From Halorubrum ezzemoulense DSM 17463 (GTDB lineage Archaea; Halobacteriota; Halobacteria; Halobacteriales; Haloferacaceae), in contig NZ_NEDJ01000027.1 in the NCBI RefSeq assembly GCF_002114285.1, forward strand, positions 1-40,531: 40,531 bases of DNA, written 5' to 3'. Positions 1 through 40,531 of the stretch are shown piece after piece. Position 1 is the first letter of the stretch. Every line of letters begins with the position of its first letter. The translations under genes and the position numbers were made by a program. Under the pieces are notes generated by a model. The model searched no databases. It was not told the DNA's origin and worked only from the letters and a program-made list of their open reading frames with translations.

Positions 1-1085
1 GGGGCGGCGGCAACAGAACCGACGACGGCGGATCGGAGAGCGGCGACGGCGGCGACGAGACGCCGACCCTGACGGTCGCCACGTACACGAACTTCATCGA
101 CGCGCCGTCGGTGAGCCCCGGCGAGTGGCTCAAAGAGGAGTTCGAGAGCCGGTACGACGCCACGCTGGAGTGGGCGACGCCCGACAACGAGGTGAACTAC
201 TACGTCGAGCGCGCCGCCTCTGGCGCGGGCATCGACGCCGACCTCTACGTCGGGCTCACGACGGAGGACCTCGTCCGCGTCGACGGGGCGCTCGACGAGG
301 ACCTCTTCGCCGAGGCGGGCGACGTCGACGGGCGCGACGCGGTCAAGGAGGGACTCCGGTTCGACCCGTTCGAGCGGGCGGTCCCGTTCGACACCGGCTA
401 CGTCAGCCTCGTGTACGACAGCACGACCACAGAGGCGCCGGAGACGTTCGACGGACTGCTCGACGACGAGCACGCGGGCGCGCTCATCGCGCAGAACCCC
501 GGCGGCTCCGCGACCGGGCGGGCGTTCCTCCTCCACACGATCAGCCGCTTCGGCGACGGCGGGGTCGCGAGCGACGGCGACGGCGAGGCCGTCGCGGGCG
601 GGGACGGCGACCCCGACTACGACTACCTCGACTACTGGGCGGAACTCCAAGCGAACGACGTGCGCGTGCTGGGGAGTTGGGACGACGCGTACGCGGCGTG
701 GAGCGAGGGGGAGGCGCCGATCGTCGTCTCCTACTCCACCGATCAGGTGTTCGCGGACATGGAGGGCGCGGACCTCCAGAAGCACCAGATCCGCTTTTTG
801 AACGACCAGGCGTACGCGAACCCGGAGGGGATGGCCCTCTTCGCCGACGCAGACGAGCCCGACCTCGCCCGCGAGTTCATGTCGTTCATGCTGGAGCCGG
901 ACGTTCAGGGGGAAATCGCTCAGCGCAACGTCGCGTTCCCGTCGACCGACGGCGCGGAGCTGCCGAGCGACTACGCCGAGCTGGCGAAGGAGCCGGCCGA
1001 CCCGGTGACGTTCACCTACGACGAGCTCCAGGGCTCGGTCGACGCGTGGGTCGAGGCCTGGGAGCGGCAGTACGCCGGGAACTGA
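1..1085 (+). CDS. ABC transporter solute-binding protein, thiamine/iron type (5' truncated)
   Basis: The reading frame is open from base 3 to the stop at 1083-1085, so the start lies left of the window; about 360 residues are visible. They begin with a Gly/Asp/Ser-rich linker typical of haloarchaeal lipoproteins after the lipobox, which is itself missing. The mature domain opens with LTVATYTNF and continues with EWLKEEFESRYDATLEW, the pattern of family 1 solute-binding proteins for thiamine or ferric iron. SYSTDQVF in the second half resembles the ligand cleft of the thiamine-binding TbpA group. It should sit outside the membrane and deliver ligand to the permease that follows 27 bp later. 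The GTG at 111 is internal, not the start. The ABC class is clear; the ligand is an inference. Confidence 0.85.
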   Translation, partial: GGGNRTDDGGSESGDGGDETPTLTVATYTNFIDAPSVSPGEWLKEEFESRYDATLEWATPDNEVNYYVERAASGAGIDADLYVGLTTEDLVRVDGALDEDLFAEAGDVDGRDAVKEGLRFDPFERAVPFDTGYVSLVYDSTTTEAPETFDGLLDDEHAGALIAQNPGGSATGRAFLLHTISRFGDGGVASDGDGEAVAGGDGDPDYDYLDYWAELQANDVRVLGSWDDAYAAWSEGEAPIVVSYSTDQVFADMEGADLQKHQIRFLNDQAYANPEGMALFADADEPDLAREFMSFMLEPDVQGEIAQRNVAFPSTDGAELPSDYAELAKEPADPVTFTYDELQGSVDAWVEAWERQYAGN

Positions 1086-1112
1086 TCGCGTGTCCGACGA
1101 GGGACCGAGCGC

Positions 1113-2909
1113 GTGACCGACCACGACGGGCGACTGTCTCGGCTCGGGGAGTGGGCCGAGGCGCGCGCGCTGACGGCGCTCGCGGTCCTCACCAGCGCCG
1201 CGCTCGTCGTCGCCTTCTACTACCCGACGGCGACCGTCCTGATTGAGGCGGTCGTCGTCGACGGCGCCGTCACCCTCGGCGCCTTCGCCGAGGTGCTCAC
1301 CGACCCGTTCTACTTCGGCGAACTCGCCCGGCTGCTGTCGGGCGAGTCCCCGGTCGCGGTCGCGCGGGCGCTCCTCTCGCCGGACCGCCGACTCGGGATC
1401 GTCGGCTTCACCGCGTACCAAGCGGTCCTCTCGACCGTCGCGAGCGTCGCCCTGGGCCTCCCGGCCGCCTACCTGCTCGCGCGCTTCGAGTTCCCCGGGC
1501 GGCGAACCCTGCGCTCGCTCACCATCGTCCCGTTCGTCCTCCCGTCGATCATGGTGGCGGTCGGGTTCGTCGCCACGTTCGGCGAGAACGGCACGTTGAA
1601 CACCGCCCTGACGACGCTCGGACTCCCGCGGGTCGAACTCATGTTCACCCTCGAAGCGGTGGTGATCGCCCACGCGTTCTACAACGCGCCGCTGGTGGCG
1701 CGCGTGACGACCGCGGCGTGGGAGTCGGTGGACGCGAGCGCGGTCGAGACCGCCCGCAGCCTCGGCGCTGGGCCGGTCCGGGCGTTCGTCGACGTGGTCG
1801 CGCCGCAGGTGTACCCCGCCGTCCTCACGGGCGCGGCGCTGACGTTCGTGTTCACCTTCGGAACCTTCCCCATCGTCCTGGCGCTCGGGGGGTTCGAGCT
1901 CGTGACCGTCGAGGTGCTCGTCTACCGGTTGGTGCGGGACCTGAGCTACGCCGAGGCCGCCGTGCTTGCGATCATCGAACTCGCGGTCTCGCTCGGCGTC
2001 CTGCTCGCGTACCTCCGGTACGAGGCCCGGCAGTCGACCGGCGCGCGCGGCGCTCGGCCGCTCCCCCGGCGCCCGCTCTCCCCGCCCGCCGCGACGCTCC
2101 GCGAGCTGTTGCCGCGGGCCGGGCTGGCCGCCTACGGGGTCGTCGCCGGGGTCGTCTTCCTCGCGCCCATCGCGTCGATGGTCCTCGCGTCGGTGACCGG
2201 CGGCGACGGCGCGATCACGCTCGACCACTACCGATTTCTGGTCGAGCGCCAGCAGACGGGGGCGGCGTTTCAGGTGCGGCCGTGGCCCGCGATCCGGAAC
2301 TCGCTCGCGTTCGCGACGGGCGCGACGCTGCTCGCGCTCCCGATGGGCGTCGTCGTCGCGGTGTTGACCACGCGGCGGTACCGCGGGCGGACGCTGGTCG
2401 ACGCGGCCGCGATGGCGCCGCTGGCGGTGTCGGGGATCATCGTCGGGCTCGGTCTCCTGCGGGGGCTCGTCTTCGGCGTCGAGATCGGGGGGTGGCGGAT
2501 CGCCGCGAGCGGCGCGGCCGCGATCGTCGTCGCGCACGCGGTCTCGGGCTACCCGTTCGTCGTGCGCACCGTCTCGCCCGGGCTCGCCGGGCTGGACCGC
2601 TCGCTCGTCGAGTCCGCGCGGGCGCTCGGCGCCTCGCGGGCGCGGGTGATCCGGGACGTGGAGATCCCCCTCGTCTGGCCCGCGGTCGTCGCGGGCGCGG
2701 CGTTCGCGTTCGCCGTCTCGATCGGCGAGTTCACCTCGACCGTCGTGCTGGCGACCGGCGCCGACGCGTACACGATGCCCGTCGCGATCGAACGGTTCAT
2801 CGGGCGGCGGCTCGGACCGGCGACCGCCATGGGCGTCGTCCTGCTCGTCGTCACCGGGGTCAGCTTCGTCGTCATCGAGCGGCTCGGGGGTGACCACCGT
2901 GGGCTCTGA
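1113..2909 (+). CDS. ABC transporter permease, fused two-domain (ThiP/FbpB type)
   Basis: This 598-residue membrane protein carries two binding-protein-dependent permease domains in one chain, as in ThiP and FbpB, so one copy can form the whole channel. About twelve hydrophobic segments are visible. Each half has an EAA loop, the contact site for the ATPase: ETARSLGAGPVRAF near residue 211 and ESARALGASRARVI near residue 500. The start is GTG at 1113, 27 bp after the binding-protein stop. The end overlaps the ATPase gene by 20 bp, so the three genes form one operon with translational coupling. The substrate cannot be read from the permease; thiamine, iron or a related small solute are all possible. 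Confidence 0.9.
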   Translation: MTDHDGRLSRLGEWAEARALTALAVLTSAALVVAFYYPTATVLIEAVVVDGAVTLGAFAEVLTDPFYFGELARLLSGESPVAVARALLSPDRRLGIVGFTAYQAVLSTVASVALGLPAAYLLARFEFPGRRTLRSLTIVPFVLPSIMVAVGFVATFGENGTLNTALTTLGLPRVELMFTLEAVVIAHAFYNAPLVARVTTAAWESVDASAVETARSLGAGPVRAFVDVVAPQVYPAVLTGAALTFVFTFGTFPIVLALGGFELVTVEVLVYRLVRDLSYAEAAVLAIIELAVSLGVLLAYLRYEARQSTGARGARPLPRRPLSPPAATLRELLPRAGLAAYGVVAGVVFLAPIASMVLASVTGGDGAITLDHYRFLVERQQTGAAFQVRPWPAIRNSLAFATGATLLALPMGVVVAVLTTRRYRGRTLVDAAAMAPLAVSGIIVGLGLLRGLVFGVEIGGWRIAASGAAAIVVAHAVSGYPFVVRTVSPGLAGLDRSLVESARALGASRARVIRDVEIPLVWPAVVAGAAFAFAVSIGEFTSTVVLATGADAYTMPVAIERFIGRRLGPATAMGVVLLVVTGVSFVVIERLGGDHRGL

Positions 2910-4068
2910 ACCGAAGTCGGAGTCTGCGCCCGACCCACCGGTCGCGGTCGAACTCGACGGGGTGACGAAGCGCTACGGCGAGACGGCCGCGGTCGACGAC
3001 GTGCGCCTCCGGGTGCGGGAGGGCGAGTTCTTCACGCTCGTCGGTCCCTCCGGCTGCGGGCAGACGACGACGCTCCGCCTGATCGCCGGGTTCGAGGAGC
3101 CGACGAGCGGGACGGTCCGGTTCGGCGACGAGTCGGTCGCCGGCGTGCCCCCGGAGGACCGCGACGTGGGCGTCGTCTTCCAGAGCTACGCGCTGTTCCC
3201 GCACATGACCGTCGGAGAGAACGTCGCGTACGGGCTCAACTTCGCCGACCCGCCCGACGGCGTCACGCGCGACGAGCGCGTCGCGGAACTCCTCGAACTG
3301 GTCGACCTGCCGGACGCCGCCGACCGCGACCCGGAGAGCCTCTCGGGCGGGCAACAGCAGCGGATCGCGATGGCGCGGGCGCTCGCGCCCGGCCCCGACG
3401 TGCTCCTCCTCGACGAGCCGATGAGCGCGCTCGACGCGCGGCTCCGCGAACGGCTCCGCGCGCAGGTGAAGCGGATCCAGTCCGAACTGTCGATTACCAC
3501 GATATACGTCACGCACGACCAGGAGGAGGCGCTGGCCGTCTCCGACCGCGTCGCGGTGATGAACGACGGGACGCCGGAGCAGGTGGCACCCCCGCGGACG
3601 GTGTACCGCGAGCCCGCGACGCGGTTCGTCGCGGAGTTCGTCGGCGACAATAACGTGTTCGCGGGCCGCGTCGTGGAGTCGCTCGGCGAAGGCGAACTCG
3701 CGGTCGACGTCGACGACGGCGACGAGACCCTCCGCGTCGCACCCGGGGGCGGCGGCGATGCGGGGGAGGGCGCGCCCGCGACGAACTCGCCCGAAGTCGG
3801 CGACCGGATCGCGTTCTGCGTCCGTCCGGAACACCTGCGCGTCGCGAGCGCGGGCGGAGCAGGGGGCGGCGAGACCGCCGCTCCGGTCGGCGAAAACACG
3901 CTGCGCGCGACGGTCGCCAGCGCGGAGTTCCTCGGCGAGACGACGCGCGTCACGCTCGACTGGGGCGACCGCGAACTGCTCGTCCGGACCGTCGACCCCC
4001 TCGACGGCGCGGTCGCGGTCGGGTTCGACCCGAGCGACGGACACGTTATCGACGCGGAGCAGCGCTGA
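2890..4068 (+). CDS. ABC transporter ATP-binding protein with Walker A Lys replaced by Gln
   Basis: This 392-residue ATPase of the PotA/FbpC/CysA (MalK-like) group should energise the upstream permease. Visible are the Q-loop (VFQSYALFPH), signature LSGGQQQR, Walker B VLLLDEP, D-loop SALD and H-loop THDQEE, followed by a C-terminal TOBE-like domain with a Gly/Ala-rich insertion near residues 282-300. The Walker A loop reads GPSGCGQTTT: residue 58 is Gln (CAG at 3061-3063) where the family has a Lys that binds the ATP phosphates. One base change from AAG explains it. All other ATPase motifs are intact, so this is either a base error, a recent inactivating mutation, or an unusual ATPase. GTG at 2890 is used as start; GTG at 2899 is an alternative. 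Confidence 0.9.
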   Translation: MTTVGSEPKSESAPDPPVAVELDGVTKRYGETAAVDDVRLRVREGEFFTLVGPSGCGQTTTLRLIAGFEEPTSGTVRFGDESVAGVPPEDRDVGVVFQSYALFPHMTVGENVAYGLNFADPPDGVTRDERVAELLELVDLPDAADRDPESLSGGQQQRIAMARALAPGPDVLLLDEPMSALDARLRERLRAQVKRIQSELSITTIYVTHDQEEALAVSDRVAVMNDGTPEQVAPPRTVYREPATRFVAEFVGDNNVFAGRVVESLGEGELAVDVDDGDETLRVAPGGGGDAGEGAPATNSPEVGDRIAFCVRPEHLRVASAGGAGGGETAAPVGENTLRATVASAEFLGETTRVTLDWGDRELLVRTVDPLDGAVAVGFDPSDGHVIDAEQR

Positions 4069-4077
4069 ATCCCTCAC

Positions 4078-4415
4078 GGTGGCGCGTGCCTGCGAGCGGC
4101 CGCCCTCGGCGGCCGCGACGGAGCGCGCGAGGTCGCCGGCGCTACGCGCCGGCTGCCAGAGAATCTTCGATTCTCGCTGGACGCGGTGAGCGCTCGGAGA
4201 GCGCGAACCGCGAGGCTGGGGAGGCGTGAGGCGCCGTGCGGTTGCGGTCGGGCGGGACTCAAAGGGGCAGCCGGCGGGGCGGGCGCAGGCGACGTAAGCA
4301 CCGAACGAGGGAGCGACAGCGACCGAGTGAGGCGCGCAGCGAGCGTGCGCCCGCCTCGCCGGCTGGGGCTTTGGGAGTGTTCGCCGCCGGTCTGCTGATA
4401 GTCGCTTATAAATGA
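4078..4415 (+). repeat. Hairpin-rich intergenic repeat, copy 1 (full length)
   Basis: This gene-free stretch holds four consecutive stem-loops: 4096-4116 (9-bp stem, loop CTC), 4135-4153 (8 bp, loop TAC), 4159-4175 (7 bp, loop TTC), and 4182-4212 (6-bp outer and 6-bp inner stems separated by a GA/GA internal loop, end loop GGA). After them comes GAGGCTGGGGAGGCGTGAGG (4212-4231), identical to the minus strand of 24113-24132. A second GGCTGGGG lies at 4361-4368. The first 16 bases of the core (4081-4096) match 20064-20079 exactly. The right end runs into CTTATAAAT at 4405-4413, a TATA-like sequence. I recall this family as common in Halorubrum chromosomes but could not check. No protein is supported here. 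Confidence 0.8.
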
Positions 4416-4430
4416 GTGGCTGCTGATTGA

Positions 4431-4444
4431 GCGGTGTTCACCGC
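4431..4444. promoter_or_regulatory. Perfect inverted repeat, possible operator
   Basis: GCGGTG TT CACCGC is a perfect 6-bp inverted repeat with a 2-bp centre. It lies just after repeat copy 1, about 35 bp upstream of the TATA box of the small Cys protein gene. The position and two-fold symmetry suit a dimeric repressor or activator, but no regulator is identified. Confidence 0.3.
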
Positions 4445-4477
4445 AGAGCTGTCAATCGCGTCTCTCCAAACAGCGGC

Positions 4478-4489
4478 GATATATAATTA
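4478..4489 (+). promoter_or_regulatory. TATA-box promoter of the small Cys-motif gene
   Basis: GATATATAATTA is an AT-rich box in G+C-rich surroundings. An archaeal start about 26 bp downstream would fall near 4510 and give a leader of roughly 25 bases before ATG 4534. No transcript data are available. Confidence 0.5.
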
Positions 4490-4533
4490 CCGAGGCGACA
4501 CGCCTTACCCCGCGGACCCCGTGAGAGACGCGT

Positions 4534-4791
4534 ATGGCCTCCGAGGCGTGCGACGTGTGCGAGCGGTCCGTGCGGATCGCCGGCGGGATCGGCGACCTGT
4601 GGAACTTCGCGTTCGAGTCGACGCAGGGGCTGACGCTCGAACTCACCGACGGCTCGGAGTTCTTCCTCTGTTTCGACTGTATGGAGCGGCTCCCCGACGA
4701 CCACGAGCCGACCGCCGAGGACGTCGCCGCCCTCCGGGAGCGCACCGACCCGGTCGAGGACGACGACAACCACTTCTGGCATTGGGGGTAA
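4534..4791 (+). CDS. Small protein with two CxxC motifs (putative zinc finger)
   Basis: This 85-residue acidic protein has CDVC near the N-terminus (residues 6-9) and CFDC near residues 47-50, a spacing that could bind one zinc ion in a treble-clef or ribbon fold. Between them lies a mixed strand/helix stretch (GGIGDLWNF, LTLELTDGSEFFLC). The tail is Asp/Glu-rich and ends in HFWHWG. It resembles conserved haloarchaeal small proteins of unknown function. It has its own TATA box at 4478-4489 and is convergent with the Lrp-RCK regulator gene. No function is assigned. Confidence 0.75.
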   Translation: MASEACDVCERSVRIAGGIGDLWNFAFESTQGLTLELTDGSEFFLCFDCMERLPDDHEPTAEDVAALRERTDPVEDDDNHFWHWG

Positions 4792-4830
4792 CGCCGCTCC
4801 CGGACGACTGACGACGGACCGGCGCCGCGT

Positions 4831-5580
4831 TCACTCCCGCTGCGAGCCGAACGCCTCCAGCGACCCCGTCTCGAAGGGGGCGGGCGAGAGCAGCGAGACG
4901 ACGTCGCCGGCCTGGAACCTCGTTTCGCCCTTCGGCGTGAGCACCTCGCCGTCTCGCTCGACGCCGACGACGTGAGAGTCGCCCGATATCAGTTCGTCCG
5001 CGACCGCCTCCTCGATGGTCTTCCCCGCGATCTCGGCGCCCTCCGAGACGGTGAACTCGGCGACCTCGGCGTCGCCCGCGAGGCTCATGAAGTCGGTGAG
5101 CGACGGCCCCCTCGGGACGGTCTCGGGACCGAACGGGTCGTACGGCCTGTGGTACTCGCCTTGCATCACGCTCTCGTCTTCGATCCGCAGTCCGAGGTCG
5201 GAGAGTTCCCCCGCGATGTGGTTGATGTCGTCGGTGTCCCCGCCGACCGCGGTGACGAGGAGGTTCGCCGACCCCGACATCAGCTCTTGGACGCCGACGA
5301 CCCCGGAGACGTCCAACGCCGACTGCGCGAGCGGCGTTCGCTCCGGGATCGGCGCCGTACACCTGAACAGGTACGTGATGTAGCCGCCGATCGCTTTGTA
5401 ATCGACGTCCGCGGGGTAGCCGCGGAGGATGCCGCGCTCTTCGAGCTGGTCGATCCGGTTTCGGATCGTCGCCGGCGTCACTCCCATTTCCTCGGCGACG
5501 TCGGACGTGGCGGTGTTGCGCGCGTCCGCGGCGAAGTGGTAGAGGATGCGCTTGTCGATCTCGTCGATGCGATGTCCCAT
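4831..5580 (-). CDS. Lrp/AsnC-type transcription regulator with C-terminal RCK (TrkA_C) domain
   Basis: This 249-residue regulator begins MGHRIDEIDKRIL, an AsnC-type winged helix; the recognition region is SDVAEEMGVTPATIRNRIDQ. A central Lrp/AsnC-like ligand domain follows. From about residue 165 there is a TrkA_C (RCK_C) domain with EGAEIAGKTIEEAV and LTPKGETRFQAGD. This is the Trh architecture known from haloarchaea. TrkA encoded at 6211-6918 has a similar RCK_C (APIAGKTLVEA, ITPRGQTRIETGD), and the genes diverge from the same locus, so control of potassium uptake is a reasonable inference. ATG 5580 is chosen because upstream in-frame codons give an unrelated, non-acidic extension and the HTH normally lies at the extreme N-terminus. 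Confidence 0.85.
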   Translation of the reverse strand: MGHRIDEIDKRILYHFAADARNTATSDVAEEMGVTPATIRNRIDQLEERGILRGYPADVDYKAIGGYITYLFRCTAPIPERTPLAQSALDVSGVVGVQELMSGSANLLVTAVGGDTDDINHIAGELSDLGLRIEDESVMQGEYHRPYDPFGPETVPRGPSLTDFMSLAGDAEVAEFTVSEGAEIAGKTIEEAVADELISGDSHVVGVERDGEVLTPKGETRFQAGDVVSLLSPAPFETGSLEAFGSQRE

Positions 5581-5826
5581 GTTCGAATGACGGCCAGCGC
5601 GTACAAATGATTTCTCGTACCCGCGTCGGGAGGCCGGAACGGTTGGCTCAGAAGGACCGAGACAGGACAGTAACCCGGTTTGGAAAAAATAGAAAGCCAA
5701 TATTTATGACTCAGCGAAAATTTTGAGGGTTATAGATCCCGCATCGAAAGCGTCGCTGGCGTGGGCAGCGGTCGGACACCCGGCCCACATCGCCCGGGAT
5801 CGACGCGGTCGCAACACGTACAAACC
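5581..5826. promoter_or_regulatory. Divergent promoter region between the Lrp-RCK regulator and the potassium-uptake genes
   Basis: The 246-bp gap contains an AT-rich island (about 5680-5736) unlike its surroundings. On the plus strand TATTTATGA (5701-5709) and GGTTATAGA (5729-5737) are candidate TATA boxes; on the minus strand the TTTCTATTTTTTCC region near 5681-5694 is another. An imperfect inverted repeat, TGACTCA ... TGAGGGTTA, spans the centre near 5707-5733. Autoregulation by the divergent regulator would fit this layout but is not shown by sequence alone. Confidence 0.4.
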
Positions 5827-6180
5827 ATGACAGAACCTCACACAGATCCGCCGGGAAGCGTCTCTGACGACGTGGTCGACGCGCTCGAAGGGTACGACGA
5901 CACGCAACTCAGGGAGGTCATTCACTACGCGCAGCGACTCCTTCGAGAGCATCCGACGCTGACGGACGCGATCGAGTCGAGACCCGGAGAAGAGCTCGTC
6001 CGCACGGAGGACCACGGCGCATACACGCTCGCGGTCGTGGAGCGGCCGGACGAGACGGGGAGTGCGCGCGGCCCCTTCGCGTACAGGGTCGCTTGGGATC
6101 CCGCGAGGGAGGAAGGAGACGGGCAGTATCGGTGGCACTACCTCGGACGCCTCCACGGCGACGCCGAGGAGAGCGCCTAG
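5827..6180 (+). CDS. Conserved haloarchaeal-type protein of unknown function
   Basis: This 117-residue acidic soluble protein lies 30 bp upstream of trkA and is probably co-transcribed with it. The N-terminal half is helical (DDVVDALEGYDDTQLREVIHYAQRLL), the second half looks like beta strands (GAYTLAVVER, FAYRVAWDP, YRWHYLGRLHG). There are no Cys, no membrane segment and no recognisable catalytic motif. ATG 5827 is preferred over GTG 5761 because the extension is Pro/Arg/Gly-rich and out of character. Its place in the Trk locus suggests an accessory role, but no function is known to me. Confidence 0.7.
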   Translation: MTEPHTDPPGSVSDDVVDALEGYDDTQLREVIHYAQRLLREHPTLTDAIESRPGEELVRTEDHGAYTLAVVERPDETGSARGPFAYRVAWDPAREEGDGQYRWHYLGRLHGDAEESA

Positions 6181-6210
6181 GACGACGGCTGACGGGAACA
6201 CACAACAGAC

Positions 6211-6918
6211 ATGTACATCATCATCGTCGGAGCCGGCGACATCGGAACGCCGCTCATCGGAATCGCAACGGGCGCCGGATACGAGGTCGTCGTCATCGAG
6301 AACGATCCGGAGAAGGCGGACGAGATCGCGAGCAAGTACGACTGTATGGTACTCAACGCCGACGCGACGGTCAAGGAGACCCTCGTCGACGCCGGCAGCG
6401 ACCGCGCGGACGCGATCATCACGACGACGGACCAAGACGCGACCAACGTGATGGTCTCGCTGCTCGCGCAGGAGCTCGGCATCCCCGACGTCGTCTCCGT
6501 CGTCCACAGCCCCGAACACATGAACTTGTTCCGCCAGATCGGCGTGAACACCATGCAGAACCCGCAGCGACTCATCGCCGAGTCGCTGTTCCGGTCGGTC
6601 GACCGGCCGTCCATCGTCGACTACATGCGGGTCGGCGAGGTCGCCGAGGTGTTCGAGATCACGGTCGCAGAGGAGGCACCGATCGCCGGGAAAACCCTCG
6701 TCGAGGCCGACGACGAGGGGCTCGTCGGCGACGAGACGCTCATCGTCGCGATCGAGCGGGAGGACGCGGACGCGCCGATCACGCCCCGCGGACAGACCCG
6801 CATCGAGACGGGCGACCTGCTGACCGTCTACTCCGGTACCGGTGCGACGCCAGACGTGACGGACATCTTCGGTCACTACGAGGACCAAGAGAACGGGTCG
6901 AACGGGGTGAGCCTGTGA
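6211..6918 (+). CDS. trkA: Trk potassium uptake regulatory subunit TrkA
   Basis: The 235-residue protein has an RCK_N Rossmann domain (MYIIIVGAGDIG, glycine motif at residues 7-12, followed by VVVIENDPEKA with the acidic residue that binds ribose) and an RCK_C domain from about residue 145 (EEAPIAGKTLVEA to RIETGDLLTVYSG). TrkA-type proteins form rings on the cytoplasmic face of TrkH and gate it with NAD(H) or ATP/ADP. The gene lies 46 bp before trkH, on the same strand. The length is close to other haloarchaeal single-RCK TrkA proteins, about half of the double-RCK E. coli protein. Confidence 0.92.
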   Translation: MYIIIVGAGDIGTPLIGIATGAGYEVVVIENDPEKADEIASKYDCMVLNADATVKETLVDAGSDRADAIITTTDQDATNVMVSLLAQELGIPDVVSVVHSPEHMNLFRQIGVNTMQNPQRLIAESLFRSVDRPSIVDYMRVGEVAEVFEITVAEEAPIAGKTLVEADDEGLVGDETLIVAIEREDADAPITPRGQTRIETGDLLTVYSGTGATPDVTDIFGHYEDQENGSNGVSL

Positions 6919-6964
6919 CCGGTCGACCGTTGTCGCGGGGGAGTCCCCCCGGGCCGAGGGAGTC

Positions 6965-8518
6965 ATGAAGGTGAAAAACGACACCGTCGGTCGCGACGTC
7001 GGTCGGATCATCCAAGCGGTCTCACTGATGATGCTGATCTCGCTCGTCGTGGCCGCGGTCAACGGCGAGTTCTATACGGTACCGGCGTTCGTGGTCTCCG
7101 CGGTCATCATGGCGGGGATCGGCACCGCGCTGGTCCGCCGGTACCGCGGTGCCGACCCGCCGGAGAAGCGCGAGGCGATGGTCACCGCGGCCACGGCGTG
7201 GGCGCTCGTCGGAATCTTAGGCGGCCTCCCGTTCGTCCTCATCGCGTGGACGATCCACGTCGACCCGTTCCCCGCGTGGGCGAACACGCCGCCGATGGAC
7301 CCGACCACCGCGACCTTCCGTCATCCCCTCAACGCGGTGTTCGAGAGCATGAGCGGCTTCACCGGCACCGGACTCACGATGGCGACCGTCGAGGAGGAGC
7401 TCCCGCGGGCGATCCACTGGTGGCGGTCGTTCATCGAGTGGGTCGGCGGCGTCGGCGTGATCGTCTTGACGGTCGCGATCCTTCGCCGGTCCGGCGGGAG
7501 CAGCGGCTCGTACACGCTCTACGAGAGCGAGGCGCGGTCCGAGAAGATCCACCCGAGCATCGTGACGACCGTCCGCGAGATCTGGAAGATCTTCCTCGGT
7601 CTCACGCTCGGCTCGATCGCCCTGTTCCTCCTCGCCGGGATGCCCCTGTGGGACGCGATCAACCACGGGATGACCGGGATCGCGACGGGCGGGTTCTCCG
7701 TCCACGCGGACTCGATCGGCCACTACGGGAGCCCGCTGATCGAGTACGCCACGGTCCCGATCATGGTCGCGGGGAGCATCGCGTTCCCGATCCACTACCT
7801 GATCTTCAAGGGTGAACTGCGGAACTTCTACGCCGACCTCCAGACGCGGTGGGTGTTCATCTGGTTCGGCGCCGGGTCGCTCGTCTTGACCGCGATCCTC
7901 TACGCGAACGGGCAGTACCCGACGCTCGAAGAGACGTTTCGGGTGAGCCTGTTCCAGTTCGTCTCCGCGACGTCGAACACCGGGTTCGGCAGCGCGTCGG
8001 TCGGTAACGGCACCGAGCGCGTCTGGACCGCGGGCCCGACGCTGTTCGCGTGCCTCGGGATGCTCACCGGCGCGGCGGCCGGGTCGACGGTGAGCGGGAT
8101 CAAGCTCATTCGCGTCGTCACGCTGGTCAAGGGGACGGTCTGGCAGATACAGGACGTCTTTCGGCCGCAGGCCGCGATCCGGTACCTCCAGATCGGCGAC
8201 CGACGCCTCAGCGAGGCGCAGGCGCAGCGCGAGTACACCGAGGCGACGGTCGTGTTCCTGCTGTGGATCACGTTCCTCGTGATCGGCGTCGCGGTCCTCC
8301 TTCGGGTCCTTCCGCCGACGTACCCGCTGGAGTACGTGATATTCGACGTGATGAGCGCACAGAGCAACGTCGGCCTCGACTCGGGAGTCACCGGGGCGAC
8401 CATGCCCGGCACGGCGAAGGCGATGCTGATAATAAACATGTGGGTTGGACGACTCGAAATAATCCCGGTGGCGGTGTTGATCGGGTCGGTCGTCCGCCGG
8501 CTCGACCGGTCGGCGTAG
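6965..8518 (+). CDS. trkH: Trk potassium uptake channel subunit TrkH
   Basis: A 517-residue polytopic membrane protein of the TrkH/KtrB superfamily. All four pore-loop filters are visible: SGFTGTGLT, MTGIATGGFS, SATSNTGFGS and SAQSNVGLDSG. The Gly of each filter (TGTG, ATGG, NTGF, NVGL) is present, so the potassium pathway looks intact. It works with TrkA encoded directly upstream and imports K+, the main compatible solute of salt-in haloarchaea. It is convergent with the APC-Usp gene, with 57 bp between stops. ATG 6965 precedes the amphipathic start MKVKNDTVGRDVG. Confidence 0.93.
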   Translation: MKVKNDTVGRDVGRIIQAVSLMMLISLVVAAVNGEFYTVPAFVVSAVIMAGIGTALVRRYRGADPPEKREAMVTAATAWALVGILGGLPFVLIAWTIHVDPFPAWANTPPMDPTTATFRHPLNAVFESMSGFTGTGLTMATVEEELPRAIHWWRSFIEWVGGVGVIVLTVAILRRSGGSSGSYTLYESEARSEKIHPSIVTTVREIWKIFLGLTLGSIALFLLAGMPLWDAINHGMTGIATGGFSVHADSIGHYGSPLIEYATVPIMVAGSIAFPIHYLIFKGELRNFYADLQTRWVFIWFGAGSLVLTAILYANGQYPTLEETFRVSLFQFVSATSNTGFGSASVGNGTERVWTAGPTLFACLGMLTGAAAGSTVSGIKLIRVVTLVKGTVWQIQDVFRPQAAIRYLQIGDRRLSEAQAQREYTEATVVFLLWITFLVIGVAVLLRVLPPTYPLEYVIFDVMSAQSNVGLDSGVTGATMPGTAKAMLIINMWVGRLEIIPVAVLIGSVVRRLDRSA

Positions 8519-8575
8519 GAGAGGCGCGAGCGCCCGGCGGGGACGGTTCGCGGGCGGCGTCCACGCGGACCGCGA

Positions 8576-10933
8576 TCAGGCGTCGTTCGTCGAGTCGTCG
8601 ACCTCCGGCGTGGACGGGTCGGGCGTGACGCCGGTTTCTCCGGTGGAAACCTCCGCACTGGTGACGTCGTTTTCCCGCGCACCCCCGCCGAAGAGCCGGT
8701 CGAAGAAACCGCGCTCGCTACGGGGCTCAGCGAGCAGCACGGAACACTCCACCTCGTTGAGCACGTCCAACACGAGCGACCCGCTGACCAGCCGCGAGAG
8801 CAGTCCCTTCTGGGTCGCGCCGATGATGAGCATCGTCGCGTCGCGGGCGGCGCGCTCGATGCTGTTCTCGACGTCGCCGCTTTCGATCCGGAGCGTGGCG
8901 TCGGAGAGGTCGTGCGCGTCGGCCCACTCGGTGAGGAACGCGCGGCCCGCCTCCTCCTCGCCGTCCTCGGCGACGTGGAGCAGCGTGACCTCGCCGCCGA
9001 ACTCGGTCTGGAGCATCTTCGCGACGGCGCCGGAGAGGTCCGAGGCCGGACCGCCCGCGGTCGGCACGAGGATGCGCGAGGCGTCGAACCCGCGGTCGCG
9101 GAACACGAGGAAGTCCGAGGGCAGCGAGTACGCCAGCTCGTCGATCGCGGACTCGGCGCGCCCCGGCGCCCCGTGGGAGTCCTCGCCCCAGCCCATCACG
9201 GTCATGTCGGCGCCGTAGGTGCGGGCGGCGTCGAACACCTCCTCGAACACGCGGTGCGACAAGACGACGTGGGTCTCCACGTCGACGTCGAACGTCTCGG
9301 CGTCCTCGCGGGCCTGATCGAGGAGACCGTGTGCCGCCTCGTGGGCGCCGCGGTCGCGCGCCGCCTCGAGCGGCGTCTGGTCGGGGACGTTGGCGATGTT
9401 GACCGCGACGACCGTCCCGTCGCGCTGTTTGGCGATCGCCGACGCTAGCGTGATCAGGTGCTCCTCGGTCTTGGGGTTCGCGAGCGGCACCATCACGCGG
9501 TAGTCGCCGCCGCTCGGCTGGACGGAGGTGGCCGCCGAGACGGCCTGCTCGGGCAGGTCCTCGGAGCGGTCGAGGATCCACCGACCGAGGAGCCCGGTGC
9601 GTTCGACCTTCCGGCGGGCGTACAGGAAGTACCACAGCACCGCGGCGACGATGAACGCCCCGGCGAGCGCGACCTCGACGGCGCCGACGAACGGGAGCAG
9701 GCCGAGCGAGAAGACGATCCCCGCGATCGGCGTGAGCGGATAGAAGGGGACCTCGAAGTCGGGGTCGTACTCGGCGATATCGGCCTCGCGGAAGACGATG
9801 AGCGCCACGTTCATCAGCGCGTACACGACCAAGTGGAGCACGCTCGCTGCCTTCGAGAGGATCTCGACGTCCTGGCCGAGCGCCGCGATGAAGACGATGA
9901 TCATGATCCCGGTGACGAGGATCGACCGGTACGGCGTCGCGAACTGCGGGTGGATCTGGTTGAGCCAGTTCGTGACGATCTTGTCGCGTCCCATCGCGAA
10001 GTTGATCCGCGCCGACGCGAGGATCGACGCGTTCGCGCTCGACGCGGTCGCGAGCAGCGCGCCGCCGGTAACGATCGTCACCGCGATCGCGGTGACCGCG
10101 GGGGTGTACGCGCCCGAGAACGCCACTTCGGTGGCCTGCGTCAGCGGCGCGTCCGTGCTCAGCTCCGGCCACGAGACGACGCCGAGCATGATGCTGACGA
10201 GGATGGCGTAGATCACCGTGACGATGGCGACGCTGCCGATGACCGCCCGCGGGAGGTTCTTGCCGGGATTCTTCAGTTCCTCGGCGACGGTGGCTATCTT
10301 CGCGTACCCGAGGAAGGAGACGAACACCAGCGCCGTGCCCGGAAGGATCGCGCCGTATCCCATCGGAGCGAGGCCGCCGGTCCCGGAGAGGGTCGCGTAG
10401 TCGAAGGAGAGCCAGCCCTGGATCGCGAACAGGCCGAGGATGATCAGGAGTCCGGTGACGATGACGGTCTGAACGCCGCCGGTCTCCTTCGCGCCGACGT
10501 AGTTGACGAGGACGAAGAGGCTGCCCGCGATCAGCGCGCCGATCTGGATGTCAGTGAGGAACAGGACGCCCGGGATCGGCGCGAGCGTCGCGAGGTACTG
10601 TCCGAATCCGATGCTGTAGAACGCGGAGGCGAACGCCAGTCCCATCCAGTCGCCCATCCCGGCTATCGACCCGAACAGCGGTCCGAGCGCGCGGTTGACG
10701 TAGTAGTACCCGCCGCCGGCTCGCGGCATGGCGGTCCCGAGCTCCGAGACGGAGAAGGCGTTCACCATGGCGATGATCCCGCCGACGACGAACGAGACGA
10801 CGACGATGGGGCCCGCCTCGCGGGCCGCGAGTCCAGGGAGGACGAAGATCCCCGCACCGATCATCGTGCCGATCCCGATCGTCATGGCCGAGACCAGCCC
10901 GAGGTCCTTCGCGAGCTCCTCGTCGCCGCTCAC
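8576..10933 (-). CDS. APC-family amino acid permease fused to two universal stress protein domains
   Basis: This 785-residue protein has an N-terminal APC transporter (twelve likely membrane segments, residues about 12-445; signature [15 protein letters not shown] at the first helix) followed by two tandem UspA-type domains (about 465-605 and 610-745). The second Usp domain carries [17 protein letters not shown], matching the Gly-rich nucleotide-binding loop of ATP-binding Usps; the first has [10 protein letters not shown] in that place. The tail is acidic and Ser/Thr-rich. This fusion is widespread in haloarchaea, often called Cat-type cationic amino acid transporter. The start is GTG 10933: upstream ATGs run into stops. 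The substrate is not determined. Confidence 0.9.
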
Positions 10934-10997
10934 GGCGGGCCACCCCGGGCGGTTGCGACTCTCGGTGTGTGTATCATACCATGATTCTCTGCTCTGT

Positions 10998-11007
10998 GCC
11001 TATAAAG
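10998..11007 (-). promoter_or_regulatory. TATA box for the APC-Usp transporter gene
   Basis: Read on the minus strand this is CTTTATAGGC, a typical haloarchaeal TATA element. A start about 25 bp downstream would lie near 10975 and give a leader of about 40 bases before GTG 10933. Confidence 0.5.
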
Positions 11008-11137
11008 ACGGTTGATCCGCGCAACTCCACCGCGGTGCCGCCTCGGCCCGCCGCCGGTCGCGCCCGGCGCCGGCGTTCCCGGTTTTTGAACGTAACACAA
11101 GGAACATACCCGCACGCGTCCCGGTACGAACTAACAG

Positions 11138-12256
11138 GTGGATCCCGTGACGAAGAAACGCGAATACCGCGACGACTACGACGAGAAGACGCTGTACATC
11201 CCCGGCCCGACGGAGGTCCGCGACGACGTCATCGAGGCGATGGCCGAGCCGATGTTCGGGCACCGGATGGACCGGATGACCGACCTGTACACCACTATCG
11301 TCGAGGACACGAAGGAGTTCCTCGGCACCGACCACGAGGTCGTGATTCTCACCGGCTCCGGCACGGAGTTCTGGGAGGCGACGACGCTCAACCTCGTCGA
11401 CGAGCACGTCCTCGTCCCGACTTGCGGCGCGTTCAGCGAGCGCTACGCCAACGTCGCCGAGCGGCTCGGCAAGGACGTCGACCGGCTAGAGTACGAGTGG
11501 GGCGAGGCGGTCAAACCCGCGGACGTGCGCGAGGCGATCGAGTCCGCGGACGCGAAGTACGACATGGGCGCGGGCGTGATGAACGAGTCGTCCACCGGCG
11601 TGCGGAACCCGGTCGAGGAGATCGGCGACGTGATCGCCGAGTACCCGGACACGTACTTCGCGGTCGACGCCGTCTCGTCGCTCGGCGGCGACTACGTCGA
11701 CATCGACGAACACGGCATCGACGTGATCTTCGCGTCCACTCAGAAGGCGTTCGCGATGCCGCCGGGGCTCGCGGTCTGCGTCGTGAGCGACGACGCCTAC
11801 GACCGCGAGGTCGAGAAGGGCGACTCCTCGTGGTACGGCGGCTTCCGCCGGACGATCGACTACTACGACCGGAAGGGACAGACCCACTCGACGCCCGCCA
11901 GTCCGATCATGCTGGCGTATCGCAAGCAGATGAAACGCATGCTGGAGGAGGGCCACCGCGCCCGCGACGAGCGCCACCGCGAGATGACGGAGTACGTCCA
12001 CGACTGGGCCGACGAACACTTCGCGATGTTCCCCGAGGCGGGGTACGAGTCGCAGACGGTCGCCTGTATCGAGAACACGCAGGGGATCGACGTGGCCGCG
12101 ACGATCGAGGAAGTGAGCGAGGAGTACGACATGGCGTTCTCGAACGGCTACGGCGACCTCGGCGGGGAGACGTTCCGGATCGGCCACATGGGCGAGCACA
12201 CCGTCGAGAGCGTGAAGGAACTCACCGACGCCATCGAGGACGTCGCCGGGCTCTGA
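11138..12256 (+). CDS. Class V aminotransferase, alanine-glyoxylate/serine-pyruvate type
   Basis: A 372-residue PLP enzyme of the alanine-glyoxylate / serine-pyruvate aminotransferase group. Family landmarks are YIPGPTEV near the start, MFGHRMDRM, TGSGTEFWEA (the cofactor phosphate loop), VDAVSSLGGDY (the Asp contacting the PLP ring nitrogen) and FASTQKAF with the Schiff-base Lys at residue 203. FRIGHMGEH near the end is the typical substrate carboxylate Arg region. It probably moves an amino group between glycine/serine/alanine and an oxoacid. GTG 11138 or GTG 11147 (MTKKREYRDDY) could be the start; the second gives a more usual N-terminus. It stands alone, divergent from the APC-Usp gene. 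Confidence 0.88.
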   Translation: MDPVTKKREYRDDYDEKTLYIPGPTEVRDDVIEAMAEPMFGHRMDRMTDLYTTIVEDTKEFLGTDHEVVILTGSGTEFWEATTLNLVDEHVLVPTCGAFSERYANVAERLGKDVDRLEYEWGEAVKPADVREAIESADAKYDMGAGVMNESSTGVRNPVEEIGDVIAEYPDTYFAVDAVSSLGGDYVDIDEHGIDVIFASTQKAFAMPPGLAVCVVSDDAYDREVEKGDSSWYGGFRRTIDYYDRKGQTHSTPASPIMLAYRKQMKRMLEEGHRARDERHREMTEYVHDWADEHFAMFPEAGYESQTVACIENTQGIDVAATIEEVSEEYDMAFSNGYGDLGGETFRIGHMGEHTVESVKELTDAIEDVAGL

Positions 12257-12311
12257 TCGGGTTTCGCCACCCGGTCCGGCCCGTCTTCCGAGTCGATCCG
12301 TCTCCCGATCC

Positions 12312-12608
12312 TCAGTCTCCCTCGCGGTCGGCGACGAGTTCGATCCGGTAGATCCGCCCGCCGCTCTCGGTGCGGTCGGCGTCGACGACGACGAAGGCGT
12401 GGTCGCCCACGTCGACGATGTCCCCCGTGTCGAGCGGCTCCGTCGGTCCGTCGTCCGGTTCGTCGCCCGGGGCCGCGCCTCCGCCGACGGCGTCCGCGCC
12501 GACGCCGAGCGCGGCCTCCCCGCGGTCGATCGCGCGCCGCCAGAAGGCGTCGGACGGCGGCCGCGGCCCCACCCGCGACGCCAGTTCGCTCCGCGTGAGT
12601 CGTCTCAT
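12312..12608 (-). CDS. Small haloarchaeal protein of unknown function
   Basis: A 98-residue acidic protein. The N-terminus MRRLTRSELASRVG looks like a short helical segment; a Gly/Ala/Pro-rich linker (about residues 36-55) leads to a beta-rich end (DTGDIVDVGDHAFVVVDAD ... GRIYRIELVAD) that could be a small barrel. There are no Cys or membrane segments. It lies downstream of the DUF424 gene on the same strand, with a 69-bp gap, and is convergent with the aminotransferase. I do not recognise it. Confidence 0.6.
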   Translation of the reverse strand: MRRLTRSELASRVGPRPPSDAFWRRAIDRGEAALGVGADAVGGGAAPGDEPDDGPTEPLDTGDIVDVGDHAFVVVDADRTESGGRIYRIELVADREGD

Positions 12609-12677
12609 CGGATTCGCCTCGTCGCCCGCGCCCTTAGCCGGTTCGGATCCCGGCGAGACGCGGGCGGCGGTGCGCCG

Positions 12678-12977
12678 CTACAGCCAGAGCAACTGCGCGT
12701 GCCGCGTCTCCTCGAACTCCAAGACGGTCTCCTCGTCGACGAGCCCCGCGTCGACGGCGACGCCGACCGCCTCGGTGCCGACGATGTTCGCGACCTGTGC
12801 GCGCTGAAGTCCCGCGACGACCTCCTCGGCGGTCGCCTCGACGGCGTCGTCGCCACCGTAGAACTCCTCGCTCACGGTGATCGTCGCGCGGCCGTTGTCG
12901 TACGTCTCGCCGAGGCAGTCCGGATCACAGACGGAGACGAGCCGTCCCTCGGCGGTCTCGCGCTCGCGGAGGAGCAT
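12678..12977 (-). CDS. DUF424 family protein
   Basis: The 99-residue sequence MLLRERETAEGRLVSVCDPDCLG, then EVVAGLQRAQVANIVGTEAVGVAVDAGLV, matches the archaeal DUF424 family (Pfam PF04242) in length and core pattern. The family is broadly conserved in archaea and of unknown function; a link with translation has been suggested from its distribution. The ATG directly abuts the stop codon of the TPR gene with no intervening base, so translation is likely coupled. Two Cys (VCDPDC) near residue 17-22 are notable but not a full metal site. Confidence 0.85.
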   Translation of the reverse strand: MLLRERETAEGRLVSVCDPDCLGETYDNGRATITVSEEFYGGDDAVEATAEEVVAGLQRAQVANIVGTEAVGVAVDAGLVDEETVLEFEETRHAQLLWL

Positions 12978-13877
12978 TCAGAAGCCCTCTGGCCCCTCGC
13001 CCTGAAGCTCTCGCTCCGGGCCCTCGGGGTCGCCGCCCCGCCCGCCGCCGGCCTGCCCGCCCTGACGGCCCTGTCCGCCGGGAGCGCCGCGACCGCCCTG
13101 ACGGCCCTGCCCGCCGGGTCCGGGGGCCTGCCCAGTCTGCTCTTCGACCATCTGCTCTTCGGCCTCGCGACGGAGCGCCTCGGCGCGGTCGGCGACCTCC
13201 TCGGCCTGCTCGTGCTCGCCGGCCTCCTCGAGGGCGCGCGCCTTCTCTTCGAGGACCCCCGCGTCGCGGTAGCCGAGGCGGATCGCGTTGTCGAAACACT
13301 TGACCGCGTCCTCGGCGAGCCCGCGCTCGACCAGCAGGAACCCGCGGTTGTACCACGCTTCCGCGAAGCGCGGGTCGGTCTCGACTGCGCGCTCGGAGTG
13401 TTCGAGCGCCTGCTCGCTCCGGCCGGACTCCCAGAGCGAGTACGCGAGGTTCGTCTCGGCGGTCGCGGCGTGTTCGGACTCCTCGTCGATCCGGAGCGCC
13501 TCCTGATACGCGCCGATCGCCTGGTCGAACTCCTCCAACTGGGCGTGGGCGGCGCCCTTGTTCACCCACGCCTCCTGCGCTTCCAGCGAGTCCTCCTCGG
13601 CGAAGTTGGCGGCGCGTTCGAACGTCTCCGTCGCCTCTTCGAACCGGTTGATCCCCATGTACGAGAGGCCCACGTCGATCAGCTGCTCGACGTCGACGTC
13701 CTCGCTGCCGATGTTCCGGCGGTCCAGCTCCTCGGTCAGCACCCGGGAGTCGACCGGGTCGACGCGGCTCGGGTCCTCGCCGAGCTCCGGCGGGTCGAGC
13801 GTGAACGTGTCGTAGTCGGCGTCGACGCCCTGCCCCGAGGAGAACTCGTGGCCGTCGTCGTCGCGTTCGTCGGTCAT
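12978..13877 (-). CDS. Tetratricopeptide repeat protein with Gly/Gln-rich tail
   Basis: The 299-residue protein starts MTDERDDDGHEFSSGQG at ATG 13877; the frame stays open farther upstream but without acidic haloarchaeal composition. After an Asp/Glu-rich N-terminus, TPR units run from about residue 80 to 235, for example EEATETFERAANF, DQAIGAYQEALRID, EQALEHSERAVETDPRFAEAWYN and EDAVKCFDNAIRLGY. The last 60 residues are low complexity, with repeated GGQGRQGG blocks followed by GPERELQGEGPEGF. TPRs form a superhelical scaffold for protein partners. The gene is followed without a gap by the DUF424 gene, which makes that protein or its partners a candidate target. Confidence 0.88.
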   Translation of the reverse strand: MTDERDDDGHEFSSGQGVDADYDTFTLDPPELGEDPSRVDPVDSRVLTEELDRRNIGSEDVDVEQLIDVGLSYMGINRFEEATETFERAANFAEEDSLEAQEAWVNKGAAHAQLEEFDQAIGAYQEALRIDEESEHAATAETNLAYSLWESGRSEQALEHSERAVETDPRFAEAWYNRGFLLVERGLAEDAVKCFDNAIRLGYRDAGVLEEKARALEEAGEHEQAEEVADRAEALRREAEEQMVEEQTGQAPGPGGQGRQGGRGAPGGQGRQGGQAGGGRGGDPEGPERELQGEGPEGF

Positions 13878-13988
13878 ATGGCCAGAGTTGGCGGTCACGA
13901 CCGGTAAGGGTTGCGTCGCGCCGGGGTCTTCGGGTCGGAGTCGCACGGGTGGGTACCTTTTATCGGTTCGGCGCGTGTCTCCGGCCGC

Positions 13989-14681
13989 ATGCCCTCCGAA
14001 TCCGTGCTCTCCACGCGGCTCCGGTTCGGCGTCGCGGTCCTCCTCGTCGCCGTCGGCGCCGCCGCAAGCCTCGCAGTCGCACCGGACCTCCCGCAGCGAA
14101 TGGTAACGCGGTGGAACGCCGCCGGCGAGCCGACCGAGACGCTCTCGCGGACGGCCGGGATGTGGCTCGTGCCGGGGCTCGCGGCCGGACTGATCGGCCT
14201 GTTCGCCGTGCTCCCGCGGATCGATCCCCTGTGGGAGAACGTCGCGGCGTTCCGGGTCCACTACGACCGGTTCGTCGTCGTCCTCACGGCGTTCCTCGTC
14301 GCCCTCCACCTCGCCGTGCTCGCCGTCAACCTCGGCTACGCGGTCGACGTGACGACGGTCGCGGCCGCCGGCGGCGCCGCGCTGTTCTACTACCTCGGGA
14401 CCCTGCTCCCGCACGTCGAGCCGAACTGGTTCCTCGGGATCCGGACGCCGTGGACGCTCAGCGACGACGCCGTCTGGGACCGCACCCACGCGCTCGGTGC
14501 TCGGCTGTTCAAGCTCTCGGCCGCGATCGCCGCCGTCGGTCTCTTCGCCGGCGAGTACGCCGTGTACTTCCTCGTCGGCCCGGCGCTCGCGACCGCCGCG
14601 GTCACCGTGGCGTACTCGTACCTCCTGTACGCGAGGGGAACGGACGAGGGTGACGACGGGGCGGCCCGGACCCCGAAGTAG
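13989..14681 (+). CDS. SdpI/DUF1648 family membrane protein
   Basis: A 230-residue membrane protein with about six hydrophobic segments. The region PDLPQRMVTRWNAAGEPTET matches the DUF1648 consensus (a loop in which a short helix is followed by HWN/RWNxxGxPD), and LLPHVEPNWFLGIRTPWTL followed by DRTHALGARLFKL is the SdpI motif. Family members include the Bacillus SdpI immunity and signalling protein, but most archaeal members have no known role. A TATA-like CCTTTTATCGG (13956-13966) sits about 27 bp upstream of ATG 13989, so the mRNA is probably leaderless. It diverges from the TPR gene. Confidence 0.85.
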   Translation: MPSESVLSTRLRFGVAVLLVAVGAAASLAVAPDLPQRMVTRWNAAGEPTETLSRTAGMWLVPGLAAGLIGLFAVLPRIDPLWENVAAFRVHYDRFVVVLTAFLVALHLAVLAVNLGYAVDVTTVAAAGGAALFYYLGTLLPHVEPNWFLGIRTPWTLSDDAVWDRTHALGARLFKLSAAIAAVGLFAGEYAVYFLVGPALATAAVTVAYSYLLYARGTDEGDDGAARTPK

Positions 14682-14808
14682 CGTCGAGCGCCGACGACCG
14701 GTCCGGACCGCGAAGCGCATCGACCCCCGGCGATCCGGCGCGTCCGGCGTTCGAGCGAGTTCCGCCCCGGTGCCCGGCGTTTATATTCGCGGCCCCGAAG
14801 GTGTGTGT

Positions 14809-15471
14809 ATGACCGAGGAGTCACGCGCTGACCGACGGTCCCCCGTCGGCGAACCGGTGGTCCGGTCGGACCCGTCGGTGACCGGCGACCGGGCCGCGGA
14901 CGCGGTGGGGGTCGACCCGAACGACCCCGACAGCGTCGCCGAGGCCGCGAGGACCGTGGGCCGCTTCGCGGCCGGCGACGTCGGCGACGACGACAACGTC
15001 CTGATGCTGCGCGGCGCCGCCGCCTGCGCGGCGCTCGTCCGCGGTGTCGGGTCGTACAAGGAAGCCGCCGAACGTGCCGGAGACGACGTGAGCGTCGCGT
15101 TTATCCGGAAGTGGGCGCGGGTCCACGACCTCCCGCAGGCGATCCGGCGGCAGGTCGCCAACGGGCGAATCGCCCCCAGCGCGGCGAAACACGTCGCGCG
15201 GCTCGGCGGGCGGGACCGCTACCTGCTCGCGTGGGCGACGATCGACGGCGACCTCACCGTGCGGGAGGTCCGCGCGATCGCGTCCGCGGTCAACGACGGC
15301 GCGGAGGTCGAGGCCGCCGTCAGCGAGGCCGGGGTCGAACTCGGTCGGCTTCAGGTCCGGCTCCCGGCGGAGACGTACGTCGAGCTGCGCCGACGGGCGT
15401 CGATGGAGAGCGTCGATCCGGGGTCGATCGTCGCCGACGCGGTCGACGAGTACCTCGACGGCGACCGGTAG
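14809..15471 (+). CDS. ParB-like HTH protein with ribbon-helix-helix-like C-terminus
   Basis: A 220-residue acidic protein. Residues about 80-160 (SYKEAAERAGDDVSVAFIRKW, LPQAIRRQVANGRIAPSAAK, DLTVREVRAIAS) follow the order of the ParB/KorB helix-turn-helix: HTH, then a helix in which xxIxxxVxxGxIxxxxA precedes a final VREV segment. The ParB N-terminal CTPase domain with GERR is missing. Residues 180-218 (RLQVRLPAETYVELRRRAS ... SIVADAVDEYL) look like a CopG-type ribbon-helix-helix. It is probably a DNA-binding protein found across haloarchaea; its target is unknown. TTATATTC at 14781-14788 lies about 25 bp before ATG 14809, favouring a leaderless mRNA and this start over upstream GTG or CTG codons. 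Confidence 0.8.
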   Translation: MTEESRADRRSPVGEPVVRSDPSVTGDRAADAVGVDPNDPDSVAEAARTVGRFAAGDVGDDDNVLMLRGAAACAALVRGVGSYKEAAERAGDDVSVAFIRKWARVHDLPQAIRRQVANGRIAPSAAKHVARLGGRDRYLLAWATIDGDLTVREVRAIASAVNDGAEVEAAVSEAGVELGRLQVRLPAETYVELRRRASMESVDPGSIVADAVDEYLDGDR

Positions 15472-15492
15472 GAACTGCCCGTCACCGGACGA

Positions 15493-16860
15493 CTACGCCG
15501 CGTAGTCGCGCGCGAACCGTCCTGCGGCGGCGGCGATCGCGTCGCGTGCCCGGACGACCTCCTCCCACGCAATCGTCTCGTCGGGGTAGTGCGCCTCGTC
15601 GATGGTACCGGGCCCGAACAGCACCGCGGGGATCCCGGCCGCGACGAAGTGTCGCGAGTCGGCGCCGTACGTCGCGCCCCGCGGCTCGACGTCCGGGAGC
15701 CCCGTCGCGACGAGGCCGGCACGGACCGCCTCGACGACCGGTTCGTCGACGGCGACCTCGGCCGGCTCGAACTGGACGGAGAACCGCTCGAACCGCGGCG
15801 GGTGATCGCGCAGCCAAGGGTCGGCGTCGACGACATCGTCCAGGCGCTCGCGGAACGCCGCCTCCACCTCCGCGACGGTCTCCCCGGGCGCGACGCCGAT
15901 CCGGAACTCCGCTTCGAGCGTCGCCGGGACCGTCGACGCCCACGAGCCCGCCTCGACCCGGCCGCAGACGACCGGCCACGGAACAGCGAACGACCCGTAC
16001 AGCGGGTGCGAGACCGACTCGCCGCGCTCGGTCTCCAAGTCCGCGAACGCCTCCCGCACGGCCTCGAAGCGCGGGAGCACGTCCTCGCCGCGCCACCGGG
16101 TGGCCGCGTGGGCGCTCCGGCCGTCGATCTCGATCCGGGCCATGAGCGACCCCTCGCAGGCGACGACGGGACGTAGCTCGGTCGGCTCGGCGACGATCGC
16201 CGCGTCGCGCTCGAAGGGGTACGGGTTCGCGAGCGCGGCGGTCGCGGCGCCGTACCCGCCGTCCTCCTCGCCGGCGACGGCCTCGACGACGAGTCGGAGC
16301 CCGGACGGCGGCAGGTCGACTGCGCCGTCGGCGACCCCGTCGCGGACATCGACGGCGGCGCCGACGCAGGCCGCGAGCCCGCACTTCATGTCGGCCGCGC
16401 CGCGGGCCGTGAGGGTGTCGCCGCCCTCGTCGGCGGCGGCCGGGTCCGCGTTTCGCTCCGACGTGTCGCGCCAGACCGGCTCGAAGGGGTCGCTCGACCA
16501 CTCCGCCGCCTCCGCGGGCACGACGTCGAGGTGGCCGTTCAGGACCAGCGTGGGGACCGGGTCGGCGGCGGCGGACTCGGGGGCCGCGTCGTCGCCGTCG
16601 CTCGCGCCACCGTCGTCGCCCGCGCCGCCCAGTTCGAGCACGCCGGCGACGCTGCGCCGCCCGTCGACGGCCGCTGCGTCGAGGTCGTCCGGGAAGGAAG
16701 GGTGGTCCGCGAGGACGGCGGGGTCGGCGTCCCAGGCGTACGTCTCGAAGCCGAGGTCGGCGAGCCGCTCGGCGACGAACGCGGCCGCGGCCGCCTCCTC
16801 GCCGGCGGTCGACCGGTGGCGACAGAGCTCGGCGGCGAACGCGCGCATGTCGAATGGCAT
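15493..16860 (-). CDS. M20 family metallopeptidase (ArgE/DapE/aminoacylase type)
   Basis: A 455-residue zinc-dependent hydrolase. Metal and catalytic motifs of the M20 family are present: VLNGHLDVVPA (first metal His and catalytic Asp), GAADMKCG (bridging Asp), AGEEDGG (catalytic Glu and metal Glu), and SRHFVAAGIPAVLFGPG near the end (last metal His). The lid dimerisation domain carries IEIDGRSAHAATRW. Members cleave N-acyl amino acids or dipeptides. An Asp/Ala-rich insert near residues 75-100 is probably a surface loop of halophilic type. It is convergent with the ParB-like gene and divergent from the tRNA. Acetylornithine deacetylase, succinyl-diaminopimelate desuccinylase or an acylase cannot be told apart here. 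Confidence 0.88.
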   Translation of the reverse strand: MPFDMRAFAAELCRHRSTAGEEAAAAAFVAERLADLGFETYAWDADPAVLADHPSFPDDLDAAAVDGRRSVAGVLELGGAGDDGGASDGDDAAPESAAADPVPTLVLNGHLDVVPAEAAEWSSDPFEPVWRDTSERNADPAAADEGGDTLTARGAADMKCGLAACVGAAVDVRDGVADGAVDLPPSGLRLVVEAVAGEEDGGYGAATAALANPYPFERDAAIVAEPTELRPVVACEGSLMARIEIDGRSAHAATRWRGEDVLPRFEAVREAFADLETERGESVSHPLYGSFAVPWPVVCGRVEAGSWASTVPATLEAEFRIGVAPGETVAEVEAAFRERLDDVVDADPWLRDHPPRFERFSVQFEPAEVAVDEPVVEAVRAGLVATGLPDVEPRGATYGADSRHFVAAGIPAVLFGPGTIDEAHYPDETIAWEEVVRARDAIAAAAGRFARDYAA

Positions 16861-16965
16861 GCTCCCGGCGACGGCTGGGGGTCGGAAACCGTTTCGGGTG
16901 GCGACGCCGACGCCTTCCGCGGTTCTAAACGTTTATCCGTCGGCTGCCCCTACAGCGATTTGTCT

Positions 16966-17039
16966 GGGCCGGTAGCTCAGTTAGGGAGAGCGTCCGGCTT
17001 TTAACCGGACGGTCGGGGGTTCGAATCCCTCCCGGCCCG
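16966..17039 (+). tRNA. tRNA-Lys (anticodon UUU)
   Basis: The 74-base cloverleaf has acceptor stem GGGCCGG (16966-16972) pairing with CCGGCCC (17032-17038), a D-arm GCTC...GAGC, an anticodon stem TCCGG/CCGGA enclosing loop CTTTTAA (anticodon TTT) and a T-arm containing GGTTCGAATCC. The discriminator is G. No intron is present and CCA is not encoded. ACGTTTATCC at 16929-16938 is a TATA box at the right distance. Confidence 0.96.
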
Positions 17040-17042
17040 TAT

Positions 17043-17074
17043 CCTCGCGGCGAGCAACTCCGCCAGCCGCGAGG
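17043..17074 (+). other. 8-bp hairpin just after tRNA-Lys
   Basis: CCTCGCGG (17043-17050) pairs perfectly with CCGCGAGG (17067-17074) across a 16-base loop, starting four bases after the tRNA end. It could shape the trailer for processing or act in termination, but no T-rich tract follows. The rest of 17075-17259 shows no gene. Confidence 0.3.
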
Positions 17075-17259
17075 CCGTCGAGAAGGGAAAGGTTCGAAAC
17101 CGCCGAGCGTGGCGCTACCGCGGAACCGACGCGGCGGTCCTCGGAGGATCGGGGACGGGTTACAGTCTCACCGTCTCGGCGTCGCACGGTGGGGGCTGGC
17201 GGTCGTCCAAAGGGAGAAATCGTGTGCTCTGTCGGCGTGTATCGCGCGGCCGCGGGAGA

Positions 17260-17916
17260 TCAGTAGCCGAGCTGCTCGCGCACGAGAACGACCGTCGTCC
17301 GGCCCTCCTCGGTCTCGCGCCGGTAGACGAGCTGTTTCGCGATCGCGGACTCGGCGCCGTACGCCTCCTGCGCGCGCTCGTTCTCCAGCGGGTACGCGAC
17401 CGACTCCAGCCGATCGAAGGCGTCCGAGAGCGTCGGGACGATCTTGTTGATCCCGGTGACGATGACGACGTTGCCAGCGGCGAACGGGTACGCGCCGATC
17501 CGGCTGCCGGAGAGGTCGGCGGCGACGAGCTCGCCGGTCTGTGCGACCGCGTTGATCCCACCGAGGAAGTAGTCGGCCGTCTGCGAATCGCGCCGCGCGG
17601 CCTGTCGCTCCGCGTCGTCGTCGATGCTCCAGATCTGGTCCGGGAGGCTCTCCCACTCGTGGTCGCCCTCGCTCAGGAACTCGTCGAACCCGATCTCTTC
17701 GAGCGTCGTCGAGTGCCCGTTCATCACCGAGGCCTCGTCTGGTATCTGGGCGGTAACAGTCTCCAGCGCCTCGTCGGCGTCGTCGACGACGAGCACGTCG
17801 GAGCCGCGCTCCGCTAAGTTCGCGACCGTCTCCTCGACGGTCTCGTCGTCTGGGAGCTCGTCCAGTTCGGCGTTGATCTCGGTGTCGTCGGCGTAGTCGG
17901 CTTTCTGCTGTGGCAT
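17260..17916 (-). CDS. LUD-domain protein (LutC/YkgG-like)
   Basis: A 218-residue protein of the LUD (DUF162) superfamily. Recognisable features are ALETVTAQIPDEASVMNGHSTTLEEIGF, the central DADYFLGG-like segment (here SQTADYFLGGINAVAQTGELV), and GSRIGAYPFAAGNVVIVTGINKIVPTL, the Gly-rich core of LUD proteins. In bacteria LutC works with LutA and LutB in lactate oxidation; here neither is adjacent, so this is probably one of the stand-alone archaeal members. GGTTAAGTGA (minus strand of 17960-17969) could be the TATA box. The 294-bp gap on its left (17917-18210) holds this promoter and the end of the thermosome transcript and no visible gene. Confidence 0.85.
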   Translation of the reverse strand: MPQQKADYADDTEINAELDELPDDETVEETVANLAERGSDVLVVDDADEALETVTAQIPDEASVMNGHSTTLEEIGFDEFLSEGDHEWESLPDQIWSIDDDAERQAARRDSQTADYFLGGINAVAQTGELVAADLSGSRIGAYPFAAGNVVIVTGINKIVPTLSDAFDRLESVAYPLENERAQEAYGAESAIAKQLVYRRETEEGRTTVVLVREQLGY

Positions 17917-18210
17917 CGTAAACGTGAGAACCTCATCGGGAGAACGAACGGGCGGGAGTCACTTAACCGCTCGCGGACACCGCCGTCCGGTGGTTACGCG
18001 GGTGTTACCGTCGTGTCGCGCGGATCGAATGTGGGTGTCGCTAGCGCGGATCGTAACTGACGGGAAGCGAGACGGTCGCGTCGCTGGAGCGTCGGCGTCG
18101 ATAAAAATCGCGTGTCGTCGTGGCCTGAAGGGGCGCGCGACGGTCGATCGGTGAAGCGGTCCAGCGGAACAGCTGCGGTCGGGGTGGGGGGTGAAGGCGT
18201 TAGCCGAACT

Positions 18211-19896
<1,686 letters not shown>

Positions 19897-19920
19897 TACG
19901 ACCATTGATTGTTTGTGATT

Positions 19921-19957
19921 CTATATAAACCCTTTGTTCAGGTCGTGCGAAATCGCA
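19921..19957 (-). promoter_or_regulatory. Thermosome promoter with upstream palindrome
   Basis: On the minus strand GGTTTATATAG (19921-19931) is a strong TATA box centred about 27 bp before the preferred ATG. Just upstream, TGCGA AA TCGCA (19946-19957) is a perfect inverted repeat. Haloarchaeal chaperonin genes are heat-shock induced, and this palindrome is a candidate binding site for the heat-shock regulator; that link is inferred. Confidence 0.55.
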
Positions 19958-20000
19958 ACACGGTGGGGGAGTATCGGCCAGTATGCGGTGAGTTCACACG

Positions 20001-20013
20001 ACCCTTTATATAG
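20001..20013 (+). promoter_or_regulatory. Strong TATA box facing repeat copy 2
   Basis: ACCCTTTATATAG contains the same TTTATATAG as the thermosome promoter but points right. A start near 20032 would transcribe repeat copy 2 (from 20061). No plus-strand coding region follows before 20970, so the expected product would be a non-coding RNA or an antisense to the end of the KH gene. The box is nearly symmetric, so a distal thermosome promoter on the minus strand is also possible. Confidence 0.4.
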
Positions 20014-20060
20014 TACGCTAACTCGACCGTTGAGGCCGAGGTTGAGCGGCGCCAAACTAC

Positions 20061-20215
20061 GGCGGCGCGTGCCTGCGAGGCCGCTCTACGGCCGGATAGC
20101 ACGCGCGAGGTCGGCGACGCAACGCGTCGGCTGCCAGATGGACCGGAGGTCCTTCGCCGGAGTCGGCCGACTGAAGGAAGGCCGACGAGGCTGGGGCTTT
20201 GGCGGAGATCAGCGT
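20061..20215 (+). repeat. Hairpin-rich intergenic repeat, copy 2 (short form)
   Basis: The left end GGCGGCGCGTGCCT (20061-20074) matches copy 3, and the following bases match copy 1. Hairpins: 20079-20093 (5 bp), 20115-20129 (6 bp, loop AAC), 20140-20152 (5 bp, loop GGA) and 20162-20186 (7 bp). GAGGCTGGGG follows at 20187-20196 and continues directly into CTTTGG, the sequence that in copy 1 follows the second GGCTGGGG, so the middle module is absent. Pair 9-19 of the second hairpin is A-T here and G-C in copy 1. The 376-bp gap from 19906 to 20281 holds this, two promoters and nothing else recognisable. Confidence 0.8.
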
Positions 20216-20281
20216 ATCCCGGTAGAGGTCGTCGTTAGTCGAAAGGCGACCGCGGCCGCAACGGGAAAAAGATATTCTCTG

Positions 20282-20824
20282 TTATTGCGGCGCGTTGAAG
20301 CTCACGTCGTCGTCGAGCTCGTTCGACATGCGCTCCAAGTACGAGTACACCGCGCCGTGCGGAGCCCCGTCGAGCAGCATTCCGACAGCGCGCCGCACCA
20401 CCTCCAGCTCCTCGGGCTGCCCCACCGCGCCCACGGTCGACCCGTAGACGACGACGTTCGCGCCCGACAGCTCCTCGATGAGCTCCCGAGTCCGGCCGTT
20501 CTCGCCGATTATCCGGCCCTTCTTACGCTGGAGGTCGTTGTCGTTGCGAGTGTGTTCGGAGAGGTCGACCAGGTCGAGCGTCCGGAGGTCGTGGTCGAGG
20601 ATCGACAGCGCGGTCTCCGGCTTGAAGCCGCGGCCGATCGCCTTGATCACGTCCGGGGCCACCATCGCCGCCACGGGGTCGTCGCGCTCCTCGATGGCGA
20701 CGCTTCCGGACTCGGAGTCGATGTCGAGCCGCACGTTCGCCCGCTCTTCGATCTCTCGCATCGTCTCGCCGCCGGCGCCGATGACGACGCCGATCCGGTC
20801 CTGCGGAACCGTCACGTGTTGCAT
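20282..20824 (-). CDS. Dim2/PNO1-like KH-domain RNA-binding protein
   Basis: A 180-residue protein with two KH domains. The first begins QHVTVPQDRIGVVIGAGGET (GxGG loop in the standard GxxG position), the second RKKGRIIGENGRTRELIEEL, ending in GANVVVYGSTVGAVG. This is the archaeal homologue of eukaryotic Dim2/Pno1, which helps form the 3' end of small-subunit rRNA. In many archaea it lies next to the RIO1 kinase and initiation factor 1A; here the RIO1 gene is upstream on the same strand, 283 bp away, while aIF1A is not in the window. ATG 20824 is the natural start. Confidence 0.92.
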   Translation of the reverse strand: MQHVTVPQDRIGVVIGAGGETMREIEERANVRLDIDSESGSVAIEERDDPVAAMVAPDVIKAIGRGFKPETALSILDHDLRTLDLVDLSEHTRNDNDLQRKKGRIIGENGRTRELIEELSGANVVVYGSTVGAVGQPEELEVVRRAVGMLLDGAPHGAVYSYLERMSNELDDDVSFNAPQ

Positions 20825-20969
20825 ATCACGGAGTACCCGGCGGAGCCTTTTAAGAGTGTTCCGCGGCGGGCGCCGTGTGGCCGCGTGACGGTGGTCTCCG
20901 GCCGGTTGTCCGTCCGAAGGCGTGTCACATCGGAATGAGGTTTTTCTGTCGACTCCGCGAGCGACGCGT

Positions 20970-21077
20970 ATGGAGATCAGACCGGCGGCGTCGGACGCGG
21001 ACTCCGGGGGACTGATCCGCGTACAGGGGTTGTCCGAGGAAACCTATCCGACCGCGATCTACGCCCGCGAGGTCTGA
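20970..21077 (+). CDS. Putative 35-residue small protein
   Basis: A 108-base frame begins MEIRPAASDADSGG and ends AIYAREV. It lies on the opposite strand between the KH and RIO1 genes. Third positions are mostly G/C (30 of 35 sense codons), as in the neighbours, and an AT-rich box AGGTTTTTCTG (20938-20948) sits about 27 bp before the ATG, the layout of leaderless genes. It is acidic, without Cys or a membrane segment. It could be a real small protein or a chance frame; I do not recognise a family. Confidence 0.4.
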   Translation: MEIRPAASDADSGGLIRVQGLSEETYPTAIYAREV

Positions 21078-21107
21078 GCCTCGACACCGCGACGGAAGCG
21101 CCCCGAA

Positions 21108-22103
21108 TTACGCTTCGTCGGAGGCTCCGGTCGACTTCCCGTCTGCCTCCGCGTTCGACTCCGTCTTCCCGCCCGACGCCGGCTCCCCGGTCGGGTCGGC
21201 CTCGGGCTCCGTCACGTACGCGCGGAGGTCGTCAGGGTCGACGTCGAGCCCCTGCCGGGTGAAAAACGTCGCCACGTTCTCGCAGTCGCGGGCGAGGAAC
21301 TCCCCGGCGTTGGGGTGGTGAACCGTCACGGCCTGCCCTAGGTCGATGATCACCAGCTCGCCGTCGTGGATGATCATGTTGTACTCCGAGAGGTCGCCGT
21401 GGATCAGGCCGGCACCGTACAGCCGGCGCATGTACTCGCGGACGACCTCGTAGGCGGTCTCCGGGTTCTCCACGTCGACCTCGCTCAGCCGCCTTGCGCG
21501 CTCCGCGGCGTGGCCGACGAGCTCCATCACGAGGACGTTCCGCTGGACCGCGATCGGTTCCGGGACCCGGACGCCGGCCTTCTGCGCGCGCGAGAGGTTC
21601 GCGAACTCCTTGCGCGTCCACGCCAGCACGACCGCCTTCTTGTCGCTCGCGATGCCCTCGAAGCGCGGGTCGCCCTCCAGGTAGTCGCGCATTTGCCGGA
21701 AGTTCGAGGAGTTGATCCGGTACACCTTCACCGCGACCTCGCGCTCGGGCGTGACGCCCTCGGGGCCGCCGCCGGCCGCCTCCGACCCCGGCTCCGGCCG
21801 CTCGCCCGCCTGCCCGCCGAGCGCCTCGAAGACGCTCGCCTCCTTCCCCGTCGACACCGGCCCGCCGAAGGCGTCGACGTAGCCGTCCTGGACCAGCTTG
21901 TACACCGCCGCCAGCGTGGCGTCGTCGAACACCGACTCCTGGAGCTTGAACTGCTCGGTGTCTTTGATCCGCTTGCGGAACTCGTCGAACTCGCGGTCCT
22001 GCCGCCGGGCGATCCGGTCGGCCTCGGTGTCGGAGACGTCGAGTTTCTCCCACTCGTCGCCGGGCTGGTCCGCCGGTTCGAGCAGGCCGAAGTCCTCGCT
22101 CAT
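21108..22103 (-). CDS. rio1: RIO1-type serine/threonine protein kinase
   Basis: A 331-residue atypical kinase. The ATP loop is GPVSTGKEASVFEA, the ATP-binding Lys lies in VAVKVYRI, the hinge is LVMELVG, the catalytic loop LIHGDLSEYNMI and the metal-binding loop VIIDLGQAV, all in RIO family form. An extra 26-residue Gly/Glu/Pro-rich stretch (about 98-123) interrupts the N-lobe where family members have a flexible loop. The last 40 residues are low complexity and acidic. RIO1 releases factors from the pre-40S particle in eukaryotes; in archaea a similar role is inferred. It is in line with the KH gene, another small-subunit maturation factor. Confidence 0.93.
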   Translation of the reverse strand: MSEDFGLLEPADQPGDEWEKLDVSDTEADRIARRQDREFDEFRKRIKDTEQFKLQESVFDDATLAAVYKLVQDGYVDAFGGPVSTGKEASVFEALGGQAGERPEPGSEAAGGGPEGVTPEREVAVKVYRINSSNFRQMRDYLEGDPRFEGIASDKKAVVLAWTRKEFANLSRAQKAGVRVPEPIAVQRNVLVMELVGHAAERARRLSEVDVENPETAYEVVREYMRRLYGAGLIHGDLSEYNMIIHDGELVIIDLGQAVTVHHPNAGEFLARDCENVATFFTRQGLDVDPDDLRAYVTEPEADPTGEPASGGKTESNAEADGKSTGASDEA

Positions 22104-22188
22104 TCGTCCCGGGGTTCGACGCGGCGAGGGATAAGCGAGGGGGTCCGCGGGCCGTCGAGGCGACCCGGGAAGGCGGCCGCGCCGACCG

Positions 22189-22737
22189 TCACAGCACGTC
22201 GAGCGCGTCCGCGACCGGCATGTGCCCGTCGCGGACGGCCTCTAAGATCGTCCGCCGCTCCTCGGTCTCCGGGTCGGTCGCGTCGCCGTCGTCGCCGTCG
22301 TCGCCGACTTCCGCGAGCGTCACCTTCTCGGTCTCGCCGACGAACTCGGGGAAGTCGGTGCCGTCGGCCAGCGCTTTCTCCTTTTTCACCCGGTACGAGC
22401 CGGCGTCGGTGGTGCAGAGGTCGCCGGGGTGGAAGAAGTACCAGTCCTCGCGGTCGAACCGCACCGCGATCCGCGCCTTCGCACCGAAGTTCCGCGCGAA
22501 GAACAACAGCGCTTCTACCTCCTCGCCGGTGAGGTAGATCGGGTCGCCCGCGCTCGACTTCGCCTCGATGGCGTAGAACGTCTCGCCGTCGCCCGCGAGC
22601 ACGTCGGGGAGCTCGCGCTCGGTCGCGGAGCCGCTGGCCGGCGCGCGCATCACGGCGAAGCCCGCCTCGTCCAAGGCGTTCACCAGTTCGCGCTCGCGGC
22701 GGTCCCCCTTCCGGTTAGCGGACACGGTCGTCGTCAC
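22189..22737 (-). CDS. hjc: Holliday junction resolvase Hjc
   Basis: A 182-residue nuclease. The archaeal Hjc core is clear: [15 protein letters not shown] (catalytic Glu region), ELPDVLAG with metal Asp 45, and YAIEAKSS with Glu 58 and Lys 60 of the ExK motif. It resolves four-way junctions made during recombination. The C-terminal 60 residues are an acidic extension ([16 protein letters not shown]) not found in the 120-130 residue archaeal enzymes of thermophiles. The start is GTG 22737; GTG 22725 (MSANRKGD) gives the usual family N-terminus and is equally likely. Confidence 0.92.
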
Positions 22738-22767
22738 CCGGTTCGGTCATGGGCGACGTAGACGCGA

Positions 22768-22785
22768 GCCGGGCAAAAGCCCGGC
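22768..22785. other. Perfect hairpin GCCGGGC-AAAA-GCCCGGC
   Basis: A 7-bp perfect stem with a four-A loop lies 31 bp upstream of the Hjc start and downstream of the rhodanese gene, both on the minus strand. It could end the rhodanese transcript or be a regulatory hairpin for hjc. No T-run follows on either strand. Confidence 0.35.
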
Positions 22786-22797
22786 GGGTCGCGGAGC

Positions 22798-22835
22798 GTC
22801 GACGGCGGGGTCGTAGGGTGTCGACGGCGGGGTCG
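22798..22835. repeat. 16-bp direct repeat, 22-bp period
   Basis: GTCGACGGCGGGGTCG occurs at 22798-22813 and again at 22820-22835. Two copies only, in the gap between the rhodanese and Hjc genes. This is most likely a local tandem duplication. Confidence 0.6.
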
Positions 22836-22872
22836 CGAGACGCCGGTGACGAACTCGCAGACGCGATCGACT

Positions 22873-23244
22873 TCACCCGCGCAGCCGCCACCACAGCGAC
22901 CGGAGCTTGTACCCGAGCGAGTCCCGCTCGTACCCGTTCCAGCCGCTCATCCCGCCGGAGAGCGTCGACGCCTCGTAGCCCGCCTCGTCGAGGACGCGGG
23001 TCGCGCGCTTGGCGACGATCCCCATCTTACAGACGGTGACGACCTCGCTGTCGTCGGGAATCTCGTCGAGCCGGCGGCGGAGCGCGGCGTCGTCGCCGCT
23101 CCGGAGGTCGTCGTACACGGGCACGTTCCGGCTCCCGTCGATCGCGCCGCTCCCGTAGTCCGACTCGGGGCGGATGTCCAGCAGGAACGGCTCGTCGTCC
23201 GTGCCGAGGCGCTCGTCCAGCTCGTCCGGGCGGATACGGCTCAT
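22873..23244 (-). CDS. Rhodanese-domain protein
   Basis: A 123-residue single-domain rhodanese. FLLDIRPESDYGSGAIDGSRNVP is the CH2A-like entry with the typical DIRxxxxYxxGxIxGSxNVP pattern. The active-site loop is TVCKMGIVAKRATRVL, with Cys 72 as the sulfur-accepting residue and a CxxGxxA layout. SGGMSGWNGY is the usual end. It probably carries persulfide sulfur or acts in thiol chemistry; the donor is unknown. ATG 23244 (MSRIRPDEL) is preferred over an upstream codon at 23271. Confidence 0.88.
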   Translation of the reverse strand: MSRIRPDELDERLGTDDEPFLLDIRPESDYGSGAIDGSRNVPVYDDLRSGDDAALRRRLDEIPDDSEVVTVCKMGIVAKRATRVLDEAGYEASTLSGGMSGWNGYERDSLGYKLRSLWWRLRG

Positions 23245-23325
23245 CGGGGGACGATCGGTCTCGCGGGGCAAATCCCTGCCGGCTGCGGCGCGTCGAGCGC
23301 GGTGACCGCGGGGCCGCGACCGGTC

Positions 23326-23892
23326 TCACTCCCGCAGCCGCTCCGAGTGTTCGACGACGACCCGTCCGAGCCGCTCGGTGCGCCGGCGGAGGTCGTCGTC
23401 GGTGATCCGCGGACCGTCGTCCGGGGCGTCCGCGTCTCCCGGTCCGCCTGTCTCGACCTTCGAGGAGGCGCCCCGGATCCCGACCTCGTGGGGGACCGTC
23501 CACGCGTGGACGTTCCGGAACGTCGAGCGGAGGTGTTCGAGCGTCCCGCCGTAGGAGCCGCCGCCGGCGGTCGCGAGCAGGCCGACGGCGGTGTCTGCGT
23601 ACTCGTCGGAGCCGCAGAAGTCGTGGAAGTTCTTGAACGTCGACGAGTAGGATCCGCGGTAGACGGGCGTGCCGGCGAGGACGCCGTCGGCCTCGCGGAC
23701 GCGGCGCTTCAGCGCCTCGCTGTCGCCTTGGGCGTCTTCTTCGGGGTGGTACAGCGGGAGGTCGACCGCGGCCAGGTCGATCAGGTCCGTCTCGGCGCCG
23801 GCGTCGGCCGCGGCGTCGAGCGCGACGCGGAGGGCGGCCCGCGTGGTGCTGGCCGCGCTCCGGCTGCCGGAGACGGCGACGATTCGGGTCAT
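23326..23892 (-). CDS. NAD(P)H-dependent FMN reductase family protein
   Basis: A 188-residue flavodoxin-fold protein. VAVSGSRSAASTTRAAL is the FMN phosphate loop, GVLAGTPVYRGSYSSTFKNFHDF matches the conserved TPxYxxSxxxxLKNxxD core of the family, and GLLATAGGGSYGG binds the flavin ring. Members reduce FMN, quinones or azo dyes with NAD(P)H. An insert of acidic residues (about 150-165) looks like a halophilic surface loop. GTTTTTACTAT upstream (minus strand of 23912-23922) is a TATA box giving a leaderless start at ATG 23892. Confidence 0.88.
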   Translation of the reverse strand: MTRIVAVSGSRSAASTTRAALRVALDAAADAGAETDLIDLAAVDLPLYHPEEDAQGDSEALKRRVREADGVLAGTPVYRGSYSSTFKNFHDFCGSDEYADTAVGLLATAGGGSYGGTLEHLRSTFRNVHAWTVPHEVGIRGASSKVETGGPGDADAPDDGPRITDDDLRRRTERLGRVVVEHSERLRE

Positions 23893-24034
23893 ACCTCGAG
23901 TTCGAGACCAGATAGTAAAAACGGAGGCGATCGACGGGGAGCGGACCCGAAACTCCGACCGTTAGTGCCTTGGAACTAATTGGCAAGGTCGATTCGCGCC
24001 GTCATAACTCCGGCCCCTCGATTGTAAGTAGCCG

Positions 24035-24214
24035 GTAGCAGATCGGCGGCGGCCACCTCCGAAGCCCCGGCCTCGCGGCGCCCCGGTGAGTCCCCCTCTG
24101 CCCAGCACAGCACCTCACGCCTCCCCAGCCTCGTCGGACCGGCGCGACTGCGTCGGTCCGACTCCCTCGCGCCTGCTCCTCACGCCCTGCGGGCATTCGG
24201 AGGCACGCGCCGCC
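24035..24214 (-). repeat. Hairpin-rich intergenic repeat, copy 3 (minus strand)
   Basis: Read on the minus strand it starts GGCGGCGCGTGCCT (24214-24201), carries a small GCCC-TGC-GGGC hairpin (24184-24194), a long stem GTCGGACC/GGTCCGAC (24133-24140 with 24155-24162, further inner pairing), then the 20-base core 24132-24113 identical to copy 1, and a second GGCCGGGGCTT (24072-24062). The end GCCGCCG.TCTGCT resembles the corresponding end of copy 1. The gap 23893-24307 also holds promoters of the two flanking genes: TTTATTTA (24219-24226) and CATTATTG (24277-24284) before the phosphohexomutase gene. Confidence 0.8.
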
Positions 24215-24307
24215 GCGGTTTATTTATCAATAGCCGCGGGCGATCCGCTCGCGCAACCTTCGCGGCCGACATGGGGCATTATTGTCCCCGCCGCCGACGT
24301 GGCCGAC

Positions 24308-25711
24308 ATGGACCAGATAGCCTTCGGCACGGACGGGTGGCGCGCGACACTCGACACGTTCACCGACGAGCGCGTGCGGATCGTGGGACAGGCGATCGCC
24401 GACCACCTCGACGCGGCGGGGCACGACGAACCGGTCGCGGTGGGGTACGACGCCCGCGAGACCTCGGAGGGGTTCGCCGAGAGCCTCGCGGAGGTGTTCG
24501 CGGGCAACGGCTTCGACGTGATCCTCCCCGAGCGCGACGCGCCGACGCCGGTGATCGCCCACGCTATCGTCGACCGCGGACTGGCCGGCGCGTGTATGAT
24601 CACCGCCTCGCACAACCCGCCCGAGTACAACGGCGTGAAGTTCATCCCGCACGACGGCGCGCCGGCGCTGCCGGACGTGACCGAGGATGTCGTCGACCGG
24701 CTCGCCGAGCCCGACCTGCTCCCCGAAGCCGAGCGCGGCGACATCTCTCGGGTCGACCTCGTGAGCGAACACGCCGACGCGGCCCACGAGGTCGTCGGCC
24801 GCGTCGCCGGAGACGGGGACGGCGTCGACCTCGACGGGCTCACGGTCGCGTACGACGCGATGCACGGGAGCGGGCGCGGCGTCACGGACGCGCTTCTCGA
24901 GTCGGCCGGCGCGGAGGTGGAGCGCCTGCGCTGCGAGCGCGACGTGACCTTCGGCGGCGACTCCCCGGAGCCGTCGGCCGAACACCTCGGAGAACTGGCC
25001 GAGCGCGTCACCGACCCCGAGAGCGACGTGGATCTGGGGATCGCCAACGACGGCGACGCCGACCGGATCGCGGTCGTCACGCCCGAGCGCGGCGTCCTCG
25101 ACGCGAACCTCTTCTACGCCGCCTGCTACGACCGGCTCTTGGAGACCGACTCCGGGCCCGCGGTCCGCACCGTCTCGACGACGTTCCTCGTCGACCGCAT
25201 CGCCGAGGCGCACGGCGAGGCGGTGTACGAGACCCCGGTCGGCTTCAAGTGGGTCGCCGGGGCGATGGGTGAGCACGACGCGCTGTTCGGCGGCGAGGAG
25301 TCCGGCGGGTTCACCCTCCGCGGTCACGTCCGGGAGAAGGACGGCGTGCTGATGGGGCTGCTCGCGGCCGCGACCCACGCCGCCGAGCCGTTCGACGCGC
25401 GCGTTGACCGCCTGCTCGACGAGCACGGCCACATCGCGGCCGGAAAAGTGTCGCTCGACTGCCCGGACGACCGGAAGGAAGCGGTCCTCGACGAGCTGGA
25501 GGACCACATCCCGGAGGCAGTCGGCGGGTCCCCCGTAGCGAAGGTCGTCACGCTCGACGGGTTCAAGCTCCTCTTAGAGAGCGGCTCGTGGCTGCTCGTC
25601 CGCCCCTCGGGCACCGAGCCGAAGCTCCGGGTGTACGCCGAGGCCGACTCCGACGAGGCCGTCGACGACCTGCTCGCCGAGGGGCGCGACCTCGTCGAGC
25701 CGCTCGTCTGA
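24308..25711 (+). CDS. Phosphohexomutase (phosphoglucomutase/phosphomannomutase/GlmM family)
   Basis: A 467-residue alpha-D-phosphohexomutase. All four family motifs are present: catalytic ITASHNPPEYNG with phosphoserine 101, metal loop DGDADR, sugar-binding GEESGG and phosphate-binding RPSGTEPKLRVYAEA. It interconverts 1-phospho and 6-phospho sugars, feeding nucleotide sugar synthesis for the S-layer glycoprotein and lipids. FGTDGWR at the N-terminus is typical of archaeal GlmM/Pgm types. ATG 24308 is chosen because the family starts right there and CATTATTG about 27 bp upstream can serve as a TATA box; the frame extending left runs through repeat copy 3. The exact sugar cannot be told. Confidence 0.92.
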   Translation: MDQIAFGTDGWRATLDTFTDERVRIVGQAIADHLDAAGHDEPVAVGYDARETSEGFAESLAEVFAGNGFDVILPERDAPTPVIAHAIVDRGLAGACMITASHNPPEYNGVKFIPHDGAPALPDVTEDVVDRLAEPDLLPEAERGDISRVDLVSEHADAAHEVVGRVAGDGDGVDLDGLTVAYDAMHGSGRGVTDALLESAGAEVERLRCERDVTFGGDSPEPSAEHLGELAERVTDPESDVDLGIANDGDADRIAVVTPERGVLDANLFYAACYDRLLETDSGPAVRTVSTTFLVDRIAEAHGEAVYETPVGFKWVAGAMGEHDALFGGEESGGFTLRGHVREKDGVLMGLLAAATHAAEPFDARVDRLLDEHGHIAAGKVSLDCPDDRKEAVLDELEDHIPEAVGGSPVAKVVTLDGFKLLLESGSWLLVRPSGTEPKLRVYAEADSDEAVDDLLAEGRDLVEPLV

Positions 25712-25802
25712 GGGCCGCGCGCGACGACCGGCGCGATCGGTCCGGGAGCCCGATCCCGCGCGGACGAGTTTCAGTTCCGTCTTGCGTTCGGCTCGTCTAC
25801 TC

Positions 25803-26180
25803 ATGAATTACCCTCGTACCGTCGTGTACCGCCTGGCGCGGCGCAGGCCACACACGGTCGACGAGCCACTGCCAGCGCCCGAGCGCACCGACGTGAACCC
25901 GACACCGCTCGCGGAGCCGGCCGACGGCGCCCCGACGGACGGGCCGATCCGAGCCGCCGAGCCGCCGCCCGACCCCGGTGACGGAGCGCCCCGCGGCCCC
26001 GGTAGCGAGGAGCCCCGCGACCTCACGCGCGAGCCGGCGGACGACGGCGCGGACGCGGAGGCGAGAGGCCGGGACGCCGACGAGGCGGAGACCCTCGAAT
26101 ACCGGCTCGAACGGCTCCGCCCGCTGCGAGCCGTGGTGACGCTCGGGGTCGTCGTCGCCCGGCTCATCCGGTCGGTTTGA
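25803..26180 (+). CDS. Hypothetical Pro/Asp/Arg-rich protein
   Basis: A 125-residue frame from ATG 25803. The N-terminus [16 protein letters not shown] is basic; the centre (about 25-90) is low complexity, Pro, Gly, Ala and Asp-rich, and probably disordered; the end [25 protein letters not shown] could be an amphipathic or membrane-associated helix. No domain is recognised. An opposite-strand frame also spans the region, but this one fits the strand and acidic composition of the neighbours. Existence is likely, function unknown. Confidence 0.5.
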
Positions 26181-26241
26181 GCGTTTCCGTGCCGACCCGA
26201 TCGGGTGTCTTTTTAGGGGATACCGCCCTAGCCGAACGTAT

Positions 26242-26985
26242 ATGTTCAAGGCCATCGTGGGCGCGTCGACGTTTCAGGACGCGCTCGATTCGGTGAGCGT
26301 GTTGGTCGACGAGTGTAAGATCCGCCTGAACGAGGAGGAGCTCTCCATCCGGGCCGTCGACCCCGCCAACGTCGGCATGGTCGACCTCACGCTGGAGGCG
26401 GCCGCGTTCGAGTCCTACGACGCCGACGGCGGCGTCATCGGCGTCAACCTCGCCCGCCTGGAGGACATCGCCGGCATGGCCAACTCGGGCGACCTGATCC
26501 ACCTCGAACTCGACGAGGAGACCCGCAAGCTCCACATCGAGATCGACGGCCTATCCTACACCCTCGCGCTCATCGACCCCGACTCGATCCGCCAGGAGCC
26601 GGACATCCCGGACCTCGATCTCGCCTCCGAGATCGTCGTCGAGGGCGCCCAGCTCGACCGCGGGATCAAGGCCGCCGACATGGTCTCCGACCACATCCGC
26701 CTCCGCGTCGACGAGACCGACGAGGCGTTCTTCATCGAGGCCGAGGGCGACACCGACGACGTGAACCTCAAGCTCGACCGCGAGGACCTCATCGCGCTCA
26801 CCGCCGGCCCCGCTGACTCGCTGTTCAGCCTCGACTACCTCAAGGACATGAACAAGGCGATCCCCTCCGACGCCGAGGTCACCGTCGAGCTCGGCGAGGA
26901 GTTCCCCGTCAAGCTCCACTACGGCTTCGCCGAGGGGCTCGGACAGGCAACGTATATGCTTGCACCGAGGATTCAGAGCGAGTAA
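26242..26985 (+). CDS. pcn: DNA polymerase sliding clamp PCNA
   Basis: A 247-residue clamp of full family length. It starts [24 protein letters not shown], has the centre-loop [13 protein letters not shown], the interdomain connector near residues 115-130 ([14 protein letters not shown]), and ends [21 protein letters not shown], where the C-terminal segment contacts PIP-box partners. It forms a homotrimeric ring around DNA and tethers polymerases, ligase and FEN1. No intein interrupts it. CTTTTTAGG (26209-26217) lies about 28 bp before ATG 26242, giving a leaderless mRNA. The homing endonuclease remnant begins immediately after the stop. Confidence 0.97.
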
Positions 26986-27728
26986 ATTACCGAGGGAAGC
27001 GTGTCCAGGATGCGGAGAGTCGTTCAAGCGGGTCGGTAGTCACTGGGCACGCGGAAGCTGTTACTACCCCGAAACACCCACGTACCTTCGCGAGATCCTC
27101 GTCGGCTGTTTCATGGGTGACGGGGCCGTCCCAAAGACGAACAACGGGGCTCACGGCCTCTTCCGTCTCCCGATGGTTACAAGCAATCCTTGGAGTGGTT
27201 CGACCACGAGATGGGGGTGTTGAGACCGGTGTCCGATTAAAAAAAGACGGCAGCGGAGCTGGCACATAGTAACCGTGAATCGGGGTTCAGTCCAAATGCG
27301 AGGGCTGAGAACTATCACGATATGTATACCGTCATATCGCGATCCCACCCGTTCATGCGGTCACTTCGTCGGTGGTACCGGTCCGGCGAGAAGCGGTTCC
27401 CAGAGAGTCTATCGCTGACGCCACGGATCGCCAAGATGTGGTACGTCTGTGACGGGTGTCTCGATGTTCAGGAGTACGGCGAACCGAGAGCAGCAATACG
27501 GATACGACACCGAGACGACCGTCAGGGGTTCTTTTTAATCTATTCGAGGAGATTGGCCTCTCACCGTCGTACGGCCGCGAAACGATCCGCTTCGGGGTCG
27601 AAGAGACTCGCTCGTTCCTCGACTGAAGCACCCCACCGCCCGGATTCGAGTACAAGTGGGTGCTCGACTCGCGAGAGCGCTACGATCGTCTGAAGGCACA
27701 GGCGTACGGCGAGGCACACGCTTTATAA
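26986..27728 (+). pseudogene. Decayed LAGLIDADG homing endonuclease
   Basis: Pieces of one protein lie in three frames. Frame A (about 26990-27180) has a C2HC finger, CPGCGESF...SHWARGSC, then ILVGCFMGDGAV, the first LAGLIDADG helix. Frame B (about 27184-27530) gives EWFDHEMGV, AENYHDMYTV, HPFMRSLRRWYRSGEK and IAKMWYVCDGCLD, the second LAGLIDADG helix. Frame C (27535-27728) gives LFEEIGLSPSYGRETIRFG and YKWVLDSRERYDRLKAQAYG. Likely lesions: one base lost near 27180, one near 27224, one extra A in the A-run 27239-27245, one base lost near 27533, and TGA at 27618-27620. No start codon remains. The DNA is visibly less G+C-rich than its neighbours, in keeping with a mobile origin. Confidence 0.8.
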
Positions 27729-29600
27729 ACCGTCTACGACCGGAACCGACACCGTCACCCGCGTCCCCCGCGGCTCCCGGTCGGCGTACTCGACGTCGGC
27801 GCCGACCGAGGCGGCGCCCCACGCGACGACCCACAGGCCCAGCCCGGAGCCGTGTTCGAGGGCGGTCTCCCGCCCCGACTCGACCGCCTCGACTTCGTGC
27901 TCGGGGATCCCGGGCCCGTCGTCCGCGACGGCGAGCACGAACCGCGCGTCGCCCTCGCCCTCGTGGCCGCCGTCGCCTCCGCGCTCCTCTCGACGGAGCG
28001 CGACCCGCACCCACGCCCCGCCGTCATCGCGTTCTGTTCCCTGACCGTCGTGGTGATCGAGCGCGTTCTCCACCGTGTTCTCGACGACCGCGCGGAGCGC
28101 GTCGAGCCGGACCCGCGTGACCCACTCGTCGTCGTCGGCGTCTCCGGTCGTCCGCTCGCCGACGGAAGTCGCCGCCCCGCCGTCGGCGGTCGTCGGCTCG
28201 CCGTCGACCGCGAGTTCGATCGCCGCGTCGTCGCGGCCACGGGCGTCCGCGACGGCCGATGTCACGAGGTCGCGCACGTCCGTCGGCTCGGGGTCCCGAT
28301 CTTCGAGCAGCCGCTCGACGGTCCCGGCCTTCTCGCCGAGCGCGGCCAGCGCGCCCGCGCGACGCTCGACCGCGTCGGCCATCTGAACGAGTTCCGAGTC
28401 GTCGACGCGATCGCGGAGGATCTCGCCGTACCCGCGGACGACGCCCGCGTCGTTGCGGAGGTTGTGACGCAGGATGCGGTTGAGCACCTCCAGCTGCTGG
28501 CGTCGGCGCTCGCGGTCGGTGACGTCCGAGAGGACGAGAGTGTACCCGACGTGGGTGCCGTTGGGGTCGGTGAGCCGGGAGACCGACACCGCGTACGTGC
28601 GGCTGCGGGCGCCGTCGCCGGCGTCGATCTCGACCGTCTCGCGGGAACCGCCCGCTTCGTCGTCCGGGCCGGACTCGCCGCCGTCCGGTTCGCCCTTGCC
28701 CGCGTCGCCGATGTGGACCGGGGGATCGAGGAAATTGGCGGGCGGGCGGTCGCGGGCGGTCGGGGCGTCGACGCCGAGCACCGTTTCGGCCGCGGGGTTG
28801 ATCCGGACGATGCGGCGGTCGAGCGCCAGCGCCACGATGGGGTCGCGGAGGTCGTCGATCGCGGTGCGCTCCGCGGCGCGGCTGGTGGTCGGGTTCCGGT
28901 CGAACATCTCCGCGCGGTCGAACGCGTACGCGTCGAGGAGCAGGTGCGGGACGAACATCACCGGCGCGAGTTGGAGTGGGGGCACCGGGCCGGGCGCCAG
29001 CGCCCACGCGACCAGCGCGAACCCGGGCGGCAGCGAGCTCAGCGCGACCGCGGCGCTCTCGCGGCGGTACAGCGGCCCGTAGCTGAGCAGCGTGTCGACG
29101 AGGAGGAACACGGCGCTGGCGACGAGGACCGTCTCCGCGGCGACCGTCAGGTACGCTCACGGCCCGAACGCGTACGAGACGGTCTCGACGCCGAAGGCGG
29201 GGTCGCGCGCGAAGTCGGTCCAGAAGACACCGTGGAGCGAGTTCGTGACGACGAGCGCGGACGAGAGTGCGCCGAACCCGACGACCGCCGCGAACAGGCG
29301 GCTCCGGACCACGTCGCTCCGGCCCGTGTACTCCAGTGCGAACCCGAGGAAGGCGATCCCTGTCCAGATCACGCCCAGCCACATCGTCGCCTCCAGCGCG
29401 GCTCGGATCGCCGGTTCGGAGACCAGCAGGCCGACGCCGTAGGAGAGACACCACGTCGCCTGCGCGGCGAACACGCCGAGGAACCAGTCGACGCCGGGGC
29501 GGCCGCGGTGTTCGCGGATCGCCCACGCGAGCGCGAGCGCCCCCGCCCCGCCCGCGAGGGAGCCGACGGCGGGCCACGCGGGAGCGAGGTCGAGGGCCAT
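27723..29600 (-). pseudogene. Membrane sensor histidine kinase interrupted by one in-frame TGA
   Basis: The frame from ATG 29600 to the stop at 27723 (626 codons) is continuous except for TGA at 29159-29157. Before it are 147 residues with several membrane helices (the 7TM-type sensor of haloarchaeal kinases: VDWFLGVFAAQATWCLSYG, WLGVIWTGIAFLGFALEYTG). After it, still in frame, come the remaining helices, a PAS domain (DPIVALALDRRIVRINPAAETVLG), the H-box RILRHNLRNDAGVV with the phospho-acceptor His, the N-box VENTVENALDHH and G-boxes DDGPGIP and GSGLGLWVV. The residue context YAFGP-stop-AYL suggests a Trp (TGG) changed to TGA. A GTG at 29111 could restart translation of the kinase part. Confidence 0.85.
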
Positions 29601-29682
29601 TCGTCGGGTACGACGGCGACGGCGGGGGTAAAGCTGTCGTGGGGCGGCGGTCCGTCCGGTCCGCGCTCCGGACGAACCGGCG

Positions 29683-30276
29683 CTACAGATGCCGCTCGAT
29701 GACGCGCTTCGCGGCCTGTCCCTTCTCCTTCCAGCCGTACCCCTCGTCGTACACGTGGCGCTTGGCGTCGACGAGCTCGCCGGGCGTCGACTCCTCGAAG
29801 CCGCCGCGGTCCCACGCGCCCGACTCGCGGAGCCACTCGATCACGTTCTCGCGGGTCTCGGGCCACGAGAGCCCGACCATCTCGTACCACGCCACCATCG
29901 CGAACACCGCGTTGTCGTGACAGCCCGGGACCGAGCCGTGCTCGTAGACGGTGCGCATCGGGTCGCGAGTCGGCTCCGAGACGCGTTCCTTGAACTCCGC
30001 GGCGGTGAGCAGGCGGAGCCGGTCGCCGTCCTCGACGACGCGCTGGTCGCGGCGGAGCGCGCCGAGCGCGGCCTTGTGGAGCCCGCCCCACTCCGCCGGG
30101 ACCGCGTCCCGCAGCGCCGCTTCCGGGAGGCCGTCGGGCTCCGCGGACAGCACCGACAGGAGGTCGGTGTACGCCTTCTCGACGGTCGGCCAGCTCACGC
30201 CCTCGAACTCACAGTCGGCGTCGTGAAGGCTGTTCGTCGTCCGACAGCCGGGGCACGGGTAGCGGAACGTCGGCAC
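29683..30276 (-). CDS. Conserved haloarchaeal-type protein with N-terminal zinc-ribbon motif
   Basis: A 197-residue soluble protein if translation starts at GTG 30276 (PTFRYPCPGCRTTNSLHDADCEFEG). The start shows CPGC...DC, part of a zinc-binding site. The middle resembles a winged helix (PTVEKAYTDLLSVL ... LPEAALRDAVP ... GALRRDQRVVEDGDRLRLL). The second half has VPGCHDNAVFAMVAWYEMVGLSWPETRENVIEWL and a final basic-aromatic segment. The frame continues to 30360 but with a basic, unlikely N-terminus. It is divergent from mdh. I do not know a function; nucleic-acid binding is possible. Confidence 0.72.
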   Translation of the reverse strand: MPTFRYPCPGCRTTNSLHDADCEFEGVSWPTVEKAYTDLLSVLSAEPDGLPEAALRDAVPAEWGGLHKAALGALRRDQRVVEDGDRLRLLTAAEFKERVSEPTRDPMRTVYEHGSVPGCHDNAVFAMVAWYEMVGLSWPETRENVIEWLRESGAWDRGGFEESTPGELVDAKRHVYDEGYGWKEKGQAAKRVIERHL

Positions 30277-30384
30277 GAGGCGACGCTTCGACGCCGCGGG
30301 AGTTAGGGGTTTCGCGACGACGGTCACGAACGTTAGCGGGGTTCCGAAACGTTTACTCACCGGCCGGTCGCGAATCTACACGGT

Positions 30385-31299
30385 ATGACAAAGGTCAGCG
30401 TTATCGGTGCGGCGGGGACCGTCGGAGCCGCGGCCGGCTACAACCTCGCGTTACGCGACGTGGTCGACGAGCTCGTCTTCGTGGACATTCCGGACCAGCG
30501 CGAGACGACGATCGGACAGGCCGCCGACGCGAACCACGGCGTCGCGTACGACTCGAACACGACCGTCCGGCAGGGCGAGTACGAGGACACCGCCGGCTCG
30601 GACGTGGTCGTCATCACGGCGGGCATCCCGCGCAAGGAGGGGCAGACCCGGATCGACCTCGCCGGCGACAACGCGCCGATCATGGAGGACATCGGGTCCT
30701 CGATCGCCGAGCACAACGACGACTTCGTCACCGTCACCACCTCGAACCCGGTCGATCTGCTCAACCGCCACCTCTACGAGGCGGGCGACCGCGACCGCCA
30801 CAAGGTGGTCGGCTTCGGCGGCCGGCTCGACTCCGCGCGCTTCCGCTACGTCCTCTCCGAGCGCTTCGACGCGCCCGTCCAGAACGTCGAGGCGACGATC
30901 CTCGGCGAACACGGCGACGCGCAGGCGCCCGTCTTCTCGAAGGTGCGCGTCGACGGCCGCGACCCGTCGTTCGACGCCGACGAGAAAGAGCAGATCCTCG
31001 CGGACCTCCAGGAGTCCGCGATGGACGTGATCAGCCGGAAGGGCGCGACGCAGTGGGGACCCGCCACCGGCGTCGCCCACACCGTCGAGGCCATCCTCAA
31101 CGACACCGGCGAGGTGCTCCCCTGCTCGGTCGTGCTCGACGGCGAGTACGGCTACGACGACACCGCGCTCGGCGTCCCCGCGAAGCTCGGCGCGAACGGC
31201 GTCGAGGAGGTCGTCGAGTGGGACCTCGACGAGTACGAGGCCGAACTGCTCGCCGAGGCCGCCGAGAAGCTCTCCGAGCAGTACGAGAAGATCGCGTAG
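30385..31299 (+). CDS. mdh: Malate dehydrogenase
   Basis: A 304-residue LDH-like malate dehydrogenase that oxidises malate to oxaloacetate in the TCA cycle. [19 protein letters not shown] is the NAD-binding loop, VFVDIPD contains the Asp that selects NAD over [17 protein letters not shown] carries the Arg that selects malate over lactate, TTSNPVDLL follows, and LGEHGDAQ has the catalytic His 176. It is very similar in pattern to the well-studied Haloarcula marismortui tetrameric enzyme. CGTTTACTC (30349-30357), preceded by CGAAA, is the TATA/BRE pair, giving a very short leader. T-rich stretches near 31312 and 31322 after the gene can end transcription. Confidence 0.96.
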
Positions 31300-31353
31300 C
31301 GAGCGCCCGCTTTTACCACCGTCTTTTTATCGCTGCCGCACCCCCGTCTGGCC

Positions 31354-31542
31354 ATGAACCGCGCCGAGATCGACACCGACGACCTCCTGAAGATCGTGCT
31401 GCTGCTCGTCGTCGTGTGGCTTCTCCTGGAGATCGTCGGGGCCGTCCTCGAGGTCGCCGTCTGGCTGCTCGACGCCCTCCCGACGCTGATCGGGATCGCG
31501 CTCGTCGTTGTGATCGCCTTACACCTCACCGATCGGATCTGA
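31354..31542 (+). CDS. Small membrane protein with two hydrophobic segments
   Basis: A 62-residue protein: an acidic N-terminus (MNRAEIDTDDLLK) followed by two membrane-spanning stretches, IVLLLVVVWLLLEIVGAVLEVAVWLL and LIGIALVVVIALHL, with a short DALPT turn. TCTTTTTATC (31321-31330) is a TATA box about 27 bp before ATG 31354. It resembles small haloarchaeal membrane proteins of unknown function. The following 2H phosphoesterase gene starts 14 bp later, probably in the same transcript. Confidence 0.75.
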   Translation: MNRAEIDTDDLLKIVLLLVVVWLLLEIVGAVLEVAVWLLDALPTLIGIALVVVIALHLTDRI

Positions 31543-31555
31543 GGCGGACGCCGAC

Positions 31556-32152
31556 GTGTTCAGCCTCAACGTCCCGCTCCCGTCCGCGATCGACCGCCTC
31601 GCCGGCGATCTCCACCCGAAACTGACGGGGTTCGATCGCGTCCGCGAGCGTCACACCCTCGTCTGTAAGCGCTTCGGCGTCGAGAACGTGCGACGCGGAG
31701 AGCGCGACGGAGGCGATGAACGCGGAGAGGGCGAGGGGGGCGAGGAACGTGGAGGGGACAAACCCGTCCCGCCTCGTCAGGAGGCCCTCGACCGGCTGCG
31801 CGAACGCCTTCGTCGACCGCTCGCGCCCGCCGACCCGTTCGAGGTCGCCGTGACCGGGATCGACGTCTTCGACGCGCCGCGGTCGGGGTCGCGGCCGATC
31901 GTGTATCTGACGGTCGAGAGCGACGGGCTCGTTCGGCTTCACCACAGGCTCTGTGCGGCGTTCGGGACGGTGGAGGGAATCGAGGGCGACGCGTACGTCC
32001 CGCACGTGACGCTGGCGCGGGGCGGCGACCCGGAGCCGGGCGCGGTCGCCGACCTCGTCGAGACCGAGTTCGACCCGGTCCGGTGGCGCGTCCATGCGCT
32101 CGACGCGTGGGACCCGGAGTACCGGGAGGTCGCGGCGACGGTCGATCTGTAG
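31556..32152 (+). CDS. 2H phosphoesterase (2'-5' RNA ligase-like) protein
   Basis: A 198-residue protein with the two histidine motifs of the 2H superfamily: HTLV at residues 33-36 and HVTLA near residue 150. The fold elements around them (FSLNVPLPSAIDRLAGDL at the start, VAVTGIDVFD, PIVYLTVESDGLVRLHHRL) fit the 2'-5' RNA ligase / cyclic phosphodiesterase group. A highly charged Gly/Glu/Arg insert (about 45-70) splits the first half. It starts with GTG 31556. Substrates may be RNA 2',3'-cyclic phosphates or nucleotides; it is clearly distinct from the ThpR-like gene at 39317. Confidence 0.8.
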   Translation: MFSLNVPLPSAIDRLAGDLHPKLTGFDRVRERHTLVCKRFGVENVRRGERDGGDERGEGEGGEERGGDKPVPPRQEALDRLRERLRRPLAPADPFEVAVTGIDVFDAPRSGSRPIVYLTVESDGLVRLHHRLCAAFGTVEGIEGDAYVPHVTLARGGDPEPGAVADLVETEFDPVRWRVHALDAWDPEYREVAATVDL

Positions 32153-32165
32153 GGCGAACCGGAGG

Positions 32166-32348
32166 TTACGCGTCGTCGACCGCGTCCGGTTCCTCGACCG
32201 CGTGGTGCGGCCCCACCGGCCCGTGGGTCGGGCAGACGCCCGCGATCGGGGTGGCGTTGAGACAGCAGGCGCGGCGGTCGGTCGCAACGAGACCGCTCGA
32301 GAGCGGATCGCCGCACCGGGCGCAGTACGCGTCGGCGGGGGCGGACAT
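32166..32348 (-). CDS. Tiny Cys-rich protein adjoining cytochrome P450
   Basis: A 60-residue protein with CARC at residues 9-12, a CC pair (RRACCLN) and a later CPTHGPVGPHH segment, giving five Cys and several His that could bind zinc or another metal. Its ATG lies immediately after the P450 stop codon (32349), so the two are translated from one mRNA. No family is recognised; a structural zinc finger is the simplest reading. It could be an accessory to the P450 or just a passenger. Confidence 0.65.
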   Translation of the reverse strand: MSAPADAYCARCGDPLSSGLVATDRRACCLNATPIAGVCPTHGPVGPHHAVEEPDAVDDA

Positions 32349-33743
32349 CTACCGCTCGCGGATCCGCATCGGCACCGGATGGCTCGGGTGCATGGTGAGC
32401 GAGCCGCGCAAGGAGAGGTCCGGTCCCTCGTAGCCGAGTTCGAACTGCGAGCAGATCTCCGCGAGGATGATCTTCGCCTCCAGCAGCGAGAACGCCTTCC
32501 CGATACAGTGGCGCGGGCCCCCGCCGAAGGGGAAGAAGGCGAACCGGGGGCGCTCGCTCCGGCGCTTGGGCGTCCAGCGGTCGGGGTCGAACGTCTCGGG
32601 GGCGTCGTACCACCGCTCGGACCGGTGGGTCACCCACTGCGACACCATCAGCGCGGACCCCTCCGGGATCCGGTACCCCCCCAGTTTCACGTCGAGCTTC
32701 GGCTCGCGAAACAGGGTGTAGACGGGCGGGTAGAGGCGCATCGACTCGTTGAGCACGCGCTCGGTGTACGCCATGTCGCGGACGTCGGCCGCGGTCGGCG
32801 GGCCGTCGGCGGTCGCCGTCTCGGCCTCGCGCTCGACCTCGCGACGGGCCTCAGGGTGATTCGAGAGCAGGTAGAACGTGTACGTCAGCGCGAGCGCGGT
32901 CGTGTCGTGGCCGGCGAGCAGCATCGTCACCAGCTCGTCGCGGAGGTTCTCGTCGGTCTGCTCGCCGCGGTCGCGGGCGCGCAGGAGGACTGAGAGCAGG
33001 TCCATCGGCAGGTCGCCGTCGCCGTCCCCGGCCGGGCCGGGCACCGCGACGCCCTCCGCGCCGGCGGGGTCGACGCTCGGGTCGCGCTCCGTGCCCCGGC
33101 GGCGGTCGACGATCCCGTCGATGACGGATTCGAGGGTGTCGATCGCGGCGTCGAACTCGCGGTTCTCGCGGGTCGGCACCCAGTTCGGGATCAGGAACCG
33201 CCGCGGGTCGGGCTCGAACCGCGCGCCGAGCGGCTCCAAGTTCTCTTGGACCGTCTTCACCTCCTCGTCGGTGATGTCGGCGCCGAACATCGCCGAGACG
33301 ATGATCTTCACGGTGAGGCGGGCGACCTCGAGCTGGATGTCGACGACCTCGCCGTCGGCCCAGTCCGCGAGCTGCGACTCCGTGTGGTCGACCATCGTCC
33401 CGTCGAGCGCGCCGATCCGGCGGTTGTGGAACGAGGGGTTCGCGAGCGTGCGCTGGCGCTGCCACGTGTCGCCGTCGCTCATGAGGAGACCGTCGCCGAG
33501 CAGCGTGTCCATCGCGTCGTCGCCGAACTGGGGCTTCCGGTAGCGTTCGGCGTCGGCGACGAGCACGCGCTCGACGTCGGCGGGGTTCGTGAGCAGGTAC
33601 GTCTCTCTGGGACCGAGGTCGAGCCGCACCACGTCACCGTAGCTGTCGGCGCAGGCGCGGAGGAAACCGAAGGGGTCGTCAGCGAACTGGCGACCGTTCC
33701 CGAACAGGGGGTCGCCGAGCGGCCCGGGCGGCGTAACGGACAT
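32349..33743 (-). CDS. Cytochrome P450 (CYP174-like)
   Basis: A 464-residue soluble P450 monooxygenase. The heme loop FFPFGGGPRHCIGKAF places the axial ligand at Cys 413. The I helix carries LLAGHDTTALAL (oxygen-activating Thr), the K helix NESMRLYPP with ExxR, and WTPKRR the meander Arg region. There is no N-terminal membrane anchor. The haloarchaeal P450 known to me with this layout is CYP174A1, hence the tentative family. An Asp/Gly-rich insert (about 228-250) is typical halophile surface. The redox partner is not in the window. CGTTTAAC (minus strand of 33767-33774) is a TATA box giving a leaderless start at ATG 33743. Confidence 0.92.
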   Translation of the reverse strand: MSVTPPGPLGDPLFGNGRQFADDPFGFLRACADSYGDVVRLDLGPRETYLLTNPADVERVLVADAERYRKPQFGDDAMDTLLGDGLLMSDGDTWQRQRTLANPSFHNRRIGALDGTMVDHTESQLADWADGEVVDIQLEVARLTVKIIVSAMFGADITDEEVKTVQENLEPLGARFEPDPRRFLIPNWVPTRENREFDAAIDTLESVIDGIVDRRRGTERDPSVDPAGAEGVAVPGPAGDGDGDLPMDLLSVLLRARDRGEQTDENLRDELVTMLLAGHDTTALALTYTFYLLSNHPEARREVEREAETATADGPPTAADVRDMAYTERVLNESMRLYPPVYTLFREPKLDVKLGGYRIPEGSALMVSQWVTHRSERWYDAPETFDPDRWTPKRRSERPRFAFFPFGGGPRHCIGKAFSLLEAKIILAEICSQFELGYEGPDLSLRGSLTMHPSHPVPMRIRER

Positions 33744-33834
33744 ACGTTTTGTGGGGGCTGAGCGGGGTTAAACGTTCGGCGGTGCCGAGAGAACGGGGGG
33801 GCGAAAGCGGACGGGACTCGGGGCGGTAGGGGAG

Positions 33835-35451
33835 TTATCTGGCGTCGAGCTGTTCGACGCGGGCGATCAGCTCGTCGACGGCCGCCTCTTGGTCGTCGGT
33901 GGCGTCGACGATGCGTTCGGTCGCCTCCTCGGTGCGGTCGGAGCGCTCGCGGACCGCCTCCAGCGACGAGGTGAGCTCCTCGACGGTCGCCGCCTGGTCG
34001 TCGGTGGTGCGCGCGACCTCCGCGACGCCCGCGGCCGCCTCGTCGACCGCGTCAGCGATCTCTTCGAGCGAGTCGAGGACCGTCTCGATCTCGGTGCCCG
34101 CGTCCTCGATCCGGTCGTGCGAGCGCTCGACCGCGGTCGTGGTCTCCGCGGACTGCGCCTGGAGCTTGTCGAGACTCTCCGTGATCTCCTCGGTGTAGCC
34201 GCGGGTCTCGTCGGCGAGCTTCTTCACCTCCTCGGCGACGACCGCGAAGCCGTCGCCGCCCTCGCCGGCGCGGGCGGCCTCGATGTTGGCGTTCAGGGCG
34301 AGCAGGTTCGTCTGCTCGGCCACGTCGGAGATGACCTCGATGACCTCCTCGATGTCGTCCATGCGCTCGGAGAGCGCGCCGACGCTCTCGACGAGTTCGT
34401 CGCCGATCTCCACCACGTCCTCGGTCGCCTCGCGGGCGTCCTCGCTGGCGTCTAACCCCTCGTCGGCGGCGTCGGCGGCCGCGACCGCGGCGGAGTCGAC
34501 CTGGTCAGCCGTCGCCGCGACCTCCTCCATCCCCGCGGAGAACGACTGCATCTCCGAGACGCTCTCCTCTAAGAGCTCGTTCTGCTCGTCGACGTTCTCG
34601 GCGATGTCGGCTGCCGCGGCGCTCGCCTCCTCGACGGTGCCGTCGAGGTCGCGCGCCTTCTCGTGGACGCTCTCGGAGAGGGTCTGGAGGTTCTCCGCCA
34701 TCCGGTTTACGACGCCGATGACGCTCAACAGCTCTTCGTTGAGAATTTCGCACTCCTCGCGGCAGACGGCGCGGGCCTCTAGATTTCCCTCCCCGATCTC
34801 TTCGGCGGTCTGGCGGATCTCGGCGACCAGCTCCGCCGTCGCCTCGCGCTCGTTGACGTTCTCGGTGCGGTCGATGACGACCTCAGTCACGCCGACCAAC
34901 TCGTCGCCGTCGTACATCGGGGTCGCGGTGAACTCGATGTGCTTCTCCTCGCCGTGGCGGTCGACCATCGTGCTCGTGTCGCGGTAGCGGATCCGTGCCG
35001 AGCCGGACCGCTCGACATCGTACACCTCGTCCGCGTCCTCGGGCGCGTCGAGCACCTTGTCCGCGAGTGTGTCGGCGCGCCGACCGTCGGGGTAGAATAG
35101 CTCCGAGGCGTAGTCGTGGCCGAGGGCGTCCGCGCGGTCGACGCCGGTGAGCGCCGCGAGCGACTCGTTCCACTCGGCGACGTTCCCCTCGGTGTCGAGG
35201 ATGAACGTCGGGACGCCCGTGGCGTTGAACACCTCGGCGAAGCCGGCACCCCCTAAGGTCTTGGTCCGGTCCACGCCGTCCGCCTCGGTGACGCTGTACT
35301 CCTCGTCGCTCGGGCCACCGGACTCGCCGGCCGGGATCGTCGCGTCGTCCGTCCCCGCGGGCTCCCCGACGACGACGCCCCCGTCGGGGACCGACCGGGA
35401 GTCACCTCCTCGCCCGAGCACGCGCCGTAACAGCCCTCGAACTCCCGTCAT
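33835..35451 (-). CDS. Soluble methyl-accepting chemotaxis transducer with PAS domain
   Basis: A 538-residue transducer with no membrane segments. A PAS domain (about residues 70-190: [30 protein letters not shown] ... [20 protein letters not shown]) is followed by a long helical methyl-accepting signalling domain. The CheW/CheA-binding hairpin tip is intact: [23 protein letters not shown]. It resembles haloarchaeal cytoplasmic Htr proteins that sense internal signals and control the flagellar motor. [12 protein letters not shown] near residue 238 contributes two Cys, a possible redox or metal site. ATG 35451 is chosen; a TATA-like CCGTTTATG (minus strand) lies about 27-35 bp upstream. It diverges from uvrC. 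Confidence 0.92.
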
Positions 35452-35580
35452 ATCTGTTTCCCTCTCCCCCAAGCATCGGCATAAACGGTTCTCCCCGTGA
35501 CTCAGGTTTGATAACTACCCAGTTCGCGAAGTGACATGAACGGACCGTGACCTCGCTTCGGCTCGTCCCCGCAGCGTTCA

Positions 35581-37404
35581 ATGGCGTCGGGCGGCTACGG
35601 CGATCCGAGACCGATGGACGCCGGCGCGGTGCGCGAGCGGGCCCGAGACCTCCCGACGGAGCCGGGCGTCTACCAGTTCCGGGCGGGGGAGACGACGCTG
35701 TACGTCGGGAAGGCGCTCGACCTCCGCGACCGGGTGCGGTCGTACGCGGACCCGCGCTCGGGCCGGATCCGAGGGATGGTCGAGCGCGCCGACCGGGTCG
35801 CGTTCGCGGTCACCGACACGGAGACGCAGGCGCTGCTGCTCGAGGCGAACCTCATCAAGCGGCTGCGCCCGCGGTACAACGTCCGGCTGAAGGACGACAA
35901 GTCGTACCCGTTGGTCGCCTTCTCGGACCACGAGGTGCCCCGGATCGAGGTGACCCGCGACCCCGAGGCGGGCGCGGTCGCGTACGGCCCGTTCACAGAC
36001 GTGGGCCGCGTCGAGACCGTGGTGAAGGCGGTCCGCGACGAGTACCGGCTGCGCGGCTGTTCGGACCACAAGTACGAGGGGCGCGACCGCCCCTGCCTCG
36101 ACTACGAGATGGGCATCTGTTCGGCGCCGTGTACCGGCGAGATATCGCCGGAGGCGTACACCGAGGACGTGGCCGCCGCGCGGCGCTTCTTCGAGGGCGA
36201 GACGGGCGTCCTCGCCGACCCCCTCCGACGCCGCATGGAGGCCGCGGCCGAGGCGAACGAGTTCGAGCGCGCGGCGAATCTCCGCGACCGCCTCGAAGCG
36301 GTCGAGGCGTTCCACGGCGAGGGGGGCGAGGCCGTCAGCGACCGGAACGACGACCGCACCGTCGACGTGCTGGCGGCCGCGGTCGAGGGCGACACGGCTC
36401 GGGTGGCCCGGCTCCACAGCGAGCGCGGGCAACTGGTCGACCGGAGCCGCCACCAGCTGGACGCGGCGGCGGTGGCGGACGCGGCCGAATCGGGGGCCTC
36501 CGGCGGCGACGCGACCCCGGCGGACCCCGACGCCAACACCCCCGCCGCCGTGCTCAGCGCGTTCCTCGCGCAGTACTACGCCGAGCGGGAGTTCCCGGAC
36601 GCGGTCCTCCTCGCCGAACGACCCGCCGACCGGGACGTTGTCGACTGGCTGGAGCGCGAGGGGGTCGCGGTCCGGGTCCCGGGCGCCGGCCGCGAGGCGA
36701 AGCTCGTCGAACTCGCGCTGAAGAACGCCCGGAAGCGCGGCGGCCGCGACGACCCCGTGGGCGCGCTCGGCGACCGGCTCGGGATCGCCCGCCCCGAGCG
36801 CGTCGAGGGGTTCGACGTGAGCCACGCGCAGGGCACCGCCGTGGTCGGCTCCGACGTGTGCTTCGTCGACGGGAGCGCGGAGACGGCCGATTACCGCCGG
36901 AAGAAGCTCACCGAACGCAACGACGACTACGCGAACATGCGCGAGCTGGTCCGGTGGCGCGCTGAGCGCGCGCTCGCCGGCGAGGACGACCGCCCGGACC
37001 CCGACCTCCTCCTCATCGACGGCGGCGAGGGGCAGCTCGGGGCCGCCCGCGACGCGCTCGCGGAGACCGGGTGGGACGTGCCCGTCGTCGCCCTCGCGAA
37101 GGCGGAGGAGCTGGTCGTCACTCCGACCGGGACCCGGCGCTGGGACGACGACGCCCCCGAGCTCCACCTGCTCCAGCGCGTGCGCGACGAGGCGCACCGG
37201 TTCGCCGTCTCCTACCACCAGACCGTCCGCGACGAGGTCAGGACGGTCCTCGACGACGTGCCGGGGGTCGGCCCCGAGACGCGCCGCCGCCTCCTCCGGC
37301 GGTTCGGCTCGGTCGAGAACGTCCGCGACGCCTCCCGGGACGACCTCACCGACGTCGACGGCGTGGGCGACGCGACCGCCGACACGCTCCGCGAGCGGCT
37401 GTGA
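35581..37404 (+). CDS. uvrC: Excinuclease ABC subunit C (UvrC)
   Basis: A 607-residue nucleotide excision repair nuclease. Domains in order: GIY-YIG nuclease ([24 protein letters not shown]) for the 3' cut, Cys-containing linker ([25 protein letters not shown]), UVR segment contacting UvrB ([24 protein letters not shown]), RNase H-like nuclease for the 5' cut ([23 protein letters not shown] with catalytic Asp) and C-terminal helix-hairpin-helix pair ([22 protein letters not shown]). All catalytic regions look intact. ATG 35581 gives 11 extra residues; ATG 35614 (MDAGAVRER) matches common family N-termini and may be the true start. UvrA and UvrB are not in the window. Confidence 0.95.
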
Positions 37405-37441
37405 ACCGACGGCGGGTCGGCGTCCGGGACGGCGGCGGCCG

Positions 37442-38086
37442 TCACGCCGATTCGACGGCGCGCTCGACGACCGCCGCCTCGGCCTTCCGGAGCAGTTCGC
37501 CGGCCGTGCTCGTCGCGCAGCCGAGCGCGGCCGCCACGTCCGCGACGGTCCCCTCGCGCGGAACCTCGTAGTACCCCGTCGAGACCGCCGTCTCCAGCGC
37601 CGCGCGCTGTCGGTCGGTCAGCCGCGACGGTTCCCGTCGGCGCTCGAACTCGTGGACCCACTCGATAGTGAGGTCGGCGAGGGTCGCGAGGTCGTCGTGG
37701 AACTCGCTGAGCGCCGCCGTCGCGCCCACTGCCTCGAACCGGACGTCGCCCGACTCGCGGAAGACGACCGGCGGGAGGAATATCACCCGCGACGCCGCGA
37801 CGGTGTCGAGGAGCGCCGCCGGGAACTCGTAGGCGTCCTGCCGAAGGAACGCGTAGGTCCCGTCGGCGTCGCTCACGAGGCTGCTCGCGACCAGCGAGTC
37901 GAGCGCGTCGAGGGCAGACGCCGTCGCGTCGCGGTCGCCGTCGAACCAGAGCAGCGTCGTCGCGTCTGCCGTCGGGCTCCACATCAGCAGCTCCGCGCGA
38001 CGGATCGGCGAGTCGCCGGCGATCGCCTCGTGGAGGGGGTGGCGGAGCCGCTCGGGGTAGGCGGCCGAGAACCTGATCCGTTTCAT
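37442..38086 (-). CDS. Bat-type HTH-10 transcriptional regulator
   Basis: A 214-residue regulator of the haloarchaeal bacterio-opsin-activator-like family. The C-terminus has the HTH_10 domain: LTDRQRAALETAVSTGYYEVPREGTVADVAAALGCATSTAGELLRKAE (about residues 152-205), with the characteristic GYYEVPR. The N-terminal 150 residues are a ligand or protein-contact domain with no named relation (RFSAAYPERLRHPLHEAI). No GAF or PAS is evident. A perfect palindrome 38095-38111 lies just before the start codon and could be its own operator. Targets are unknown; uvrC (convergent) and the hydrolase (same strand, upstream) are the neighbours. Confidence 0.85.
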   Translation of the reverse strand: MKRIRFSAAYPERLRHPLHEAIAGDSPIRRAELLMWSPTADATTLLWFDGDRDATASALDALDSLVASSLVSDADGTYAFLRQDAYEFPAALLDTVAASRVIFLPPVVFRESGDVRFEAVGATAALSEFHDDLATLADLTIEWVHEFERRREPSRLTDRQRAALETAVSTGYYEVPREGTVADVAAALGCATSTAGELLRKAEAAVVERAVESA

Positions 38087-38094
38087 GACGCCGT

Positions 38095-38111
38095 CGCTCG
38101 ACGTTCGAGCG
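38095..38111. promoter_or_regulatory. Perfect 17-bp palindrome before the Bat-type regulator
   Basis: CGCTCGA CGT TCGAGCG has 7-bp perfect arms around a 3-bp centre, 9-25 bp upstream of the regulator's ATG. Its place over the probable transcript start suits an autorepressor site. This is inferred from symmetry and position only. Confidence 0.35.
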
Positions 38112-38190
38112 TGCCGTACATCAATCCGCGTGGTTCGGGACCGCCCGCGGGAGGGACCCGGGACGAGGTCGGAGAGGAGGGCCGAACCGG

Positions 38191-38349
38191 TCAGCGGGGA
38201 CGCAACGGCGTCTCGGGGACGGACTCGGGCAGGGCCGGATTGATCAGCGGGGACGCAGCGGCGTTTCAGGGGCGAACTCGGGGGGAGAGCCAGCGATCAG
38301 CGGGAACGCGACAGCGCCTCGGGGGCGGCCCGGAGGAGCGTCCCGAGGT
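38191..38349. repeat. Three tandem 53-bp units copying the 3' end of the hydrolase gene
   Basis: TCAGCGGG begins at 38191, 38244 and 38297, an exact 53-bp period. Units 1 and 2 share TCAGCGGGGACGCA and later ACTCGGG; unit 3 is the true end of the hydrolase coding sequence, including its stop. The two left units lie outside the gene. Because 53 is not a multiple of three, they cannot simply add codons in frame. Confidence 0.75.
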
Positions 38350-39193
38350 GGTCCGCGCCGTCGAGGACGCGGAGTTCGGCGGTCGGAAGCGCCTCGGCCA
38401 GTCGTTCCGCCCCGGCGACGGGGACGTTCGCGTCGTCGGTCCCGTGCCACAGGCGCACCGGGGCGTCGACCGCGTCGAGGTCGATCCCCCAGTCGCTGCC
38501 GGCGTCGCGGAACTCGGTGACCGCGCCGTTCCGGTGGCGCTCGAACGCCGCGAGGAAGTCCTCCTTCACCACGGTCGCGGCGTCCTCGGGGACGGCGTCG
38601 GCGTCCTCGGCGTACTGGGCCACCACGAACGACGGGTCCGCGCGCGACGCGACCCACGCCTGACCGCGGAGCAGTGCCCCAAGGACCGACGGCGTCGCGG
38701 CCGCGAGACCGGACAGGAGGCGCTGGACCGCGGGCGTGTCGTCGCCGAACGACGGCGGCGTCGCGCCGGCGACGAGGTCGACGCCGGTGACCCGGTCGCC
38801 GAGCGACGCGGCCGTCGCGAGGGCGTAGGGCGCGCCGCCGGAGAACGCGACGAGGGCCGCGCGCTCGACTCCGAGGTCGTTCAGGACGGGCCGCACGGAC
38901 GCGGCGGCGTCGCCGACGGTCCGACCCGACTGGGGGGGCGAGCGTCCGTAGCCGGGTCTGTCGGGCGCGATCACGCGGACGTCGTTCGCTCGCGCCGCCG
39001 GTTCGAGGAGCGCGCCCAGCCGGCGGGACCCGGGCGTCCCGTGGAAGAAGACGACCGGGTCGCCGTCGGGAGGCCCGTACGTCGCGTAGGCGATCCGGCG
39101 ACCGTCGGCCGAGCGGGCGACGCTCGACATCTCGCGCGCCGGCGCCCGACGCTCCGAGGGCGGGTCCGGTCGCGCGGAGTCGGTGGTGGCCAT
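38297..39193 (-). CDS. Alpha/beta hydrolase
   Basis: A 298-residue alpha/beta-fold hydrolase. FHGTPGSRRLG (about 50-60) is the oxyanion strand, VAFSGGAPYALA holds the nucleophile Ser 118, HGTDDANVPV contains the probable acid, and GADHLGTLL supplies the catalytic His 282. RPGYGRS before the lid is typical of the epoxide-hydrolase/proline-iminopeptidase-like group. There is no signal peptide. ATG 39193 is used; MSSVARSADG at residue 22 could be a shorter start. The end of the gene is duplicated in tandem downstream. The substrate is unknown. Confidence 0.85.
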   Translation of the reverse strand: MATTDSARPDPPSERRAPAREMSSVARSADGRRIAYATYGPPDGDPVVFFHGTPGSRRLGALLEPAARANDVRVIAPDRPGYGRSPPQSGRTVGDAAASVRPVLNDLGVERAALVAFSGGAPYALATAASLGDRVTGVDLVAGATPPSFGDDTPAVQRLLSGLAAATPSVLGALLRGQAWVASRADPSFVVAQYAEDADAVPEDAATVVKEDFLAAFERHRNGAVTEFRDAGSDWGIDLDAVDAPVRLWHGTDDANVPVAGAERLAEALPTAELRVLDGADHLGTLLRAAPEALSRSR

Positions 39194-39316
39194 CACATGC
39201 GAGTATGGGAGGGTCACTACTGGAAATTGTGCCGGACTGATACGGTGGTATTTATGTAGGGCGCTGGTTCGACCACCACAAGCGGTATCCGTCGCTTGGC
39301 CGATCCGGCGACCGAG

Positions 39317-39892
39317 ATGCGAGCGTTCTTCGCCGTCGACCTCCCGGACTCGCTCGCGCCCGCCGTCGCGGAGGCACAGGCCCCATTCGTGGACGCGTCG
39401 GGCGTCAACCCGGTCGACCCCGAACAGGCGCACGTGACGCTGAAGTTCCTCGGCGACATCAGCACGGAGGACGACGAGGGCGACCCCGCCCTCGACGACG
39501 TGGCCGCCGCCGGCGAGCGCGCCGTCGACCGCGCCGCGGTCTCCCCTTTCGAGGCCGAGATCCGCGGCCTCGGCGTCTTTCCGAACCGCGAGTACGTCTC
39601 AGTCGCCTGGGCGGGCGTCGGCCGCGGCGGCGACGACCTCGCCGCGCTCTACGAGGCGCTCGAAGCGGAGACGACCGCGCTCGGCGTCGACCCCAAACCC
39701 GACGCGTTCACGCCGCACGTGACGCTGGCCCGCGTGGAGAACGCGGCCGGGGCAGAGGCGGTCCGAGACGCGCTCGACGCGGGAGATCTGGAAGTCGGGA
39801 CGTTCTCGGTCGACGAGATTCGGCTGGTGAAGTCGGCGCTTACCGCGTCCGGGCCAGAGTACGGTGTCGTCCGGGGGTTCGGACTCGAATAA
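39317..39892 (+). CDS. thpR: RNA 2',3'-cyclic phosphodiesterase (ThpR)
   Basis: A 191-residue 2H phosphoesterase. It starts MRAFFAVDLPDSLAPAV, typical of ThpR/LigT, and has both histidine motifs: AHVTLKFLGD (His 39, Thr 41) and PHVTLARVEN in the second half. The enzyme opens 2',3'-cyclic phosphates to 2'-phosphates and shows 2'-5' RNA ligase activity in vitro, a step associated with tRNA end processing. ATG 39317 is preferred to TTG 39296 because of the family N-terminus. GGTATTTATG (39246-39255) is a possible TATA box with a leader of about 35 bases. Confidence 0.92.
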   Translation: MRAFFAVDLPDSLAPAVAEAQAPFVDASGVNPVDPEQAHVTLKFLGDISTEDDEGDPALDDVAAAGERAVDRAAVSPFEAEIRGLGVFPNREYVSVAWAGVGRGGDDLAALYEALEAETTALGVDPKPDAFTPHVTLARVENAAGAEAVRDALDAGDLEVGTFSVDEIRLVKSALTASGPEYGVVRGFGLE

Positions 39893-39981
39893 CGCGGCAC
39901 CGCGCGCCGGTCGCGTCGGATTCTCATCGGTGATAGCCGCGGCCATACGTTTAATCTACCGGATCGGTGAGGTGTTCACAG

Positions 39982-40531
39982 ATGGACGACAGGCCGCGAC
40001 CGGACGGGGCCGATGGATCGGCGGAGAGCGGCGGCACCGGGCGCGGCGGGCGGCCGACCGACGACGATCCCCCGGCGTTGGCGCGGCTCGATCGGCGGTT
40101 CGACGCGTCGACGCGACGCGAGGCGGCGGAGGCGCTCGGCAGCCCGTCCAGTTCGATGAGCGCCGCCGCGAGCCGGATCGTGGATGGGTTGTTCGAGGCG
40201 GCGCTCGACGACCCCGACGAGACCGTCCGCGCGGCGGCGATCGAGTCGCTGTACTTCCACGGCGACGACCACGTCGACCGACTGGGGCGGCGGGTCGCCG
40301 ACCGGCGAGGCGGCGGCGCCGAGGACGGAAGCGGGAAGACGAGCGGGGCTGCCGAGACGTTCTCGCGGTGGCTGAGACACGACCGGGCCGCGTATCGGAT
40401 GCTGGGGGCGACCGGACTGTCGACCGTCGGCGACGAGGGCGCCGCCCCCCGGCTCCGCGAGGCGTTCGATGACGGCGACGCGCGGGTCCGCGCTCGGGCC
40501 GTCAGGGGGTACGCGCGGGTGGGCGGGGAGG
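39982..40531 (+). CDS. HEAT-repeat-like protein (3' truncated by window end)
   Basis: The frame opens with ATG 39982 (MDDRPRPDGADGSAESGG) and is still open at base 40531, giving 183 visible codons. After a disordered acidic N-terminus there are repeated helical units such as LFEAALDDPDETVRAAAIESLYFHGDDHV and APRLREAFDDGDARVRARAVRGYARVGG, matching HEAT/PBS-lyase repeats (DxxxxVRxxAxxAL). Such proteins form solenoid scaffolds. ACGTTTAATC (39946-39955) sits about 27 bp upstream, so the transcript is probably leaderless or nearly so. The rest of the protein and its function are out of view. Confidence 0.75.
   Translation, partial: MDDRPRPDGADGSAESGGTGRGGRPTDDDPPALARLDRRFDASTRREAAEALGSPSSSMSAAASRIVDGLFEAALDDPDETVRAAAIESLYFHGDDHVDRLGRRVADRRGGGAEDGSGKTSGAAETFSRWLRHDRAAYRMLGATGLSTVGDEGAAPRLREAFDDGDARVRARAVRGYARVGGE

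Follow-up and report, generated by a model that had tools for sequence, protein, structure and literature searches.

The window analysed here is a stretch of Halorubrum DNA of 40,531 bases. Within it, a thermosome gene and its upstream neighbor on the same strand, which encodes a KH-domain protein, are separated by a gap of 376 bases that holds two TATA boxes and a hairpin array. The features relevant to the analysis are as follows.

18211-19905, minus strand: thermosome gene (Cpn60_TCP1; Pfam PF00118, E 4.6e-184)
19921-19929, minus strand: proximal TATA box of the thermosome gene, an exact TTTATATAG, near-invariant in 41 genus loci and 57 non-Halorubrum loci
19932-19936, minus strand: proximal BRE-like word of the cRnAA type (CAAAG in the window), occupying columns 13-17, counted from the anchor, which are conserved across 57 loci
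19944-19962, no strand assigned: palindrome-like block between the boxes, CGTGCGAAATCGCAACACG, whose columns are well conserved across the 41 genus loci; presumably functional
19981-20000, no strand assigned: TGTG/CAC-type block adjoining the distal box, a candidate factor site by column conservation
20005-20013, plus strand: distal, outward-facing TATA box, at a fixed offset in 41/41 genus loci and at 80-88 in 64/77 named loci
20034-20036, plus strand: predicted transcription start, placed by box spacing only, with the thermosome gene's distance of about 30 nt counted from the first T
20061-20270, plus strand: hairpin array, a shortened form of a dispersed element (copy 2), recognized by likeness to other copies and by its fold
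20063-20110, plus strand: P1 hairpin at the start of the array (covariance model match, 46.0 bits; covariation in the family)
20282-20824, minus strand: gene for the KH-domain protein (Pfam KH_1, KH_KRR1_2nd, KH_PNO1_2nd)
22103-21108, minus strand: RIO kinase gene, further upstream of the thermosome gene than KH
4076-4390, plus strand: further copy of the element (P1 at 4080-4132, 47.4 bits)
24123-24221, minus strand: further copy of the element (P1 at 24165-24212, 61.4 bits)

Exactly two copies of TTTATATAG occur in the 40,531 bases, at 20005-20013 on the plus strand and at 19921-19929 on the minus strand, and none in 100 dinucleotide shuffles of the window. The two boxes point away from each other, with their low ends 84 bp apart, and the distal one is of the TTTAWA type that characterizes haloarchaeal core promoters. 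Thus, the observation of the first-pass annotation that the outward box is identical to the TATA box of the thermosome gene is confirmed, as is its placement back to back with a heat-shock chaperonin promoter, to which it is physically tied. At the thermosome gene, the distance between the box and the start, estimated from the conserved ATG, is about 30, so the plus-strand start is predicted at approximately 20034-20036, close to the position near 20032 proposed previously.

The stretch of almost 1 kb to the right of the distal box was said to lack a protein-coding gene, and we find the same: the plus-strand frames at 19934-20935, 20478-20885 and 20970-21074 have no Pfam match, and the next genes are both on the minus strand. 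The open frame at 19934-20938 was considered as a gene and rejected for want of such a match. The first T4 run on the plus strand after the distal box is at 20848, and a search of 19900-21000 with a sigma-70/terminator model, which is ill-suited to archaea, returned nothing, so that no terminator-like site was found; therefore, an outward RNA, if the box fires here, would cross the array and enter the KH gene antisense. The start codon of the thermosome gene is probably the second ATG, with its A at 19896 (CAT at 19894-19896 is identical in 41/41 genus loci); conservation does not extend to the ATG upstream of it at 19903-19905 (A in 28/41, T in 34/41).

Conservation of the distal box

KH orthologues are present in all 52 genomes of the genus. 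We read the locus in 50 of these (G033 and G043 were left out) and dropped 9 of the 50 that have no adjacent thermosome start, which leaves 41 thermosome-KH loci including that of the window. All 41 contain a TATA-like word 85-88 bp from the proximal box; in the distal box, bases 1-3, 6 and 7 never vary, and each of the remaining four is conserved in 35-40 of the loci. Across the same set, sequence conservation drops after approximately position 20033, that is, at the predicted start. The tandem arrangement of the two genes extends well beyond the genus, with a KH match within 1.5 kb in 51 of 77 loci from named genomes, always on the same strand.

The wider set consisted of 80 loci from named genomes, ranked by the similarity of the thermosome protein only, of which 77 were used; L206, L227 and L228 were dropped because they do not contain the proximal anchor. 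A distal box was called when at least 7 of the 8 places of TTTA[AT]A[AT][AG] were matched 80-88 bp from the anchor. By this definition, the box is present in 64 of the 77 loci, representing 19 of 25 named genera; 13 loci have no 7/8 match in that interval, and Haloferax has weak versions only (TTTATC, TTTATG). Among the 65 boxes found at 79-90, the mean offset from the anchor is 84.7 (sd 1.55). Outside Halorubrum, with which the loci L175 and L184 from metagenome-assembled genomes were grouped in this comparison as well as in the box profile, the KH-upstream control, the orientation counts and the inverted-repeat test, 44 of 57 loci have a box at 81-88, compared to a mean of 0.10 (max 1) in shuffles and 0.09 (max 1) in the other 8-bp windows of the same loci. 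The region upstream of the KH gene, examined with the same measure as a control (n=42), contains no locked distal box; its best 8-bp window, 23-30 from the KH start, has 6 matches. The recurrence of the distal box is, by these comparisons, far beyond chance, and the box is under strong selection.

A second thermosome paralogue, about 60-70% identical in the N-terminal part, has a distal box of its own, TTTATATA, located about 153-155 bp from its proximal box (L111-L170). The profile of this paralogue was built from those 33 loci in which a box falls at 142-164. The 59 loci in which the distance was measured were hand-picked from a listing whose entries had to match the proximal promoter at the DNA level, with no such requirement for the distal box. 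In 9 of the 33 loci, a GTTANCA-type motif lies about 45 nt before the distal box.

Surroundings and orientation of the distal box

The BRE of haloarchaea is given as CGAAA in PMC4983044. In a profile of 45 non-Halorubrum loci (one of these boxes, TTGAAAAG at 89, is spurious, and later counts use 44), the proximal box is accompanied by a conserved BRE (CGAAA or cRnAA), but the distal box has none on either side; nor is a BRE visible at the distal box of the second paralogue (n=33). About 30 nt past the distal box, the profiles of both paralogues show neither an initiator nor a start codon that is conserved, and no conserved columns are found downstream of it in the non-Halorubrum loci. In 6 of the 41 box-bearing syntenic loci, the start predicted from the box falls inside the KH frame, with the KH stop codon 8-23 bp from the box, and in none of the 41 does the stop codon overlap the box; at L237, where the KH frame covers the position of the box, the box is missing. 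In many other loci, the box is hundreds of base pairs away from KH. With no conserved BRE, no conserved product and, at some loci, a predicted start inside KH, what is selected is the box and its spacing to the thermosome promoter rather than a product. The earlier proposal that the box marks a specific non-coding RNA is not supported, given an unconserved downstream region, no conserved BRE, predicted starts inside KH in compact genomes, and boxes at loci where the repeat was not found.

The box seems to face outward. In the 77 loci, the forward (outward) orientation scores higher in 57, the two are equal in 14, and the reverse scores higher in 6; furthermore, the distal and proximal boxes of Halorubrum both carry the 11-mer TTT[AT]TATAGAA when read outward. 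A score at 81-87 is also obtained with the reverse word. This modest bias supports the outward orientation but does not prove it, given the near symmetry of TTTATATA and a consensus that had been set in the haloarchaeal sense. A calibration of the orientation score on other gene starts was set aside, as a small number of positions and gene families governed its outcome.

Words resembling the TGTG/CAC block occur upstream of the distal box in other genera, too. When the inter-box motif was tested for inverted repeats, the result did not reach significance (24 of 44 loci above their own shuffles). In haloarchaea, the sites of GvpE-type activators overlap the BRE. The block adjoining the distal box is comparable in that a factor might bind there, just before a TATA box without a good BRE, although the motif here is weak.

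The hairpin array as a dispersed element

The array belongs to a Halorubrum-wide modular element with conserved linkers (GAGGCTGGGG, GACTCAAAGGGG and GGGGCTTTGG), GA/GA internal loops and strong covariation. Its other copies were found by gapped blastn; a gapless repeat search yielded mainly GC-rich coding similarity. A covariance model of the first hairpin, P1, built from 41 copies (R1), has 69 matches at E<=0.01 in the 3.6-Mb assembly of the window's genome, one near-palindromic place being counted on both strands. The window copy, at 46 bits, is shortened and diverged and stands near the bottom of this list. Among 195 genomes sampled, R1 was detected in 17, namely, 11 of the same genus with 14 to at least 30 matches each and, among the other 184, 6 with 1-2 weak matches. 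Parts of the element recur on plasmids of Halobaculum and Natrinema; altogether, four plasmid records contain partial matches, none spanning most of the query, and the element was not found in phage records. At one locus (L020, where contig G000:C70 ends), CTGTCTCTTATCCACCACTGACGCTGCCGACGA comes after the element near the end of the contig; this sequence resembles a sequencing transposon adaptor, and the end of this contig may thus have arisen as an assembly artefact.

Compensatory changes support the P1 hairpin. In the unfitted alignment, they affect 9 of 17 pairs, a count reached by 0 of 500 shuffles; in the fitted alignment, 10 of 17 pairs, a count reached by 13 of 500 shuffles, with the covariation score reached by 0 of 500. 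In the paired columns, G-T exceeds A-C, 37 vs 8 in the fitted alignment and 18 vs 7 in the unfitted one (p 0.04; alignment cells are not independent, so the p values are rough). This excess suggests selection on one strand, as RNA or single-stranded DNA, in the plus direction of the window copy. Counts of GU over the whole fold, which are confounded by base composition, are 43 vs 31 for P1 (p 0.12) and 256 vs 80 for 200 nt. The fold of 20028-20281 has an energy of -121.9 kcal/mol (z -2.64), and that of the opposite strand is similar (z -2.30). No Rfam 15 family matches the array at the gathering score, the only such match being a tRNA at 16966-17039; the best weak match in 19880-20400 is asR3, at 15.8 bits against a cut-off of 46. 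In some copies, a TATA-like word lies 14-21 nt before P1; it was considered as the element's own promoter and rejected as too close.

Of the 41 genus loci, 29 carry pieces of the array, recognized by P1, by linker motifs or by both, and all 29 have them in the same orientation. In the remaining 12, the pattern search found none, and the distal box is there nonetheless; the shortest intergenic region, 122 bases (L077), likewise has the box and no array that we could find. The box is therefore not part of the repeat, contrary to the first-pass assignment of the box to a repeat copy. The related suggestion that an RNA from the box would open into the hairpin array is borne out in part: the array is real, but its link to the box does not hold. 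As a dispersed element that is almost confined to Halorubrum, the array was inserted beside the box later.

In being dispersed, short, transposase-free and palindrome-rich, the array resembles the PATE, MITE and SMR repeats of Haloquadratum, among which the PATEs are divergent in sequence (PMC3119063), and a comparison with PATE end structures located palindromes in the array element. It differs from those repeats in its multi-module build, conserved linkers and strongly covarying hairpins, and no link to an IS200-type transposase was found: none of five element motifs lies within the loci of the genome's two TnpA genes (IS200/IS605). REP sequences also are dispersed palindromic repeats (PMC12306157), but the array is longer, modular and, in our sample, almost confined to one genus. 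We found no description of the element in the open-licence papers searched.

Possible roles of the distal box

That the box is a chance A+T-rich word without function can be given virtually no credence, considering 44 of 57 loci against 0.1 expected and a spacing that is fixed over 19 named genera. A functional, heat-responsive non-coding RNA that starts near 20034 and has the array as its working part would account for a good TATA box facing the array, for the strong covariation of P1 with its plus-strand excess of G-T over A-C (37 vs 8 and 18 vs 7), and for the single orientation of the array pieces throughout 29 of 41 genus loci. We nevertheless regard such an RNA as quite unlikely: the box exists without a detected array and far outside the genus of the array, the array is a 69-match dispersed element that is not tied to the thermosome promoter, and the window copy is shortened and diverged (46 bits). 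In addition, the distal box lacks a BRE, and the array lacks an Rfam match at the gathering score. Nor does the array look like a conserved non-coding RNA gene, with no sequence conservation downstream of the box and R1 in only 17 of 195 genomes, 11 of these in the genus.

Alternatively, the box could be a divergent promoter whose RNA, antisense to the 3' end of KH, would during heat shock limit either KH expression or transcription running on from KH into the thermosome promoter. The tandem of KH and thermosome genes in all 51 of the 77 loci with KH within 1.5 kb, the predicted start inside KH in 6 of 41 loci, and the absence of a terminator-like site before KH in the window are compatible with this role, which, all the same, is unlikely, as the box is hundreds of base pairs from KH in many loci and a locked box also accompanies the second paralogue, at loci for which no KH match is reported. 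Still harder to defend is a box that is read the other way, as a second, upstream promoter of the thermosome gene with a leader of about 80 nt. The near-palindromic TTTATATA and the reverse word that scores at 81-87 would allow it; the higher forward score in 57 of 77 loci, the outward 11-mer shared by the distal and proximal boxes of Halorubrum, and the lack of a BRE on that side make it very unlikely.

The reading that we favor, with moderate confidence, sees in 20005-20013 a TATA element of ancient origin, locked in position and facing outward, at which the control region of the thermosome (cct) gene of haloarchaea ends. TBP, together with a TFB, would load at the distal box, a factor bound between the two boxes would probably help the loading of the core factors, and the chaperonin promoter would work as a two-box unit. 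Transcription outward from the distal box is plausible; if it occurs, it may be a by-product, or the act of transcribing might matter, for example, against read-through from KH, rather than a defined RNA. In this lineage, the array would have landed beyond the box, and any outward transcript here would run through it. With the array being a later insertion in one genus, a dedicated RNA from it is unproven, and a functional array RNA is unlikely.

A further reading, which we offer tentatively and which may well not hold, is that the second, BRE-less TATA box of haloarchaeal chaperonin genes, at a fixed distance (about 85 or 154 bp depending on the paralogue), is a TBP-binding heat-shock control element that is no gene's promoter. 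If so, archaea would have in it an equivalent of upstream activators whose action depends on distance, one that consists of core machinery and sets the heat-shock output. Archaea have neither the sigma factors of bacteria nor the HSF of eukaryotes, and how they turn on their heat-shock genes is, to our knowledge, largely an open question; the cct1 promoter of Haloferax has reportedly been worked on. The two-box architecture, present in most of the haloarchaeal genera examined, would offer a precise, mutable target for asking whether core factors bound at a distance regulate the chaperonin. It also urges caution in that a good TATA box alone is no ground for naming an RNA.

In Halobacterium, deleting tbpD or tfbA, which encode alternative core factors, lowers the level of the cctA transcript (PMC2121645), so control of this gene family by core factors has been reported in one relative. 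The likeness to the present case lies in the gene family and in regulation based on core factors; that work, in the portion of the paper available to us, comprises factor knockouts and expression and mentions no second box. The bidirectional promoters of Pyrococcus furiosus yield antisense transcripts from symmetric boxes, which PMC6640164 takes to be mostly non-functional. They resemble the distal box in the possible transcription opposite to the gene, in the symmetric TATA element and in an RNA that may have no function. As described there, they have one shared TATA element, with starts about 49-50 bp apart, whereas the thermosome region has two boxes about 85 bp apart (84 bp in the window) and thus is not a promoter of that type; unlike those promoters, it also has a locked spacing and a distal box without a BRE. 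Antisense transcripts have been reported in Haloferax and Halobacterium as well (PMC4983044, PMC6523106). Our literature search found no paper that joins the haloarchaeal thermosome with a bidirectional or divergent promoter or with a conserved TATA box.

Two further features of the window are of note. On the minus strand at 22834-22927, ARAGORN predicts a 94-nt tRNA-Pro, perhaps intron-bearing, which is not in Rfam at the gathering score. At 38178-38336, there are three tandem repeats of 53 nt, 66-100% identical to the first.
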